Shown here in pieces: positions 1 through 64,000 of a DNA stretch of 64,000 bases. The DNA is taken from assembly GCA_013112585.1 (NCBI GenBank), contig JABFGH010000002.1:124001-188000 (forward strand). Direction: 5' to 3'. The stretch is from Ignavibacteriota bacterium (lineage in GTDB: Bacteria > Bacteroidota > Ignavibacteria > Ignavibacteriales > Melioribacteraceae). Numbering within the stretch: the first letter of the stretch is position 1; each line of letters starts with the position of its first letter. Under the pieces are notes generated by a model. It ran no database searches. It was not told the origin of the DNA and was given only the letters and a program-made list of their open reading frames with translations. Made by a program: the position numbers and the translations under genes.

Positions 1-60
1 AGTATAGCATGTTAAAGCAACACTGCCAAAATAATTACTATTAAAAAAAATAATCTATTT

Positions 61-3000
61 TCACTCTGTTTCCGGAGCAATCTCCGGATTATCATTTATT
101 CCGGTTTGGGCTAACTTTTCCGAATAGCCGGAAAATCTTTCATCAATTAAATTTTTGAAACCAACTAAATATTCGGCTTTAGTTTTTTCATTACCAGTCT
201 GTAATTTTTCATGCAGCCGGTTTGCCTGCAGCAGAAACACTTCTATCTTCGATTGAATAATTTGCGGAAATAAATTCCCATCAGTTTCAACGGCTAAAAA
301 TGGAAGTTCATCAATTTCACCGGATAATGATTCAATCACCTTTCCTTCCGCGGCTTCTTTTCCTTTTAAATTCATTTCAATATTCAATATCGATTCTGCA
401 ACACGCGAAGGCATACACCCGAACGGTCCAATAGAAATTACTCCTGAAACATTGTTTAGTATCTCATGCAGTGCCGAACCGATTGTTAGAATTGCTTCTC
501 CGGTTAAGGCAGGGGATACTAAATGTTTTGCGCTATTTATTATTTTATCAATATCAATTACTTCACGCTCACATAAGCCCGATCGAGAAAGTATTTTCCG
601 AACTTTCTTTTCGATGTTGAGCTGCACTGTTTTTTTAATTCTAAATTTTAGTCGGGACTTAAAATTATATTTATCGGTAGTGTGCCCGGCTTTTATTAAA
701 TAATTAGCATAATGAACAAACTCTGATACAGGTGCAGTTTTTACGATAACGTTTTTTTCGTTCAGCTTTTCAATTAAATCCACACGTGAAAATTCTTCGC
801 TGCGCACAAAGATTTCACCTATCAATGCAATCTTCGGTGCATCATCATAACTAACTGTTGTCTCTACTTGCGATAAAAGGTCAGCAGAATTTTCTAACTG
901 TTCATAAAGTTCCTTGTCGCTTCCCGATTCAATTGATTCAATAATTTTCTGCCATTCATCTTCAAGAATTATTTTTGCATCAACTTTATTTACGGCAATA
1001 GCATTAAGTGCAGAACTGATACCATTGAAAATATCGCCGATCAGCAATGCCTTCCAGCTTCTAATATCAAACTTATTTCCTAATCCCTCGTATGAATCCT
1101 CATCACTTAAGCTGTATACGCCAATGTTTTTCAACTTTTTCTTATTAATTAATTCAGTGATTGAAACTCGGTATTGTCCAAGCCTGCATGGTCCGTCGCC
1201 GGTTGGAATAAAAACTAATGTTCTTTCATCTTCCGCTTTTGTTTTATTGTAATATTCTAAAACTGTTCCGGCAGTTAATATTAAAGGAAGGCATTCCTTA
1301 CAAGTCGTGCTTCCTCTCCCTAACTTTAATGTGTCAAAAGTGTAAACGGGCATTGACTCGGTGTTGATACCGATATGTCTAAAAGCCGCTGCCACTGCGC
1401 TCGTCATGTATCTACCCATATTCGGGATTATCATTTTCACTTTGGGATCAAAGATGGAAATCTTATTGCTCTCCGAATCAATTATGGTTGACTTGTCATC
1501 CACTGTTAAAGGTTTGAATCCATTACCGTCGGGATCAGAAAAATTATTTTTACCAAGCTGGCGGTAACTTCTTACAATATCAAGAAACGCTTCAATGCGC
1601 GTATTCAATCCTGCATCTGCGGAATGACTGTCGAGTTCCAATGTTAATGAGGGCTTGCTTTCCATAATATTTCTGAAGTAAGTGATTATAAACGAATCGG
1701 GACCGCAGCTAAAATTAGTAATGTATGATGCATAAAGCTGCGGATGATTTTTAACAAAGTGAGCAGTCTTAAGAATCTGTCTTCCTGTTCCCCAATACAT
1801 GTGATCAACACATTCTTGGTCGCTGACCTCGAGAAAGTCGAGCGGGATGATTGTTACATTCCTTGATGAAAATTTTTGCGGAATACCAAGATTTGCTTCC
1901 TTTGCAAAAGCACTGTAGGCTCTGCCGACAAGCACAACGGCAAAATTATTTTTATCACTTCCCAATTCCTCAAGTGCCTGCCTGCCGATTGACTTAAACT
2001 CAGCAAGCATTTCATTAAGTTCGCCGACAGCAAAATCGAATGAGGCAGATGCTTCCGGTTTTGTAGAGCCAAGCTCCCGCGCAAGTTTTATTAAAGAATC
2101 CTTAGCTTCTTCATATCCCTTTGAAAAATTTATTTCCGGTGATAAAAATTTTATTCCATTCAACTGATTCTTAAATGCTGTGCGTAAATAAAAATTTTCC
2201 GATTGAACGAGAACGCATGTGGAGTCTTTAAATTCTGAATCTTCATTATAAACTTCGAGAGTGTGGGGAATAAAAATATAATCCGGTTTTTTATTTATCA
2301 CATCCTGAATAAACCCGTGTGCAAGTTCAACAGGGTAGCAGAATGCTGCCTGCTGTTTTTCAATTCCACTTTGTTCGGGTACATCGCCTAAAACCACTTT
2401 AAACCCAAGCTGGGTAAAGAAATTATAATAGAGCGGATAAAAAGTATTCATCAAAAATGATTTTGGAATGCCGATTACTTTTGCATCATCAGGAAGTAAC
2501 ATCGGATGAATATATTTATCAAATACAAGTTCTTGTCTTAATCTAACAAGGTTAACACCCTTAGTTTTATTTTTGATGTCTGTCTGCAAACTATAATATT
2601 TATTACATGCGCCGCCGAAAGGATATTTCTTTCCATTAATATTTATCATGGAGATTGAACATTTCAAATCACATTTATCCGAGCCGCCTGCGCAGACAAA
2701 TGATTTGCCGTACTCAACTTTGCGGTCAATCAAGTCTTCTAAATTAAATGAGGATCTTTCCATCAATTCAAGTTCAATTCGATTTTTAATTTCGAGGGCA
2801 ACACCAAACGCTCCCATTAATCCGGGTTCGGGTGGAACGATAATTTCTTTTCCGGTAAGTGCCGCCATTGCAATCGGTACAGCTTTGTTGTAACAAACGC
2901 CGCCCTGCATAAATACCTTTTTACCAACGGGACGATTACCCATAACACGATTTGTGTAATTCAAGCAGATGGAATAAACGAGTCCCGCAACAATTTCTTC

Positions 3001-4446
3001 ATGAGATAAACCCTCATGCAAGGCGTTTTTTATATCGCTGCTAATAAATGCGGAGCATTGGTCATTAAAGTTTGGAGCACGATTGGCAGTCATCGAAATC
3101 TCACCAATTTCGGTAAAATCAACGTTTAATGACTCTTTTGCAGCTTCTTCTAAAAATGATCCCGTACCAGCGGAGCATGCTTCATTCATTGCGTAATCGG
3201 AGGGAACTCCGGCGGTGATATATGTATATTTAGCATCCTGCCCGCCGATCTCAAAAATTGTATCAACCTCATCATCAAAGTAAACGGTAGCCGATGCATG
3301 TGCTATTATCTCGTTAATAATTCCTTTGGTCTGCGCATGAAGTCCCGAAATGTATCTCCCCGAACCGGTTACTCCGAGTCCTATAATATTTATTGGAACA
3401 GTAACTTGAGCTTGAATGCTGTTATAACATTCTGTTGAAGCCTGCACAGGATTGCCGTTTGTGCGCAAGTATTCTGATGCAACAATTGTGTTATCCGAAA
3501 TCCGCAGCAGAATTGCTTTTGTTGTTGTTGAACCCACATCAAGTCCAAGTACAACTTCATCGTTTGGTTCGGCGGTTCCTTTCTCAAATGACTTAAAACT
3601 TACCTTGCTTTCATGCTTGCTCAGCGCATCAAAAAAGCTGAATGATGATGATTCACTTTTGAATAGATTCTCAAAATCGAGTTTGATTGTTTTATTTTCA
3701 GCGGCAAACAATGCAGCGCCGAGTGCTTCAAAATAAGGGGCTTCATCAGGAATGATCAAACTATCGAACGAGTCGTACAAATGATTCATCACAGCTTTAT
3801 TTTGTGCAACGCCGCCTATCAGCAATGCATTTCTTTTTTCCGATTTAGCTGTAAGCTCAATTATTTTTTGAGCCATCATTTTTGTTAAGCCTGCTGTAAC
3901 GTCTGCCTTGTTAACACCTTTGTTTAATGCGTGCGTGCAATCGGATTTACAAAACACCGAGCAGCGACCTGATATTTCATAAGCGTCTCCTTCAAGTGCA
4001 AGGGATGCTGCTTCATTTGCGGAGAGATTCATTCTTTTTATCTGCTGAAGAAAAAACTCGCCCGTACCGGATGCACATTTGTTGCCGGTGTAAGGTTTTG
4101 CTATATGTCCCTCTTTTGTAATTTCATAAACAATAAAATTTTCCCCGCCGATGCTGATGATTATGTCAGCCGAATAATTTAGAAAGTCGTATGCAATTTC
4201 AACAGCTTCCGGTTCCGGTATGCTGCTTAGGTTTAACAAGTTTCTAAATTTTCTTCCCGTAACTGCAATGTGGTTTGAGCGGCAGTCTTTTAGTATTTCT
4301 GCCACTACTGTTTTTGGATTACCGTGATGAGGAATTGATCTAATTTTATCTATACTTAAACTACCGGCTGTTAACTTAAGACTAACAACGGAAACCGTTG
4401 AAGCACCTACACAAATACCGGTTGATTCCGGGAAATAATTTTTCAA
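61..4446 (-). CDS. Giant CoA-dehydratase activase-type ATPase (two BadF/BadG-like domains plus DUF2229-like region)
   Basis: This 1461-residue protein resembles the large acyl-CoA dehydratase activase family, which couples ATP hydrolysis to electron transfer into 2-hydroxyacyl-CoA dehydratases through a [4Fe-4S] cluster. Two ASKHA ATPase modules are visible. The first covers about residues 8-255 and has a cluster-type cysteine in CASGTGEFF (C124). The second covers about 299-560, with GLDVGSTTTK at 301-310, GGQDAKY at 401-407 and NEACSAGTG around C424. A DUF2229-like region follows, then a long cysteine-containing C-terminal part (CGPDSF, GDGPCRLGQY, GPFGCMPSR) that recalls HgdB/FldB-like dehydratase subunits. 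The first module has a weak phosphate loop (GASTVS). No dehydratase alpha/beta genes are adjacent, so the client enzyme is unknown. The family is clear; the substrate is not. Confidence 0.85.
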   Translation of the reverse strand: MKNYFPESTGICVGASTVSVVSLKLTAGSLSIDKIRSIPHHGNPKTVVAEILKDCRSNHIAVTGRKFRNLLNLSSIPEPEAVEIAYDFLNYSADIIISIGGENFIVYEITKEGHIAKPYTGNKCASGTGEFFLQQIKRMNLSANEAASLALEGDAYEISGRCSVFCKSDCTHALNKGVNKADVTAGLTKMMAQKIIELTAKSEKRNALLIGGVAQNKAVMNHLYDSFDSLIIPDEAPYFEALGAALFAAENKTIKLDFENLFKSESSSFSFFDALSKHESKVSFKSFEKGTAEPNDEVVLGLDVGSTTTKAILLRISDNTIVASEYLRTNGNPVQASTECYNSIQAQVTVPINIIGLGVTGSGRYISGLHAQTKGIINEIIAHASATVYFDDEVDTIFEIGGQDAKYTYITAGVPSDYAMNEACSAGTGSFLEEAAKESLNVDFTEIGEISMTANRAPNFNDQCSAFISSDIKNALHEGLSHEEIVAGLVYSICLNYTNRVMGNRPVGKKVFMQGGVCYNKAVPIAMAALTGKEIIVPPEPGLMGAFGVALEIKNRIELELMERSSFNLEDLIDRKVEYGKSFVCAGGSDKCDLKCSISMININGKKYPFGGACNKYYSLQTDIKNKTKGVNLVRLRQELVFDKYIHPMLLPDDAKVIGIPKSFLMNTFYPLYYNFFTQLGFKVVLGDVPEQSGIEKQQAAFCYPVELAHGFIQDVINKKPDYIFIPHTLEVYNEDSEFKDSTCVLVQSENFYLRTAFKNQLNGIKFLSPEINFSKGYEEAKDSLIKLARELGSTKPEASASFDFAVGELNEMLAEFKSIGRQALEELGSDKNNFAVVLVGRAYSAFAKEANLGIPQKFSSRNVTIIPLDFLEVSDQECVDHMYWGTGRQILKTAHFVKNHPQLYASYITNFSCGPDSFIITYFRNIMESKPSLTLELDSHSADAGLNTRIEAFLDIVRSYRQLGKNNFSDPDGNGFKPLTVDDKSTIIDSESNKISIFDPKVKMIIPNMGRYMTSAVAAAFRHIGINTESMPVYTFDTLKLGRGSTTCKECLPLILTAGTVLEYYNKTKAEDERTLVFIPTGDGPCRLGQYRVSITELINKKKLKNIGVYSLSDEDSYEGLGNKFDIRSWKALLIGDIFNGISSALNAIAVNKVDAKIILEDEWQKIIESIESGSDKELYEQLENSADLLSQVETTVSYDDAPKIALIGEIFVRSEEFSRVDLIEKLNEKNVIVKTAPVSEFVHYANYLIKAGHTTDKYNFKSRLKFRIKKTVQLNIEKKVRKILSRSGLCEREVIDIDKIINSAKHLVSPALTGEAILTIGSALHEILNNVSGVISIGPFGCMPSRVAESILNIEMNLKGKEAAEGKVIESLSGEIDELPFLAVETDGNLFPQIIQSKIEVFLLQANRLHEKLQTGNEKTKAEYLVGFKNLIDERFSGYSEKLAQTGINDNPEIAPETE

Positions 4447-4473
4447 TCGCTTACCTTGCTTTGAAATTGATGA

Positions 4474-4639
4474 ACATAATTGAATGAATTGAAAATAGAG
4501 AATAGGTGAGTGTTAATCAAACTAATATTGCACTTAAATTACCAATAGAACACTGATAACACAGATTAGGCAGATAACCGCTGATAAAAATCTGTGAAAA
4601 ACTGTTATACCAGCCTGCCGGTCAGGCAAGTCAGCGTCA
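4474..4639. repeat. 166-bp direct repeat, copy A (partner at 4961-5126)
   Basis: This block and the one at 4961-5126 have the same length and differ at only three bases that I can see. The internal inverted pair CACAGATT/AATCTGTG and the terminal GCCTG-CCGGT-CAGGC hairpin make it look like a non-autonomous dispersed element. It lies immediately upstream of the activase gene and downstream of the orphan antitoxin gene. Confidence 0.9.
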
Positions 4640-4702
4640 TCTGAATTATATTGGTAATTGTTTAGAAGTTTGTCGTATGAGTTGACTCCTTCAAAACAAA
4701 TA

Positions 4703-4912
4703 TCACGTCCACTTAATATTTGGTTTCATGTTTTTTTGTGCACATTCCCTTAAATACATGTTCATCAAATTTTGGTAAGGTATCCCAATTTCAGCAGCTA
4801 ATTTTTTAAAGTATTCAACTGTCTCACTTTCTAGTCTTATCGAAATCTGTTTTTTCATTTTTTTTGTATAAGGGTTTTTTACCGATTTAGAAAAGTCATA
4901 TTCCTTTTTCAT
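4703..4912 (-). CDS. Orphan CopG/BrnA-type antitoxin
   Basis: This 69-residue protein has the ribbon-helix-helix pattern of CopG-type antitoxins: a strand KKQISIRLES followed by two helices around residues 30-60. It resembles the small family usually paired with BrnT-like toxins and would bind its own operator as a dimer. The start is supported by an AGGTGA ribosome-binding site about 7 bases upstream of the ATG. The expected toxin gene is missing: the flanking space on both sides is filled by the 166-bp direct repeats. It could be a relic, or an antitoxin acting on a distant toxin. The fold is well supported; a toxin-neutralising role is inferred. Confidence 0.7.
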   Translation of the reverse strand: MKKEYDFSKSVKNPYTKKMKKQISIRLESETVEYFKKLAAEIGIPYQNLMNMYLRECAQKNMKPNIKWT

Positions 4913-4960
4913 TTTACTTCACCTTTTGTAAATATTTACTTTCTCGTTTTTAATTGGATG

Positions 4961-5126
4961 ACATAATTGAATGAATTGAAAATAGAGAATAGGTGAGTGT
5001 TAATCAAACTAATATTGCACTTAAATTACCAATAGAACACTGATGACACAGATTGGGCAGATAACCGCTGATAAAAATCTGTGAAAAACTGTTATACCTG
5101 CCTGCCGGTCAGGCAAGTCAGCGTCA
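4961..5126. repeat. 166-bp direct repeat, copy B (partner at 4474-4639)
   Basis: This is the second copy of the direct repeat flanking the orphan antitoxin gene, in the same orientation. The visible differences from copy A are a G for A within the first 90 bases, another G for A a few bases later, and T for A near the right end. The near identity implies recent duplication or ongoing gene conversion. Confidence 0.9.
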
Positions 5127-5665
5127 CTTAATTACATTAAGGTCTGTGTTCTATTTATAATTTTTCTATCTCTAAACTTGCTTTGAAATTGATGAATATA
5201 ATTGAATAAAGTAAGAATAGGGCTGTTTTAATCAAACGAATATTGTTATGAAAATGAGAGTACACAGGAAGCTTGATCTAACGAATTCACGACAAAATTT
5301 AAAACCGTTGAAACGGTTATACCTTGCTTAGAGCAGTTATTAACCCACGACTTAAGTCGTGGGTTAATTTGAAAAAAAACAGTAAGAATTTAACGGTTTT
5401 AACCGTTTATGAAAAAAGAATAGAACACTAATCTGCCTGCGTGCCGGTCAGGCAAGTCAGTGTCATCTATGTTCTATTAATCTTATTTCAAGTGAATATT
5501 GTTTTTAAGAGGACAAATTTATATTTTAAAATTAGGTTTGAAATGTATGGAGTAAGTGGGTAAATGATTAGGTGCATAAAGTCTCAACTACATAGAATTT
5601 TCATCATCGTATTAAATAAATTTTACTCTAAAATATTCGCCAAATTTTAATTATTGAGGGCAATC
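5127..5665. other. Gene-free repeat island upstream of the propeller genes
   Basis: No open frame with coding character is visible here. Bases 5178-5251 are a degenerate third copy of the left part of the 166-bp element, extended leftwards into the sequence that in copy A lies at about 4455-4473. Bases 5420-5478 match its right end (AATAGAACACT, then a GCCTG/CAGGC hairpin with four extra bases in the loop). A palindrome cluster lies between them. Bases 5480-5665 are AT-rich leader sequence for the first propeller gene, with nothing further recognisable. Confidence 0.6.
5303..5407. repeat. Cluster of three palindromes (REP-like)
   Basis: Three hairpins lie within about 105 bases. AACCGTT-GA-AACGGTT is at 5303-5318. 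A perfect 30-bp palindrome with the core ACGACTTAAGTCGT is at 5339-5368. AACGGTT-TT-AACCGTT is at 5392-5407, with the stem order of the first hairpin inverted. Such sets resemble the REP-like palindromes mobilised by RAYT transposases in other bacteria. No transposase gene is present in the window. Confidence 0.75.
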
Positions 5666-8155
5666 ATGAAAAAAATAATCTTAATATTTTTAATTCTGTT
5701 AACATTCAATCCAATATTCTCCCAAAACCCGGAATGGAAAAATTATACGAATGGGCAAGTTGTAAATGTTATAGCTATTGAAGATAGTTTATTATGGGTT
5801 GGAACAAATGGTGGCTTGGTTAAAATTGATGAAACGAATGATACTACTACGTATTTTACAAAAGCTTCAGGCTTGCCCTCTAATCATATTTATTCAATAA
5901 CCATAGACAAAAACGGCGATAAGTGGATTGGAACTGGCAGTGGATTGGTAAAATATGACGGCACGAATTGGACAATTAAAAATACTTCTAATTCTAATTT
6001 ACCGCATAATTATGTTAAGTTCATCACAACCGACAGTATTGATAATAAGTGGATTGGGACATATAGCGGATTAGCGAAATTTGACGGTACAAATTGGACA
6101 GTTTATAAAAGTTCTAATTCCGGTCTGCCGCAAAATGAAGTTTGTTCCATCGCTATAGACGAAAATGATAATAAATGGATTGGGACTTTTGGCGGCGGAC
6201 TGGCAAAATTCGATGGCACAAACTGGATCGTCTATGATAGTTTTAATTCTGGTCTTCCGTATAATTATATTAATTCTATCGCTATAGATGAAACTGGCAA
6301 TAAGTGGATTGGGACAATTGGTAGTGTACCCGGGACTGATGCATTTGGTTTAGTAAAATTTGACGGCGCAAACTGGACAGTTTATAATAAATCTAATTCG
6401 GGCTTGCCTGATAATTGGGTTCGTTCAATTGCTTTAGATGAGGTAGGTAATAAATGGATTGGGACTTCTAACTCTTTGGGCACTGGCAATGGGTTGGCAA
6501 AATTTGACGGTACAAACTGGACAGTTTATAGCACTTCTAATTCAGGTTTGCTTTCTAATTTAGTAATATCTCTTGCTATCGATGGAAGTGATAATAAGTT
6601 GATTGGTACAAATCGCGGGTTGGTAAAATTTGACGAAATAAATTGGACCGATTATAGTACTTCAAATTCTGGGCTTCCGACTAATGAAGTTTATTCAATA
6701 ATGGCAGGAAGGAACGATGTTAAGTGGATCGGGACTCGTTCCGGAGGATTGGTAAAGTTTGATGGTACTAATTGGACTGTTTTTAATATTTCTAATTCTG
6801 CATTACCAAACAATAAAATCACTTCAATAGCTATGGATAGTTTAGGAAATAAATGGATTGGAACTAGTGGCGGGGTTGGAAAATTTGACAATACAACATG
6901 GACTATTTATAATACATCAAACTCTGGTTTACCTAATGATATTGTTAGTGCCATCGCTATTGACCAAAACGGTAATAAATGGATCGCAACTTTATACGGC
7001 GGTTTGGCAAAATTTGATGATACTAACTGGTCCGTTTATAATAGTTCTAATTATGGGTTGCCTGGTAATTATATACATTCTCTATGTATAGATGGGAGTA
7101 ATAATAAGTGGATTGGGACTTATAATGGCGGATTGGCAAAATTTGACGATACAAACTGGACTATTTTTAATAGTTCAAATTCAGGTTTGCCATATAATTT
7201 AGTCTATTCTCTTTTCATCGATGGAAGTGATAATAAATGGATCGGTACTGAATACGGGTTAGCAAAATTCGATGGTACAAATTGGACTATTTATAATACA
7301 ACTAATTCAGGTTTGCCAGATAGAAGTGTTCGTTCTATTGTTGTTGAAGGAAGTGGTGATAAGTGGATTGGGACATTATACGGAGGATTAGCAAAATTTG
7401 ACGATTCTAGTTGGACAATTTTTAACATGAATAATTCCAGTTTACCCTATAATTGGATAATGGCGCTTGATATAGACGTTAACGGTAGCAAGTGGATTGC
7501 CACTCGGTACGGTGGGGTGGCGGTCTTTAACGAAGGGAATGTAGTTCCTGTTGAACTAACATCATTTAATGCAAGTGTATTTGATAGCGGGATTAGGCTC
7601 GATTGGGAGACTGCAACTGAATTAAACAATTTAGGTTTTGAAATTGAAAAAAAAGAAATTGTTAGCCTCAAAGATGTTAAGAATAATATCGGGTTTATAA
7701 ATATTGGATTTGTTGAAGGAGGAGGAAATTCAACTTCATTAAAGTCATATTCTTTTATTGATGAGAATCTAGCTGCAAATTCAATTAATACATATCGATT
7801 GAAGCAAATAGATTTTGATGGTACATTTGCATATTCAGAAGAAGTTGAAGTTACTTTTAATAATCCTCAGAACTTTTCACTCCACCAAAACTATCCAAAT
7901 CCATTTAACCCGGTGACAACTATTTCATATTCTCTTCCAAATACGTCAATGGTTTCACTTAAAGTTTATAATATACTTGGTAAGGAAGTAGCAACTTTAG
8001 TAAATGAAGAAAAACCATCGGGTTCATACAAAGTTGAATTTGATGCGGAGTCCGTCAGCCGACGGATAGCAAGCGGAATATATCTTTATAAATTAACAGC
8101 ATCAGGCGATGCTGGTAATTTTACTGAAACGAAGAAGTTAATACTTTTGAAGTAG
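5666..8155 (+). CDS. Secreted 14-blade beta-propeller protein with T9SS sorting tail (paralogue 1)
   Basis: The protein has a signal peptide ending at about residue 20 (IFSQ) and then fourteen WIGT-type repeats of about 42 residues, each of the form KWIGT..GLAKFDG-NWTVY-SNSGLP. These resemble the two-component-regulator propeller repeat. The C-terminal 90 residues are a type A T9SS sorting domain with NYPNPFNP and a KKLILLK end, so export and surface anchoring or release by type IX secretion is expected. I place the start at the ATG preceded by GAGGG; a TTG four codons upstream overlaps that ribosome-binding site. A close paralogue follows 44 bases downstream. No enzymatic motif is visible, so ligand or surface binding is inferred. 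Confidence 0.88.
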   Translation: MKKIILIFLILLTFNPIFSQNPEWKNYTNGQVVNVIAIEDSLLWVGTNGGLVKIDETNDTTTYFTKASGLPSNHIYSITIDKNGDKWIGTGSGLVKYDGTNWTIKNTSNSNLPHNYVKFITTDSIDNKWIGTYSGLAKFDGTNWTVYKSSNSGLPQNEVCSIAIDENDNKWIGTFGGGLAKFDGTNWIVYDSFNSGLPYNYINSIAIDETGNKWIGTIGSVPGTDAFGLVKFDGANWTVYNKSNSGLPDNWVRSIALDEVGNKWIGTSNSLGTGNGLAKFDGTNWTVYSTSNSGLLSNLVISLAIDGSDNKLIGTNRGLVKFDEINWTDYSTSNSGLPTNEVYSIMAGRNDVKWIGTRSGGLVKFDGTNWTVFNISNSALPNNKITSIAMDSLGNKWIGTSGGVGKFDNTTWTIYNTSNSGLPNDIVSAIAIDQNGNKWIATLYGGLAKFDDTNWSVYNSSNYGLPGNYIHSLCIDGSNNKWIGTYNGGLAKFDDTNWTIFNSSNSGLPYNLVYSLFIDGSDNKWIGTEYGLAKFDGTNWTIYNTTNSGLPDRSVRSIVVEGSGDKWIGTLYGGLAKFDDSSWTIFNMNNSSLPYNWIMALDIDVNGSKWIATRYGGVAVFNEGNVVPVELTSFNASVFDSGIRLDWETATELNNLGFEIEKKEIVSLKDVKNNIGFINIGFVEGGGNSTSLKSYSFIDENLAANSINTYRLKQIDFDGTFAYSEEVEVTFNNPQNFSLHQNYPNPFNPVTTISYSLPNTSMVSLKVYNILGKEVATLVNEEKPSGSYKVEFDAESVSRRIASGIYLYKLTASGDAGNFTETKKLILLK
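8051..8066. repeat. Palindrome inserted inside the T9SS sorting-domain coding region
   Basis: TCCGTC-AGCC-GACGGA forms a 6-bp perfect stem inside the gene and encodes part of ESVSRRIASG. The third T9SS protein of this window (53731-56133) lacks about four residues at this point (NAANYASG). The paralogue at 10597-10612 has a decayed version with two stem mismatches. This looks like a small palindromic element inserted in frame. Confidence 0.55.
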
Positions 8156-8199
8156 TTAAGTTTTGTACTTAAGACCTTAATATAAATAAGGAGGGAGTT

Positions 8200-10701
8200 A
8201 TGAAAAAGATTCAACTCATTATTATATTTTTAATGCTGTCACTTCCATTATTTTCCCAAAACCCGGAGTGGATAAATTATACGAATGGGCAAGTTGTAAA
8301 TGTTATAGCTATTGAAGATAATTTCTTATGGGTAGGAACAACAGGAGGATTGGTTAAAATTGATAAAATAACAGGTGAAACAACATTTTATAACAGAGCC
8401 AATTCTGGTCTGCCAGATAATTATATTCAATGTCTTACTATAGATTCACTCAGTAATAAGTGGGTAGGGGTTTTCAGCCGCTATGAGTCTGAATTTGGTG
8501 GGTTAGCAAAATTTGACGGTACGAATTGGGCTATGTATAACACTTCAAATTCAGGATTACCGAGCAATGATGTACAGTCCATTGTTATTGATGGTAATGG
8601 TAATAAATGGATTGGAACATATGAAGGAGGATTAGTAAAATATGACGGCACAGATTGGATTGTTTATAATAGTACTAATTCCGGCTTACCGGACAATACG
8701 GTTTATTCCCTGGCAATAGAAAATGGTAATATCAAGTGGGTAGGAACTGGTGGGGGAGGGTTGGCACGCTTTGATGGGCTAAATTGGACAGTCTTTAATA
8801 CATCCAATTCTGGCTTACCAGCAAATTCTGTAAGTTCGGTAGCTATTGACAACAGCGGTAATAAATGGAGTGGGACTTGGATTGGAGGTTTAGCAAAATT
8901 TGATGGTAATAACTGGACTGTTTATAATAATTTTAATTCTGGTTTGCCTAATAACAGAGTTGAATCAATAGCCTTTGATGAAAATGATTACAAGTGGATT
9001 GGTACTTCTAACGGTGGATTGGCAAAATTTGATGGAACAAGCTGGACCGTATATAATAATTCTAATTCGGCTTTGACAAGTAATTATGTTTTCTTCATTA
9101 CAATTGACAACGGTGGTAATAAATGGATAGGGACAGGTGGAGGTGGGCTAGTAAAATTTAATGGAATCAACTGGACGAGCTATGTTACTAGTAATTCTTT
9201 TTTGCCTGGGAATAGGGTTTCTTCTATCGCTTTTGATGAAAATGATGGCAGTTGGATTGGAACTACTGGTGGAATGGCTAAATTAGTTAACAGTAATTGG
9301 ACTATATTTAATATTTCTAATTCAGGTCTCCCTAATAATTATATAACAGCTATTACAATTGATGAAAATAATTGTAAATGGATCGGTACATCTAGTGGCG
9401 GTCTAGCAAAATATTGTGATACAAATTGGACGGTTTACAATGAATCAAATTCCGATCTGCCTTCTAATGCTGTTCATTGCATTACAATAGATGGAAATAA
9501 TAATAAGTGGATTGGTACTGAAATCGGGTTGGCAAAATTTGATGGCATAAATTGGCAAATCTATTCTTCATATAGTTCAGGATTGCCAGATAATAGTATT
9601 TATTCAATTACTTCTGACGAAAATGGAGTTATTTGGATTGGAACATATCAAGGAGGATTAGCAAAATTTGATGGAAACGAATGGGTAGTTTATAATACTT
9701 CTAATTCCGAACTGCCGGACAATTGGGTACTTTCAATTGCGTTCGATGGAAACGGAAATAAGTGGATCGGAACGTATGGAGGCGGCTTGGCAAAATTTGA
9801 CGGCGAAGGCTGGACTGTTTATAATGCATCTAATTCCGGTATGCAGAATAATTTAGTCAATTCAGTTGCAATAGATGGTATTGGTAATAAATGGATTGGC
9901 ACTGGTGGTAATTATCTTTATCCCTACGGTTACGGTTTAGTGAAATTTGATGGCACCAATTGGACTATTTTTAATCCCTTGAATTCTGGATTGTCGAGTA
10001 GTGAGATTTATTTTATTTCCGTTGACGAATTAGGAAATAAATGGATTGGTACTGAACGTGGTTTGGCAGTTTTTAACGAGGGGGGGATAATTCCTGTTGA
10101 ACTAACATCATTTAATGCAAGTGTATTTGACAACTCGGTGAGGCTCGATTGGGAGACTGCAACTGAATTAAACAATTTAGGTTTTGAAATAGAAAAAAAA
10201 GAAATTGTTAGCCTCGAAGATGTAAACAATAATACCGGGTTTATTAAAATTGGATTTGTTGAAGGAGCAGGAAATTCAACCTCATTAAAATCATATTCCT
10301 TTATTGATCAGAATATAGCAGTAAATTCAAATCATATTTATCGATTAAAGCAAATAGATTTTGATGGTACATTTGCATATTCAGAAGAAGTTGAAGTTAA
10401 TTTTAATAAACCTCAGAAATTTTCTCTTTTGCAAAACTACCCAAATCCATTCAATCCGGTAACTACTATATCCTATTCAATTCCAGATGCATCATTAGTT
10501 TCACTTAAAGTTTATGATATACTTGGTAAGGAAGTAGCAACTTTAGTGAATGAAGAAAAACCATCTGGTTCGTACAAAGTTGAATTTGATGCGGAGTCTG
10601 CCAACCGACGGATAGCAAGCGGAATTTATCTTTATAAATTAACAGCATCAGGTAAAGCAGGTAATTTTACTGAGACAAAGAAGTTAATATTACTTAAATA
10701 G
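8200..10701 (+). CDS. Secreted 14-blade beta-propeller protein with T9SS sorting tail (paralogue 2)
   Basis: This 833-residue tandem paralogue of the preceding gene has a signal peptide ending LPLFSQ, fourteen W(I/V)GT propeller repeats and the same C-terminal T9SS sorting domain. The ATG follows a strong AAGGAGGG site. Fourteen repeats would suit two seven-bladed propellers, which is inference. The first 70 coding bases after the signal peptide and the last 600 or so are almost identical to paralogue 1, whereas the blades differ in sequence and loop insertions. A run of seven G (10080-10086) sits at the junction between propeller and linker, an unusual homopolymer for this AT-rich genome. 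Confidence 0.88.
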   Translation: MKKIQLIIIFLMLSLPLFSQNPEWINYTNGQVVNVIAIEDNFLWVGTTGGLVKIDKITGETTFYNRANSGLPDNYIQCLTIDSLSNKWVGVFSRYESEFGGLAKFDGTNWAMYNTSNSGLPSNDVQSIVIDGNGNKWIGTYEGGLVKYDGTDWIVYNSTNSGLPDNTVYSLAIENGNIKWVGTGGGGLARFDGLNWTVFNTSNSGLPANSVSSVAIDNSGNKWSGTWIGGLAKFDGNNWTVYNNFNSGLPNNRVESIAFDENDYKWIGTSNGGLAKFDGTSWTVYNNSNSALTSNYVFFITIDNGGNKWIGTGGGGLVKFNGINWTSYVTSNSFLPGNRVSSIAFDENDGSWIGTTGGMAKLVNSNWTIFNISNSGLPNNYITAITIDENNCKWIGTSSGGLAKYCDTNWTVYNESNSDLPSNAVHCITIDGNNNKWIGTEIGLAKFDGINWQIYSSYSSGLPDNSIYSITSDENGVIWIGTYQGGLAKFDGNEWVVYNTSNSELPDNWVLSIAFDGNGNKWIGTYGGGLAKFDGEGWTVYNASNSGMQNNLVNSVAIDGIGNKWIGTGGNYLYPYGYGLVKFDGTNWTIFNPLNSGLSSSEIYFISVDELGNKWIGTERGLAVFNEGGIIPVELTSFNASVFDNSVRLDWETATELNNLGFEIEKKEIVSLEDVNNNTGFIKIGFVEGAGNSTSLKSYSFIDQNIAVNSNHIYRLKQIDFDGTFAYSEEVEVNFNKPQKFSLLQNYPNPFNPVTTISYSIPDASLVSLKVYDILGKEVATLVNEEKPSGSYKVEFDAESANRRIASGIYLYKLTASGKAGNFTETKKLILLK

Positions 10702-10779
10702 TTTGTTGCTGTTATAGTTTAATAATCTAAAAATAAACTTGACTATTTTATTTATATTGGATTAAAAATTAGGTGAAAT

Positions 10780-11394
10780 ATGAAATTTTTTATTAGTCTA
10801 TTTATTTTGGTAATTGTTGTCTCTTGTTCAACTTCACAAAAAAATGAAATTGTTATTCAAGAATTAGATTACCCTGAAGAATTAAATGTAATAACAAGAG
10901 AGGCATGGGGTTCAGCACCATTAACAAAAACATTACCGCAGCATGAGATAAATAAAATCACTCTTCATCACAGCGGAGTTGAGTTTAAAGACCAAGAAAA
11001 TGTACTGACCAAAATTAAAAATTTGCAGTCATGGAGCCGCAGCGAGAAAGAGTGGATTGACATTCCTTATCATTTTATGATTGATCTTGAAGGTAATATT
11101 TATGAGGGGAGACCAATCAACTATCCCGGTGCAACAAACACAGAGTATGATCCTATAGGTCATGCATTGATAGAGGTTATGGGTAATTATGAAGTTCAGA
11201 AAATAAATGATAAACAGTTGAAAGCGGTGATTGATCTTTCAGCTTATCTGGCTCAAGAGTTCAATGTTCCCGCGGAGGAAATCAAAGGGCATAAGGATTA
11301 TTCGAGTCAGACAGTCTGCCCCGGGGAAGACCTTTACAAGTATTTAGCCGATGGGACGATAGTAGCCGGGGTGAGGGAGCGGATTGAAAAATAA
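10780..11394 (+). CDS. N-acetylmuramoyl-L-alanine amidase, PGRP/Amidase_2 type, lipoprotein
   Basis: The N-terminus is a lipoprotein signal (VVSC, Cys16), so the mature enzyme is probably anchored in the periplasm or at the outer surface. The Amidase_2/PGRP fold is shown by ITREAWGSAP near residue 40, TLHHSG (H63, H64), YHFMID..G.IYEGRP, and GHKDYSSQTVCPG with H171 and C180. These positions match the zinc ligands of zinc amidases that cleave the lactyl-peptide bond of peptidoglycan. The length of 204 residues is normal for a single-domain enzyme. It follows the propeller pair after 78 bases and may be transcribed with it. Its role may be wall recycling or attack on foreign peptidoglycan. Confidence 0.85.
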   Translation: MKFFISLFILVIVVSCSTSQKNEIVIQELDYPEELNVITREAWGSAPLTKTLPQHEINKITLHHSGVEFKDQENVLTKIKNLQSWSRSEKEWIDIPYHFMIDLEGNIYEGRPINYPGATNTEYDPIGHALIEVMGNYEVQKINDKQLKAVIDLSAYLAQEFNVPAEEIKGHKDYSSQTVCPGEDLYKYLADGTIVAGVRERIEK

Positions 11395-11487
11395 AACTCA
11401 ATCAATTTCTTTGCGGTGCAACTGTTGGTTCCTAAAAGTTTGTCATTGTCAACGGTTGTTATCGGGAATTCTTTCTTAACAAAATAG

Positions 11488-11512
11488 ATTCCGGCTGGAG
11501 ACATGCCGGAAT
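11488..11512. repeat. Inverted repeat ATTCCGGC-N9-GCCGGAAT
   Basis: A perfect 8-bp stem with a 9-base loop lies between the amidase gene and the vapBC-like pair. There is no T-run after it, so it is unlikely to be an intrinsic terminator. It fits the family of short GC-rich palindromes scattered through this window. Confidence 0.55.
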
Positions 11513-11581
11513 GAGATTAGTGGTTACTACACGGTGTGATCGTGAACTTATATATTTGCAATTTCTGATAAAATTATTTTA

Positions 11582-11629
11582 TTGCATCTTTCAATGCAAG
11601 GTATTACATTTATGGCAAATTAGTAATAC
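11582..11629 (+). promoter_or_regulatory. Possible autoregulatory operator of the vapBC-like pair
   Basis: Two inverted repeats lie just upstream of the antitoxin start: TTGCAT-N6-ATGCAA (11582-11599) and GTATTAC-N15-GTAATAC (11601-11629). The half-sites of the second are centred about 22 bp apart, two helical turns, as would suit cooperative binding of ribbon-helix-helix dimers. Autoregulation is established for VapB-family antitoxins; these particular sites are inferred. Confidence 0.35.
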
Positions 11630-11640
11630 GTGAAAATATT

Positions 11641-11880
11641 ATGGATACATTAACATTAAAAATACCGGATGCATTAAAGGAGAAACTTAAAAGTTATTCT
11701 AAGAAGTTGGGAATCAGTAAATCTGATATTGTTAGAGATGCTTTAGTTGAATATCTTGAAAAAGACGAGATGAAGAAGCAAGGCAGCTTTTACGATCTCG
11801 CAAAAGATATTGCCGGGAGTGCAAGGGGTGCATCGGATTTATCTACTAATAAAAAGCATCTTGATGGATATGGTGGATGA
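11641..11880 (+). CDS. Ribbon-helix-helix antitoxin (VapB-like)
   Basis: This 79-residue protein opens with the CopG-type strand LTLKIPDAL, followed by helices KEKLKSYSKKLG and SKSDIVRDALVEYLEK. The charged C-terminal tail (residues 45-79) would be the toxin-binding part. Its last codons overlap the start of the PIN-domain gene (ATGA), a layout typical of antitoxin-toxin pairs made in fixed stoichiometry. The partner and layout make the antitoxin role very likely. Autoregulation through the upstream inverted repeats is plausible. Confidence 0.85.
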   Translation: MDTLTLKIPDALKEKLKSYSKKLGISKSDIVRDALVEYLEKDEMKKQGSFYDLAKDIAGSARGASDLSTNKKHLDGYGG

Positions 11881-12302
11881 ATCCAAAAAAAATTATTATT
11901 GATACGGGACCAATAGTAGCATTTATAAATCGCGCAGATAATTATCATCATTGGACAGAAACAAAATTATCTCAATTAAAGCCGCCTTTTTTTACTTGCG
12001 AATCTGTAATATCCGAAGCATGTTTTCTTCTGAGAAACAGTGATAAAGGAACGGAAAATGTGCATAAATTATTGGAGCGAGAATTAATTCAAATAAATTT
12101 TCAACTTAATGAAGAACTGAAACCCGTTGCTGGTTTAATGAGGAAGTATAAAAATATTCCAATGTCATTAGCGGATGCATGCTTGGTTAGAATGAGTGAA
12201 CAAATATCTGAGAGTACTATTTTAACTTTGGATCAAGATTTTAAAGTATACCGGAAGGATAAAAGAAAAGTGATTCCAGTTATAATACCAATGACTGGGT
12301 GA
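11877..12302 (+). CDS. PIN-domain ribonuclease toxin (VapC-like)
   Basis: This 141-residue PIN domain carries the acidic residues expected for a Mg2+-dependent ribonuclease: D9 in IIIDTGP, E47 in ESVISEACF, D100 in MSLADACLV and D119 in LTLDQDF. VapC toxins of this fold cleave tRNA, rRNA or mRNA; the target here cannot be read from sequence. The start overlaps the antitoxin stop by four bases. All four acidic residues are present, so the toxin looks intact. The gene is followed directly by a hairpin-rich repeat region. Confidence 0.87.
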   Translation: MNPKKIIIDTGPIVAFINRADNYHHWTETKLSQLKPPFFTCESVISEACFLLRNSDKGTENVHKLLERELIQINFQLNEELKPVAGLMRKYKNIPMSLADACLVRMSEQISESTILTLDQDFKVYRKDKRKVIPVIIPMTG

Positions 12303-12366
12303 AAAAGACTGAATGGGAAAATAAAATTACATTCACTTATATTTACATTTTTACAAATATTAACTT

Positions 12367-12622
12367 GAACCACATCCGTGGTTCTAACTACATCCTTAAT
12401 CAAATACTACAAACACCTGTCTGCCGTCAGGCAAGTTTTGACCGCTTTGCGGTCAACCGAAACTCCAGCGGAGTTGAATGTTTGTAGTGAATTTTAAAGT
12501 CCGAGGAAAAGAACCGCGTAAGTGGTTCAACCCGAATTATGCAAAAGAGAAAATTGCACGGTGCAATTTCAATGACAATTTTTACTTAGGTTTTATAAAT
12601 TGCTTCTGATGCATAATTTGGG
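12367..12622. repeat. Stack of nested hairpins (REP-like island)
   Basis: About 255 bases without a credible gene hold at least five hairpins. GAACCAC-N4-GTGGTTC is at 12367-12384. An outer stem ACTACAAACA/TGTTTGTAGT (12406-12415 with 12479-12488) encloses a GCC/GGC hairpin, TTGACCGC-TTT-GCGGTCAA (12438-12456) and AACTCC-AGC-GGAGTT (12461-12475). GAACC/GGTTC is at 12511-12528. A second outer pair (12531-12543 with 12610-12622, one mismatch) encloses AAATTGCAC-G-GTGCAATTT (12551-12569). The rest of the gap to 12718 is AT-rich and unremarkable. Confidence 0.8.
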
Positions 12623-12718
12623 TCCAATGTGATAATACTATCCACAGTTCATAAAAAAGTTTGAAAATATTAAACAAAAGATAAAACATTTGATTTGGCA
12701 GTCTTTCCAAAGTAGAGC

Positions 12719-13771
12719 CTATTCACTCTCAGAATTATAATAAACCTTGTAGTACTTCATTCCGCGTACTTTGTCAAAACCTCTTTCAATGTATTGCTGA
12801 TTGGTTTCAGGATCACTGCTGCCGAGTTTAATTTGAATATCAGTATCGAGCTTTATCAAACTTTTAATTGAACGCTTTTGTGCTTTTAGGGAGTTTTGTG
12901 AAATTTGAAATGAATCTTGAACTTCAGTTTCTTTCTGCTGCTCAAAACTTTTTTTGTAGTCAAAAAATTCCCTGCGCATATCGGGTTCATCAAAAATCTC
13001 TGTCGCAAATTCGTTGATGTCAAATTCATCTTTACCGGAAAGGTAGTTCATCGATTTATTTAAGAAAGCAATTTTTTCATCCTTACCTTTACTGCTTTCC
13101 AATACTTCTTCGGAAAATGATTTACAGAAATCAACATACTTGGTCGTTTGGTAGTAAAAATCTTTAACGTATTGAACCTTTAAGAATTTGTTTTTCCAGT
13201 ATTCAGTGTCGTAGTTATTATTATCCACACTTAAAACACGGTATCCATCCTTTGCTTCAATATTGATGATCAGGCAGCCTTTATCAATTCTTTTTGCACT
13301 AACTCCCTCGGCAACGGTTACACCCAACGATTTATTATTTTCAGTAAACTTAAAATAATTTTGCCGCCGCTCAATTTTGAAAATCCCAATTGCATCTGTC
13401 AATTCATCATCAAAAATAATATCTGTAAAATGGGCAATCATTAACTCACCGACTTTTATATGCGGATGCTCGGATTGCTCATAAAGATGATCAAGAATGC
13501 TTGTTGAAATTTCCTGAAAGCCGATCTGTTTGCTGAATAATTTTTGTGCGTAATTGTAAAGAGCATTCAATTTTAAATCGGAATGATGATGTAATTTATT
13601 CACTTCAATTTGTTTAGAAAAAGGAGTGAAAAAATAATTAATCAAATTCGGTGAAAGTTCCTCATCTAAATAACAAAGTCTGTTAGATATTTGATTATCG
13701 ATCTGCTTCTGTTTATTGCCTACTTTATGAATAATTAGCTTATCAATATTAATTGCTGAATAATCTACCAT
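12719..13771 (-). CDS. Nucleoid-associated protein, NdpA/YejK family
   Basis: This 350-residue protein matches the 37-kDa nucleoid-associated protein family (NA37). The N-terminal IDKLIIHKVGNK and the segment containing FFTPFSKQ, followed by IAHFTDIIFDDELTDAIGIFKIE near residue 110-130, are typical. Family members co-purify with the nucleoid, but their biochemical role is poorly defined. The length is close to the E. coli protein. The gene stands alone on the minus strand between the hairpin island and a divergent phosphatase-like gene. Family-level confidence is good. Confidence 0.75.
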   Translation of the reverse strand: MVDYSAINIDKLIIHKVGNKQKQIDNQISNRLCYLDEELSPNLINYFFTPFSKQIEVNKLHHHSDLKLNALYNYAQKLFSKQIGFQEISTSILDHLYEQSEHPHIKVGELMIAHFTDIIFDDELTDAIGIFKIERRQNYFKFTENNKSLGVTVAEGVSAKRIDKGCLIINIEAKDGYRVLSVDNNNYDTEYWKNKFLKVQYVKDFYYQTTKYVDFCKSFSEEVLESSKGKDEKIAFLNKSMNYLSGKDEFDINEFATEIFDEPDMRREFFDYKKSFEQQKETEVQDSFQISQNSLKAQKRSIKSLIKLDTDIQIKLGSSDPETNQQYIERGFDKVRGMKYYKVYYNSESE

Positions 13772-14032
13772 TTGAAGTTCATCTTTTTAGTTCGAAAAAT
13801 TTAAGACGTCAAAATAGATAAATAGAATTGAAACAAAAAGTGATATTAAGATTTGTATTCAAAAAATTGGAAACAGCAGTTGAATGGAATAATTATTCAA
13901 TAATAACTTCAATTAGAGGGATAAAGTAATTATCTTTAAGATTGAAAAAAACTCTGATATGTTGATTGAATCCTTTGAAGCAGTTTTATTTAATAGCTAT
14001 TAATAATTTATAAACAAATTAAACTGATAAAA

Positions 14033-14923
14033 ATGCTAACACTAATTAAAAAGATATTCACCGCTTTAATTATATTATTAAGCCTTACTACTATTTCTTC
14101 AGCACAAAATATTTTTATTATTGTGATTGATGGTTCAAGATACACTGAAACTTTCGGTGCTGAGGATAAATACATGCCCAAATTTTGGTACAATTTAAGG
14201 GAAGAGGGGACGATATTTACAAACTTTTGGAATGAAGGCTATACAAGTACAATACCGGGTCATTCATCAATAGTAAGCGGAGTTTGGGAGTACCCGCCCA
14301 ACAACGGCTCCGAGCCTCCCGAGAACCCAACAATATTCGAATGTTACAGAAAGCAAAAGAATATTCCTGAAGAAAAAGTTTGGGTTGTTGCCGGTGCAGA
14401 TAAATTAGAATCTATTGCATATTCCTCTGATGAAGAATATGGCGAAGACTATTGTGCTTCTGTTGAAACAAATAATTATACCGGTGATTTAGATACTTAT
14501 GAAAATTTGATTGAAATTATTGAAGATGAAAAACCGAGTTTAGTTCTCGTCAACTTACGGCAAACCGATATAGCGGGGCATAGCGGAGTGTGGGATGATT
14601 ATGTCTCTGCAATACGTCAAGCAGATAGTTTAATTTTTGATCTTTGGAATGTAGTAAACTCAGACAGCAGCTATTCAGATAACACCACATTTTTTGTAAC
14701 AAATGATCACGGCAGGCATGATGATGAGCATGGCGGGTTTCGTCATCATGGAGATGATTGCGTGGGATGTGCACATTTAATGCTTTTTGCTGCGGGACCG
14801 GATTTTGTGAAAGGTGCAGTGTCAAATTCAAAAACTTCTCAGCTTAATATTGCACCAACAATCGCGGAAATTCTAAAATTTAATATGCCGCATGCAGATA
14901 GTACATCTTTGATTGGGAAATAA
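14033..14923 (+). CDS. Secreted alkaline-phosphatase-superfamily enzyme
   Basis: A signal peptide (residues 1-25, ending SSAQ) is followed by an alkaline-phosphatase-fold domain. VIDGSRYTETFG gives the metal ligand D33, and the TSTIPGHSS segment near residue 73 carries the likely nucleophile threonine, as in nucleotide pyrophosphatases/phosphodiesterases. TDIAGHSG and NDHGRHDDEHGG supply further metal ligands. The substrate, a phosphomonoester, phosphodiester or sulfate ester, is undetermined. At 296 residues it is shorter than most secreted sulfatases. The segment HHGDDCVGCAH carries a CxxC that is not a family hallmark. No strong ribosome-binding site is visible and the gene stands alone. 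Confidence 0.72.
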   Translation: MLTLIKKIFTALIILLSLTTISSAQNIFIIVIDGSRYTETFGAEDKYMPKFWYNLREEGTIFTNFWNEGYTSTIPGHSSIVSGVWEYPPNNGSEPPENPTIFECYRKQKNIPEEKVWVVAGADKLESIAYSSDEEYGEDYCASVETNNYTGDLDTYENLIEIIEDEKPSLVLVNLRQTDIAGHSGVWDDYVSAIRQADSLIFDLWNVVNSDSSYSDNTTFFVTNDHGRHDDEHGGFRHHGDDCVGCAHLMLFAAGPDFVKGAVSNSKTSQLNIAPTIAEILKFNMPHADSTSLIGK

Positions 14924-15215
14924 AACTTTACATTGTAAGCATTTTCTTCATCCATTTTACATGCTGTTTGCGATCGAAAATCAATATTTTTTAAAACGTT
15001 TCTTTGAAAATTGACCGAAAATTAAGCAACAAAAACATGTAAAAATTACAAAAAATGTAATATTCAGTAAAATCCGGTTAAATAAGTTAAAAAAACGACT
15101 TTTATTTTGTAGCATAAAAATTGCTATAATAATGTAAAATAATACGGTAATATTATCTTAATAATAAATTTAAATCCGGTAAAAACTTAAAAATGGTAAA
15201 AATTAGGCTCTATTA

Positions 15216-16124
15216 ATGGAAAAATTTTACGCCTTACGCAACGGGAAACTTACTCCTTACAATATTTCCAAATTGAAATATCCGGCAATAGTCCTTGGTT
15301 CAATTGTTCTGCTATCGCTTTCAATAAATTTTTTCAATTTATTTTCGGCACTATTTCCAAATTCGGATACGCGGCAGTTAAAAATTGAAAACAATGCACT
15401 TAAAAATAGGGTTAAGGCTATTTCCAATGATTTTGAAGAATTGAATACAAAAGTTGAAAATCTTTTATCAACAAATGATGAATTAAGATTAGCGGTAAAC
15501 TTAGGTCCTTCCGATACGGATGAACTGGGTATTGGCGGTTCCGTATTTGGCGAAACTCCCATTAATTCCTCAAGTGATATTAACGACTTATTGTTGAATA
15601 TTGATTCTTACATCAACAACATGAGTCTTAAAATTAATTATGAAGTAGAATCATACTCCGAAATTCAAAAGTCAATGGAAGATAATTCCAATCTTTTCAG
15701 TTGCATTCCTGCAATAAAACCTGCAAAAGGATATTACGGCGACCGATTCGGAATGCGCTACCATCCGATATTGAAGCGTAAAAGAATGCACAGCGGTTTA
15801 GATATACTTGCAAATATAGGCGAGCCGGTTTATGCTACTGCCGATGGTAAAGTTAGACTTGCAGGAAGAAACGGCGGTATGGGAAAGATGATAAGAATTG
15901 ATCATGGTTTTGGATATAAAACTTCTTACGCTCATCTATCAAAAATTAGTGTTAAGCGAGGTGCAAAAGTTAAGCGGGGTGATTTAATCGGCTATTCCGG
16001 TAATACAGGTCTATCAACCGGTCCACATCTACATTACGAAGTACATCATAACGGCATTGCTTTGAACCCGCGCAATTTTATTTACGATGATGTGAAGTTA
16101 TTTGAAATAGCTGCTCAAAATTAG
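15216..16124 (+). CDS. M23-family murein DD-endopeptidase with coiled coil and membrane anchor
   Basis: A short basic cytoplasmic head is followed by one transmembrane segment (about residues 25-45) and a coiled coil (about 55-100, ENNALKNRVKAISNDFEEL). The C-terminal LytM domain has GDRFGMRYHPILK, the HxxxD zinc motif in MHSGLD and the GPHLHYEVHHNG block, so the zinc ligands are complete. It should cleave peptidoglycan cross-links or be recruited by a divisome or elongation partner, as EnvC and MepM are. It is a single-gene unit after a 290-bp AT-rich spacer; TATAAT at 15125-15130 is a possible -10 element. A 7-bp tandem array begins at its stop codon. Confidence 0.88.
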   Translation: MEKFYALRNGKLTPYNISKLKYPAIVLGSIVLLSLSINFFNLFSALFPNSDTRQLKIENNALKNRVKAISNDFEELNTKVENLLSTNDELRLAVNLGPSDTDELGIGGSVFGETPINSSSDINDLLLNIDSYINNMSLKINYEVESYSEIQKSMEDNSNLFSCIPAIKPAKGYYGDRFGMRYHPILKRKRMHSGLDILANIGEPVYATADGKVRLAGRNGGMGKMIRIDHGFGYKTSYAHLSKISVKRGAKVKRGDLIGYSGNTGLSTGPHLHYEVHHNGIALNPRNFIYDDVKLFEIAAQN

Positions 16125-16192
16125 AATTCAGAATTCAGAATCCAGAATTAAGAATCCAGAATCAAGAATCAAGAATTCAGCATTCAGAATCA
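16123..16192. repeat. Heptanucleotide tandem array, ten units of AGAATYM
   Basis: Ten consecutive units of exactly 7 bp run from inside the M23 stop codon. They follow AGAATTC with drift to AGAATCC, AGAATCA and AGAATTA, plus one AGCATTC. The period is strict with no insertions or deletions, so the array arose by slippage or amplification and then diverged by point changes. Confidence 0.9.
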
Positions 16193-16225
16193 TAGAATTA
16201 TCATATCTATATTTTTCTTTTTAAA

Positions 16226-16297
16226 CTATTTAACAATTTAGCCATTTAACAATTTAGCCATTTAACCATTTAACCATAAAGCCATTCAACCATTCTC
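16226..16297. repeat. Octanucleotide tandem array, nine units near CCATTTAA
   Basis: Nine consecutive 8-bp units alternate between CCATTTAA and CAATTTAG before degenerating to CCATAAAG, CCATTCAA and CCATTCTC. It lies 33 bases beyond the heptad array and upstream of dapF. The remaining sequence to the dapF start is AT-rich, with no recognisable promoter. Confidence 0.9.
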
Positions 16298-16410
16298 AAG
16301 TTCATCAATCCAATTTATTTTTCCTTAAGATTTTAACTCGCCGCTCTTTAAAATTTAATAGACTTATTATATTGCAAACCTTTAAATATTGAATTAAATT
16401 GCCTGACGTT

Positions 16411-17262
16411 ATGAAAAAATTTTCGTTTAAAAAAATGTCGGGCGCGGGAAATGATTTTATTCTTTTTAATAAAAGTGAAAATTCCGGGTTAGATTTAAAT
16501 GCAGAAAAAATCATTAATATTTGTGATAGAAGAAACGGCATTGGCGCTGATGGTGTTATTATTATTGAGGAATCGGCAGATAAAGATTTTGAAATGAAGT
16601 ATTTTAATGCTGATGGAAGTCTTGGATCGCTCTGCGGAAATGGAGCAAGATGTGCCTTACGCTATTATTTTGAATTTTTAAACACGGCTGCTGAAAGTGC
16701 AGAATTTTTATGCGGAGATAAATTTTATAAAGGCGAAAATTTAACCGGCGGTATAATAAAATTTTATTTTGAAGAGCCGGAAAATTTGAAAATTAATTTC
16801 ACCTTAAAAGCCGGCAGCAGGCTAATTAATAGCTCATACGTAAATACAGGCTCACCGCATGTTGTAATAAATATTAGTGATGTTCTGGAGAACCCTAAAA
16901 ACCCAAATTCGTTTTATACATCAATTGAAAATTTTCCGGTAGATGAGTTAGGTAGAGAAATAAGATATTTACCGGAATTTAATGGCGGTACAAATGTAAA
17001 CTTTATAGATTTTGAAAACGATAAAGTTTTAATAAGAACATTTGAAAGGGGAGTAGAAGAAGAAACACTTGCATGCGGAACCGGTTCTGTTGCAGCGGCA
17101 ATCATTTGTTCGGTAAATTATAATATGAATCCGCCGCTTACTATTTTAACACAAGGCGGAGATGAACTGTTCGTCGATTTTGAAAAGAAAGAAACTAAAT
17201 TTTTTAATATATCATTAACCGGTCCGGCAAAAATAGTTTACACCGGTGAAATTTCAATTTAA
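16411..17262 (+). CDS. dapF: Diaminopimelate epimerase
   Basis: DapF interconverts LL- and meso-diaminopimelate for lysine and peptidoglycan synthesis in the cytoplasm. The two catalytic cysteines sit in the expected contexts: C75 in LCGNGARC and C222 in ACGTGSVA. MSGAGNDFI at the N-terminus and FERGVEEET before the second cysteine are hallmark motifs. I use the ATG that gives MKKFSFKKM; a TTG four codons upstream is possible but has no ribosome-binding site. The 283-residue length is normal. It heads a same-strand run with the ABM-like and PHP genes. Confidence 0.95.
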   Translation: MKKFSFKKMSGAGNDFILFNKSENSGLDLNAEKIINICDRRNGIGADGVIIIEESADKDFEMKYFNADGSLGSLCGNGARCALRYYFEFLNTAAESAEFLCGDKFYKGENLTGGIIKFYFEEPENLKINFTLKAGSRLINSSYVNTGSPHVVINISDVLENPKNPNSFYTSIENFPVDELGREIRYLPEFNGGTNVNFIDFENDKVLIRTFERGVEEETLACGTGSVAAAIICSVNYNMNPPLTILTQGGDELFVDFEKKETKFFNISLTGPAKIVYTGEISI

Positions 17263-17279
17263 TTTAATAAGGAAACCTA

Positions 17280-17576
17280 ATGGCAAAAGTAATTTTTTCA
17301 ATACAGTACGAAATTATACCTGAAAAAAGGGAAGTATATTTAGATGTAATTAGAGAGCTAAAAAACCTGGTAAAAGCTGATGGATTAGAAAGCTATTCAG
17401 TATTCGAAAATAAATCTAAAAAAAATAATTTTGAAGAATTACATATCTTCAGCAGTAAAGAAGCATACGAAGCGTACGATGATCACGGTGATGAGAGAGT
17501 TGAATTATTGATGGATAAATTATCTACAATTATCAAGAACAACTCAACACAGTACAATACTTTGTTAGAAATTTAA
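17280..17576 (+). CDS. Small ABM-like alpha/beta-barrel domain protein
   Basis: This 98-residue protein shows the pattern of the dimeric ferredoxin-like ABM/dabb folds: an N-terminal strand VIFSIQYEI, a helix KREVYLDVIRELKNLV, a strand LESYSVFE, a strand FEELHIFSS, and a helix KEAYEAYDDHGDE. Family members include monooxygenases and small binding proteins. No heme or flavin ligand is evident, so function is open. It lies 17 bases after dapF with a GGAAACC site and is probably cotranscribed. Confidence 0.5.
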   Translation: MAKVIFSIQYEIIPEKREVYLDVIRELKNLVKADGLESYSVFENKSKKNNFEELHIFSSKEAYEAYDDHGDERVELLMDKLSTIIKNNSTQYNTLLEI

Positions 17577-17633
17577 GCCTCAAAAAATTGGGTTACTATA
17601 AATAGTTATTTAATCAATTAATAAAGTAAAAAT

Positions 17634-18683
17634 ATGTTTGAGTATAGCGGTGCAATTCATGTTCATTCTGTTTTTTCCGATGGTTCAGGAGAAGTAAAGG
17701 AAATTGCAGCCTATGCCGATGAAGTTGGATTAGATTTTTTAATTCTTACTGATCACAACACATTGCGTGCATTAAAGGAAGGCTATGAAGGCTTTTACGG
17801 AAAAACCTTATTATTAGTCGGATGCGAGATTAACGATAAGCAAAACCTCAATCATTATTTAGCTTTTGGAATTGAAAAAACCGAATCAACAAGAATACCT
17901 GCAAAGGAGTATGTTAAAAAAGTAAAAGATGCAGGCGGAATTGGATTTCTGGCTCACCCTCATGAAAAACGCTCATCAATGAAAGAACATCCGCCATACC
18001 CATGGACAGAGTGGGATACTAAAGATTTTACCGGTATCGAAATTTGGAACCACATGTCTGAATGGATGGAAGGACTTACAGAAGAAAACAAGTATAACCA
18101 TTTTGTTCATCCGCTTCGTTCTATCACTGCCCCTCCAAAAGAAACATTAAAAGTTTGGGATAAACTAAGTATCGAAAGGAAAGTTGTAGGTATTGGCGGT
18201 GTTGATGCCCATGCTCATAAAATTAATTTACTGGGCTTTTTTGAAGTTGAAGTTTTTCCTTACAAAGTATTATTTAAATCTATACGCACTCATGTGTTGC
18301 TGACAAAAAAAATTCCAAAAAGTGAAAGCCCAAGAGCATTAAATACCGGTAAAAAATTAATTTATGATGCTCTTGAAGATGGAAAATGTTTTATTTCAAA
18401 TTATTATCACGGCGATGCAACCGGGTTCAGATATTTTGCAGAGGTTGATAATAAAATTTATCAAATGGGGGATTCGATTGACGAAAGAGGCAAAGCAAAG
18501 CTAAGAGTGATATTGCCGAATATAAGCGGAACAATTAAACTTATAAGAAATGGAAAAGATATTGGTCAAATAGAAAATATAGATGCTGAGTTTTTGGTAA
18601 ATAAAAAAGGGGTTTACAGGGTCGAAGTTTACCTCGAAAACAAAGCTTGGATTTTTTCCAATCATATTAGAATTGGATGCTAA
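17634..18683 (+). CDS. PHP-domain metal-dependent phosphoesterase
   Basis: PHP-fold motifs line up in order: HVHSVFSDG near residue 10, LILTDHNT near 38, a GCEIND motif near 63, FLAHPHEK near 108, IEIWNH near 139 and GGVDAHAH near 190. These supply the metal-binding His/Asp/Glu/Cys set seen in the CehA/McbA-like subgroup. The C-terminal 100 residues look like a beta-rich add-on domain. Likely reaction: hydrolysis of a phosphoester such as a nucleotide or histidinol-type phosphate; the substrate is unknown. No signal peptide, so cytoplasmic. Confidence 0.8.
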   Translation: MFEYSGAIHVHSVFSDGSGEVKEIAAYADEVGLDFLILTDHNTLRALKEGYEGFYGKTLLLVGCEINDKQNLNHYLAFGIEKTESTRIPAKEYVKKVKDAGGIGFLAHPHEKRSSMKEHPPYPWTEWDTKDFTGIEIWNHMSEWMEGLTEENKYNHFVHPLRSITAPPKETLKVWDKLSIERKVVGIGGVDAHAHKINLLGFFEVEVFPYKVLFKSIRTHVLLTKKIPKSESPRALNTGKKLIYDALEDGKCFISNYYHGDATGFRYFAEVDNKIYQMGDSIDERGKAKLRVILPNISGTIKLIRNGKDIGQIENIDAEFLVNKKGVYRVEVYLENKAWIFSNHIRIGC

Positions 18684-18736
18684 AAATTACTAAATTTACA
18701 ATCTTAAATTATAAAAGTTAAATAAGCGGAGTAGAT

Positions 18737-19423
18737 GTGTTAGCTAAACCGAAAAAAATAAGCAGAAAAAAAGTAAAAGAAGATAAACTTGTTACTTACT
18801 ATTCAAAGACACTTGAATTTTATGAGAAAAATCAGACGAAAATAATAATTGCTGTAGGTGCTTTAGCTGTAATAATATTGGCTATGGTTCTTTGGTCGAA
18901 TAAAATGGAGCAGAGTAATTTAGAAGCTACTAAACAATTAGCACGAGTTCTTCCCATTTATGAATCAGGTAATTATCAAGAAGCAATTGACGGCAGAGCA
19001 GGAACAAACATTGTAGGATTAAAAAGTATTGTTGAAGAATACGGCAGCACCGCACAGGGAGAAATTGCAAAAATCTATCTTGCAAACGCTAATTATTATC
19101 TTGACAATATTGATGAAGCTCAAAAATACTACAGTGATTACTCCGGCGGTGATGCACTCTTCAAAGCCGCTGCATTGGCGGGCGAAGCAAGTTGTTACTC
19201 CGCAAAAGGAAATTATGATAAAGCTGCCGAGTATTATAAAAGAGCTGCAAAGGTTTCTGAAAATAATGCAGCCAACGCCGAATATTTATTAAAGGCAGGT
19301 ATTAACTTTATTGAAGCCGGTAAGAGTGATGATGCAAAAGATGTTTTGGAGAAAATAAAATCTGATTACGCTGCATCGAGCTTTGTAACTAATGCAAACA
19401 GATATTTAGCTTTAATCAAATAA
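18737..19423 (+). CDS. Membrane-anchored TPR protein (YfgM-like topology)
   Basis: The protein begins with a basic cytoplasmic segment, then one transmembrane helix (about residues 36-57, IIIAVGALAVIILAMVLW). TPR-like repeats follow (YYLDNIDEAQKYYSD, KGNYDKAAEYYKRA, EAGKSDDAKDVLEK). This layout matches the YfgM/ancillary SecYEG subunit and related periplasmic-facing TPR proteins. GTG is chosen as the start because GGAG lies five bases upstream. A chaperone-like or complex-scaffolding role is inferred. It precedes efp. Confidence 0.7.
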   Translation: MLAKPKKISRKKVKEDKLVTYYSKTLEFYEKNQTKIIIAVGALAVIILAMVLWSNKMEQSNLEATKQLARVLPIYESGNYQEAIDGRAGTNIVGLKSIVEEYGSTAQGEIAKIYLANANYYLDNIDEAQKYYSDYSGGDALFKAAALAGEASCYSAKGNYDKAAEYYKRAAKVSENNAANAEYLLKAGINFIEAGKSDDAKDVLEKIKSDYAASSFVTNANRYLALIK

Positions 19424-19517
19424 CAAAATTATTTTTGCATTTTTAATTAAATAGCAATACTTGATTTTAGATTAACCTGTAACTATATTTTATTTAATTA
19501 ATAGGATAGATTAACTT

Positions 19518-20081
19518 ATGGCAGATACTTCAGATTTCAGAAATGGTTTGATTATCAAATTCAAAAATGACCTATATACAATAACAGATTTTCAGCATGT
19601 AAAACCGGGCAAGGGCGGGGCATTTGTTAGGAGTACACTCAAAAACTTAAAAACAGGCAGAGTTTTAGATAATACATGGCGTGCCGGTGAAAGTATTGAG
19701 ATAGTAAGAGTTGAAAGAAAAACATATCAATTTTTATTTAAAGAAGCCGATAGTTTAGTTTTGATGGATAATGATACCTATGAACAAATAAATGTTCCGC
19801 AGGATATGATTGAAGGACAAAAATTTTTAAAAGAAGGCGAACAGATTGATATTTTATTGGATGATGCTGATGCAATAGTAACAGCAGAAATTCCTATTTT
19901 TGTTGAATTAAAAGTTGTTGAAACAGAACCCGGATTTAAGGGTGATACAGCAACAAATACATTAAAACCAGCTACAATGGAAACGGGTGCAATAATTAAT
20001 ATTCCTCTTTTTGTAAATGAAGATGAATTAATTAAAGTTGATACCCGCACCGGCGAGTATGTTGAAAGAGTAAAAACATAA
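19518..20081 (+). CDS. efp: Translation elongation factor P
   Basis: EF-P relieves ribosomes stalled at polyproline stretches. The 187-residue length, the KOW-like N-terminal domain and the C-terminal OB domains with GLKVVETEPGF-like and TRTGEYVERV ends are typical. The loop VKPGKGGAFVR presents K32 at the position modified in lysine-type EF-P proteins. No epmA, epmB or earP gene is nearby, so the modification state is unknown. An AGGA site precedes the ATG. The gene lies directly upstream of accB-accC, a common bacterial arrangement. Confidence 0.97.
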   Translation: MADTSDFRNGLIIKFKNDLYTITDFQHVKPGKGGAFVRSTLKNLKTGRVLDNTWRAGESIEIVRVERKTYQFLFKEADSLVLMDNDTYEQINVPQDMIEGQKFLKEGEQIDILLDDADAIVTAEIPIFVELKVVETEPGFKGDTATNTLKPATMETGAIINIPLFVNEDELIKVDTRTGEYVERVKT

Positions 20082-20090
20082 GTTGATTAT

Positions 20091-20567
20091 ATGGATATAA
20101 CCCTACTTAAAAAACTCATAAAAGTTGTTGAAACCAGCAACATAACAGAATTCTCTGTACAAGAAGGCGATCTTAAAGTTCGGATTTCAAAGAACACTAA
20201 ATCGGCACAGATAATTTCACCAAGTGCAAATTATCAAATGCCTGTTGTCTCTTCTAAAGTAGAGAGTGCTGCAAATGAGCAAACAAAAACGGAAGCGGCA
20301 AAACCGGCTGCAGAAGCTTCAGAAAACATGCACGAAATAAAATCACCAATTGTTGGTACTTTTTACAGGGCACCTGCTCCCGATGCCGATCCTTATATTC
20401 AGGTTGGTGATTCTATTAGTGAAGGCAATGTTTTGTGCATTGTGGAAGCAATGAAACTGATGAACGAAATTGAATCTGATACAAGCGGAAAAATTGTAAA
20501 AATACTTGTTGATGATGGAACTCCGGTTGAGTACAATCAGCCTCTATTTTTAATTAAGCTTGATTAA
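20091..20567 (+). CDS. accB: Biotin carboxyl carrier protein of acetyl-CoA carboxylase
   Basis: This 158-residue protein carries the N-terminal AccB segment MDITLLKKLIKVVETSNI, an Ala/Pro/Glu-rich linker (about residues 55-80) and the biotinyl domain. The biotinylated lysine is K122 in VEAMKLMNE. It shuttles carboxybiotin between AccC and the carboxyltransferase in the first step of fatty-acid synthesis. It starts nine bases after efp and ends 27 bases before accC, so efp-accB-accC-gcvH reads as one operon. The carboxyltransferase subunits accA/accD are not in the window. Confidence 0.97.
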   Translation: MDITLLKKLIKVVETSNITEFSVQEGDLKVRISKNTKSAQIISPSANYQMPVVSSKVESAANEQTKTEAAKPAAEASENMHEIKSPIVGTFYRAPAPDADPYIQVGDSISEGNVLCIVEAMKLMNEIESDTSGKIVKILVDDGTPVEYNQPLFLIKLD

Positions 20568-20594
20568 CTGCTAACGTAAAATCACGAGGATTGT

Positions 20595-21935
20595 TTGTTC
20601 AATAAAATACTAATCGCTAACCGCGGAGAAATTGCTCTACGAATTATTAGAACCTGCAAGGAATTAGGAATTCCTACGGTAGCAGTATATTCTGAAGCAG
20701 ATAGAGATGCCCTGCATGTTGTGTTTGCCGATGAAGCTGTTTGTATTGGTCCGCCGCAAAGCAAAGATAGCTACCTTAAAATTCCAAGTATACTTTCAGC
20801 TGCCCAAGTAACCGGTGCCGATGCTATTCATCCCGGCTATGGTTTCTTAGCAGAAAATGCCGACTTCTCAGAGATTTGTGCAGAGTCGGGAATAAAGTTT
20901 ATAGGTCCATCTCCCAGCATGATACAAAACATGGGAGATAAAGCATTTGCAAAAAAAACAATGAAAAGCTGCGGTGTACCGGTAGTACCGGGTAGTGATG
21001 GCGCGCTCGAAAGTGTAGAATCGGCGAAGCTAATAGCCGCTGAAATTGGTTACCCGGTAATGCTTAAAGCATCGGCAGGCGGCGGCGGTAAAGGTATGCG
21101 TATTGTTTGGAAAGAAGATGAAATCGAAAACGCATATCAAAATGCCGGTAACGAAGCCGGAGCTGCATTTGGTAATCCCGAGTTATATTTAGAGAAATTT
21201 GTAGAAAACCCGCGTCATATTGAAATACAGGTCGTTGGCGATCAGTTCGGGAACGTTTACCAATATGGCGAAAGAGACTGTACGGTTCAGCGACGGCATC
21301 AGAAACTGATTGAAGAATCGCCATCACCTTTTATTGATAGTACAGTTAGAAAAGCAATGGGTGATGCTGCCATACTCGGTTCTCAATCGGTAAACTACGA
21401 AGGTGCCGGAACTATAGAATTTTTAGTGGATAAATATAAAAACTTTTACTTTATAGAAATGAATACACGTATTCAGGTTGAACACCCTGTTACAGAAATG
21501 GTGAATAACTTAGACCTGATTAAACAGCAAATATTAGTTGCTGCCGGGCAAAAAGTTGCAGATAAACCGAAAAAAGTTTCGGGACACGCGTTTGAATTTA
21601 GGATTAATGCCGAAGACCCGGAATTGGACTTTAGACCTTCACCCGGTAAAATAGAATATCTGCATCTACCCGGGGGATTCGGCGTTAGGATCGATTCTCA
21701 TATTTATAACGAATATATAATTCCTCCTTATTACGATTCACTAATTGCCAAATTAATTGTTTGGGGTACAGACCGCAACCATGCTATTGCCAGGTCTAAA
21801 CGTGCATTTGAAGAGTTTACTATTGAAGGAATAAAAACAACAATACCGTTTCATAAACAAGTTCTTGAAAATGAGCATTTTATAAACGGTGATTATGATA
21901 CATCATTTATTGATAAATTATTAACAAAAAAATAG
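20595..21935 (+). CDS. accC: Biotin carboxylase subunit of acetyl-CoA carboxylase
   Basis: AccC carboxylates the biotin on AccB using ATP and bicarbonate. The 446-residue length is standard. The glycine-rich ATP-grasp loop GGGGKGM is at 162-168, followed by the [14 protein letters not shown] block and the [16 protein letters not shown] catalytic segment. The start codon is TTG, supported by GAGGA four bases upstream and by the family N-terminus [13 protein letters not shown]. It is transcribed with accB and gcvH. Confidence 0.97.
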
Positions 21936-21943
21936 AGGTAAAG

Positions 21944-22324
21944 ATGAACATTCCCGAAAAATTACGTTATTCCGATGACCATGAATGGATAAAGGTAGAA
22001 GATAATAGTGCGCTAATCGGTATTACCGATTATGCACAAGGCGAATTAGGCGATGTTGTATTCGTTGATATTGATCCGGACTTAGAATCAATTACGAAGG
22101 GAGACTCGTTTGGAACTATTGAAGCTGTTAAAACGGTGAGTGATCTGTTTGCACCATACAGCGGAAAGGTTTTAGAGATCAATGAAAAATTAGCAGATGA
22201 GCCGCAGCTTATTAACACTGATCCTTACGGCGAAGGATGGATAATTAAAGTTGAGATTACAGATCTCGCTGAGATTGAAAATTTACTTGATGCCGCAAAA
22301 TATAAAGAGCATATAGGTCAATGA
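21944..22324 (+). CDS. gcvH: Glycine cleavage system H protein (lipoyl carrier)
   Basis: The 126-residue H protein has YSDDHEWI at the N-terminus, GITDYAQGELGD, and lipoyl-lysine K63 in IEAVKTVSD. The C-terminal INTDPYGEGWI block is also present. H protein shuttles the aminomethyl group between glycine-cleavage enzymes and is also a lipoyl donor in lipoate assembly. gcvT and gcvP are not in the window; instead it closes the efp-accB-accC operon nine bases after accC. A strong terminator follows. A role in lipoyl relay tied to fatty-acid synthesis is an interesting inference. Confidence 0.95.
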   Translation: MNIPEKLRYSDDHEWIKVEDNSALIGITDYAQGELGDVVFVDIDPDLESITKGDSFGTIEAVKTVSDLFAPYSGKVLEINEKLADEPQLINTDPYGEGWIIKVEITDLAEIENLLDAAKYKEHIGQ

Positions 22325-22330
22325 TATTTT

Positions 22331-22366
22331 AAGGCTCAATCAAATTAATTTGATTGAGCCTTTTTT
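22331..22366 (+). terminator. Intrinsic terminator after gcvH
   Basis: A perfect 12-bp stem (GGCTCAATCAAA with its complement, 22333-22360) with a TTAA loop is followed by six T. It closes the efp-accB-accC-gcvH unit. Confidence 0.93.
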
Positions 22367-22496
22367 ATTTGAATAGATTTTATTCACAAAACTACCAGCC
22401 TTATTAATTACTTAAAATATGTTAAACTCAAATAAATAATAATTATAAGCTAAATGGATAAGCATAAAAATTTGATAGATAAAGAACGGGATACGC

Positions 22497-24038
22497 ATGG
22501 AGCATGGTAAAAAGATTCTGATAATTGATTTCGGCTCACAGTACACTCAGCTAATAGCTCGCAGAATAAGGGAAAGCAATGTTTACTCTGAAGTTCATCC
22601 GCACACATTTAGTTTTGATGAGATAAAAGAATTTGATCCTGCAGGAATAATACTTTCAGGCGGACCGATGAGTATTTATGACAAAGATGCCCATTCAATT
22701 AATTCGGAAATATTTCAATTAGGTATACCGGTGCTGGGTATTTGCTATGGACTTCAATTAATTGCATCGGAGTTTGGAGGCAGGGTTGAACCTGCTATCA
22801 GCAAAGAATATGGAAAAGCATCTCTAGAAATTTTAATCCCAACCGAACTATTCAATAATGTTAAAAATAATTCAACCGTATGGATGAGCCATGGTGATTA
22901 TATAACCAAGACGCCGGAGGGGTTTGAGGTTACGGCACAAACAGAAAATTCCCCCGTGTGTGCAATATCAAATTCAAGTAAACAAATATACGGTTTGCAA
23001 TTTCATCCTGAAGTTGTTCATTCATTGGAAGGGAAAAAGATTTTAGATAATTTCATTTTTGAAATATGTAAATGTAAACCTGAATGGACGCCTAAATATT
23101 TTCTTCAAAATGAAATTGAAGAAATTAAAAATATTGCTGCCGGTAAAAAAGCAATATGCGCTTTAAGCGGCGGGGTAGATTCATCTGTTGCGGCAATTTT
23201 AGTAAGTAAAGCAATAGGTGATAATTTAATCTGCATACATGTAGATAACGGATTAATGCGGAAAAATGAAAGCGCTGAAATTGTTAAGATGTTTGAAGAA
23301 AATTTTAACCTGCATTTAATTCATGTTGATGCTTCCGAAATGTTTTTAGGCAGGCTGAAGGGAGTAATAGACCCCGAAGAGAAACGCAAAATAATTGGAA
23401 AAACATTTATTGAAGTATTTGAAAAAGAGGCAGAAAAATTTAAAGACGCTGATTTTCTTATTCAAGGCACACTTTATCCTGATGTAATAGAATCAGTATC
23501 TGTGAAAGGAAAATCAGCTACAATAAAAACGCATCATAACGTTGGCGGCTTGCCCGAAAAAATGAATTTTAAATTAATTGAACCCTTCAGGGAATTATTT
23601 AAGGATGAAGTAAGAGCAATTGGCAGAGAACTTGGTTTACCCGAACACTTTATAAATCGTCATCCCTTCCCCGGACCCGGCTTAGCAGTGCGCGTGCTTG
23701 GTGAAATATCGAAGCGGAATTTAGATATACTTAGAGAAGCTGATAAAATTTTCATCGAAGAACTTCACAAGGCAAACCTTTATAATGAAATTTGGCAGGG
23801 CTTCGCAGTAATTCTGCCGGTTCAAACTGTGGGTGTTATGGGCGATGCACGAAGTTATGAAAACGTTGTTGCGCTCCGTGCAGTAGTTTCGACAGACGGA
23901 ATGACTGCTGACTGGTTTAGGTTTGAGCCTGACTTTTTAGAGAATGTTTCAAATAAAATAATACGAAATGTAAAAGGTATTAACCGTGTGGTTTATGATA
24001 TAAGTTCAAAGCCTCCTTCAACAATTGAATGGGAATAG
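22497..24038 (+). CDS. guaA: GMP synthase (glutamine-hydrolysing)
   Basis: GuaA converts XMP to GMP using glutamine and ATP. The class I amidotransferase domain has nucleophile C83 in GICYGLQ and the catalytic pair H170/E172 in LQFHPEV. The ATP pyrophosphatase loop LSGGVDSS is at 223-230. The C-terminal dimerisation domain ends with PPSTIEWE, the family signature. The length of 513 residues is normal. It begins a new unit after a 170-bp spacer and is followed six bases later by a TPR gene. Confidence 0.97.
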
Positions 24039-24044
24039 ATTAGA

Positions 24045-24911
24045 ATGACCCAAAATGATTTTCAACTGCAAAAGGCTATTGATTTTGAAAATAGCGGTAA
24101 TCTGCTGCATGCTGTTCAAATTTATCAATCGCTTTTAAATGATAAAGTTTATAAAAGGAATGCAACAATTCGATTAGTAAATATTTACAGCAAACTTAAT
24201 AAAATAAGCGCTGCCGTAAACATTCTTGATGAATATATGAACAGTAATAAAGATGATTACGATTTCGCAAAATATTTCGGTCATTTTTTAGTTACTAATT
24301 CTCAGTTTGAAAAAGCTATAGAACTTCTTTCGGAATTTGATTTTGATAAGCGTCCCGAAGCATATTATTTAGTTGGCGCTGCTTATTTTGGATTAAAAGA
24401 TTTTGAAAATTCCAGAATAAATTTTTTACAGCTTCTTGCGTTTTCCGATCAGCATGAATTATTTGCTGATGCATATATTTATCTTGCAAAAATAAATTTA
24501 ATACTTAACAATATTGATGAAGCTGACGAAGCACTTGAGAAAATAAGAAAAACAAAAATTTCAAATTTTGAATTTTACTTTGTCGATGCTCAAATTCATT
24601 TCAAAAAAGGGATGTATTTTCATGCATACGAACTAATTAGGAAAGCTGAAAAGTTAAACGCGGACAGCAGCGAAATTGCATTATGGGGAGGAAGAATTTT
24701 ACTTAAAATGGAAGAGTATCAAAAAGCTGAATCATATTTATTGAAATCATTGAATGATGCACCTACGCCGGAAGTTTATTCAATGCTTGGATGGGTTTGT
24801 TTAAAGAACAGAAAAGAGAAAGACGCAGAAGATTATTTCAGTAAGGCATTAAGTTTAGAGCCGAATTACAAATCTGCACTTGAAGGAAAAAGCAAGTTAA
24901 GTTTAGCATAG
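24045..24911 (+). CDS. Cytoplasmic TPR-repeat protein
   Basis: The protein consists almost entirely of tetratricopeptide repeats, for example SGNLLHAVQIYQSLL, YYLVGAAYFGLKDFENSRINF, EYQKAESYLLKSLND and KEKDAEDYFSKALSLEPNYKSAL. It has no signal peptide or membrane helix. TPR arrays mediate protein-protein contacts; the partner is unknown. It follows guaA by six bases and precedes radC by 23, so it is probably in one transcript with them. Confidence 0.75.
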   Translation: MTQNDFQLQKAIDFENSGNLLHAVQIYQSLLNDKVYKRNATIRLVNIYSKLNKISAAVNILDEYMNSNKDDYDFAKYFGHFLVTNSQFEKAIELLSEFDFDKRPEAYYLVGAAYFGLKDFENSRINFLQLLAFSDQHELFADAYIYLAKINLILNNIDEADEALEKIRKTKISNFEFYFVDAQIHFKKGMYFHAYELIRKAEKLNADSSEIALWGGRILLKMEEYQKAESYLLKSLNDAPTPEVYSMLGWVCLKNRKEKDAEDYFSKALSLEPNYKSALEGKSKLSLA

Positions 24912-24934
24912 CAGCTAAAGAGAAAGGATTAAAT

Positions 24935-25612
24935 TTGAAAGTTAAAGACCTACCGCTTGATGATAGACCGAGAGAAAAGCTGGTATTGCGCGGAGCACAA
25001 AATTTAAGCGATGCTGAATTGCTTGCCATATTACTTAGAACGGGAACTAAGGGTATTTCGGTTATTAATTTGGCGCACTCTTTACTTACAAAGCACATGA
25101 ATATATCAAACTTAGCGGGCAAATCAATTTCGGCATTAACAAAAGAAAACGGAATTGGCAGGGATAAAGCAGCAACATTAGCCGCCGCCTTTGAAATAGC
25201 ACGACGTGTTGATTCAGAAAAAAAATGGTTTTCTAATAAAAAAATTACCTCGCCGGAGGATGTTGCTGAAATATTTTTACCTATATTTAGAGATGAGAAA
25301 AAAGAAAAGTTTGTAGTTGTGTGTTTAAACTCTGCAAATAAAATTATTAAGCATGAAGTTATTTCAATCGGCAGCCTGAACTCAAGCGTGGTTCACCCTC
25401 GAGAAGTTTTTGGGGTTGCAATAGAAAATAATTCTGCTAATATTATTTTGCTTCACAATCATCCAAGCGGCAACCCGGAGCCGAGTAATGAAGATGTTGT
25501 TGTAACGAAAAAATTAGTAGAAGCAGGAAAGGTTATGGATATTCAAGTTTTCGACCATATAATTTTGGCTGGCGGTAAATTTACAAGTTTAGTGTCAAGA
25601 AAAGTAATTTAA
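24935..25612 (+). CDS. radC: RadC-family JAMM-domain protein
   Basis: The N-terminal helix-hairpin-helix-like part includes DRPREKLVLRGAQNLSDAELLA and GIGRDKAA. The C-terminal JAMM fold carries HNHPSG at 174-179 and D187, the metal-binding signature. RadC proteins were linked to DNA repair, but that role is disputed, and the enzymatic activity of the JAMM site is not established. The length of 225 residues is typical. Translation starts at TTG with AAAGGA upstream. Confidence 0.9.
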   Translation: MKVKDLPLDDRPREKLVLRGAQNLSDAELLAILLRTGTKGISVINLAHSLLTKHMNISNLAGKSISALTKENGIGRDKAATLAAAFEIARRVDSEKKWFSNKKITSPEDVAEIFLPIFRDEKKEKFVVVCLNSANKIIKHEVISIGSLNSSVVHPREVFGVAIENNSANIILLHNHPSGNPEPSNEDVVVTKKLVEAGKVMDIQVFDHIILAGGKFTSLVSRKVI

Positions 25613-25706
25613 TATTCAAAATTTTAAAATTAGATGCTTCATTTATTTATAAAAATTATTATATTTACCAAATAATAACTCATTAAATCATATTAGGAGG
25701 ATTAAA

Positions 25707-25982
25707 ATGACAAATCTCAAGAAGCTCTTTAATTCAGCATTAATTGTTGCATTACTAGTAGGAGCTTTTGGTATCACTGCTTGCGGTGGAGTTAGCGACG
25801 AAGAAATGGCGCAGTTAAATGCTCTCCGTTCAGAAGTAAGCTCTTTAGAAAGTGAAATTAATCAACTCAAAAGCGAAAAAACCAAGCTTGATAGAGAAAT
25901 TGCTGAACAAAATGCAAAGCTAGAGCAATGTGCAAGAGACAAAGCAGAAGCTCAGAAAAATTTGCAAAAAATCGGTAATTAA
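25707..25982 (+). CDS. Small coiled-coil lipoprotein (Lpp-like)
   Basis: A lipoprotein signal (FGITAC, Cys26) is followed by a heptad-rich coiled coil from about residue 33 to 85 (MAQLNALRSEVSSLESEINQ and onward). Size and layout recall Braun-type or alanine-zipper lipoproteins that tether the outer membrane to peptidoglycan. It does not end in the usual lysine (the end is KIGN), so covalent attachment as in Lpp is not evident. A strong AGGAGG site precedes the ATG. The LysM coiled-coil gene follows 29 bases later and looks like a functional partner. Confidence 0.72.
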   Translation: MTNLKKLFNSALIVALLVGAFGITACGGVSDEEMAQLNALRSEVSSLESEINQLKSEKTKLDREIAEQNAKLEQCARDKAEAQKNLQKIGN

Positions 25983-26011
25983 TTAAAAGCTTATTAAAAA
26001 AGGAGAATATA

Positions 26012-26695
26012 ATGAAATTGTTTAAATATGTGCTTGGTTTGATTGTAGTTTCTTTGTTCCTCTCTGCGAATGCTTTTGCGCAAGAAGAAATGACTTCTGA
26101 AGAGTGGGAAAATGAAATCGCAAGACTAACTCAGAAAAAATCAGACTTAACTCAAGATCTTCAAGATCTTCAGAATGAAGTTAATAACTTAAAATCTACT
26201 AAAGCCGGCTTACAATCATATTCAGATTGCCAAGATGAACTTTATGCTTTAGTTGGTGCTACACAAACTGATGTTGATAACTTCCGCAATCAAGTTAATT
26301 CTGTTAGCGGTAAAATTAACAGAAAAGAATCACCGAAAGATGATAGAGCTGCTGAATTAGCTGCTTTACAATCTAATAAAATTAGTGCTCTGCCAGAATT
26401 TTATAATAAAGTTCATAATGAACTTCAAAGAAAATTAGATGCATGGGTTGAAGCACCGAAAGAAATTATGTACTCAGTCGTTAAAGGCGATCACTTATGG
26501 GGTATAGCGAAGAAAAAAGATCACTATGATAACCCATTTGCATGGCCTATGATTTATAAAGCAAACAGAGATCAGATTAATGATCCGGATCTTATTTATC
26601 CAAAACAAACATTTAAGATTCCAAACTTAACTGATGACGAAGTAGCTAAATACAACAAAATCAGAAAAAATTACAAACCTGCGCCTGTTGAATAA
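26012..26695 (+). CDS. Secreted coiled-coil LysM peptidoglycan-binding protein
   Basis: A signal peptide (residues 1-23, ending AFAQ) leads into a coiled-coil region (about 33-75, LTQKKSDLTQDLQDLQNEV). After a linker comes a LysM domain near the C-terminus: SVVKGDHLWGIAKKK, then FAWPMIYKANRDQINDPDLI and YPKQTFKIP. The LysM domain should bind peptidoglycan glycan. With the preceding lipoprotein it makes a plausible outer-membrane/wall bridging pair. An AAAGGAG site precedes the ATG and a terminator follows. Confidence 0.82.
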   Translation: MKLFKYVLGLIVVSLFLSANAFAQEEMTSEEWENEIARLTQKKSDLTQDLQDLQNEVNNLKSTKAGLQSYSDCQDELYALVGATQTDVDNFRNQVNSVSGKINRKESPKDDRAAELAALQSNKISALPEFYNKVHNELQRKLDAWVEAPKEIMYSVVKGDHLWGIAKKKDHYDNPFAWPMIYKANRDQINDPDLIYPKQTFKIPNLTDDEVAKYNKIRKNYKPAPVE

Positions 26696-26727
26696 TACTT
26701 TTTTAACTATTGGAGTTTGAGTTTTTT

Positions 26728-26764
26728 CAAGCCCCCTTCTTTTGAAAGTTGGGGGCTTTATTAA
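26728..26764 (+). terminator. Intrinsic terminator after the LysM gene
   Basis: An AAGCCCCC stem arm (26729-26736) pairs with GGGGGCTT (26751-26758), with inner pairs CTT/AAG and a short loop. It is followed by TTATTAATT, a weak T-rich tail. It separates the lipoprotein/LysM pair from phoH. Confidence 0.8.
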
Positions 26765-26767
26765 TTA

Positions 26768-27736
26768 TTGGAGGTTATTACGCAAGTAGAAAAAATTGTT
26801 AAACTGGAAAATGTTGACCTGCTTTTACTTTTAGGATTTAATGACATCAATCTTAAAACTTTAGAAGAACGGTTTAATACTGTTATTACTGTCCGGGGTG
26901 ATGTTGTTTATCTGAAAGGAGTAAAAGAAGAAGTAGAGTTAATTGAAAAGATTATTAAAGAAATGATCTTTGTTCTTAATACATCGGGCAAGTTAAAACC
27001 GGATGATGTAAGAACAATCATCGAGTTAACTGATGAAGGTAAAGAAGTTGTAAATGAAAAAGAGATAAACAACATTATTCTTTATACTCGTAAAGCTGCA
27101 ATTCGTGCAAAAACTCCTAACCAAATTAGCTATTATGAAAGTGTGTTAAAAAACGATATTTGTTTTGCAATTGGACCTGCCGGAACCGGTAAAACCTATA
27201 TGGCAGTTGCCTTTGCTGTGGCTGCGCTTAAAAAAGGCATTGTTCAAAAAATAGTTTTGGTACGTCCGGCAGTTGAAGCCGGTGAAAGTTTAGGGTTTTT
27301 ACCGGGAGATTTTCGCGAAAAGATTGATCCATATCTGCGTCCGCTTTTTGATGCTCTTCAAGAGATGCTTCCCATTGACCAGTTGAGAAATCATATAGAG
27401 AAAGGGATTATTGAAATCGTACCCCTTGCTTATATGCGGGGCAGAACCTTAAACGATGCTTACGTGATTTTAGATGAGGCTCAAAATGCAAGCACTATGC
27501 AGATGAAAATGTTTTTAACCAGACTCGGACCTAATTCTAAATCAATTATTACCGGCGATATTACACAAATTGATTTGCCCTCAAAAGCGCAAAGCGGACT
27601 TATACAAGTTAAAAATATATTAAGCAATGTAGATGGTGTTGGGTTTACCTACTTTGATAAAAATGATGTTGTGCGCCACAGGTTAGTGAAAGATATTATT
27701 GATGCTTACGATAGCTTTAACAATGAGGAAGATTAG
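26768..27736 (+). CDS. PhoH-family ATPase (PhoH-like, YbeZ type)
   Basis: This 322-residue P-loop ATPase has Walker A GPAGTGKT (136-143), Walker B VILDEAQN and the family block PAVEAGESLGFLPGDFREK. YbeZ-type PhoH proteins are associated with rRNA maturation, usually next to ybeY, which is not seen here. The start is uncertain. The only standard in-frame start is TTG at 26768, but the clear GGAGG at 26770-26774 lies inside it. That points to a nearby rare start such as ATT 26777 or ACG 26780. The end overlaps the mazG end on the other strand by four bases. Confidence 0.9.
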   Translation: MEVITQVEKIVKLENVDLLLLLGFNDINLKTLEERFNTVITVRGDVVYLKGVKEEVELIEKIIKEMIFVLNTSGKLKPDDVRTIIELTDEGKEVVNEKEINNIILYTRKAAIRAKTPNQISYYESVLKNDICFAIGPAGTGKTYMAVAFAVAALKKGIVQKIVLVRPAVEAGESLGFLPGDFREKIDPYLRPLFDALQEMLPIDQLRNHIEKGIIEIVPLAYMRGRTLNDAYVILDEAQNASTMQMKMFLTRLGPNSKSIITGDITQIDLPSKAQSGLIQVKNILSNVDGVGFTYFDKNDVVRHRLVKDIIDAYDSFNNEED

Positions 27737-28497
27737 CTAAAGTGTTTTTTGCTTTCTTCCCAATAATAATCCATTTCTTTCAAGTCCGAATCGGTAATAC
27801 TTTTGCCATCATCTTTTAATTGTTTTTCGATGTACTGAAAACGCTTTGTAAATTTATAATTGGTTTTTCGTAGAGCATCCTCGGGATTAACTCCAATAAA
27901 TCTGCTGTAATTTACAATTGAAAAAATCACATCGCCAATTTCTTTTTCAAGTTTTTCTTCATCACCGGTTTTTTCCATTTCATGCATTTCGTTAATCTCT
28001 TCAAGCACCTTTTCCCAAACATCTTCTTTCTTATTCCAATCAAAGCCAATCTTTGATGCTTTTTGCTGAAGTCGGAATGCTTTATAAAGCCCGGGTAAGT
28101 TTTTAGGGACGCCCTCAAGTACCGAATCTCTCCCTTCTTCTAACTTTATTTTTTCCCAGTTGCGTTCAATTTCATGATTATGATTTACTTTTTCATCACC
28201 AAAAACATGCGGGTGCCTCCTGATTAATTTTTCAGTAATTCCATCAATTACTTCATCTATCTTAAAATGTTTTTCATCCTCGGCAATAACTGAATGGAAA
28301 ACAATATGTAAAAGTAAATCGCCAAGTTCGCCCTTTAATTCATTATAATCTTTTTCATCAATTGCTTCTATAACTTCGTAGGCTTCTTCAAGTGTTGCGG
28401 CTTTTATCGATTCATTTGTTTGTTCGGCATCCCACGGGCACTCTGTTCTTAACCTGCGCAATACGTTTACTAATTCTTCAAATTTACTTCCGGTCAT
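27733..28497 (-). CDS. mazG: Nucleoside triphosphate pyrophosphohydrolase MazG
   Basis: MazG hydrolyses (d)NTPs to monophosphates and pyrophosphate and sanitises the nucleotide pool. Two tandem MazG modules are visible. The N-terminal one has CPWDAEQT, TLEEAYEVIEAI and ELGDLLLHIVFHS; the C-terminal one has EINEMHEMEKTG and EKEIGDVIFSIVNYSRF. The acidic EExxE/ExxD metal-binding residues are present in both. The length of 254 residues is typical of the E. coli type. It is convergent with phoH. Confidence 0.93.
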   Translation of the reverse strand: MTGSKFEELVNVLRRLRTECPWDAEQTNESIKAATLEEAYEVIEAIDEKDYNELKGELGDLLLHIVFHSVIAEDEKHFKIDEVIDGITEKLIRRHPHVFGDEKVNHNHEIERNWEKIKLEEGRDSVLEGVPKNLPGLYKAFRLQQKASKIGFDWNKKEDVWEKVLEEINEMHEMEKTGDEEKLEKEIGDVIFSIVNYSRFIGVNPEDALRKTNYKFTKRFQYIEKQLKDDGKSITDSDLKEMDYYWEESKKHFS

Positions 28498-28620
28498 ATA
28501 ATAAAATACCTTTTAATTTTTCGTGCAAAAATAATTAGAAATTAAAGCAAACTAAACATAAATATTTATATTGAGTTAAATTAGAATTATATTTATAAAT
28601 AAGAAAACGGAGATTAGAAA

Positions 28621-29076
28621 ATGATAGAAGAAAAAATTAAGGAATTAGGTTTTCAGCTGCCTGATCCGCCAAAACCATTAGCGGCATATGTTCCTGCGGT
28701 AATTTGCGATAAATTAGTTTATACCTCCGGACAAATTGCAATGTTAAACGGCGAACTAAAATTTAAGGGAAAAGTTGGCGGAGAATTAACAATAGAAGAG
28801 GGCGCTAATGCCGCACAACTTTGTGCTCTTAATTGTTTAAGTGTTATTAAAGATAAAGTTGGTAGTTTAGATAATATTGAGCGAATTATAAAGGTAACTG
28901 TTTTTGTAAGCAGTGCAGAAGGGTTTACTGATCAGCCGAAAGTTGCAAATGGTGCGTCAGAATTGCTTGCTGAAATATTTGGCGATGCAGGTAAGCATGT
29001 TCGCAGCGCTGTTGGTGTAGTCGAGCTTCCTATCGGCTCGGCAGTTGAAATAGAAGTTATTGCTAAACTAAAATAA
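28621..29076 (+). CDS. RidA-family deaminase/imine hydrolase homologue
   Basis: This 151-residue protein belongs to the RidA/YjgF/UK114 family, which hydrolyses reactive enamine/imine intermediates. It has [26 protein letters not shown] and [20 protein letters not shown], including the arginine at the position that binds the substrate carboxylate in RidA. It is slightly longer than classical RidA and resembles a separate subgroup, so enamine deaminase activity is likely but not certain. It is divergent from mazG. Confidence 0.85.
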
Positions 29077-29175
29077 TATTCAATTCTGTATTGCAGTTTT
29101 TGGATATTGTTTTATATTTAAGACAGAAACTTAAACACACTTTTATTGTTTAAGAATAGAATAAAAGAGATTACT

Positions 29176-29667
29176 ATGAAACACAAAATACTCGTTTTAC
29201 TCTTAATAACATCAAGCATCTGTTTCGGTCAATTTCGTGAAGAATTAGAAAGACCAAAAGATGTTAGAGGCGGTATTACAAATGATGCTCCTCCAAGTTT
29301 AATGCTCGGATTTTTCAATCCTGAAAATTTTACGATGAATCATGCTTTTAATCTCTCCTACACAGCGTTTGGAGGTCATGGAGTTTCCTTGGGTGTTTAC
29401 ACAAACAGCATGATTTACAAATTTAACGAAGACTTAGATATTCAAGTAGATGCTAGTTTAGTTACATCACCCTACAACACATTCGGAAATAATTTTTCCG
29501 ATCAGATAAGCGGATTTTATTTAAGTAGAGCACAACTGAATTATCGCCCGACTGAAAATTCAAATATATCAATTCAGTTTAGGCAAATACCTTACGGTTA
29601 CGGTAATCCATACGGCTATTCTAATTATCGCAATAGCTATTATGGAAGATCCTTTTGGGAATATTAA
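29176..29667 (+). CDS. Secreted beta-rich envelope protein of unknown function
   Basis: I do not recognise a family. The ATG used here begins a clean signal peptide (MKHKILVLLLITSSICFGQ); an upstream TTG would add ten unlikely residues. The mature part has alternating amphipathic strands (FNLSYTAFG, SLGVYTNSMIYKF, QVDASLVTSPY, ISIQFRQIPYG), compatible with a small outer-membrane beta sheet. It ends in a Tyr/Gly/Asn-rich tail ending SFWEY. The next gene begins about 50 bases downstream. Confidence 0.6.
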   Translation: MKHKILVLLLITSSICFGQFREELERPKDVRGGITNDAPPSLMLGFFNPENFTMNHAFNLSYTAFGGHGVSLGVYTNSMIYKFNEDLDIQVDASLVTSPYNTFGNNFSDQISGFYLSRAQLNYRPTENSNISIQFRQIPYGYGNPYGYSNYRNSYYGRSFWEY

Positions 29668-29716
29668 TTTTAAGTGAAGAATTTATGTTTATAATTTGCA
29701 ACAGTATTGAAATAAA

Positions 29717-30217
29717 TTGAGTAAAAAGAAAAAACCGGCTCCAAAAAAATCCGATACTCCAAATCTCAAATCATCAACGCTTAATCTTTCATTAAATGTT
29801 ATAATTTTTTTGTTGGGCGCATTCATTATTTATTTGGCTTACTCGTTGTTTTTAGTTATTAATAGCGATAATAATCCTCAACCAAAAGCAAATAATGAAA
29901 ACATCCCTGCAGAGATTATTCAAGTTGAGGTACTGAACGGATGCGGAGTAAACGCTTTGGCAGATAGGTTTACCGACTATTTAAGATTAAGAAATATTGA
30001 CGTTGTTAAAACCGGCAATTATCAAAATTTTGATATTTACGAATCACTTGTTATTGATAGAAGCGGCAATATTGCAAACGCATATAAAGTTGCCCAAACT
30101 CTTGGTATCGATAAAAGCAAAGTTATTCAGCAGCTTAACGATGATTACTTTCTTGATGTTTCAATAGTAGTCGGGAAAGATTATCATAAACTATTACCAA
30201 TTAAAACAGGAAACTAA
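29717..30217 (+). CDS. Membrane-anchored LytR_C domain protein
   Basis: A lysine-rich cytoplasmic head and one transmembrane helix (about residues 27-50) are followed by a C-terminal LytR_C-like domain. Its pattern is IQVEVLNGCGVNALADRF, YLRLRNIDVVKTGNYQNF, then SLVIDRSGNIANAYKVAQTLG and DVSIVVGKDY. The domain often accompanies LytR-CpsA-Psr enzymes, but the catalytic LCP domain is absent here. It starts at TTG and ends two bases before rsfS, so the two are probably translated together. Confidence 0.75.
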   Translation: MSKKKKPAPKKSDTPNLKSSTLNLSLNVIIFLLGAFIIYLAYSLFLVINSDNNPQPKANNENIPAEIIQVEVLNGCGVNALADRFTDYLRLRNIDVVKTGNYQNFDIYESLVIDRSGNIANAYKVAQTLGIDKSKVIQQLNDDYFLDVSIVVGKDYHKLLPIKTGN

Positions 30218-30219
30218 TA

Positions 30220-30573
30220 TTGGATTCAAAAGAATTTGCAGAAATGATTGCAGAAATTATCCTCGGTAAAAAAGGGTACGATTTAAGATTATTAGATTTA
30301 AGAGAACTAAGCAGCTTTGCCGATTATTTTTTGATCTGCTCCGCTGATTCGGATGTGCAGGTAAAAGCTATTGCTGATGCAGTGGATAAAGATTTACGGA
30401 AGCTGGGTATCAAATGCCGGCATAAGGAGGGCTATAATGCCTTAAACTGGGTTCTGCTCGATTATTTTGATGTTGTTGTACACGTATTTAAAAATGAGTC
30501 CCGTTCTTATTACAATCTCGAAAAACTTTGGGGCGATGCTCCGGTTACAGCTATTGAAGATAACATTAAATAA
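30220..30573 (+). CDS. rsfS: Ribosomal silencing factor RsfS
   Basis: RsfS (RsfA/YbeB/Iojap) binds ribosomal protein L14 and blocks subunit joining when nutrients are scarce. The 117-residue protein carries LRELSSFADYFLICSADSDVQVKAIAD-type sequence, the conserved KEGYNALNWVLLDYFDVVVHVF block and the YYNLEKLWGDA end. It starts at TTG two bases after the LytR_C gene. argS follows 43 bases later with AAGGAGA upstream. Confidence 0.95.
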   Translation: MDSKEFAEMIAEIILGKKGYDLRLLDLRELSSFADYFLICSADSDVQVKAIADAVDKDLRKLGIKCRHKEGYNALNWVLLDYFDVVVHVFKNESRSYYNLEKLWGDAPVTAIEDNIK

Positions 30574-30616
30574 TTTCCATTCCTTTTTAACTTTCCATTT
30601 TTAAGGAGATTTTTGA

Positions 30617-32251
30617 TTGAAGAATTACTTGAATAGAATATTTGCGCAAGCAGCTAAAAAATTAGCTTATCTAAAAGAAGCTTCTGTCATATTCAACGTT
30701 CCTGCACAAAGTGATCATGGTGATTTTGCAACAAATATAGCCATGACATTAACCAAAAAACTTAAACGTAACCCTAAAGAAATTGCACAAGAAATTTGCG
30801 ATGTTCTGAAAGAAATAATTGATGATAAAGTAATTGAAAAAATTCAAATTGCGGGTCCCGGATTTATAAATTTCTATTTTACCCCGGAGTATGCTGCACA
30901 AATTGTAAAAGTAATTTTAAATCAAAAAGAAGAATACGGGAAATCGAAAAAGTACCATGGCAAAAAAGCTAATGTAGAATTTGTTTCCGCTAACCCTACG
31001 GGTCCGCTTACTGTTGGACATGGACGAAATGCTGTTATTGGCGACACCGTAGCAAATATGCTTGAATGGGTAGGCTATGAGGTTGATAGAGAATACTACT
31101 TTAATAATGCAGGCAGACAAATGCGTATCCTCGGGGACTCCGTTAAAAAGAGATACTTAGAATTGCTTGGGGAAGATATTGATTTTCCGGAAGAATACTA
31201 CCAGGGTGAATACATTAAAGAAATTGCCGAAGAGTTAAAAAAAGAATTTGGTGATAAACTTAAAGGTGAAAGTGAAGAAGGAATCTTTAAGGAGCGTGCT
31301 GAAAAAATAATCTTCGAGGATATTTCAAAAACGCTTGAAAGCATTTCAATTAAAATGAAATCTTTTTTCAACGAGAATGATCTTTATGAAGAAAAAAAAA
31401 TTGATGAAGTGCTGGAATATTTTGAGCAGAATGAATTATCATATAAAGATGACGGCGCGGTATGGCTTAAACTTTCTGAACTTGGAATTGAAAAAGATAA
31501 GGTGATTGTTAAATCAACCGGGGAGCCGACCTACAGACTGCCCGATATTGCCTATCACAAAGATAAATTTGAAAGAGGTTATGATTTAATTGTTGATTTA
31601 TTTGGGTCTGACCATGCAGCAACTTACCCTGATGTTTTAGCCGGATTAAAAGCCATGGGTTTTGACGTTGATAAAATTAAGGTGCTGATTCATCAATTCG
31701 TAACTATTATGGAAAAAGGACAGACAATTAAAATGTCCACAAGAAAAGCAAACTACATTACGCTGGAGGAATTAGTAAACGAAGTGGGCAGTGATGTGGT
31801 AAGATACTTTTTTATAATGAGAAGTATTTCAAGTCACTTAAATTTTGATATTGATTTAGCTAAGAAACACTCAGAGGAAAACCCGGTTTTTTATTTGCAG
31901 TATGCACATGCAAGAATTTCTTCAATACTAAAGATGGCAGAGGAAGAAAACATTGTGCTATCAGTTGAAAATCTTGAATTGCTGAATACCGATGCGGAAC
32001 AGAAACTGCTAAAAAAAATATCTCTTTTTGAAGAAGAAGTTTTAATAAACACTGAAAATTTTGAGCCTCATAAAATTGCAAATTATTTAGAAGAATTAGC
32101 GGCATTGTTTCATAAATTTTATACGGAATGCCGCATAGTCGGTTCACCCCAGGAATTAGCACAAGCACGTATTGCATTAGCCGTTGCAGTTAAAACTGTA
32201 ATTAAAAACGGATTAACTATACTTGGTGTTTCGGCTCCCGAGAAGATGTAA
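30617..32251 (+). CDS. argS: Arginyl-tRNA synthetase
   Basis: A class I synthetase that charges tRNA-Arg. The N-terminal additional domain is visible (residues 1-90). FVSANPTGPLTVGHGRN contains the HIGH-type motif HGRN at 135-138, and KMSTRKANYITL is the KMSKS-type loop. A DALR-type anticodon-binding helical domain ends with LTILGVSAPEKM. The length of 544 residues is normal. The start is TTG with GGAGA upstream. Its 3-prime end overlaps the convergent comF-like gene by 35 bases. Confidence 0.96.
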   Translation: MKNYLNRIFAQAAKKLAYLKEASVIFNVPAQSDHGDFATNIAMTLTKKLKRNPKEIAQEICDVLKEIIDDKVIEKIQIAGPGFINFYFTPEYAAQIVKVILNQKEEYGKSKKYHGKKANVEFVSANPTGPLTVGHGRNAVIGDTVANMLEWVGYEVDREYYFNNAGRQMRILGDSVKKRYLELLGEDIDFPEEYYQGEYIKEIAEELKKEFGDKLKGESEEGIFKERAEKIIFEDISKTLESISIKMKSFFNENDLYEEKKIDEVLEYFEQNELSYKDDGAVWLKLSELGIEKDKVIVKSTGEPTYRLPDIAYHKDKFERGYDLIVDLFGSDHAATYPDVLAGLKAMGFDVDKIKVLIHQFVTIMEKGQTIKMSTRKANYITLEELVNEVGSDVVRYFFIMRSISSHLNFDIDLAKKHSEENPVFYLQYAHARISSILKMAEEENIVLSVENLELLNTDAEQKLLKKISLFEEEVLINTENFEPHKIANYLEELAALFHKFYTECRIVGSPQELAQARIALAVAVKTVIKNGLTILGVSAPEKM

Positions 32252-32939
32252 ATTGGTAGTCGGCTAACGCAGCCGATAAAGCAAAAACTTTTAATGCGCC
32301 TCCTTCTTTTAGAATTCTTGCGCACTCGTTAATTGTCGCCCCGGTTGTAACAACATCGTCAATCAAAATAATACTTTTATTTTTGATTAACTTTTGTTTC
32401 TTCAGCTTAAATGCATTTCTGATATTGGCTTTACGTTCAAGTGAATTGAGATGAGTTTGAGTTTCGGTAAATTTTATTCTTTTAATTACACCGGGTTTTG
32501 TTTTTACTCCCAATTGTTTAGAAATACCTTTAGCAATAAAATAGGATTGATTAAAACCCCTTTCAGCTTTTTTAAGTGTGTGCAGCGGTACCGGTAATAT
32601 TAAGTCTGCCTGCCAGTTTAAAATTTTATTTTGTAGAATATCGCCAGCCATTTTGCCCAGCCAAACACCTGAACCAAATCTTCTTTGATATTTTAATGAA
32701 TGCACAACATCCTGAATGGCTTTTTCTGATTTAAAAATAAATGCAGCGGCAAAATCATTTACAAAAGAATCATCTAAAAACTTTCTCTCATATTCTTTTT
32801 GTAAAACTTCCGGGGAGGGAGAACTGATTTGTGTAACGCAATTTGGACATAGCAGCTTCTGATTTGCATTTAATGGAAAGTTACAAGTAACACAAATACG
32901 GGGGAGAAAAAAATCTAATATTTGATTAAAAAATTTCAT
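32217..32939 (-). CDS. ComF-family phosphoribosyltransferase-like protein
   Basis: The protein has an N-terminal zinc-ribbon-like pair (CVTCNFPL and LLCPNC) and a C-terminal phosphoribosyltransferase fold with the PRPP loop SIILIDDVVTTGATINECA. Family members (ComFC/GntX) support natural DNA uptake in some bacteria, but the molecular activity is unclear. The length of 240 residues is standard. It is last in the surE-VWA-hemerythrin-comF run, 44 bases after the hemerythrin gene, and its 3-prime end overlaps argS by 35 bases. Confidence 0.9.
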   Translation of the reverse strand: MKFFNQILDFFLPRICVTCNFPLNANQKLLCPNCVTQISSPSPEVLQKEYERKFLDDSFVNDFAAAFIFKSEKAIQDVVHSLKYQRRFGSGVWLGKMAGDILQNKILNWQADLILPVPLHTLKKAERGFNQSYFIAKGISKQLGVKTKPGVIKRIKFTETQTHLNSLERKANIRNAFKLKKQKLIKNKSIILIDDVVTTGATINECARILKEGGALKVFALSAALADYQFTSSREPKHQV

Positions 32940-32983
32940 CTTTCATAAAATACAAAAAGATGAAAACTATTTATTAAAAATTA

Positions 32984-33388
32984 TCAGCTCATTCCTTTTT
33001 CAACAAAAAACTTGGTGCATTTTTTATCATTTATTTCCAAATGATTAAACAGCCATGTTTTTATTGAGTTGAGTAATTCAAGTGTTACTCTTTCTTCATC
33101 CTGCTCAAGCTTTCTGTAAAAGGTATCAATCTTATTATAAAATCTATCGTGTTCCATTTTATGAGAAATAAAAAAAGGAAATTTACTCTCCTTCATCAAT
33201 CTTTCTTCAGTATCAAAATGTTCACGAAAATGTTTTAACATTCTTTTTACCAAATTTTTCTCTAAAAATGTTCTGTTGCTGCCTAATGTTTCATGCAGTT
33301 CATTTAATAATTCGGCTGCATCTTTATGCTGCTCATCTATAATTCCAATATTTAATCTTTCATTTTCTGTCCAGTCTATAAAACTCAT
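32984..33388 (-). CDS. Bacteriohemerythrin
   Basis: Hemerythrins bind O2 at a non-heme diiron site in a four-helix bundle. The ligand pattern is complete: H21 in IDEQHKDAAELL, HFREHFDTEERLM, HKMEHDRF and WLFNHLEINDKK. I use the ATG that gives MSFIDWTENE, preceded by GGAGG; a TTG five codons upstream overlaps that site. The single-domain 134-residue form suggests oxygen sensing, storage or scavenging. It lies in an operon-like run downstream of the VWA protein. Confidence 0.93.
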   Translation of the reverse strand: MSFIDWTENERLNIGIIDEQHKDAAELLNELHETLGSNRTFLEKNLVKRMLKHFREHFDTEERLMKESKFPFFISHKMEHDRFYNKIDTFYRKLEQDEERVTLELLNSIKTWLFNHLEINDKKCTKFFVEKGMS

Positions 33389-33416
33389 TTTAGACCTCCA
33401 CAATTGTAATGAATAA

Positions 33417-35555
33417 TTAAAGCATTCCAGCTTTCTTTCTCAAAAACCACTCTAAGCCAAATAACAATACTATAAATATAAGTATCCGAATATCTGACCA
33501 CAAATTAAATTCTTTAAAAGATGAATTTTCTATAATATTATTACCTGAATATTTTTTCAATTCTGCTGCTAATAGATCGGCTTCACTTACGTCAAAATAC
33601 TTGCCGTCTGTTGTATTTGCCAGCAATTTTAACATTGCGGTATCCATTACCAAATTAAGCTTCTCAATTTCAGAAGCCGAGATATTGAATTTACCCTTAA
33701 CCTTGCCTAACGTTTTATTTCCTATCTTTGCCGAGCCGGTAAAATCATAAATACCAATATCAGTTACCTCTAAGCTGCCTTCATAAATACCATTGTCTAT
33801 TGAAGTTAAATTTATGTTGTACTCACTTCCATTATTGTTTGCTGTAATATTTAAGTCGGCACTGTTTACGGGATTAAAATTTTCATCATAAACCTGAGCA
33901 CTAAATTCCACCGTTTCACCATAAGAGTATTCCCGTTTGGTAGTGTTAACAATCAATTGCGGGTTCTCTGAATCAACGTTAAGCCATTCAATAGAGTTAT
34001 GAATAAAATCATTAAAAACATTATTTTTAGCATCATTGGCATTAAGTCTCCACTTCCAAATACTATTAGCTAAAATCATAACAGATCTGCTTTTGCCTAC
34101 AGCTCTGCTAACAATCAACGGGATGTTTGCAATTGCTCCCTTAAAATTTGATTTTGAAATTACATTGCTGCCTGCTTTTAATTGTGCATTAAATCTGGGC
34201 AGATTTACCGGCGGCAAATTATTCCACAACGAAATGTATTCAGCAGAATTGCTCCGTAGAAGTGAACTGTTTAGGTCGGTAATACTTGGCTGAACCTGAA
34301 TATAATTACTGCTGATATTGCTCAATAATACCGGCAGTTCATTACTAAATGAATTAAGTTTTTTAAGCTCGGTGCCGTTAGATAAAATCATTAAAAACGG
34401 TTTATGATCATTAATAGAATTTTTGATTTTGTTTTCAAACTGTGGGGCTGAATCTTTTGAGGGGAATCCTATCAAAACTAATACATCGGCACTATCAACT
34501 TTTGTCGGTTCAAATTTATTGCTTAAAAATTCAGTTGATGAAATCTGCACAATGCTTTCAACATTATAATTTTCATTTTCAATTAAAATATTTTTTACTA
34601 TTGATAAATCTGAAGAGGGGCTGCTTGATACCAAAAGTACATTAACTTTTTTATCTAAAACATTTATGTATTTATTTTTAAAATTGTTGTTTGTGTTCGC
34701 TTCATCCTGCAGTTTTGATAACTCAACCGTAATCATTTTTTCCCCTTTAGAATCCGGTGTGTAATCAAACTCAACACGTGTAATACCCGCATTACTTAAC
34801 ACAATATTTTTTTGAGCAAGGCTTTTTCCGTTCTCCTTAAACTCTGCAGTCACAGGTTCACCTGAAAACCCGGGATGCAAAATTTCTGCACGTACTAAAG
34901 TATTCTGTTCAGCATAAATATATTCGTTGGATAAAATTTTATTTACGGATGCATCTTTTTTAATTGATGAATCACCGATACCCGCTGTAAAAATAGGCAC
35001 TCCTAATTTCTCTGCTCTATAAACGGGATTTGCGCCTTCGGTAATTATACCATCACTAATTATTAAAACGGCGTCAGCCAAATCGGCTGCAGATTCAACC
35101 TGATCAATAATTAATGAAAAATTAGTTGCGTTTTCACTATGGGTAATCTCGTTAATGTCGTCGGCACTAACTTCTGTAACACTGCTGCCGAATGTAAAAT
35201 ATTCAGCATTGCCGCCCAATGATTCTTCAATACCTTCTATCAGATAATTTATCTTATCACTTCTTGCAGTACTGTCCTCAACTGTAATTGATTTACTATT
35301 ATCAATAAATATTAAACTTTTTGACTGCCTGGTTTCTAAATATTCCAGTGTTAATATTGGTTCAAATAATAAAAAAATAATTAGTGAAAGTGCTATTACT
35401 CTAATGGTATATAAAAAATATTTTAGTGTTTTACTTACAGGGGGTATGGTAACGCGGTAAAAATAATAAGAGAATAATGCAGCAAGCAAAACTCCGCTAA
35501 TAAGTATTAACGGATTTGCCGAAAACGAAAAATTTATGTTTTCCAAAACTGACAT
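33417..35555 (-). CDS. Membrane-anchored VWA-domain protein
   Basis: Two N-terminal transmembrane helices (about residues 15-34 and 45-67) precede a von Willebrand A-type domain with a MIDAS motif DxSxS (D85, S87, S89) and AVLIISDGIITEG. The middle is beta-rich, with Ig-like stretches near 530-620, and a C-terminal helix (ILIFIVLLFGLEWFL) re-enters the membrane. This topology recalls BatA-like membrane VWA proteins of Bacteroidota. No MoxR-type ATPase is adjacent, so the assembly partner is unknown. surE lies 36 bases upstream. Confidence 0.75.
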   Translation of the reverse strand: MSVLENINFSFSANPLILISGVLLAALFSYYFYRVTIPPVSKTLKYFLYTIRVIALSLIIFLLFEPILTLEYLETRQSKSLIFIDNSKSITVEDSTARSDKINYLIEGIEESLGGNAEYFTFGSSVTEVSADDINEITHSENATNFSLIIDQVESAADLADAVLIISDGIITEGANPVYRAEKLGVPIFTAGIGDSSIKKDASVNKILSNEYIYAEQNTLVRAEILHPGFSGEPVTAEFKENGKSLAQKNIVLSNAGITRVEFDYTPDSKGEKMITVELSKLQDEANTNNNFKNKYINVLDKKVNVLLVSSSPSSDLSIVKNILIENENYNVESIVQISSTEFLSNKFEPTKVDSADVLVLIGFPSKDSAPQFENKIKNSINDHKPFLMILSNGTELKKLNSFSNELPVLLSNISSNYIQVQPSITDLNSSLLRSNSAEYISLWNNLPPVNLPRFNAQLKAGSNVISKSNFKGAIANIPLIVSRAVGKSRSVMILANSIWKWRLNANDAKNNVFNDFIHNSIEWLNVDSENPQLIVNTTKREYSYGETVEFSAQVYDENFNPVNSADLNITANNNGSEYNINLTSIDNGIYEGSLEVTDIGIYDFTGSAKIGNKTLGKVKGKFNISASEIEKLNLVMDTAMLKLLANTTDGKYFDVSEADLLAAELKKYSGNNIIENSSFKEFNLWSDIRILIFIVLLFGLEWFLRKKAGML

Positions 35556-35591
35556 TGATTAATTTTTTATTTGATTGTAAACTATTGCCTG

Positions 35592-36344
35592 CTAAATGTT
35601 CCAATGCTTAATATCTTCATAAGTCTTGTAGTCGGTTAAATCAAAATGAATAGGAGTAACGGCAACAAAATTTTGCCTAACCATATTCTGATCTGTATCT
35701 TCTTCATCTTCAACTTCAATAAGACTCCCGGTCAGCCAAAAATAACTTTTACCGTAGGGATCAATTCGTTCCTCATAAATATCATCCCACTTGGCTTTAC
35801 TTTGGGTTGTTACTTTAATTCCTTTTATTTCAGATTCCGGTAAATTAGGTACGTTAACATTCAGTAAAGTTCCTTTGGCTAATCCGTTTTTTGCAACCAG
35901 TTCAGTAACTCGTGCTGCAACTTTTCCGGCATAATCGAAGCTGTCAACATCATGCGAGGTAACAGAAATTGCAATAGCGGGCACATCCATAATTGCCGCC
36001 TCGCGCGCTGCTGATACAGTTCCCGAATAAATTATACTTACCGCTGTGTTGGCTCCGTGATTAATACCGGAGACAACAATATCGGGCTGTTCTTTAATAA
36101 TGTTTCTTATTCCCATCTTAATGCAGTCTGCCGGTGTGCCGTCAACCGAATAGCCGAAAAGTTCACCATTTTTAAAATGCTTGGTTACCCTAAGCGGGTT
36201 CTGCATTGTGATTTTGTGCCCCACTGCACTTTGCTCGGTGCGGGGTGCAACTACTATTACTTCACCAATTTTTTTTAAGGCTTCTGCTAAGGCGTGAATA
36301 CCCGGTGCATCTATTCCGTCGTCATTACTTACTAATATTTTCAA
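35592..36344 (-). CDS. surE: 5'/3'-nucleotidase SurE
   Basis: SurE is a divalent-metal nucleotidase that dephosphorylates nucleoside monophosphates and is tied to stationary-phase survival. The metal-binding NDDG (residues 7-10), EQSAVGHKIT, SVDGTPADCIKMG and SGINHGANT motifs are all present. The length of 250 residues is normal. The start is TTG with AGGAAG upstream, which yields the family N-terminus MKILVSNDDG. It is the first gene of the surE-VWA-hemerythrin-comF run. Confidence 0.95.
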   Translation of the reverse strand: MKILVSNDDGIDAPGIHALAEALKKIGEVIVVAPRTEQSAVGHKITMQNPLRVTKHFKNGELFGYSVDGTPADCIKMGIRNIIKEQPDIVVSGINHGANTAVSIIYSGTVSAAREAAIMDVPAIAISVTSHDVDSFDYAGKVAARVTELVAKNGLAKGTLLNVNVPNLPESEIKGIKVTTQSKAKWDDIYEERIDPYGKSYFWLTGSLIEVEDEEDTDQNMVRQNFVAVTPIHFDLTDYKTYEDIKHWNI

Positions 36345-36515
36345 CTAACTTCCTTTTAATAAAAATTTTTTTTGATTTCAAATATACTTAAAAACTTAGC
36401 CTATTAAAACAGAGTAAAAAATTACCATTTACAATAAAATAACTTTAATTAAATGATAGTGTTATTAAATTTACATTTACACAAAATTAAATTATTGAAT
36501 ATTATTGGAACAGCG

Positions 36516-37364
36516 ATGAAAAAGAATTTACCAATATTATATTTAGTTTGTACAATTATTTTAAGTTCAAACATTATTGCCCAAGATGAAGATTATTATG
36601 ACCCCGGGTTTGAAATATTTTTAATTGACTCATACGTTACATCTAAATTGCCCCATACATTTATACTATCATTTTTTTCCAGTGATAGCTGCAATGCAAA
36701 GGTTATTCTTAATGACGATTATGAACTTTTGGTGACCGAACAATTTACAGATCAGCATAATGCTGAATTTGATATGACATCCATGCGGTTTGATACTTCA
36801 ATTGTACCTTACTACATTCAAGTTGAATTGCCTGACGGCAGTGAGTTTACAAGTGAAAAGTACGAACTTATATTGCCTGACGCTTATGAATTGCAGGCAG
36901 CAAAAGAACGAAGTTTGTTCACCGTATGCTGTTTAGGGAGTGTTGTTTTTTTATTGCCGTCACCTACAATGGTTTCAATTGATGGCGAAAATTATTTCGG
37001 TCTCTCTAAAGAGGTCCCGATAATTTCTTTTTTCAAATCGGGTTACAACTATCCTGTTGGCTACATCAGTTTAGAGTACGAATATGTTTTTAATGCTCCC
37101 GTACAAAGTTTTGTTAGAGCAGGTTACAAGTATATGATTCAGTTTGATGGAATTGAATTTATTTCGCCGGGTCTTAATTTGTTTACCAACTTCGACGGAT
37201 ACAACGGGATTAGCCCTGAACTATCCGTTGGCTTATTCAAGATTTATAATGTTTTTACATTCTATACAAAATATAGATATAACTTTCAGCCTGGGAGTGC
37301 TGATAGTGATATGCATGAAATTTCAATAGGATTATACTCAAATATATTTTCATTTAATTTTTAA
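36516..37364 (+). CDS. Secreted protein of unknown function, beta-rich C-terminus
   Basis: No family is recognised. The ATG used here gives a signal peptide ending IIAQ after 23 residues; the longer upstream start adds 21 unconvincing residues. Residues 25-130 look like a compact beta domain (FILSFFSSDSCNAKVIL, YYIQVELPDGSEF). From about residue 145 the sequence has aromatic alternating strands ending in FSFNF with a terminal Phe, as in outer-membrane barrel proteins. It lies 51 bases upstream of the TonB receptor gene and may be cotranscribed with it. Confidence 0.6.
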   Translation: MKKNLPILYLVCTIILSSNIIAQDEDYYDPGFEIFLIDSYVTSKLPHTFILSFFSSDSCNAKVILNDDYELLVTEQFTDQHNAEFDMTSMRFDTSIVPYYIQVELPDGSEFTSEKYELILPDAYELQAAKERSLFTVCCLGSVVFLLPSPTMVSIDGENYFGLSKEVPIISFFKSGYNYPVGYISLEYEYVFNAPVQSFVRAGYKYMIQFDGIEFISPGLNLFTNFDGYNGISPELSVGLFKIYNVFTFYTKYRYNFQPGSADSDMHEISIGLYSNIFSFNF

Positions 37365-37415
37365 TACATTTAAAACAGACTGGAATTTTCAGCCGCACAA
37401 TTTTGTTAAATCAAT

Positions 37416-39971
37416 ATGCCTATTTTTATCAATAAAATATCGTTAGCGATACTATTTGTATTGTTAAGTTTAACTACCTCAATCAAAGCACAAACCGGTG
37501 GTATCACGGGTAAAGTCACTTCAAGCGGTGATGTTTTGCCCGGAGTAAATATTTTGATCATCGGAACAAATTTCGGGGGAGTTTCTGATGAAAAAGGTAT
37601 TTACATAATCAGAAATTTACCGGTTGGAGAAGTAACCGCAAGATTTAGTGCAGTTGGTTATAAATCGGAATTTATTGATGTAGAATTAATAGCGAATAGA
37701 ATACTGGAGCTTAATGTTGATCTTGATGAAATGGTTATTGAGGTTGACGAAGTTAAAGTAATAGATTCAGAAGTGCAGAAACAAAGTGATACAAGATCGA
37801 GCCTAATCGATTTACAGCCCGCGCAGGCAAGGGTTTTACCTGGCGCCGTAACCGATGTATTTCGAACACTACAATCCTTACCCGGCGTATTAGCCCCAAA
37901 TGATTTTTCATCTCAATTAGTTATTAGAGGAAGCGGACCTGACCAAAACTTAATTGTTATGGATGATGTGGAAGTTTTCAATCCATACCGGCTTTATGGT
38001 GTAATAAGTATGTTTAATCCCGAAGCTGTTTCCGATGTCAGTTTGATTACGGGGGGATTTCCTGTGCGTTACGGAGACAGACTTTCAGCCGTGCTTGATG
38101 TAACAAATAAACAAGGCACTACTTCTCGAAATATAAAAGGTAATCTTAATGCAAGTATTGTTGCAGCAAATTTAGTTTTAGAGGGGAAAAATCCATTTAA
38201 TCTTCCCGGAAGCTGGTTAATAAATTCGAGAAGAACTTACTATGATTTGATCATTGAACCCTTTGTAAAAAATGCCGGGCTGGTGGAAGATAATGTTACC
38301 TTCCCTAACTTTTATGATGTTCAAACAAAAATTGCTTTAGGACCATTTAAAGGGCATAAAATATTTTTAAATGCAATTTACTCACGCGATGCAGTCGATT
38401 TAGTAAGCGGTGAAGATAGAAACACTCCTGATAGTATTTCTGTTTTTGATAATACAAAAAACGATTTGGCAAGTATCGCTTGGCATTTTACCCCTAAAAA
38501 GAATTTTCTGAATAAGGTTATTGTTTCTTGGTATCGAAACAGCGGGGACTCAAAATTAGATTCCGAATTTTTAGACCCGTCACTCAACCGCGAAAATTTT
38601 GAAGATGCAGTTCCCGATACTCTTGCGCCTTATCTCCTGGGCTTCGGCTTTAAGTCTGATTTTAGTTATCGTAAATATTCAATTGACGATAAACTTTTAA
38701 TTCTTTGGAATGACAATGAAAATGAATTTGAAGCCGGAGCCGGAATTGATTTTATGAGAACGAAGCTTGCAATTGATTTTGATATTGACCCTGAATTACA
38801 GTCTTTTTTAAGCACTAACCCAAATTTAAGAATTGTGCTTGATGATATAAGTGATATAAAAGATTATTCTAGATATAGAATTTATGCACATAACAGGTTT
38901 AAGATTGGGGATAGGCTATATATTAAACCCGGCTTGAGGCTCGACTATTATCAAATTTTAGAAAAGCCGTACCTGGCTCCCCGTTTATCAATCTCATACG
39001 CACTTAACAATTTAACAACTATTAGAGCAGGCTGGGGGATATATTATCAATCGCCCGGATATGAAAAATTGCGGGATGCTAATGTACTTTATGATTTGGA
39101 TCAGAGGATAACTTCTAAATTAGATGCAGAACGTGCGGTACATTATGTACTTAGTTTTGAAAGGTGGCTAAGCTCCGAATGGAAAGCTAAAATTGAAGGC
39201 TACTTTAAAAAGTTTGATAATTTAATTGTTCAAAAAATTGTACCCGGCAGTGTTTACTATACCGAAAAAATACCGGGTATTAGTCCGAGGGATATTAACG
39301 GCTGGACACGACCAATTATCAATATAGCTGATTCATTAACTCAAATACCAACTAATGATGCAACCGGCGAGGCTTACGGTTTTGAATTTCTTGTTGAGAA
39401 AAAAAATATAATGGGCGATAATAAAATTTCCGGCTGGTTATCTTACGCATTAGCTTATGCAGAGAGGTACGAAGATAGCAGAATGCTGCCTTTCCGATTT
39501 GATCAAAGACATACATTAAACCTTGTACTCAATTATCAAATAAATCACTGGCTTGATGTAGGTATCAGATTTCAATACGGCTCCGGTTTTCCGGTTACAA
39601 CGCCTGTTGGAATTAAACCTCGCATAATACTTCAGGATCAGAATGGTGATTTTGTACCCGAAACACCGGTTATTGCAACGAGGATAAACACCGCCGGTGA
39701 ACAGGAAGTAATTTATGATGTAGATTACGGCGATAGGTTTAACCGTTTTGCATCACGCAAACCTATTTATCATAGGCTCGATCTACGCTTTAATGCATCT
39801 GCCGATTGGTGGGATTTAGATTGGGTAATTTATCTTGACATCATTAATGTTTATAATAGATCGAACGTGGTAAATTATGATTATTATATTTCGGAGGATT
39901 TGACACTTGAACGTGAGGCTACCGGCATGTTTCCAATACTACCCACATTCGGGTTTAATTTACGTTTCTAA
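37416..39971 (+). CDS. TonB-dependent receptor with carboxypeptidase-regulatory-like N-domain
   Basis: A signal peptide (residues 1-26, ending IKAQ) is followed by a CarboxypepD_reg-like beta-sandwich (about 27-110: GGITGKVTSSGDVLPGVNIL). A plug domain follows with VFRTLQSLPGVLAPNDFSSQLVIRG-type sequence and VMDDVEVFNPYRLYG, then a long barrel ending FGFNLRF. The terminal Phe and beta periodicity indicate outer-membrane insertion. The substrate is unknown; no SusD partner is adjacent. The length of 851 residues is typical. Confidence 0.9.
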   Translation: MPIFINKISLAILFVLLSLTTSIKAQTGGITGKVTSSGDVLPGVNILIIGTNFGGVSDEKGIYIIRNLPVGEVTARFSAVGYKSEFIDVELIANRILELNVDLDEMVIEVDEVKVIDSEVQKQSDTRSSLIDLQPAQARVLPGAVTDVFRTLQSLPGVLAPNDFSSQLVIRGSGPDQNLIVMDDVEVFNPYRLYGVISMFNPEAVSDVSLITGGFPVRYGDRLSAVLDVTNKQGTTSRNIKGNLNASIVAANLVLEGKNPFNLPGSWLINSRRTYYDLIIEPFVKNAGLVEDNVTFPNFYDVQTKIALGPFKGHKIFLNAIYSRDAVDLVSGEDRNTPDSISVFDNTKNDLASIAWHFTPKKNFLNKVIVSWYRNSGDSKLDSEFLDPSLNRENFEDAVPDTLAPYLLGFGFKSDFSYRKYSIDDKLLILWNDNENEFEAGAGIDFMRTKLAIDFDIDPELQSFLSTNPNLRIVLDDISDIKDYSRYRIYAHNRFKIGDRLYIKPGLRLDYYQILEKPYLAPRLSISYALNNLTTIRAGWGIYYQSPGYEKLRDANVLYDLDQRITSKLDAERAVHYVLSFERWLSSEWKAKIEGYFKKFDNLIVQKIVPGSVYYTEKIPGISPRDINGWTRPIINIADSLTQIPTNDATGEAYGFEFLVEKKNIMGDNKISGWLSYALAYAERYEDSRMLPFRFDQRHTLNLVLNYQINHWLDVGIRFQYGSGFPVTTPVGIKPRIILQDQNGDFVPETPVIATRINTAGEQEVIYDVDYGDRFNRFASRKPIYHRLDLRFNASADWWDLDWVIYLDIINVYNRSNVVNYDYYISEDLTLEREATGMFPILPTFGFNLRF

Positions 39972-40029
39972 ATAAAATAATCTATTGCATTCTATCTGTT
40001 AATCAAAAAAAATTGTAAATTTATTTTAT

Positions 40030-40920
40030 ATGAAAAGTGAAAAAGACAGTAAATACATTGACTTGGGAGAAAGAGGTAAACTTAATTTAAAGAATAAACT
40101 AAATGATTTAACAGGCAAAGAGTGGATAAAATTTTCAAAATCATGGTTCATTCATACGCCCCCCAGAAGAAAAGAAGATGAAGTTTTACACCCGGCAAAA
40201 TATCCGGAATCATTAGTTGAAGAGTTTATTACATTTTTTACAAAAGAAAATGATTTTGTTCTCGATCCTTTTTTAGGTACCGGCAGCACTTTAATTGCCG
40301 CCGGAAAAGTTAAGCGAAACGGGGCGGGTATTGAATTATCGGAAAATTATTATAACACCTGTCTCAGCCGGATTAATAAATATGGATTCGAAAATAAACT
40401 AACACCAATTTTGGGCAACTCAGAAAATATAAAAGAATTGATGATCCAAAATAATATCATCAATAAATTTGATTACGTAATTACCTCGCCCCCGTATTGG
40501 AATCAGTTGGAGAGAAATTCGATTAGACAGAAAGCACGTAAAGATAAAGGGCTTGATACCATTTATTCCGAAACGAAAAGTGATATCGGAAACATTAAAG
40601 AGTATGATGAGTTTATAGAGAAGCAGGCTCAAATTTTTGATCAAGTTTATGATTTATTGAAAGATAAAGGATACCTAACAATAGTTACTAATAATGTTTA
40701 CTTTAAAGGAAAACTTTTTCCGCTGGCTTATGATACTGCAATAAGTTTAACAAAACGGGGCAGCAAAAGCTGGATTTTAAAAGATGAAAAATTATGGCTT
40801 CAAAATGATAAACCCTTAATTGCGCTTGGTGTTAACAGTGCATGGGTCGGTAATAGGCACCACCAGTTTTGTTTAATTTTTAGAAAAGAAGAAGAAGCGA
40901 ATGCTCTTAAAAGTAAGTGA
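40030..40920 (+). CDS. Orphan DNA methyltransferase (N4-cytosine or N6-adenine amino-methylase)
   Basis: The SAM-binding motif I is DPFLGTGS at 79-86 and the catalytic motif IV is TSPPYW at 152-157. The HPAKYPESLVEEFI segment just before motif I is typical of amino-methyltransferases. SPPYW is common in N4-cytosine enzymes, but N6-adenine cannot be excluded. No restriction endonuclease or specificity gene is adjacent, so it looks solitary and possibly regulatory. Its end overlaps xseA by 20 bases, coupling it to a DNA-repair/recombination unit. No strong ribosome-binding site is seen. Confidence 0.85.
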   Translation: MKSEKDSKYIDLGERGKLNLKNKLNDLTGKEWIKFSKSWFIHTPPRRKEDEVLHPAKYPESLVEEFITFFTKENDFVLDPFLGTGSTLIAAGKVKRNGAGIELSENYYNTCLSRINKYGFENKLTPILGNSENIKELMIQNNIINKFDYVITSPPYWNQLERNSIRQKARKDKGLDTIYSETKSDIGNIKEYDEFIEKQAQIFDQVYDLLKDKGYLTIVTNNVYFKGKLFPLAYDTAISLTKRGSKSWILKDEKLWLQNDKPLIALGVNSAWVGNRHHQFCLIFRKEEEANALKSK

Positions 40921-42067
40921 AATAACAAATAATATAAAACTGCTGCTCGAAGAAAATTTTTCAGAAATATCGGTAGTGGGGGAGTTGTCAAATTTTAAAG
41001 CTCATGTTTCGGGGCATTGGTACTTTACACTAAAAGATTCAAATGCACAAATAAGCTGCACTATGTGGAGAGGTATTAACAAGTATGTATTCTTTACACC
41101 GCAGGACGGCTTAAAAGTTATTGTCAGCGGAAAGATAAGCGTGTACCCGCCCCGCGGTAATTATCAGATAGATGTAAGATCGATTAAAGCTGCCGGTGAA
41201 GGAGAACTGCAAGCCGCTTTTGAAAAACTGAAAAAGAAACTTTCGGCAGAAGGATTATTTGACGAGGAAATTAAAAAGCGTATTCCTCGATTTCCTGCTA
41301 AAATTGGTATTGCTACAGCTATTGACGGAGCAGCATTTAAGGATATGCTGAGTGTTGTAAGCAGAAGATATCCGCTTACTGAAATTGTTATTGCTCCATG
41401 CAGAGTTCAGGGAGCCGGTGCCGCCGAAGAAATTGCAGCCAGCATAAAGTTACTGAATGAAACTGACGGTATTGACGTAATTATAATTGGTAGAGGCGGC
41501 GGATCGTTAGAAGATTTATGGGCGTTTAATGAAGAAGTTGTTGCAAGGGCTGTGTTTGAAAGTAACCTGCCGGTAATTAGCGGTGTAGGACATGAAATCG
41601 ATTTTACAATTTCTGATTTTGTATCCGATTTAAGAGCCCCGACTCCATCTGCCGCAATGGAATTAGCTACCCCGAATATTGATGATCTCATTGCCTTTAT
41701 AAGCGATTTTTCCTATAATAGTTCAAATCAGATGTTTGAAATTATTTCTGAAAAGTATAATTTAGTAGAGAATATTTCTAATTCATACGGGTTCAGAAAA
41801 CCGGAAGAAATAATTAAATCAGGAAGCCAGCAGCTCGATAATTTGCTGTATCGTATTCAAAATAAAACTGTAAATTTACTCGGCAGCAAAAGGTCGCAGC
41901 TCGATTTATTGAAGTCAGTTATTAAATCATTTGATACGAATAAAATTCTCGAAAGGGGATTCGCTCTGATAAAGCAGAACGATAAAATTGTTAAAAAATC
42001 TGTTGATCTAAAAAAAGATTTACCAATAAAAATAAAATTTAGCGATAACGAAATAGAAATAAATTAA
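40901..42067 (+). CDS. xseA: Exodeoxyribonuclease VII large subunit
   Basis: XseA with XseB degrades single-stranded DNA from both ends. The N-terminal OB-fold is shown by FSEISVVGELSNFKAH-type sequence and GHWYFTLKDS. The catalytic core follows with IGRGGGSLEDLWAFNEE and GVGHEIDFTISDFVSDLRAPTPS-type blocks. At 388 residues it is shorter than the E. coli subunit (about 456) but within the range of other bacteria. It overlaps the methyltransferase gene upstream and abuts xseB downstream. Confidence 0.95.
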   Translation: MLLKVSEITNNIKLLLEENFSEISVVGELSNFKAHVSGHWYFTLKDSNAQISCTMWRGINKYVFFTPQDGLKVIVSGKISVYPPRGNYQIDVRSIKAAGEGELQAAFEKLKKKLSAEGLFDEEIKKRIPRFPAKIGIATAIDGAAFKDMLSVVSRRYPLTEIVIAPCRVQGAGAAEEIAASIKLLNETDGIDVIIIGRGGGSLEDLWAFNEEVVARAVFESNLPVISGVGHEIDFTISDFVSDLRAPTPSAAMELATPNIDDLIAFISDFSYNSSNQMFEIISEKYNLVENISNSYGFRKPEEIIKSGSQQLDNLLYRIQNKTVNLLGSKRSQLDLLKSVIKSFDTNKILERGFALIKQNDKIVKKSVDLKKDLPIKIKFSDNEIEIN

Positions 42068-42283
42068 ATGACAAAAAAGAAAACAAAAAATTTTGAGGAA
42101 TCATTACTTCGCCTTCAAGAAATATCAGAATTATTAGAAAGTGATGATGTAACCTTAGAAGAATCAATTTCTCTTTACGAAGAGGGAATTATTTTATCTA
42201 ATATTTGTTATGAATTATTAGATAAAGCTGAACTAAAAGTAACTGAGCTTAAAACTCAGTTTGAAAACAAAATGGAAAAATGA
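42068..42283 (+). CDS. xseB: Exodeoxyribonuclease VII small subunit
   Basis: A 71-residue helical protein with the XseB pattern: FEESLLRLQEISELLESDDVTLEESISLYEEG-type helix pair and KAELKVTEL at the end. It starts on the base after the xseA stop codon, ensuring coupled production of the two subunits. Several small subunits bind one XseA in the holoenzyme. dxs follows 35 bases later, an association seen in many bacteria. Confidence 0.93.
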   Translation: MTKKKTKNFEESLLRLQEISELLESDDVTLEESISLYEEGIILSNICYELLDKAELKVTELKTQFENKMEK

Positions 42284-42318
42284 AATTCTCATCATGAGAA
42301 TAAAATAGGTTTAGATTT

Positions 42319-44238
42319 ATGATTGACAAGAAAAAGTATAAAGTTTTATTCGATATCGATTCACCAAAAGATATTAGAAATTTTGAAGTTAAAGAGCTCA
42401 AATATTTATGCGCAGATATACGCGATTATATGGTCGATGTAATTTCCCAAATAGGCGGGCACTTTGGCGGCGGATTAGGCACTGTTGAATTAACGGTTGC
42501 ATTGCATAAAGTTTTTAATACACCAAAAGATTTAATCGTTTGGGATACTGGTCATCAAGCCTATCCTCATAAAATTATAACTGACCGGCGGGACAGGCTT
42601 TCAACAATTAGAAGATTAAACGGAATAAGCGGTTTTTTGAAACGAACCGAAAGCGAGTATGATGCTTTTGGAGCCGGTCATGCTTCAACTTCAATTTCTG
42701 CTGCACTTGGTATGTCAGTTGCCCAGCGAATTAATAAAACAGATAAAAAAGTTATTGCCGTTATTGGCGATGGTGCAATGACCGGCGGGATGGCTTACGA
42801 AGCACTTAACAACTCTGGAGTTTTAAAAAGTAATATTATTGTTGTTCTTAATGATAACAGAATGTCGATAGCTCCGAACGTTTGGCAAATTTCAAATTAC
42901 TTTACTGAAATGATTGCACATCCGGAATACAATAAATTTAAAGGTGCCATTTGGGACTTAACAGGCAAACTGGATGATTTTGGTGACAGATTGCGCCGTG
43001 TTGCATCACGGTTAGAAACAGGAATTAAAGCTGTAATCACACCGGGGATGCTCTTTGAAGCATTAGGCTTTAGATATTTTGGACCGGTTAACGGTCATAA
43101 TGTTAGTCAGCTTGTAAAACTTTTTGAGCATATTAAAAATATGAGCGGACCAATTTTGGTTCATACAATTACAGAAAAGGGAAAAGGTTACAAACCTGCC
43201 GAGGGGCATGTACAACGGCTTCATGCTTCTACGCCATTCGACAAGGTGACCGGTAAGGCACATAAAAAACCGGGCGGACCGGCAAGTTATACATCAATAT
43301 TCGGTAAAGCCCTGGTAGAAATTGCAAGACAGAATGAAAAGGTTGTAGGAATAACCGCCGCTATGCCCGATGGAACAGGCTTATCGGAATTACAGAAGGA
43401 GATACCGGAAAAATATATTGACGTTGGAATTGCCGAAGAACATGCGGTTACTTTTTCTGCAGGATTAGCCACTGAAGGAATTATTCCCGTAGTTGCAATT
43501 TATTCAACATTTCTACAGCGCGGGTTCGATCAAATAATTCATGATGTTAGTCTGCAGGATTTACATGTTGTTTTTGTTTTAGATAGAGCCGGTTTGGTTG
43601 GCGCAGATGGACCTACTCATCACGGATCGTTTGATTTAAGCTACTTAAGATTTATACCGAAGATAGTGATAATGGCACCCAAGGATGAGGCTGAATTACG
43701 CAATATGCTTTACACCGCAGTTGAATATAAAAAAGGTCCGGTTGCATTAAGATATCCAAGGGGTTCGGCACTTGGGGTTGAGATTAAAGAAGGGTTTGAA
43801 AAAATTGAAATCGGAAAATGTGAAACATTAATTGAAGGCGATGATGTTGCTTTACTTGCTGTGGGTTCAATGGTTGAGTACTCGGTTAAAGCTGCTGAAT
43901 TACTTAAGGATGACGGTATAAATTGTAAAGTAGTTAATATGCGCTTCATTAAACCGCTCGATGAAAAGATGCTTACCGAAATAGCGAAAAAATATTCAAA
44001 GATTGTTACACTGGAAGAAAACTCAATTGTAGGCGGTTTCGGAAGCGGTGTTTTAGAATTTTTATCAGAAAATAATTTGAAGAATGATGTTTTAAGAATC
44101 GGCTTACCCGATGAATATATTGAACACGGCACGCAGGCTGAGCTTCATCAATTATTAAAAATTGATGATTCAGGTATTACTGAAAGAGTAAAAAAGTTTA
44201 TCAAAAATGATAATCTAAAACATGGAGTAGTGGCTTGA
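42319..44238 (+). CDS. dxs: 1-deoxy-D-xylulose-5-phosphate synthase
   Basis: DXS condenses pyruvate and glyceraldehyde-3-phosphate in the first step of the MEP isoprenoid pathway, using thiamine diphosphate. The protein has HFGGGLGTVELTVALH, the TPP motif GDGAMTGGMAYEALN with NDN, the GIAEEHAVTFSAGLA block and DRAGLVGADGPTHHG. The 639-residue length is standard. Its final four bases overlap the start of the oxidoreductase gene. Confidence 0.96.
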   Translation: MIDKKKYKVLFDIDSPKDIRNFEVKELKYLCADIRDYMVDVISQIGGHFGGGLGTVELTVALHKVFNTPKDLIVWDTGHQAYPHKIITDRRDRLSTIRRLNGISGFLKRTESEYDAFGAGHASTSISAALGMSVAQRINKTDKKVIAVIGDGAMTGGMAYEALNNSGVLKSNIIVVLNDNRMSIAPNVWQISNYFTEMIAHPEYNKFKGAIWDLTGKLDDFGDRLRRVASRLETGIKAVITPGMLFEALGFRYFGPVNGHNVSQLVKLFEHIKNMSGPILVHTITEKGKGYKPAEGHVQRLHASTPFDKVTGKAHKKPGGPASYTSIFGKALVEIARQNEKVVGITAAMPDGTGLSELQKEIPEKYIDVGIAEEHAVTFSAGLATEGIIPVVAIYSTFLQRGFDQIIHDVSLQDLHVVFVLDRAGLVGADGPTHHGSFDLSYLRFIPKIVIMAPKDEAELRNMLYTAVEYKKGPVALRYPRGSALGVEIKEGFEKIEIGKCETLIEGDDVALLAVGSMVEYSVKAAELLKDDGINCKVVNMRFIKPLDEKMLTEIAKKYSKIVTLEENSIVGGFGSGVLEFLSENNLKNDVLRIGLPDEYIEHGTQAELHQLLKIDDSGITERVKKFIKNDNLKHGVVA

Positions 44239-45239
44239 TATCAAAATCGAATGTTGCTGTAATTGGGTTAGGAGGCATTGCACAGGTTGTTCATCTTCCG
44301 ATTTTATCAAAACTTAACAATGTTAAAATTGCTTCGGTAGCCGAAATTAACAAAAGCAGGTTAAAAGCTGTTGCCGATAAATTTGGAGTTGAGAAAAGAT
44401 ACACCGATTATAAAAAGATTTTAGATGACAAAGATATTGACGCTATTATTATTTCAACCCCGACCAATACACATTTGCCAATTGCCTTAGACTGCCTAAA
44501 TGCAGGCAAACATGTATTAATTGAAAAACCGATAGCAAGAAATTTAGAAGAGACTGAAAAAATAAATAACGCCGCAAAAAAAAATAACCGCTTGGCAATG
44601 GTTGGGATGAATTTAAGATTTAGACCTGATGCGATGCTGCTTAAAAGTGTAATTAATAGCGGGGAACTGGGTGATATATTTTACATTCGATGCAGTTGGC
44701 TGAGAAAACAGAGCAGTGAAGAACGCTGGTTCATTAAAAAAAGTGAATCCGGCGGAGGTGTTTTAATAGACCTCGGAATTCCTTTAATTGATTTAGCACT
44801 TTGGCTTGTTGACTATCCGACTGTTAAAAGTGCTTCGGTGCAAACATATAGGCATCGTACTAAAAGTGTTGAAGATTCTTCCGTTGGCTTTATCAGGTTG
44901 GATAACTCATCAGTTATTAATTTTGAATTCAGCTGGTCGCTTCATTCAGAACATGATTCACTTCTGCTTACAACATTCGGTACAGAGGGCACTGCGCACT
45001 TAAACCCTTTGCGGGCATATAAAAGGATTGAGTCAACACGGATTGATTACACACCTGCAAAAACATCCAACAAAAAAAATCTTTTTATGAAATCTTACGA
45101 GAACGAACTGAAACATTTTATTGCATCGGTTCGAGGAACAAATCCCCTTATTTCATCGAGTGAAGAAGCATTGAATAGAATGAAACTGCTTTCTACACTT
45201 TATGAATCTGCTAATAAAAATACTGAAATTAAGTTTTAG
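44235..45239 (+). CDS. Gfo/Idh/MocA-family NAD(P)-dependent oxidoreductase
   Basis: An N-terminal Rossmann fold (VAVIGLGGIAQVVHLPILS, residues 5-23) is followed by the family EKP motif in HVLIEKPIARNLEE. The C-terminal alpha/beta domain includes the block from SGGGVLIDLGIPLIDLALWL. Family members oxidise or reduce sugars, inositols or related polyols; the substrate is unknown. It starts at TTG overlapping the dxs stop (TTGA), so translational coupling is likely, though a metabolic link with isoprenoids is not evident. Confidence 0.88.
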   Translation: MISKSNVAVIGLGGIAQVVHLPILSKLNNVKIASVAEINKSRLKAVADKFGVEKRYTDYKKILDDKDIDAIIISTPTNTHLPIALDCLNAGKHVLIEKPIARNLEETEKINNAAKKNNRLAMVGMNLRFRPDAMLLKSVINSGELGDIFYIRCSWLRKQSSEERWFIKKSESGGGVLIDLGIPLIDLALWLVDYPTVKSASVQTYRHRTKSVEDSSVGFIRLDNSSVINFEFSWSLHSEHDSLLLTTFGTEGTAHLNPLRAYKRIESTRIDYTPAKTSNKKNLFMKSYENELKHFIASVRGTNPLISSSEEALNRMKLLSTLYESANKNTEIKF

Positions 45240-45248
45240 TTAGTAAGA

Positions 45249-45277
45249 TCAGGAATTCGGAAAACCGAAAGACCTGA
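45249..45277. terminator. Possible bidirectional terminator between convergent genes
   Basis: TCAGG/CCTGA and TTCGG/CCGAA stems enclose an AAAA loop, with small internal loops. AT-rich tracts lie on both sides, between the oxidoreductase gene and the convergent YkuD-like gene. Confidence 0.5.
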
Positions 45278-45293
45278 AATAATTTTCTTAGAA

Positions 45294-46568
45294 TTAATCG
45301 GCTTGGTTAATAAACTGCTCAACATCCTTAATTATCACCGGCTCCTCTTTATCATCAATTTCCACAACAACTAGAAAACCCTTTAGCTGCTTTGTTGAAA
45401 AAAAAGCATTAACCAGTTTTACCTGGTCGCTTTCTAAACACTCGCCGGTTGTATCCGACCAAATTTCTTTGGAGGATAAACAGCCTCTCGTAGGTGAAAG
45501 CGGATAAAATGGTTTTCCTTCATAATCACTTAAATCATCTGCTGAACCGTGCATCACAATTAAACGTCTTCCAATCATCCCTGCGTAATATGATTGATAA
45601 ATAGGAGAATACTCTCGCCAGGTTTTAGGCAGAAGATTTTTATAATCTGCCATGTTCCACGAATTCTGTTCATTACCACCGTGAAAAAAAATGTTTGGCG
45701 GTTTTTCGTAGGGAATTCTTGTTAGTATAATAGGTGTTGGTCCAATTGATTTTGTGGGAGTTATGTACCACCCGACTATTGAGTAAATACCTTGGGGAGT
45801 ATTTCCGTTGGTGATAAACCATGGCATATTTGAAACTGAATAAGCAAGCTGTGGTATTGAGAATAAGGAACTATCTTTATTTCTTAAAAATTTGCCATTT
45901 GGATTTTTAATTACAGTTAAGCCGGGATAAATACGGTTTTTTCTTTGAAAGGAATAAATAATAGTTTTACCTTTTTGAAAATCATGGTTGAGCAGGTCTC
46001 TAATGGGTGGAAGTTTCTGAATACCATCCGCTGACTCTTCTCTAAAAAATCTTAAAACATTTACAGAGTTCTCCCGGTTAATTTGCGAGTCTATTTTTGT
46101 TATTCTCTCATCAATAAATATTTTTCCCGTATCATTTTTATATAGCAGCGCTGCGGCTTGAGCCAGAAAAGCCGGGTTTGATTCATAGTTAAAAATATTT
46201 TTAAGAGGAGATATAAACTTATCCTCGAAATTAATAGACACGTACTCAAAGAGAGCATACTTTAGTTTTGATTTCAACGAATGCCAGTTATTTAATAGAT
46301 GCAGGATATTTACATCAAGGCTGTCGGATGAAGTATAAGTGATGTTTAAATCGTAAAGCTGTCTTGCAAGCTGCGTCTGATCTACTTTGTTAAAACTTTG
46401 CGAAAATAAAAAATTAATTTGCTCATTAAGTTTTAATTTTCTTTTTTCAACATTTTCTTTTAATACATAATTAGTTCTTAGTTTTGAAATGTCAACTTGT
46501 TTTTGGGAATAAACTGCCGATACAAAAATTAAACTGAACAGTATTATCTTGGTGTAATATATTTTCAT
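45294..46568 (-). CDS. Secreted L,D-transpeptidase-like (YkuD-fold) protein
   Basis: After a signal peptide (residues 1-21) comes a long helical region, then a C-terminal part resembling the YkuD catalytic domain. NGNTPQGIYSI (254-264) matches the TPxGxY motif. A histidine-glycine pair H340-G341 precedes PLSPTRGCLSSKE with C363, which fits the HG plus S-x-GC active-site pattern. YkuD enzymes form 3-3 cross-links or attach proteins to peptidoglycan. Spacing is unusual (two HG pairs, at 296 and 340) and the helical front half is not one I recognise. Family assignment is moderate. Confidence 0.6.
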   Translation of the reverse strand: MKIYYTKIILFSLIFVSAVYSQKQVDISKLRTNYVLKENVEKRKLKLNEQINFLFSQSFNKVDQTQLARQLYDLNITYTSSDSLDVNILHLLNNWHSLKSKLKYALFEYVSINFEDKFISPLKNIFNYESNPAFLAQAAALLYKNDTGKIFIDERITKIDSQINRENSVNVLRFFREESADGIQKLPPIRDLLNHDFQKGKTIIYSFQRKNRIYPGLTVIKNPNGKFLRNKDSSLFSIPQLAYSVSNMPWFITNGNTPQGIYSIVGWYITPTKSIGPTPIILTRIPYEKPPNIFFHGGNEQNSWNMADYKNLLPKTWREYSPIYQSYYAGMIGRRLIVMHGSADDLSDYEGKPFYPLSPTRGCLSSKEIWSDTTGECLESDQVKLVNAFFSTKQLKGFLVVVEIDDKEEPVIIKDVEQFINQAD

Positions 46569-46722
46569 TATTTATTTTTCAGTTAAATACTTAAAATTAA
46601 GTGTATCAAAAGTAGGCATAAATTTTAGAAAATTTAAAATATATTTTCAGAAACATTTTCAATAATTCCATGTATCAGCTTATATTCAGTATTCAAATAA
46701 AATATTCTTTGTAAAAATAATT

Positions 46723-47874
46723 ATGCTCAATAAAATTCTCTTTAATCTTTTTTTAGTAATCACTCTCACTATTCTATTCCCCGACATTATTCAATCTCAA
46801 AACGGTGTGCTCCGTTCATATTATTCCAAAAAAAAGTTAGCATCCGAAATATCATATATAAATGATGTTCTTGACGGAACCAGCACATGGTATTATGAAA
46901 ATGGAAACATGCGCGAACAGAAAATTTACGTAGATGGAAAACTGAGCGGATGGGTACTTAAATTTTATGAAAGCGGATTATTAAAGAAAGAATATTTTGT
47001 TGAAAATGGAATACTCGACGGAATTGTATCTGAGTATTATCAAAATGGTGCATTAAAAAGTATAAAGTTCTATTCAAATGGCGAACTAACCAGTTCGCAA
47101 AACTTAAATTATGATTCAACTTATACACCGCCGATAGAAGCTTTTACCGGAACAAGCCGACGAATTGAAAACGGAAGTAATCCTTTTGAACTTTTATGTG
47201 ATGTAGAGATTTGTGCCGAACCATTAGGCGGAATGGAAGAACTGCAAAATAAAATTGACTATCCCCAGTACGCTAAGTTATATGGCTTAGAGGGAATTGT
47301 AGTTTTAATTGCAAAAGTTGATGAACAAGGTAATGTAATAAATACAAATGTAATTAAAAGCTTAGGTCTTGGGTGCGATGAAGAAGCGGAAAGAGTTGTA
47401 ATGAATACACGCTTCATTCCCGGTCAAGATGAATCGGGCGTTGTGGTTTCAAGCGTTTCACTTCAGATTGAATTTAAGTTGGAAGAAGAAGAAAAAACAA
47501 TTTCTGAAATTGCGGCAAGTACAAATATTACCACTGAAGAGGATAGTGTAATTGTTTATGAGCCGAAAGTAAAAAGTAAAACTGAATGCGGCTATGATAT
47601 TTGTCCAAAACCTATCGGAGGAATTGAAGCTATTCTTCGGAATATGGAAACAGATTTAGATTCAAATTATACCTACACTAGCGGAACGATAGTTATCCGT
47701 GCAGATGTTGATCAATTTGGAAATGTTTTTAACACATTAATAATTGAGGGATTAAATAATAACTACAACAAAAATGCAATTGATGCTGTTACAAGAACAC
47801 GCTTCCGACCGGCAGAGGATAATGGGAAAAGAGTATCCTCGGTAGCCACTTTAAAAATTCCAATTAATAAATAG
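46723..47874 (+). CDS. MORN-like repeats fused to two TonB C-terminal domains
   Basis: A signal peptide (residues 1-26) is followed by MORN/YwqK-like repeats (about 30-130: GTSTWYYENGNMREQKIYVDG, GIVSEYYQNGALKSIKFYSNG). Two TonB_C-type domains then occur. The first (about 165-255) has PLGGMEELQNKIDYPQYAK and GIVVLIAKVDEQGNV; the second (about 293-383) has PKPIGGIEAILRN and GTIVIRADVDQFGNVF. There is no N-terminal transmembrane anchor beyond the signal, so it is unlikely to be a classical energy transducer. A periplasmic binding or scaffold role is inferred. It converges on the thioredoxin-like gene with an 11-base overlap. Confidence 0.75.
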   Translation: MLNKILFNLFLVITLTILFPDIIQSQNGVLRSYYSKKKLASEISYINDVLDGTSTWYYENGNMREQKIYVDGKLSGWVLKFYESGLLKKEYFVENGILDGIVSEYYQNGALKSIKFYSNGELTSSQNLNYDSTYTPPIEAFTGTSRRIENGSNPFELLCDVEICAEPLGGMEELQNKIDYPQYAKLYGLEGIVVLIAKVDEQGNVINTNVIKSLGLGCDEEAERVVMNTRFIPGQDESGVVVSSVSLQIEFKLEEEEKTISEIAASTNITTEEDSVIVYEPKVKSKTECGYDICPKPIGGIEAILRNMETDLDSNYTYTSGTIVIRADVDQFGNVFNTLIIEGLNNNYNKNAIDAVTRTRFRPAEDNGKRVSSVATLKIPINK

Positions 47875-48487
47875 AGTTAACAGTAGTTTGAGAAACTAAT
47901 TTCGTAATCTCTTCAATTAGCTGCTGACCTTTATTTTTAGCATACCATGTATGCACTGCTGTAGTCCACTCTGTCTTATCTTTACCTTCACTTTTCCATT
48001 GTTCAATCAGGTTTACTAATTCTTGCGGACGTGGTCCCCACGTGAATAATTCATTCCCGGCTTCATCAAACACAACTAATTTAGGAATGCTTCTCGATTT
48101 CCCGTTTGTTAAATATAAATCCATTATATCTAAATTATCATCACGCGGAATTATTTTCAGTGTTACAAATTCCGAAAGCTCGGAAAGTAAATAGAGGTAT
48201 GGTAAATTCTGTGCAGAGTCGCCGCACCAGTCCTCTGTAATTACCATCCAAAGCTGCGGCTGATCTATGCTCTTAATTATTTCTGCATGCTCATCTTCTA
48301 TCTTAAATGTTTTATGTATTCTATTGCTTCTCTGAAAGTTGAGTTTTCGATAATTAAAAATGTTTAATTCTCTCTCATTAAGTTCGTCAGGTTTTGCAAT
48401 ACCAATCGATTGTTTTGTCGATTCCATAAAATCGGGGTAATCTATTCCGTTATGCGGTCTTCTCTCTTCAAAAAACTTGGGAGTCAT
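47864..48487 (-). CDS. Cytoplasmic thioredoxin-family protein with single-cysteine WCGDS site
   Basis: The thioredoxin fold is recognisable from WMVITEDWCGDSAQNLPYL (W87, C88) and SIPKLVVFDEAGNEL. The active site is WCGDS, so the second, resolving cysteine of CxxC is missing. Similar proteins annotated as thioredoxin family occur widely and may reduce disulfides by a monothiol route or bind glutathione or bacillithiol-type thiols; the actual activity is unknown. There is no signal peptide. It is convergent with the MORN/TonB gene. Confidence 0.8.
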   Translation of the reverse strand: MTPKFFEERRPHNGIDYPDFMESTKQSIGIAKPDELNERELNIFNYRKLNFQRSNRIHKTFKIEDEHAEIIKSIDQPQLWMVITEDWCGDSAQNLPYLYLLSELSEFVTLKIIPRDDNLDIMDLYLTNGKSRSIPKLVVFDEAGNELFTWGPRPQELVNLIEQWKSEGKDKTEWTTAVHTWYAKNKGQQLIEEITKLVSQTTVNSIY

Positions 48488-48530
48488 ATTATTCTTCTCG
48501 ATATTATTAAATTAAAGTGATAGGATGCAA

Positions 48531-48557
48531 AGCCCGGCAGAAAGATTCTACCGGGCT
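48531..48557 (-). terminator. Terminator-like hairpin downstream of the M49 gene
   Basis: AGCCCGG/CCGGGCT with an inner AGAA/TTCT pair forms a strong hairpin six bases past the peptidase stop. The T-run on the minus strand is short (three T), so termination strength is uncertain. Confidence 0.6.
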
Positions 48558-48562
48558 AAGTT

Positions 48563-50209
48563 TTATTTTTCAATTTGGTAAACAGGTTTAATATCAACCG
48601 GCAGGTCGCTAAGTTCTTCAATTATAGTTTTCATTGAAGGGGATTGAACACGGTATTTTGCTATCATTTCTTTTGCTCCCTCATAACTTCCCTCTGCTTG
48701 TATCATTAGTACTTCTGAGGCTAAGTCTTTTAAAGCATCATAAATTTTATCGTAGTTTACAGAAACTTTTTTTGTTTGGGAATTAAATTCATAGCCGCCT
48801 TTTTCGAGAATGTAATTATACAATATTGCATTTCCGCCGCCATGTGCTTCGGATATACCGAAACGCACAGAACGGAAAGTGCCTGCTAGGAAAGTAACCC
48901 AAATTTCTTTTTCAACTTCTTTTGAGAAAACTCCTTTTTCTATCATAAAAATATTGTTGTACATCCCTAAAATATCTGCCTTCAATTCTTCTATTGTAGA
49001 GTATGTTTCTTTTAGTTCTTTCTTAACTTCAGTTTCTTTTCCGTCAATAGTAATAAAACCGGGTCCAACTCCGTGCGACATTTCATGCATTAAAGTATGA
49101 TTGAAGAAACTTTCAAAAGTAACATAAGGCAGCTGATCTTCTACTAATATTTTTTCGGCAATTGGTTTCAGCAGTTTTTCAAATTTAGCTTCGTGTAAAT
49201 TTTTAATCATTACTTTTTTTGAACCTTTAACTTTTCTTACTCTTTCATCATTCGGTAAGTTGAATGCCAAGGTCTGCACACCTGCTTTGTTATCACCGGC
49301 GCCAAATACTTCCTGCACAACAACTATCGGAGATTCACTGCCGCGATTATAATTTTTGTGTTTCTCGGGTATAGGTAAGTTTTTTTCGATGTCTGTTAAA
49401 TAGCTTGCAAATTTTCCAAGCTTTTCAGTTTCTACAGGGTCAACTAAAGTTAGGAATGTTTCGAAGGCAGCTTTGTAGTTGAACATTTCGTCCTCGTAAA
49501 CTTCATACGGACCAATAACAACTTCTATTCTATGATCTTTCAAATCCATCCACGCAATATCACTTTCATAATAATCGTTGGTCTCAAAAGCCTTTGCACG
49601 TTTTACCAAATAATCTTTCAATGTTGGATTATCTGCATATTCACTCGCTTCAATAAGTAAGGCGGAAATTTTAGTTAACCTGTCTTTATAAAATTCAGAA
49701 TAGGGAATTGCTTTAAGTTTTCCATCTTCACGGCGTATTACTGTAAATTCAGAAGTGAAATCTTTTTCCAAATCAGGATTATCTTTTATGAAAGATTCAA
49801 ATTCTTCCTTTGTCATATCTTCGGGATAAAAATTTGCTCCTTTCGGTTTTTCATAATCTCCGTAAAATGCTTTGTTATGATCAAGTCTATCGAATGGACC
49901 GAACATGATAGTAAAATATTCTAATGCTAATTTGTCATACTCATCTTTTGATTTTTCAAGCTCCGCTTTAATTTCAGGGTTTTTGGAGTACGCCTGCTCA
50001 AGAAAAAGTTCATCAATTATTTTTGATGCATCATATAATTTTTGGACAACAATTTTTTGATTTTCATCCAATAAACTCTCATCGTATTTAATTTCTGTTT
50101 CAGCAAATTGTGCAATTTTTTCTTTAAGCATTTCCTTATCCTTATTATTTGAACAGCCGAATATTAATGCCGCTGCAAAAAGTAAAATAACCAATCGATT
50201 TAATTTCAT
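48563..50209 (-). CDS. Lipoprotein zinc peptidase, M49 (dipeptidyl-peptidase III)-like
   Basis: A lipoprotein signal ends at FGC (Cys19). The zinc site reads HEMSHG (H375, E376, H379), with the second motif EELKAD (407-412) corresponding to the EExxAD glutamate of the M49 family. M49 peptidases release dipeptides from oligopeptide N-termini. Classical DPP III has an HExxxH motif, whereas this one shows HExxH, as in a bacterial subgroup annotated as Zn-dependent hydrolase. At 548 residues the length fits. The ATG has GAGGT upstream. It would act in the periplasm or on the surface. Confidence 0.8.
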   Translation of the reverse strand: MKLNRLVILLFAAALIFGCSNNKDKEMLKEKIAQFAETEIKYDESLLDENQKIVVQKLYDASKIIDELFLEQAYSKNPEIKAELEKSKDEYDKLALEYFTIMFGPFDRLDHNKAFYGDYEKPKGANFYPEDMTKEEFESFIKDNPDLEKDFTSEFTVIRREDGKLKAIPYSEFYKDRLTKISALLIEASEYADNPTLKDYLVKRAKAFETNDYYESDIAWMDLKDHRIEVVIGPYEVYEDEMFNYKAAFETFLTLVDPVETEKLGKFASYLTDIEKNLPIPEKHKNYNRGSESPIVVVQEVFGAGDNKAGVQTLAFNLPNDERVRKVKGSKKVMIKNLHEAKFEKLLKPIAEKILVEDQLPYVTFESFFNHTLMHEMSHGVGPGFITIDGKETEVKKELKETYSTIEELKADILGMYNNIFMIEKGVFSKEVEKEIWVTFLAGTFRSVRFGISEAHGGGNAILYNYILEKGGYEFNSQTKKVSVNYDKIYDALKDLASEVLMIQAEGSYEGAKEMIAKYRVQSPSMKTIIEELSDLPVDIKPVYQIEK

Positions 50210-50427
50210 TTTTACCTCTTAAATTTTCGTTAAAATAATAGTAAAAATAAGCAATTATTGATTCTTAGAAAATCTAATATTGAAATAGAGTTGGTTAATA
50301 GATTAAAACTAAGTGTATAAAATATTGTACAGTGAACATTAGAATAATGCGAAAAATGAACGAAATGATGATAATTTATATGGCATGTTGATTGAAATCT
50401 TAGGATTGAAACAAACTGAGGTACAAA

Positions 50428-51705
50428 ATGAAAAGACTAATAATAATAACCGCAATATTTTTATTTGCTGCTTCAACTAATAGCGAAGCAAGGCATTCAA
50501 AATTCCGATATGGAATTAACTTCAATTATTTTTATTCAACTTTACAACCGCATGGCGAGTGGATTGAAATAGATTATGATGTAGTTGTTTGGCGACCTTA
50601 TCATGTTGGAAGAAACTGGCAGCCATATACAAGGGGAAGATGGGAATGGACTTCATACGGATGGTATTGGGATAGCTACGAGCCATTTGGATGGGCAACT
50701 TACCATTACGGCAGATGGCATTACGATGATTATTACGGCTGGGTTTGGATGCCCGGATATGAATGGGCGCCTGCTTGGGTTGAATGGAGATACAGTGATG
50801 ATTATATAGGCTGGGCTCCGCTTTCACCTTACGCCGCATTCGACGTGCATAGAGGAATTTATTTCTCGATTAAATGGCGCACGCATTATAATCACTGGCA
50901 TTTTGTACAATTCCGACATTTTGGATCGCACAAAATTTATCACCACTTTGCTGCTAATAGATATAAGAATAAAATTTTCAATAGAACAAAATACAGAACG
51001 AATTATTACGCAGATAATGGAAGAATAATAAACGGCGGAATTGATAGAAATTTTGTTGAACGAAAATCGGGAAATAGATTTAAAAAACGTGAGATACAAT
51101 CAGCAAGCAGAGTATCGGATTATTCAAAATCAAGAAATTCAAGTAGAGAAAAAATAATTTCTTATCGTCCTTCAACAAATGAAGTAAGAAAATACAATAA
51201 TGTAAAAAGAGAAAAAATTAAAGTTGATAGACGAAGCAGCAGCTTAAATCGAGAAAAAATTGCGATCAAGTCGAAAGCTAAAAGTAATAGGAAAATCGAC
51301 AGAAACGTTAAAAGGAACGAACAGAATTCAGTGAACAAAAAATCAGGAATTAGTAAACGAAAAAATAATATTGAATACAAAAGGGAAGTTAGAAGTAATA
51401 AATCGAATAGTGGTAAAAATAAAAATATAATTAAGCAGAAAGAAATTAGAAGAAGCAGTAAACCGGAAAAGAGAAGTGAAGCTAAAAAGGAGAGTAATAA
51501 CAGCAGTAGAAAAATCTATAAGCGAAATAGTGAAAAGAATAAATCTAAAAGTGCTGCAAAAAGAAGCAGCTCCAAAATAAGAAAAGATGTTAAACGAAAT
51601 GGCAGCAGCGGAAGTAAAAAAACAAAAATCAATAAAGGCAGAGAAAGCAGCCGCAGCTCAACAACAAAAGGAGCAAAAACGAGAAGTAAAAGTAGAAATA
51701 GATAA
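50428..51705 (+). CDS. Secreted DUF6600-like Trp/Tyr-rich protein with long Lys/Arg-rich tail
   Basis: A signal peptide (about 1-21) precedes a Trp/Tyr/Gly-rich region (about 30-140) with repeated motifs such as HGEWIEIDYDVVVWRP, GRWEWTSYGWYWDSYEPFGW and GYEWAPAWVEWRY. This pattern matches DUF6600-type proteins of Bacteroidota and Chlorobi relatives. From about residue 190 to the end the protein is dominated by Lys, Arg, Ser and Asn, strongly basic and likely disordered. Function is unknown; electrostatic binding to LPS, teichoic-like polymers or nucleic acid is speculation. It is followed by a strong terminator. Confidence 0.72.
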   Translation: MKRLIIITAIFLFAASTNSEARHSKFRYGINFNYFYSTLQPHGEWIEIDYDVVVWRPYHVGRNWQPYTRGRWEWTSYGWYWDSYEPFGWATYHYGRWHYDDYYGWVWMPGYEWAPAWVEWRYSDDYIGWAPLSPYAAFDVHRGIYFSIKWRTHYNHWHFVQFRHFGSHKIYHHFAANRYKNKIFNRTKYRTNYYADNGRIINGGIDRNFVERKSGNRFKKREIQSASRVSDYSKSRNSSREKIISYRPSTNEVRKYNNVKREKIKVDRRSSSLNREKIAIKSKAKSNRKIDRNVKRNEQNSVNKKSGISKRKNNIEYKREVRSNKSNSGKNKNIIKQKEIRRSSKPEKRSEAKKESNNSSRKIYKRNSEKNKSKSAAKRSSSKIRKDVKRNGSSGSKKTKINKGRESSRSSTTKGAKTRSKSRNR

Positions 51706-51722
51706 AAATATACTTGGTGTGC

Positions 51723-51758
51723 AAAAAAAATGCCCCGTTAATGGGGCATTTTTTTTAT
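51723..51758. terminator. Bidirectional intrinsic terminator
   Basis: A TGCCCC-GTTAAT-GGGGCA hairpin is flanked by eight A on the left and eight T on the right. It can therefore terminate both the DUF6600-like gene and the convergent rpmB. Confidence 0.93.
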
Positions 51759-51779
51759 ACAATTTTAAGCTTAGATAAA

Positions 51780-52019
51780 TTATCTAACTTTAATTTGTTT
51801 GTCCAAAATCATCTTAGCCAATTCCGATGTACCATTTTTAGAAATAGTACGTAATGCTCTTGCAGACAATTTAACGGTAACAAATCTATTTAATTCTTTA
51901 ACCCAAATTTTTTTCTTTTGAATATTCGGCAGAAATCTTCGTTTAGTTTTATTATGGGCGTGCGATATATTGTTTCCGCTTATAGGACCAATTCCGGTCA
52001 TTTGACATTTTCTTGCCAT
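51780..52019 (-). CDS. rpmB: 50S ribosomal protein L28
   Basis: The protein begins [29 protein letters not shown], the conserved L28 start and basic N-terminal loop (written here for identification only in its key parts: [14 protein letters not shown]). It ends with [13 protein letters not shown] use the second of two adjacent ATG codons, which gives the family N-terminus; GGAG lies six bases upstream. Length 79 residues. rpmG is not adjacent. L28 binds 23S rRNA near the exit site. Confidence 0.95.
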
Positions 52020-52114
52020 CATTTTCTCCAAAAGTAATTCATAATTTTCACAGCACTAAATATATGAAAAAACTTAATAATTAAAAATCATTAAACAAAA
52101 ATAGAATAAAAAGT

Positions 52115-52615
52115 TTACTGCTGGGCAGCACCCCTTCTTCCAAGTTCTCTATCAAGCATAAACAGTGCACTTTTACTTTCACCAATCATTTTGAAACTTT
52201 GTACAATATCGTTAGCTACAGATTCCTCTTCAATTTGTTCATCGACAAACCAATGTAAAAAGGTGCTGGATGCGTGGTCTTTTTCAGCAACAGCTAAATC
52301 GGTTAACTTATTGATACATTTAGTAATAAATTTTTCATGCTCATAAGCATTTTCAAAAGCATCCATCGGCGATTTCCAATTTTCCTGCGGTTTGTTAATT
52401 TTATCCAATTGAACACGTGCACCGATTCTAATTAAAAACTCATAAAATTTCATCGCATGGATATGTTCTTCATCTGATTGTAATTTCATCCATTGCGCCA
52501 TTCCGCTTAAATTTTGATCTTCAAAATATGCAGACATTGATAGATATAAGTATGATGAGTATAGTTCTTCATTCAATTGCTTATTCAATGCTGATTCCAT
52601 TTTCTTTGATACCAT
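52115..52615 (-). CDS. ftnA: Non-heme ferritin
   Basis: The 166-residue four-helix protein has the ferritin iron ligands in NEELYSSYLYLSMSAYF, DEEHIHAMKFYEF and DEQIEEE. Ferritins form 24-mers that oxidise and store iron. No heme-binding methionine typical of bacterioferritin is evident. The ATG has GAGGT upstream. It lies alone on the minus strand, next to rpmB and divergent from the PD40 gene; iron or oxidative-stress control is likely but no Fur box is identified. Confidence 0.94.
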   Translation of the reverse strand: MVSKKMESALNKQLNEELYSSYLYLSMSAYFEDQNLSGMAQWMKLQSDEEHIHAMKFYEFLIRIGARVQLDKINKPQENWKSPMDAFENAYEHEKFITKCINKLTDLAVAEKDHASSTFLHWFVDEQIEEESVANDIVQSFKMIGESKSALFMLDRELGRRGAAQQ

Positions 52616-52796
52616 TTCAACCTCTCGTTTATTTATATCAGAATTTAACTAACTTATTTGCTAATCTTAAGGTTCGTAAAAATATCCATTTAGAATTTCT
52701 TACACAAATTATTGAACGGATATTTTGATTTGACTGGAGTTTGTAAAGTAAAAAAGTTAAATATAATTATAATTAAATATTATGGAGATTTACTTA

Positions 52797-53741
52797 ATGC
52801 GACTTATTATTTTATTTCTGCTGATTAGTGCTCAAATTTTGATCGGACAAAATGTAACTGTAAATAATATTACAAAAGTAATGCAGCAATCACAGGGCGA
52901 ATTTTATTATCCGAAATTTAACCCTGATGGTTCACAGCTATTATTGACAAATGCTAATTACCAGGGGCTATGGATTTATGATCTTGGTAAAAAGCAATTA
53001 TCACAATTAAATTTTTATAACGGCGCAGGCTACAGTTCGGTATTTTCTGATGACGGTTTGAAAATTATTTATCGTGCCGATGAATTTATGGGAATGCGAA
53101 AATATTCTTCCCTAATTGTTCAGGATATTAAATCGGGGAACGAGACTTTAGTAGAACAAAAAATAAGAAACTTATCGGTGCCGGAAGTTTTGACTAACGG
53201 ACAAATATTTTACACAAAAGATTTTAACGCAGGTGTTTTTGATCATCGTGCGAATAAATCAATTGATAATAAAGTTGAAGCCTCGGTTGCTTACACCGAA
53301 AATTATAAAATTGCATTATACAGCAAGGAAAGAATTGAACTTCAGCCTTTAGGTAAAAACAATTATATCTGGGTTTCAATTTCTCCGCAGCAAGATAAAC
53401 TGCTTTTTACAGTGCCGGGTAAAGGAACCTATATTTCAGATTTACAGGGAAATATTTTAGTTGAGCTTGGATATGCCAATGCACCTGTTTGGTCGCCAAA
53501 TAATAAGTATGTGGCTTACATGGTTGATAAAGACGACGGTTACCAAGTAACAAGTTCAGAAATATTTGTTGCCTCTGCTGATGGAAAAAATAAATATCAA
53601 ATTACAAATACATCAGATATTTCAGAGATGTATCCAAACTGGTCTCAATCAGGTTCAAAGTTGACTTTCAATTCAACTGATGGAGAAATATTTATTGCGG
53701 AATTAAGAATTGAAAAAGAAGGTGCTGGAAATGAAAAATAA
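52797..53741 (+). CDS. Secreted TolB-like PD40 beta-propeller
   Basis: A signal peptide (MRLIILFLLISAQILIGQ) is followed by PD40/WD-like repeats: YYPKFNPDGSQLLLTN, SSVFSDDGLKIIYRADE, WVSISPQQDKLLFT, APVWSPNNKYVAYMVD and YPNWSQSGSKLTFNS. TolB-like propellers bind proteins or peptides in the periplasm. I use the ATG nine bases after GGAG; an upstream ATG overlaps that site. Its last codons overlap the start of the amidase gene, so the two proteins are translationally coupled and may act together. Confidence 0.8.
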   Translation: MRLIILFLLISAQILIGQNVTVNNITKVMQQSQGEFYYPKFNPDGSQLLLTNANYQGLWIYDLGKKQLSQLNFYNGAGYSSVFSDDGLKIIYRADEFMGMRKYSSLIVQDIKSGNETLVEQKIRNLSVPEVLTNGQIFYTKDFNAGVFDHRANKSIDNKVEASVAYTENYKIALYSKERIELQPLGKNNYIWVSISPQQDKLLFTVPGKGTYISDLQGNILVELGYANAPVWSPNNKYVAYMVDKDDGYQVTSSEIFVASADGKNKYQITNTSDISEMYPNWSQSGSKLTFNSTDGEIFIAELRIEKEGAGNEK

Positions 53742-56133
53742 ATTTAATATACAAATCAGTTTAATTTTAGTTTTATTGATTGCTTCAGTTACAATCAATT
53801 CAAATCTTTCTGCTCAATCCTTATTCGGTATTAAAATATGTATTGACCCCGGACACGGCGGGCATGACCCGGCAAACGATAGATATATTCCCGAAACCGG
53901 TTTTTGGGAATCGGACGGTAATTTTAGCAAAGCCTTATTTTTAAGGGATATTCTTGAAGACCTTGGTGCAGTAGTAATTTTAACCCGTCTCGGGAATGAT
54001 GATTCGGATGACATCTCACTTTCAGCAAGAAGAGCTGTTGCAAACTCAAACGGTGTGGATTATTTTCATTCAATTCACAGCAACGGTTTTAACGGTCAAT
54101 CTAATTATACATTGATGCTTTTTAACGGTACTGATGGAAGCCCAACATGGGCTCAAGCCAAACAGATGGGGGCTATAATGTCTCCTCAAATTAAAAATGC
54201 CCATAGAACAACTGCCCACTATAACCGAGGCGATGTTTCCTTTTTGGGATTTAATTTGGGTGTACTAAATGGTACTAGTATGCCTGCAACACTCTCAGAA
54301 GGATCCTTCCACGATTATATTCCCGAATCGTGGAGATTAAGAAACGATGTTTATAAAAAACATGAGGCATGGGCGATAGCGCGTTCATTTATGGATTATT
54401 TTAATGCCGGTGATTTTACTTCCGGCGAAATTGCAGGAATTCTTAGAGACCCATTAGAGAACGTACCTTACTACTACATATCATCATTAGGCGATGCTAA
54501 AAGACCCCTTAACCAAATCCAAGTAACACTTGAACCCGGAAATATTCAATTTGAAGGGGATGATTTCAATAACGGATTTTTCCTCTTTGATGAATTATCA
54601 CCCGGAGAATATACTGTTTACTTTAATGTTGATGATTATGCGTTCGATTCTGTGGCTGTAAATGTCCTTGCAAACTCGACTGTATTCGCTGATAAAAACT
54701 TACCGCTAGATCAATCTTTATCTGCTCCTTCAATTATTGATTTTTACCCTGGATTAGGTTCACCAGGTATTAGTTTATCGGACGATATTGAACTTCTTTT
54801 TGATATTAGAATGAATAAAGCTTCTGTTGAAAATGCTATTACAATTACTCCTGGGGTTGATAGTACATTATCGTGGCCGTGGGCTTATAAAAACAAAAAA
54901 TTAATTATTAATCCAATAGAAAACTTACTTCCAGGTACAGTTTACGAAGTGAAAATATCTACAGATGCTGAATCTATATTTGGCGTTCCGCTTGCTGAGG
55001 AGTTTTCGTTTAATTTTACAACAAGATCTAATTTAACAATATTAAGTGCCTATCCTGATTTCAACAGCATTGAAATTTCTCCAACCGTTGAAATAAGATT
55101 AGAATTTGATGCCCCAATTTTTCAGCAGTCATTAGCAGGAAATATTGGATTGTTTGATGGCGATAATAATGAACTATTAGTTAACGTTGATATATCTTCT
55201 TTTCAAAGAGGAGAAATAATTTTTGAACCGAAAGACCCATTAAATATTAATACCGCTTATCAAATACGATTACTATCCGGTATTACCGATACCGAAGGAT
55301 TAACGCTTGGTCAAGATTACTTTATCGATTTTGTAACGGAAGCTGAAGGTTACACAAACGGAACAATTCTCGATGATATGGAAAGTATCGGAACATGGCA
55401 GGAACCTGAGCAAAGTACAACTTCCGTTGGTATTGTTGAAGGCGAAACTAACTTTACAATTGTCAGCAGCAGAAATGTTTTAGGAGATAAGTCCGGCAGA
55501 CTGACTTATACTTTTAACAGCACAGGAGGCATTTGCCGTGTGAATAATACATCTCCAATTGCAATAGGTACAAATGCTGCATCAAATTTTGGTATTTGGG
55601 TGTTCGGCGATTTAAGCTACAATGAAATCGAATACTGGTTTGTCGATGCCGGGTCAAACAATGTTGAAGTTTTAATTGATACGTTAGACTGGACCGGATG
55701 GAAAATGAAATTTCTTCCAATCGGAGATATTCCGGGAAGCGGAGAAAAACAATTTCATAGTTTTGTAATAAATCAGACAGAAAACGGAAATTTGACCGGT
55801 GAGTTATTCTTCGACGGAGTTCAATCGGATGTTGTAACCGACATTGGTGAAAACGGAAATACAATAGTTACTGATTACAAGCTTTTCCAAAATTATCCTA
55901 ATCCGTTTAATCCATCAACAGTAATAAAATACAGTTTGCTCGAAGCCGGATTGGTAAATATTAAAATATATGATATTCTCGGAAATGAAATTGCAACATT
56001 ACTAAATGGTGAAAAAAATGCAGGCTCCCACTCTATTGAATTTAATGCAGCAAATTATGCGAGTGGAGTTTACTTCTACAAAATATCTTCCGGAAGTTTT
56101 GTTAGCGTTAAAAAGATGATGCTTTTGAAATAG
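53731..56133 (+). CDS. Secreted N-acetylmuramoyl-L-alanine amidase (Amidase_3) with Ig-like domains and T9SS tail
   Basis: After the signal peptide (ending LSAQ) comes an Amidase_3 domain with zinc ligands H42 in IDPGHGGHDP, E60 and H116 in HSIHSNG, and the catalytic glutamate E190 in LSEGSF. Two Big_5/SbsA-type Ig-like domains follow (about 330-530), then a beta-rich region and the C-terminal T9SS sorting domain (NYPNPFNP, SGVYFYKI, KKMMLLK). It should cut the amide bond between MurNAc and the stem peptide, probably after export to the surface. The start overlaps the PD40 gene. The T9SS tail on an amidase suggests a target outside the cell. Confidence 0.9.
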   Translation: MKNKFNIQISLILVLLIASVTINSNLSAQSLFGIKICIDPGHGGHDPANDRYIPETGFWESDGNFSKALFLRDILEDLGAVVILTRLGNDDSDDISLSARRAVANSNGVDYFHSIHSNGFNGQSNYTLMLFNGTDGSPTWAQAKQMGAIMSPQIKNAHRTTAHYNRGDVSFLGFNLGVLNGTSMPATLSEGSFHDYIPESWRLRNDVYKKHEAWAIARSFMDYFNAGDFTSGEIAGILRDPLENVPYYYISSLGDAKRPLNQIQVTLEPGNIQFEGDDFNNGFFLFDELSPGEYTVYFNVDDYAFDSVAVNVLANSTVFADKNLPLDQSLSAPSIIDFYPGLGSPGISLSDDIELLFDIRMNKASVENAITITPGVDSTLSWPWAYKNKKLIINPIENLLPGTVYEVKISTDAESIFGVPLAEEFSFNFTTRSNLTILSAYPDFNSIEISPTVEIRLEFDAPIFQQSLAGNIGLFDGDNNELLVNVDISSFQRGEIIFEPKDPLNINTAYQIRLLSGITDTEGLTLGQDYFIDFVTEAEGYTNGTILDDMESIGTWQEPEQSTTSVGIVEGETNFTIVSSRNVLGDKSGRLTYTFNSTGGICRVNNTSPIAIGTNAASNFGIWVFGDLSYNEIEYWFVDAGSNNVEVLIDTLDWTGWKMKFLPIGDIPGSGEKQFHSFVINQTENGNLTGELFFDGVQSDVVTDIGENGNTIVTDYKLFQNYPNPFNPSTVIKYSLLEAGLVNIKIYDILGNEIATLLNGEKNAGSHSIEFNAANYASGVYFYKISSGSFVSVKKMMLLK

Positions 56134-56170
56134 GAGTTAGTAGTTAGGAGTTAGTAGTTAGGAGTTAGTA
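56133..56170. repeat. Heptanucleotide repeat (GGAGTTA/GTAGTTA alternation)
   Basis: Beginning at the last base of the amidase stop codon, 7-bp units GGAGTTA and GTAGTTA alternate through five units, giving a 14-bp higher-order period, and then decay. This is the second tandem array of this kind that starts at a stop codon. Confidence 0.85.
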
Positions 56171-56180
56171 TAAAAACTTT

Positions 56181-56240
56181 AAAGCCGCTTTCATTTGTCT
56201 TTAGTTAGGTTTTAATAATGAAGAGCGGCTTTTTGTTTTT
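56181..56240 (+). terminator. Long-stem intrinsic terminator after the T9SS amidase gene
   Basis: AAAGCCGCT-TTCATT pairs with AATGAA-G-AGCGGCTTT (one bulged base), leaving a 21-base loop, and ends in TTGTTTTT. The loop is larger than usual but the stem and T-run are good. Confidence 0.75.
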
Positions 56241-56288
56241 ATTAAAATGAAATTTGAATTTGAATCAAGGCAACAAACCTTAATTTAT

Positions 56289-56499
56289 AAATTGCAAAAG
56301 ACAAACTGCAAAAGACAAATTTCAAATGACAAATCACTACTGACAAATTCCAAATTGCAAATAACAAAACCCAAAAGACAAATCGCAAAAGACAAAACAC
56401 AAAAGACAAATCACTACTGACAAATCACAAATTGCAAATAACAAATTGCAAATAACAAACCCCAAAAGACAAATAACAAAAAACAAAACAACAAATGAC
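56289..56499. repeat. AAANNNC heptad array, 28 units in strict register
   Basis: From 56289 to 56484, twenty-eight consecutive 7-bp units fit AAANNNC (two variants begin TAC). They include AAAAGAC, AAATAAC, AAATTGC, AAATCAC and AAACCCC. One 8-bp slip follows at 56485, then AAATGAC. The ends (A and C) are fixed while the three middle bases vary, unlike a simple slipped microsatellite. The array lies between the amidase terminator and the NhaC antiporter, and no gene is visible in it. Confidence 0.92.
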
Positions 56500-56558
56500 A
56501 AAATCTTTAACAGGATAGTCAGGTTGAGCCTTGTCGAAGCTTAGCGGACATTTTTATT

Positions 56559-58046
56559 CTAATGCACCAAAAACCCAAGCACCAAATAGATCAATGCTGT
56601 TATGGTCCCGGCGAATAGTGCATAGGGCAATTGTGTTTTAACATGATCAATATGATCACAGGCAGAAGCCATTGAAGCAATAATTGTGGTATCGGATATA
56701 GGTGAACAGTGATCACCGAATACTCCGCCGCCAAGTGCTGCCGCAACAGTTAAATAAATATTTGCATCCAATGTCTGCGCCATCGGAATACCGATTGCTA
56801 TCATAATTGCAAAAGTTCCCCATGATGTTCCGGTAGAGAAAGCAATAAAACAGGCAACAAGAAAAACAATTACCGGGACAAAGTTAGGTGATAACCAGGC
56901 TTTTGAAATCTCAGCAACATAAATTCCGGTACCTAACTCACGGCAAACAGTGCCTATTGCAAAAGCAAGCATCATAAGCAAAGCTAATGGAATCAAGCCG
57001 CTTATACCTTTAAATGTTAGATCGATGATTTCTTGAAATTTAAAAATTCCTTGTACACTATAAAGAATTGCACCGGTAAAAATAGCGGTAAGCACTGAAT
57101 ACAAAACTGAAGCCGAACCGGAGCCTTGACCTATAGCAGCAAATAGTTGTTCATACCAAGGCATCTGATCAATATTTTCAACTGCTCCCCAGCCTGTTGC
57201 AAGCAGCATTATCGGCATCATAGCAACCATTGTAAAAATCGGAATTATCATATTGCGGGCACGTGCCGGTGTATCTTCTTTCGGCTCCATTGCAACAATA
57301 TCCGATGACATCATTGGTGTTGCTCCATCACGAATTACTTTGCCTTCTTTTATTGCACGCTCTTCTGCCTTTTTCATTGGACCGAAATCTTTTTGAGTTA
57401 GTATAATTACTACAACCAAAATTATTGCGAGCATTGGATAAAAATTAAATGGAAATGCCGCAATCAAAACACCCAAAGGATTTTCAAAACCCTGTGCGGC
57501 TATAAGTCCCATTATATATGCACCCCAGGCATTTAGGGGAATTAGAATGCAAGTTGGTGCGGATATCGAATCGGCAATGTATGCCAATTTTTCACGAGGG
57601 ATTTTTAGTTTGTCAAATATTGGTCGGAATATTGAACCTACAGTTAACACATTAATACTTGATTCAACAAAGATTAAAGTTCCTGTTAACCATGCAAGCA
57701 TCTGCACAACAACCCGCTTCTTACCAATTTTTCTTCGTTCAAATGAGTCGAGTATTCTATTGATATAAACTATAAATCCCTTTACACCGCCGGATCTTTG
57801 AATAAAGGCAATCAATGCGCCGATCAAGCTGCTGAACATTATTGTTCTGGTATTACCGGGGTTTTTAAAAACATCAACCAGCGCTTGAACTGTTGCGACT
57901 GTGCCGGTTAAAAAATTTCCTCCGCTCAAAATTATCCATCCAAGCCAAATGCCGAATAATAATGAAACAAAAACTTGTCGTGTTTTTATTGCAAGTATAA
58001 TTGCAATTAGAGGCGGGAATAAAGACCAGAAACTAAAATGATCCAT
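56559..58046 (-). CDS. NhaC-family Na+/H+ antiporter
   Basis: A 495-residue polytopic membrane protein with about a dozen hydrophobic helices. The N-terminal SFWSLFPPLIAIILAIKTRQV and the C-terminal GGGVFGDHCSPISDTTIIASMAS segment are hallmarks of the NhaC family. These exchangers move Na+ or organic ions against protons and help pH and osmotic balance. A cytoplasmic loop (about 215-265) is charged. The ATG has AGGA upstream. The gene is monocistronic and convergent with the amidase gene across the heptad array. Confidence 0.9.
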   Translation of the reverse strand: MDHFSFWSLFPPLIAIILAIKTRQVFVSLLFGIWLGWIILSGGNFLTGTVATVQALVDVFKNPGNTRTIMFSSLIGALIAFIQRSGGVKGFIVYINRILDSFERRKIGKKRVVVQMLAWLTGTLIFVESSINVLTVGSIFRPIFDKLKIPREKLAYIADSISAPTCILIPLNAWGAYIMGLIAAQGFENPLGVLIAAFPFNFYPMLAIILVVVIILTQKDFGPMKKAEERAIKEGKVIRDGATPMMSSDIVAMEPKEDTPARARNMIIPIFTMVAMMPIMLLATGWGAVENIDQMPWYEQLFAAIGQGSGSASVLYSVLTAIFTGAILYSVQGIFKFQEIIDLTFKGISGLIPLALLMMLAFAIGTVCRELGTGIYVAEISKAWLSPNFVPVIVFLVACFIAFSTGTSWGTFAIMIAIGIPMAQTLDANIYLTVAAALGGGVFGDHCSPISDTTIIASMASACDHIDHVKTQLPYALFAGTITALIYLVLGFLVH

Positions 58047-58220
58047 ACAGTATCCTGATTTGTGGAAAGCAGATTTTATAATTCGTAATACTGAAATGAA
58101 AATAAATTTTAATTTCTCTTATGTCAAATTGAACACACAAACATGTGTCTCAATTTTTCAACTAATACCATTTTAATTATATTTGATTAACTACAGAATA
58201 ATTTTTTCGGAGATTTTGCA

Positions 58221-59999
58221 ATGCCTAAAAACTCATCTTCTGCTAATCTAATCTTATTACTTTTTACATTAACTTTTTTCAATATTTCCAATGCGCAGCC
58301 AGTAGATAGTAACTGGTTAACTCATTTTGAAAAATCAAATTATTTAGAAACTCCTAATTACGATCAAACAATTGAATTCTTTCAACAGTTAAGTGACAGC
58401 AGTGAAAAAGCCAACTTAATTACATTCGGAAAATCGCCGCAGGGGAGAGATATTAAGTGCTTGATTGCTGCCGAAGAAAAAGAGTTTACAACCTTAGCCA
58501 ACGTAAAGAAGAGCGGCAAACCGATCGTACTGATTATGAATGGAATTCATTCCGGCGAAATTGAAGGCAAGGACGCGTGCATGCTGTTACTGCGCGATAT
58601 TTTAATCACAAAGGAAAAAGAAAGTTTACTTGAGAACGCTGTGCTAATGGTAATCCCGGTTTTCAGTGTCGATGGTCATGAGCGAATTTCTCCTTACAAC
58701 AGAATAAATCAAAACGGTCCGGCAGAAATGGGCTGGAGAACAACAGCTAAAAATTTAAATCTTAATCGTGATTTTATGAAAGCGGATGCAGAGGAGATGA
58801 GAGCTTTTCTTAGATTGTTTTCAACTGTTCTGCCCGATTTTTTTATTGATGTTCACGCAAGCAACGGAGCCGATTATCAATACACAATTACCTATCAAAT
58901 TGAGCGGCATGGTTTTACCCACCCAATTTTTGAAAAATGGGCAAACGAAAAATTTATTCCTTTTGTAGAAAAACAGGTGGAAGATGACGGATTTTTAATC
59001 TCACCATTTGTCGGGTTTATTGATGGTGATGTCCGCAATGGTATTTACGATTGGATTGCGTCACCAAGATTTTCAAACGGCTATGCATCGCTGCAGAATA
59101 CTCTTGGACTATTAATAGAAACACACATGCTTAAGCCTTATAAAGAGCGAGTGTTTTCTACATTATCCTTGCTTACTGCAGTATTGGAGTTAGTAAATAG
59201 TGATAATGAAAACATTTTAGAAATGAATGCAAAAGCTGAGCAGGACAGAATGAAAAGATATGGTTCTGAAAGAGAGCTATACCCTTATAAATTTAAGCGG
59301 ACAAATGATTATGATACTTTTATTTATAAAGGACTTAAGCCAATAGAAAAATTTAGTGAGATAACAGGGGGAAAAATAAACACTTATACTGATATACCGG
59401 TTGAATATGAAGTACCGTACTACAACAAAGATTCAGTTACAAATTATATTGATCCGCCGTTAGGTTACATTGTGCCGGCAGAGTGGAAATCGATAATAGA
59501 AATTTGCGATGCACACGGAATTAACTACATTGAATTAAACGATGATAAATTATACACGGTAGAAAAAATAAAATTCAGAGATGTTGAGTTTGCTTCTTTT
59601 CCTTACGAGGGAAGATTTATACCTTCATACAATTATGACAAGACTATTGAAGAATTTACGGCATCTAAAGGATCATTTTACATTCCGGTTAAGCAGCGAA
59701 CCGTTGGAGTAATCTTAAATCTATTTGAACCGGATGCCTCAGATTCATTTGTGAAGTGGGGATTTTTCAATACAATATTCGAACAGAAAGAATATTTTGA
59801 AAACTACTCCATGGAGCCTATCGCCAAAAAAATGTTAGCCGAACAGCCGGAGTTAAAAAAAGAATTTGAGGAAAAATTAAAAAGTGATGAAGATTTTAGA
59901 AATGATCCTTACTCAAGGTTAAATTTCTTTTATGAAAATTCTCCCTATTATGATCAGCAGTTAAATGTTTATCCAATTTTAAGAGTACTTAGCGATTGA
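58221..59999 (+). CDS. Secreted M14-family zinc carboxypeptidase
   Basis: A signal peptide (about 1-25, ending SNAQ) is followed by an M14 catalytic domain. The zinc motif HxxE is H110/E113 in GIHSGEIEGKDA, with the third ligand histidine expected in FFIDVHASNG. NLNRDFMKADAEEM supplies the substrate-binding Asn-Arg pair. Such enzymes remove C-terminal residues from peptides or trim peptidoglycan stems. The C-terminal 200 residues are an extra domain. Its stop overlaps the start of the ABC ATPase (TTGA), which puts it in the same transcript as the transporter. Confidence 0.85.
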   Translation: MPKNSSSANLILLLFTLTFFNISNAQPVDSNWLTHFEKSNYLETPNYDQTIEFFQQLSDSSEKANLITFGKSPQGRDIKCLIAAEEKEFTTLANVKKSGKPIVLIMNGIHSGEIEGKDACMLLLRDILITKEKESLLENAVLMVIPVFSVDGHERISPYNRINQNGPAEMGWRTTAKNLNLNRDFMKADAEEMRAFLRLFSTVLPDFFIDVHASNGADYQYTITYQIERHGFTHPIFEKWANEKFIPFVEKQVEDDGFLISPFVGFIDGDVRNGIYDWIASPRFSNGYASLQNTLGLLIETHMLKPYKERVFSTLSLLTAVLELVNSDNENILEMNAKAEQDRMKRYGSERELYPYKFKRTNDYDTFIYKGLKPIEKFSEITGGKINTYTDIPVEYEVPYYNKDSVTNYIDPPLGYIVPAEWKSIIEICDAHGINYIELNDDKLYTVEKIKFRDVEFASFPYEGRFIPSYNYDKTIEEFTASKGSFYIPVKQRTVGVILNLFEPDASDSFVKWGFFNTIFEQKEYFENYSMEPIAKKMLAEQPELKKEFEEKLKSDEDFRNDPYSRLNFFYENSPYYDQQLNVYPILRVLSD

Positions 60000-60742
60000 T
60001 AAGAATTGAAAACATAACAAAAAAATATAACAGCTTAATTGCGGTTGATAGATTCAGTGCCGAAATACCTCAAGGTTCAACGACAGTATTGATTGGACAA
60101 AGCGGATGCGGTAAGTCCACGATAATAAGAATTTTAACCGGATTGACAAAAGCAGATTCGGGGGATTCTTATATCAATGATCTGAAAATAAATGATCAGA
60201 ACATTGGAAGGATCAGAAAGGAATTGGGTTATGTAATTCAAAGCGGAGGCTTGTTCCCGCATCTTAGCGTACAAGAAAACATTTTGATGATGGCAAAATA
60301 TTTTAAGTGGACTAAAAATAAAATAAGCAGCAGGCTTGATGAATTAATCAATTTAACAAATTTTCCGCCGGAGGGATTAAACAAATATCCTTCACAAATA
60401 TCGGGCGGGCAGCAGCAGCGTGTAAGTTTAATGCGCGCACTTATGCTCAATCCGAAAATACTTTTGCTTGATGAACCACTTGGTGCGCTTGACCCGCTTA
60501 TAAGATACGATTTGCAGGAAGACTTGAAAGCAATTTTCGCTAAGCTGAAAAAAACAGTTTTAATTGTAACGCATGATTTAAGTGAAGCTGCATTCTTTGC
60601 CGATCAAATAATTTTAATGCAGGATGGTAGAATTGTACAGAGCGGCACTGCCGGGGAATTATTTAAGAATCCTAAAAATGATTTTGTTAAAAAATTCATT
60701 AATGCGCAAAGGGTAAATTATAACTCGGAGAATATAAGTTGA
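59996..60742 (+). CDS. Quaternary-amine-type ABC transporter ATPase (OpuCA/ProV/EgtV-like)
   Basis: Walker A GQSGCGKST is at 34-42, the ABC signature SGGQQQRVSL near 140 and Walker B LLLDEPLGALDP just after. Sequence context (RIENITKKYNSLIAVDRFS) matches the osmoprotectant/betaine transporter ATPases. It lacks the C-terminal CBS domains of OpuAA/ProV, as do the EgtV-type and OpuC short forms. It starts at TTG overlapping the M14 stop and its stop overlaps the next start, so all three genes are coupled. egtB and egtD lie just downstream, which makes ergothioneine a candidate substrate. Confidence 0.9.
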   Translation: MIRIENITKKYNSLIAVDRFSAEIPQGSTTVLIGQSGCGKSTIIRILTGLTKADSGDSYINDLKINDQNIGRIRKELGYVIQSGGLFPHLSVQENILMMAKYFKWTKNKISSRLDELINLTNFPPEGLNKYPSQISGGQQQRVSLMRALMLNPKILLLDEPLGALDPLIRYDLQEDLKAIFAKLKKTVLIVTHDLSEAAFFADQIILMQDGRIVQSGTAGELFKNPKNDFVKKFINAQRVNYNSENIS

Positions 60743-62241
60743 AAAAGTTTAACTGCTTATATATAACCCTGCTATTTCTTTTAAGTCTTAATTTTCAAAC
60801 TTACTCACTTGATAACCATGCAATAATTATTGGATCAAAAAAGTTTACTGAATCGGTAATTCTTGGAGAGATGATCAGCCAAAAATTAAATCATTCGGGT
60901 TATTCATCAATGCACAAAAGGGAATTAGGCGGAACGAGAGTATTGTGGAATGGTTTGCTGCAAGGTGAAATAGATATTTATATAGAATATACCGGAACAA
61001 TTATTCAGGAAATATTTGCGGGTGAGTCAATAGACGAAAACAATCTAAGTGAAAAGCTTAAATCGTTTGGAGTTTTGATGAGCAAGCCGCTCGGATTCAA
61101 CAATACTTATGCTATTGGAATGCTTAGGAAAGAAGCCGAAGAATTAAACATTAATAGTATTTCCGATTTAAGAGATCATCTCGAATTGAAATTTGGATTG
61201 ACAAATGAATTTATGGATAGAAGGGACGGCTGGTCGGCATTAAGAAATAAATACAATCTAATAAATCATAATGCCATTGGTATTGATCACGACATTGCTT
61301 ACCGGGGTTTGGCAGAAGGATCGATTAATGTTATTGACCTGTATTCGACCGATGCTGAAATAAAATACTACGATATTAAAAAATTAAAAGATGATAAAAA
61401 GCATTTTACCGATTACCATGCGGTTATTTTATATAGGAGCGAACTATTAGAAAAGTTTCCGGGTATTGAACAAGTACTGCTTAAATTTGAGGGCGCAATT
61501 AATGCCGATGAAATGATAACCCTAAATGCTTCAGTTAAAATTAATGGCAGCAGCGAAATTAGTGCAGCTGGAAATTTTCTAAACAAAAAGTTTACTATTG
61601 AAATTGAAAATGTTGAAAAAACTTTTATCGAACGATTGATTAAAAATACCCGGGAGCACCTATTTCTCGTATTGATTTCTCTTTTCTTTGCAATCATTGT
61701 TTCTATACCGCTTGGTATATATGCACGAAAAAATGAACCATTGGGAAAAATAATATTAGGTCTTGTCGGAATAATTCAAACAATTCCTTCACTGGCTATT
61801 TTAGTTTTTATGATTCCGTTTTTCGGTATTGGGGCTGAGCCCGCAATAGTTGCGCTTTTTCTCTACAGCCTTTTGCCAATTGTACGCAACACTTATTTAG
61901 GACTGGAAGATATTGACACACAAATTAAAGAGTCAGCAATAGTTTTGGGGTTATCAAAAAAATATATATTAAGAAAAATTGAATTACCCTTAGCCGCTCG
62001 TTCAATAATTGCAGGAGTAAAAACTTCGGCTGTAATAAATATTGGAACTGCAACTCTGGGGGCGCTTATTGGTGCAGGCGGATACGGGCAGCCTATACTT
62101 ACCGGAATTAGATTAGATAATATTCAATTGATTTTAGAAGGTGCAGTACCTGCTGCCATGCTTGCTATCCTTGCTCAATTAGCCTTTGATGCAATTGAAA
62201 AACTTATCGTTCCGAAAGGACTCAGGATAAAAGCACAATAG
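60739..62241 (+). CDS. Fused substrate-binding/permease protein of a quaternary-amine ABC transporter (EgtU/OpuC-like)
   Basis: A signal peptide (1-24) leads to an OpuAC-type binding domain (about 27-285) beginning IIIGSKKFTESVILGEM. A permease domain with five or so helices follows (about 305-495), with the EAA-like block SAIVLGLSKKYILRKIELPLAARSI-type sequence. In the fused EgtU and OpuCB-type proteins I know of, the permease comes first; here the binding domain is N-terminal. Substrates in this family are betaines, carnitine, choline and, for EgtU, ergothioneine. The TTG start overlaps the ATPase stop; CGGAG lies upstream. Confidence 0.88.
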   Translation: MKKFNCLYITLLFLLSLNFQTYSLDNHAIIIGSKKFTESVILGEMISQKLNHSGYSSMHKRELGGTRVLWNGLLQGEIDIYIEYTGTIIQEIFAGESIDENNLSEKLKSFGVLMSKPLGFNNTYAIGMLRKEAEELNINSISDLRDHLELKFGLTNEFMDRRDGWSALRNKYNLINHNAIGIDHDIAYRGLAEGSINVIDLYSTDAEIKYYDIKKLKDDKKHFTDYHAVILYRSELLEKFPGIEQVLLKFEGAINADEMITLNASVKINGSSEISAAGNFLNKKFTIEIENVEKTFIERLIKNTREHLFLVLISLFFAIIVSIPLGIYARKNEPLGKIILGLVGIIQTIPSLAILVFMIPFFGIGAEPAIVALFLYSLLPIVRNTYLGLEDIDTQIKESAIVLGLSKKYILRKIELPLAARSIIAGVKTSAVINIGTATLGALIGAGGYGQPILTGIRLDNIQLILEGAVPAAMLAILAQLAFDAIEKLIVPKGLRIKAQ

Positions 62242-62368
62242 AGTGAATTGAAATTCCTTCAAATGATTATTAGATTGTTATTAAATTGAAATTTAAATGG
62301 ATGAATTATCAATTAAATTATTCAAAAAACTTCAGCTACTAAAATGACGAACAATAAAAAAATAAATT

Positions 62369-63679
62369 ATGAATGACGTAAACGAGCAGACAAAAAATGT
62401 CAGCAATAAAAATTTGCGGCGTAATGACTTGCTAAAAAAATATAAACAAGTTAGAAGACTAACAGAAAAACTATGTGAACCTCTTGAAATTGAAGATTAT
62501 GTTATTCAGTCTATTCCGGATGTTAGTCCTACAAAATGGCACTTAGCCCATACCAGTTGGTTCTTTGAGGCTTTTCTGTTAAAAAAAGTTAATCCAAATT
62601 ATAAGCCTTTAAATGAATTATATAATTACTTCTTCAATTCCTATTATGTGCAAATTGGTGAGAGATATTTGCGTCAGGAAAGGGGAATGCTTTCCCGCCC
62701 GACTGTGAAAGAAGTTTATGAGTTTAGAAAATTTATTGATGAGCAAATGTTCAGCTTTTTTGAAAACTCCGATGAGAAAACTTTTAATGAAGTTGCGGTA
62801 ATTATTGAAATAGGTTTAAACCATGAACAGCAGCATCAAGAGTTAATGCTTACTGATGTAAAACATGTGCTCTCACAAAATCCCCTTAACCCGGTTTATT
62901 CAAATAAAAGTATTGATGATAGAATTAATGTTAAGCCAATTAATTGGGTAAGTTTTGAAGAGGGGATTATAGAGATAGGACATAACGGAGATGGATTTTA
63001 TTACGACAATGAAATGCCGCGCCACAAAGTATTTTTGCAAAGTTTTGATATTGCAGACAGGCTGGTTACAAATGGCGAGTATATCAATTTTATTGAAGAT
63101 GATGGATACTCAAAAACAGAGTTATGGCTTTCCGACGGGGCATCGACAGTTGAAAGAGAAAAGTGGAAAGCTCCGCTTTACTGGGAAAAAATTAATGGCG
63201 AATGGTGGAATTTTACTTTAAATGGATTTAGAAAAGTTAATGCAAGCGAACCTGTTTGCCATGTAAGCCTTTATGAAGCCGATGCTTTTGCAAGGTGGGC
63301 TGATGCAAGACTTGCAACAGAAAGTGAATGGGAACATGCAAGCTCCGAAATAGAGATTGAAGGTAATTTTGTTGATGATGAAAATTTTCACCCTTTTTCA
63401 TTAAATGGCGAGAATCAAAAAATTAAACAAATGTTTGGTGATGTTTGGGAATGGACACGAAGTGATTACTCACCTTACCCGGGTTATAAAATTCCGCCCG
63501 GAGCAATTGGCGAGTATAACGGCAAATTCATGTCGGGACAAAATGTACTTCGCGGCGGTTCATGTGCTACATCAAAAAACCATATTAGAAATACTTATAG
63601 AAATTTTTTCTACCCGCATTCAAGATGGCAGTTTTCGGGAATACGTTTAGCTAAGGATAAAAAAATAGGATTGGTATGA
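62369..63679 (+). CDS. egtB: EgtB-type iron sulfoxide synthase (ergothioneine biosynthesis)
   Basis: EgtB joins hercynine to a thiol (gamma-glutamylcysteine or cysteine) with O2 at a non-heme iron. The N-terminal DinB-like domain carries the iron-ligand histidines: H61 in WHLAHTSWFFE and H152/H156 in NHEQQHQE. The C-terminal FGE-sulfatase-like domain (about 190-430) has GFYYDNEMPRHKVFL, NGEYINFIED and RNTYRNFFYP, ending SGIRLAKD. The length of 436 residues is typical. Its stop overlaps the next gene start (ATGA). A 127-bp gap separates it from the transporter gene. Confidence 0.92.
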   Translation: MNDVNEQTKNVSNKNLRRNDLLKKYKQVRRLTEKLCEPLEIEDYVIQSIPDVSPTKWHLAHTSWFFEAFLLKKVNPNYKPLNELYNYFFNSYYVQIGERYLRQERGMLSRPTVKEVYEFRKFIDEQMFSFFENSDEKTFNEVAVIIEIGLNHEQQHQELMLTDVKHVLSQNPLNPVYSNKSIDDRINVKPINWVSFEEGIIEIGHNGDGFYYDNEMPRHKVFLQSFDIADRLVTNGEYINFIEDDGYSKTELWLSDGASTVEREKWKAPLYWEKINGEWWNFTLNGFRKVNASEPVCHVSLYEADAFARWADARLATESEWEHASSEIEIEGNFVDDENFHPFSLNGENQKIKQMFGDVWEWTRSDYSPYPGYKIPPGAIGEYNGKFMSGQNVLRGGSCATSKNHIRNTYRNFFYPHSRWQFSGIRLAKDKKIGLV

Positions 63680-64000
63680 ATACAGAAAAAGTTACTGTTG
63701 ATGAACAACAAATATTAAATGAAATATTCGATGGATTGAATCAAATACAAAAAAAATTACCGAGTAAGTATTTTTATGATGAGAAGGGTTCCCAATTATT
63801 TGATCAGATTTGCCGGTTAGATGAGTATTATCTTACAAGAACTGAAATGATGATTTTAAAAAATAATGTTGATCAAATTGCGGAATGTTTTGGTGATGAT
63901 TCGATATTTATTGAGTACGGAAGCGGCAGCAGTCTTAAATCAAGAATACTTTTGAAAAATATTAAAAACCTTTCCGGCTATGTTCCAATCGATATTTCTA
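63676..64000 (+). CDS. egtD: EgtD-type histidine N-alpha-methyltransferase, 5-prime part only (cut by window edge)
   Basis: The reading frame opens with ATG overlapping the egtB stop and runs to the window end without a stop, giving 108 residues. It contains KYFYDEKGSQLFDQICRLDEYY-type sequence (key parts YFYDEKGS, LFDQIC, EYYLTRTE) and the SAM-binding start FIEYGSGSSLKSRILL. These are hallmarks of EgtD, which trimethylates histidine to hercynine, the EgtB substrate. The overlap and pathway order make the assignment strong despite truncation. egtC and egtE cannot be assessed in this window. Confidence 0.88.
   Translation, partial: MNTEKVTVDEQQILNEIFDGLNQIQKKLPSKYFYDEKGSQLFDQICRLDEYYLTRTEMMILKNNVDQIAECFGDDSIFIEYGSGSSLKSRILLKNIKNLSGYVPIDIS

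Follow-up and report, generated by a model that had tools for sequence, protein, structure and literature searches.

Between two converging genes of an Ignavibacteriota bacterium lies a run of seven-letter units whose ends stay constant while the three middle bases vary, and the question raised by this locus is whether the run is a control device, was written from a template, or is a by-product of DNA copying. The window analyzed here is the whole stretch of 64,000 nucleotides, in which the array sits in a 425-bp gap between converging genes for a secreted amidase and an NhaC-type antiporter. The features of this gap, and of a second gap with arrays, are as follows.

53710..56133, + strand: N-acetylmuramoyl-L-alanine amidase (Amidase_3) with Big_5 and Por_Secre_tail domains, upstream gene (Pfam)
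56131..56170, + strand: second heptamer array TTAGGAG/TTAGTAG, a perfect 14-bp dimer (TRF, 100% matches at period 14)
56181..56236, + strand: terminator-like hairpin between the two arrays, with a T-rich tail behind it (fold -16.7 kcal/mol, z -3.2)
56289..56484, + strand: heptamer array of 28 units with a 14-bp superperiod (AAAWRAC alternating with AAANNNC) and a 77-bp internal duplication (in-frame reading, TRF, shuffles, alternation test)
56485..56505, + strand: phase-shifted tail of the heptamer array, AAAACAACAAATGACAAAATC (sequence)
56519..56539, + strand: TCAGGTTGAGCCTTGTCGAAG, adjoining the heptamer array, single copy in the genome (genome pattern search, 3 mismatches)
56559..58046, - strand: Na+/H+ antiporter (NhaC-like, PF03553), converging gene (Pfam)
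16118..16190, + strand: third heptamer array AGAATTC/AGAATCC/AGAATCA (AGAATNC) (lag scan)
16221..16295, + strand: octamer array CATTTAAC/CATTTAGC (lag scan, TRF)

When read in frame, the array at 56289-56484 consists of 28 in-phase 7-bp units, 26 of them AAANNNC and two of them identical TACTGAC units starting at 56338 and 56415. This confirms the strict 7-bp array with two TAC-starting units that a preliminary description had reported: (AAANNNC)x4 gave 17 matches in the window, all within the array, and none in 100 dinucleotide shuffles. The two TACTGAC units are copies inside a single 77-bp internal duplication (TRF period 77, 56295-56502), the TRF periods for the array being 14, 28 and 77. 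Past 56484 the units continue one base out of phase, with about two partial ones reaching to about 56505. The 28 units include 14 distinct ones, no two adjacent units are identical, and A makes up 112 of the 196 bases. The lag identity is 0.67 at 7, and it is higher at 14 (0.76), 77 (0.82) and 91 (0.83) because units of the form AAA[A/T][A/G]AC (the WRAC class) alternate with other cores; 23 of 27 steps switch between the two classes, where 14 were expected, and this was reached in 0 of 5000 permutations. Seven bp is not the whole period of this array, which has a 14-bp superperiod. DNA curvature, which had been raised as a property to check, is not expected, with A-tract phasing of 0.10 at 10.5 bp versus 0.86 at 7 bp.

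Within the same gap, the TTAGGAG/TTAGTAG array begins where the amidase gene stops, at its TAG codon. The hairpin at 56181-56236 was missed by a simple terminator scan because its loop exceeds 8 nt. The adjoining TCAGGTTGAGCCTTGTCGAAG has no significant fold, and TTGAGCCTTGTCGAAG next to the array was rejected as a repeat family, as the genome pattern search (3 mismatches) returned a single copy. In the other gap (16118-16295), which is shared by the AGAATNC array and the CATTTAAC-type octamer array, the gene before the arrays has its stop codon inside the first AGAATNC unit. The Rfam search gave nothing above gathering and one sub-threshold match, outside the window array, and a blastn search for phage or plasmid matches to the array, limited by low-complexity filtering, gave none. 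Elsewhere in the window, tandem 126-129 bp repeats (TRF, 6040-7405) are probably coding repeats of a protein.

The preliminary description had allowed that the array might be a single local accident, and a search of the genome and its relatives showed that it is not, since related arrays abound. (AAANNNC)x5 has 257 overlapping matches in the genome (109 + 148), while the reversed-pattern control has 0. A motif-independent, unbiased period scan was carried out over 1.66 Mb, one third of the genome, and revealed 24 intergenic arrays at period 7 (25 counting one found at lag 14), 12 at period 8, one at 11 and one at 15, with no arrays at periods 4-6, 9, 10, 12 or 13. The heptamer motifs of the genome (CAAATNN, CTAACTN, TTCTGAN, CGACTAC, GGTTGCA) are unrelated to each other, and they are accompanied by the octamer motifs ATGGTTGN, GATTACAA, ACGTNGAA and CTTGTAAT and by pure arrays such as CGACTACx10 and ATTTGAGx9. 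By gene calls all scanned arrays are intergenic, and the overlapping ORFs (<=125 aa) are spurious ones created by the arrays. This genome contains roughly a hundred recently gained intergenic arrays of 7- or 8-letter units. The scanned arrays cluster, as gaps with >=2 arrays number 10 against 2.5 expected, and some occur in divergent gaps. Their edges lie <=5 bp from a stop codon in 10 cases against 2.3 expected (never more than 7 in 1000 placements), and <=5 bp from a start codon in 4 cases against 2.2. Relative to codirectional neighbours, the AAANNNC strand is mixed (about 4 sense, 8 antisense).

To a large degree, variation within the arrays is confined to the core. When the 14 distinct units of the window array were joined in a minimum spanning tree, 12 of 14 changes fell in the three core columns (P = 0.0013), and uniform column variation was rejected in 21 of 34 unbiased arrays; the pooled count, 112 of 117 changes in core columns, is inflated because those arrays had been chosen by the pattern. 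Adjacent identical units are rarer than in shuffled order (11 vs 32.8 +- 4.6), and identical second neighbours are more frequent (50 vs 30.7). The lag-1 deficit is limited to the CAAANNN class, and the other heptamers and the octamers have the lag-2 excess only. Block duplications of 14, 35, 42 and 77 bp were found. Among the cores, TAA, TGA or TAG account for 112 of 237; over the intergenic background, counted by array, TGA is enriched 9.6-fold and TAA and TAG 3.5 to 4.5-fold. In neutral simulations, whose parameters were chosen by us, mutation was uniform and duplication acted either on single units or on blocks; in each setting 0 of 400 runs had a column bias as strong as the observed one, and neighbouring units came out identical too often. 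The earlier statement that the array is unlike a normal slipped microsatellite is thus borne out, as neither the column restriction nor the avoidance of identical neighbours was reproduced by simulated slippage with uniform mutation.

The relatives compared all belong to other genera. The amidase and NhaC genes converge in three of them (G016, G019 and G004), where the gap is about 40 to 240 bp and contains no array, and no array was found in the 1.5-kb flanks of the NhaC loci of 13 of 13 relatives. G016, from another genus of the family, has abundant AAANNNC arrays elsewhere, yet its amidase-NhaC gap of ~40 bp has none. Similarly, the dut-dnaE gap of our genome contains one heptamer and one octamer array; of 26 relatives examined, 24 have dut upstream of dnaE, and 24 of the 26 lack any array in the region upstream of dnaE, while G022 and G006 have heptamers of other, unrelated motifs there. 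Because the same loci of relatives lack arrays, the arrays have been gained repeatedly and independently, locus by locus, and the window array is recent in its lineage since relatives that share the gene pair have no array at this site. The preliminary description's proposal of an old array under selection for its period does not agree with this empty site, and conservation was seen in neither position nor orientation.

In ~0.58 Mb of stretches from six relatives no 7- or 8-bp array was found, while the sampled stretches of G037 gave two and those of G016, partly picked for their matches, gave twelve. Across the phylum, (AAANNNC)x6 occurs in 38 of 395 genomes, mostly with one or two unit types, and our genome has by far the most matches (222). 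The x9 pattern was found in many phyla, Cyanobacteria and Bacteroidota being prominent, mostly as pure arrays. As separate observations, composite gaps in G016 (L237-L239) run from a GACGTGA-type heptamer array through NNNTGAC to AAATTCC units, an order repeated at many sites, and in G037 (L253:17764-17842) the heptamer unit shifts base by base (TTTCAAC, TTTTAAC, TCTTAAC, TATTATC, TCCTGAC), possibly a record of stepwise copying with errors. A literature search for Ignavibacteria together with heptamers returned no papers. T9SS tails would place the bacterium among the Bacteroidota and their relatives.

Given these results, we propose that the window array is a recently gained, neutral intergenic satellite without a conserved host role, produced by step-back copying over ~7 nt and by block duplication, a reading to which we assign a probability of about one half. 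DNA copying would repeatedly step back by ~7 nt, or by 8 nt in making the genome's octamer arrays, with the growing 3' end re-pairing on the constant CAAA as a re-annealing anchor during replication slippage. Units with a broken CAAA would not be copied onward and would be lost, whereas the three core bases, needing no pairing, would drift; variation would be confined to the core because a unit has to keep CAAA for onward copying. The array would grow as blocks of 2 to 11 units are duplicated, and the rarity of identical neighbours could come from a collapse of perfect repeats, leaving alternating, non-identical units.

This reading builds on direct observations, namely that the arrays keep to periods of 7 and 8, have several unrelated motifs, lie between genes, are missing at ortholog sites, contain block duplications and vary only in the core; the anchor-dependent copying is a deduction from them. 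Step length is what stays constant, and fixed-step slippage with CAAA re-annealing and block duplication is therefore favoured. The lack of conservation in both place and orientation, together with the like behaviour of unrelated motifs, makes a conserved function unlikely, and the arrays are most likely by-products of fixed-distance step-back copying rather than control devices. Against slippage stands the deficit of adjacent identical units, the opposite of what simple slippage gives, and the collapse step is only hypothetical. Pure random slippage also does not predict the clustering of arrays, their edges at stop codons or the REP-like palindromes nearby; the stop codon may simply be the nearest tolerated site to the gene, and the palindromes may lie nearby because hairpins stall the polymerase or because REP elements inserted into arrays. 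Two other candidate causes were rejected: lost mismatch repair does not explain slippage here because MutS was found in the genome, and a special error-prone polymerase was dismissed, as the genome has one DinB-type gene, the same as its relatives.

Among the alternatives, a selected binding array, in which CAAA or WRAC, recurring every 7 nt, is recognized by a protein that binds DNA or RNA or serves to stop ribosomes, so that selection keeps the anchors while leaving the cores free, would account for constant anchor columns beside variable cores, for the TAA, TGA and TAG enrichment and for array edges at stop codons. We consider it unlikely, given that orthologous sites show no conservation and that separate proteins would be needed for the unrelated motifs and the 8-bp arrays of one genome. 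The mixed strand of AAANNNC speaks against it too, since antisense arrays give the sense strand few stops, as do the similar stop-codon counts on both strands of the window array. An all-frame stop-codon function was rejected on the same two points of orientation and strand, despite the stop-rich cores.

Equally unlikely in our judgement is a composite linked to REP elements, in which arrays are made or spread with REP-like palindromes via Y1 (RAYT-type) transposases and a nick at the hairpin foot seeds heptamer synthesis. The palindrome CCTGCCTGCCGGAAGGCGGG adjoins AAANNNC arrays in the same orientation at several loci, other genera have similar palindromes within TTTG-rich repeats, and the genome has 8 Y1_Tnp genes. 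However, most arrays lack such a palindrome. The window array is among them: it is not a palindromic 20-40 bp element of the REP/BIME kind, its fold is not significant (z +0.66), and its adjoining sequence is single copy and non-folding. Y1_Tnp genes are just as common in relatives without AAANNNC arrays, and the array does not travel as one element, because its sequence differs from copy to copy.

The palindromes were also observed in their own right. CCTGCC..GGCAGG abuts or interrupts heptamer arrays (TTTGNNN, TTTTTCC, TTTCACC), with the longer array mostly on the same side, at L284-L288, L300 and L308 and, in our own genome, at C2:19396, C3:75070, C3:103942, C4:115266 and C5:181410. A palindrome-bearing heptamer array lies in the 850-bp gap at C4:114732-115583, flanked by genes that, judged by eye from their translations, are flgE-like and fliL-like and apparently belong to a flagellar gene cluster. 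In other genera of the order (L310, L312, L316, L317), a longer palindrome ACCTGCCCGCC..GGCAGGCGGGT lies within TTTG-rich repeats, so the pairing of palindrome and heptamers recurs outside this genus. Inverted pairs of CCGTCCGGCAGGCGGGTATG and CCGTCCGGCAGGCGGGATTG, about 120-140 bp apart and dispersed at several loci of our genome (for example C1:51016/51156, C2:116835/116955, C6:139091/139210 and C13:49417/49537), look like a BIME/REPIN family.

Decay of an ordinary microsatellite, that is, a pure (CAAATAA)n array that gathered point mutations, finds a parallel in the pure arrays of the genome; yet decay would strike all columns, and the simulations, which missed the column bias and gave too many identical neighbours, already disfavour this explanation, leaving it quite improbable. 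Slightly less probable again is a transcription end region, with the hairpin and a TTTG-rich array forming a terminator or insulator between neighbours: TTTGNNN follows the palindrome in the sense direction at several co-directional sites and a strong T-tailed hairpin stands between the two window arrays, but this hairpin suffices alone, arrays also occur in divergent gaps, and the same gaps of relatives have none. Least probable is a telomerase-like or DGR-like enzyme writing heptamers from a short template: the fixed frame, variable core and 14-nt alternation do look written rather than decayed, but many motifs would require many templates and no reverse transcriptase domain (PF00078) was matched in the genome, as a diversity-generating retroelement or RT-written array would need. 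Copying from a patterned template, suggested in the preliminary description, may underlie the array, but reverse transcriptase, the machinery first expected for it, was undetected in the genome.

The dominance of heptamers among bacterial simple repeats has been an open question since 2007. About a hundred imperfect 7- and 8-bp arrays with many motifs and empty sites in relatives suggest that step length, not sequence, is conserved. Any mechanism put forward will have to yield two signatures that can be measured: the anchor/core pattern and the avoidance of identical units side by side. More broadly, it is conceivable, if rather doubtful, that a period-locked (7-8 nt), motif-independent process writes bacterial intergenic DNA, keeping a four-base anchor, leaving the core free and alternating two unit classes over 14 nt; if true, DNA would be copied in several lineages by a mechanism other than ordinary slippage.

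The arrays belong by kind to the bacterial heptamer arrays (STRR, TAACTGA, GGGGA(C/T)T, long SSRs) and by motif to none of these. The STRR motif of cyanobacteria is presumably of the CCCCA(A/G)T type; tandem pairs of it, like those of TAACTGA, number 0 in 1.66 Mb of the genome, so the likeness to STRR noted earlier holds in kind and fails in sequence. The 2007 survey of heptanucleotide long SSRs reportedly covered perfect repeats, whereas the arrays here are mostly imperfect; perfect-repeat searches would miss or split such arrays, and surveys of that type would undercount them. As that work (Mrazek et al. 2007) is cited in PMC4679880 and PMC4692102, it found an excess of the 7-nt period across bacteria, a feature our arrays share, tied heptamer abundance to polymerase contact length and proposed slippage. 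REP, BIME and REPIN elements with RAYT transposases (PMC2817692, PMC3116915) are likewise intergenic and dispersed, and such palindromes adjoin some arrays of this genome, but the window array is non-palindromic and without a significant fold. The TAACTGA direct repeats of marine Beggiatoaceae, Cyanobacteria and Bacteroidetes (MacGregor 2015, PMC4679880) resemble our arrays in being intergenic heptamer arrays with strain-specific placement, mixed heptamers in some genomes and the same site without an array in neighbours. They are, however, one exact motif, in Beggiatoaceae mainly just upstream of start codons, whereas here a motif class is found, more often at stop codons (edges near stops 10 vs 2.3 expected, near starts 4 vs 2.2). 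The STRR heptamers of heterocystous cyanobacteria and the GGGGA(C/T)T arrays of Nostoc (PMC4692102) have 7-bp units at many loci, mostly intergenic and with some degeneracy within the unit, as ours do, while our arrays differ in their unrelated motif, three contiguous variable core bases, 14-bp superperiod and coexisting octamer arrays. They also depart from the near-identical neighbours usual in known heptamer arrays of the LSSR/STRR kind, with 11 adjacent identical units where 32.8 were expected and 14 distinct units among the 28 of the window array.
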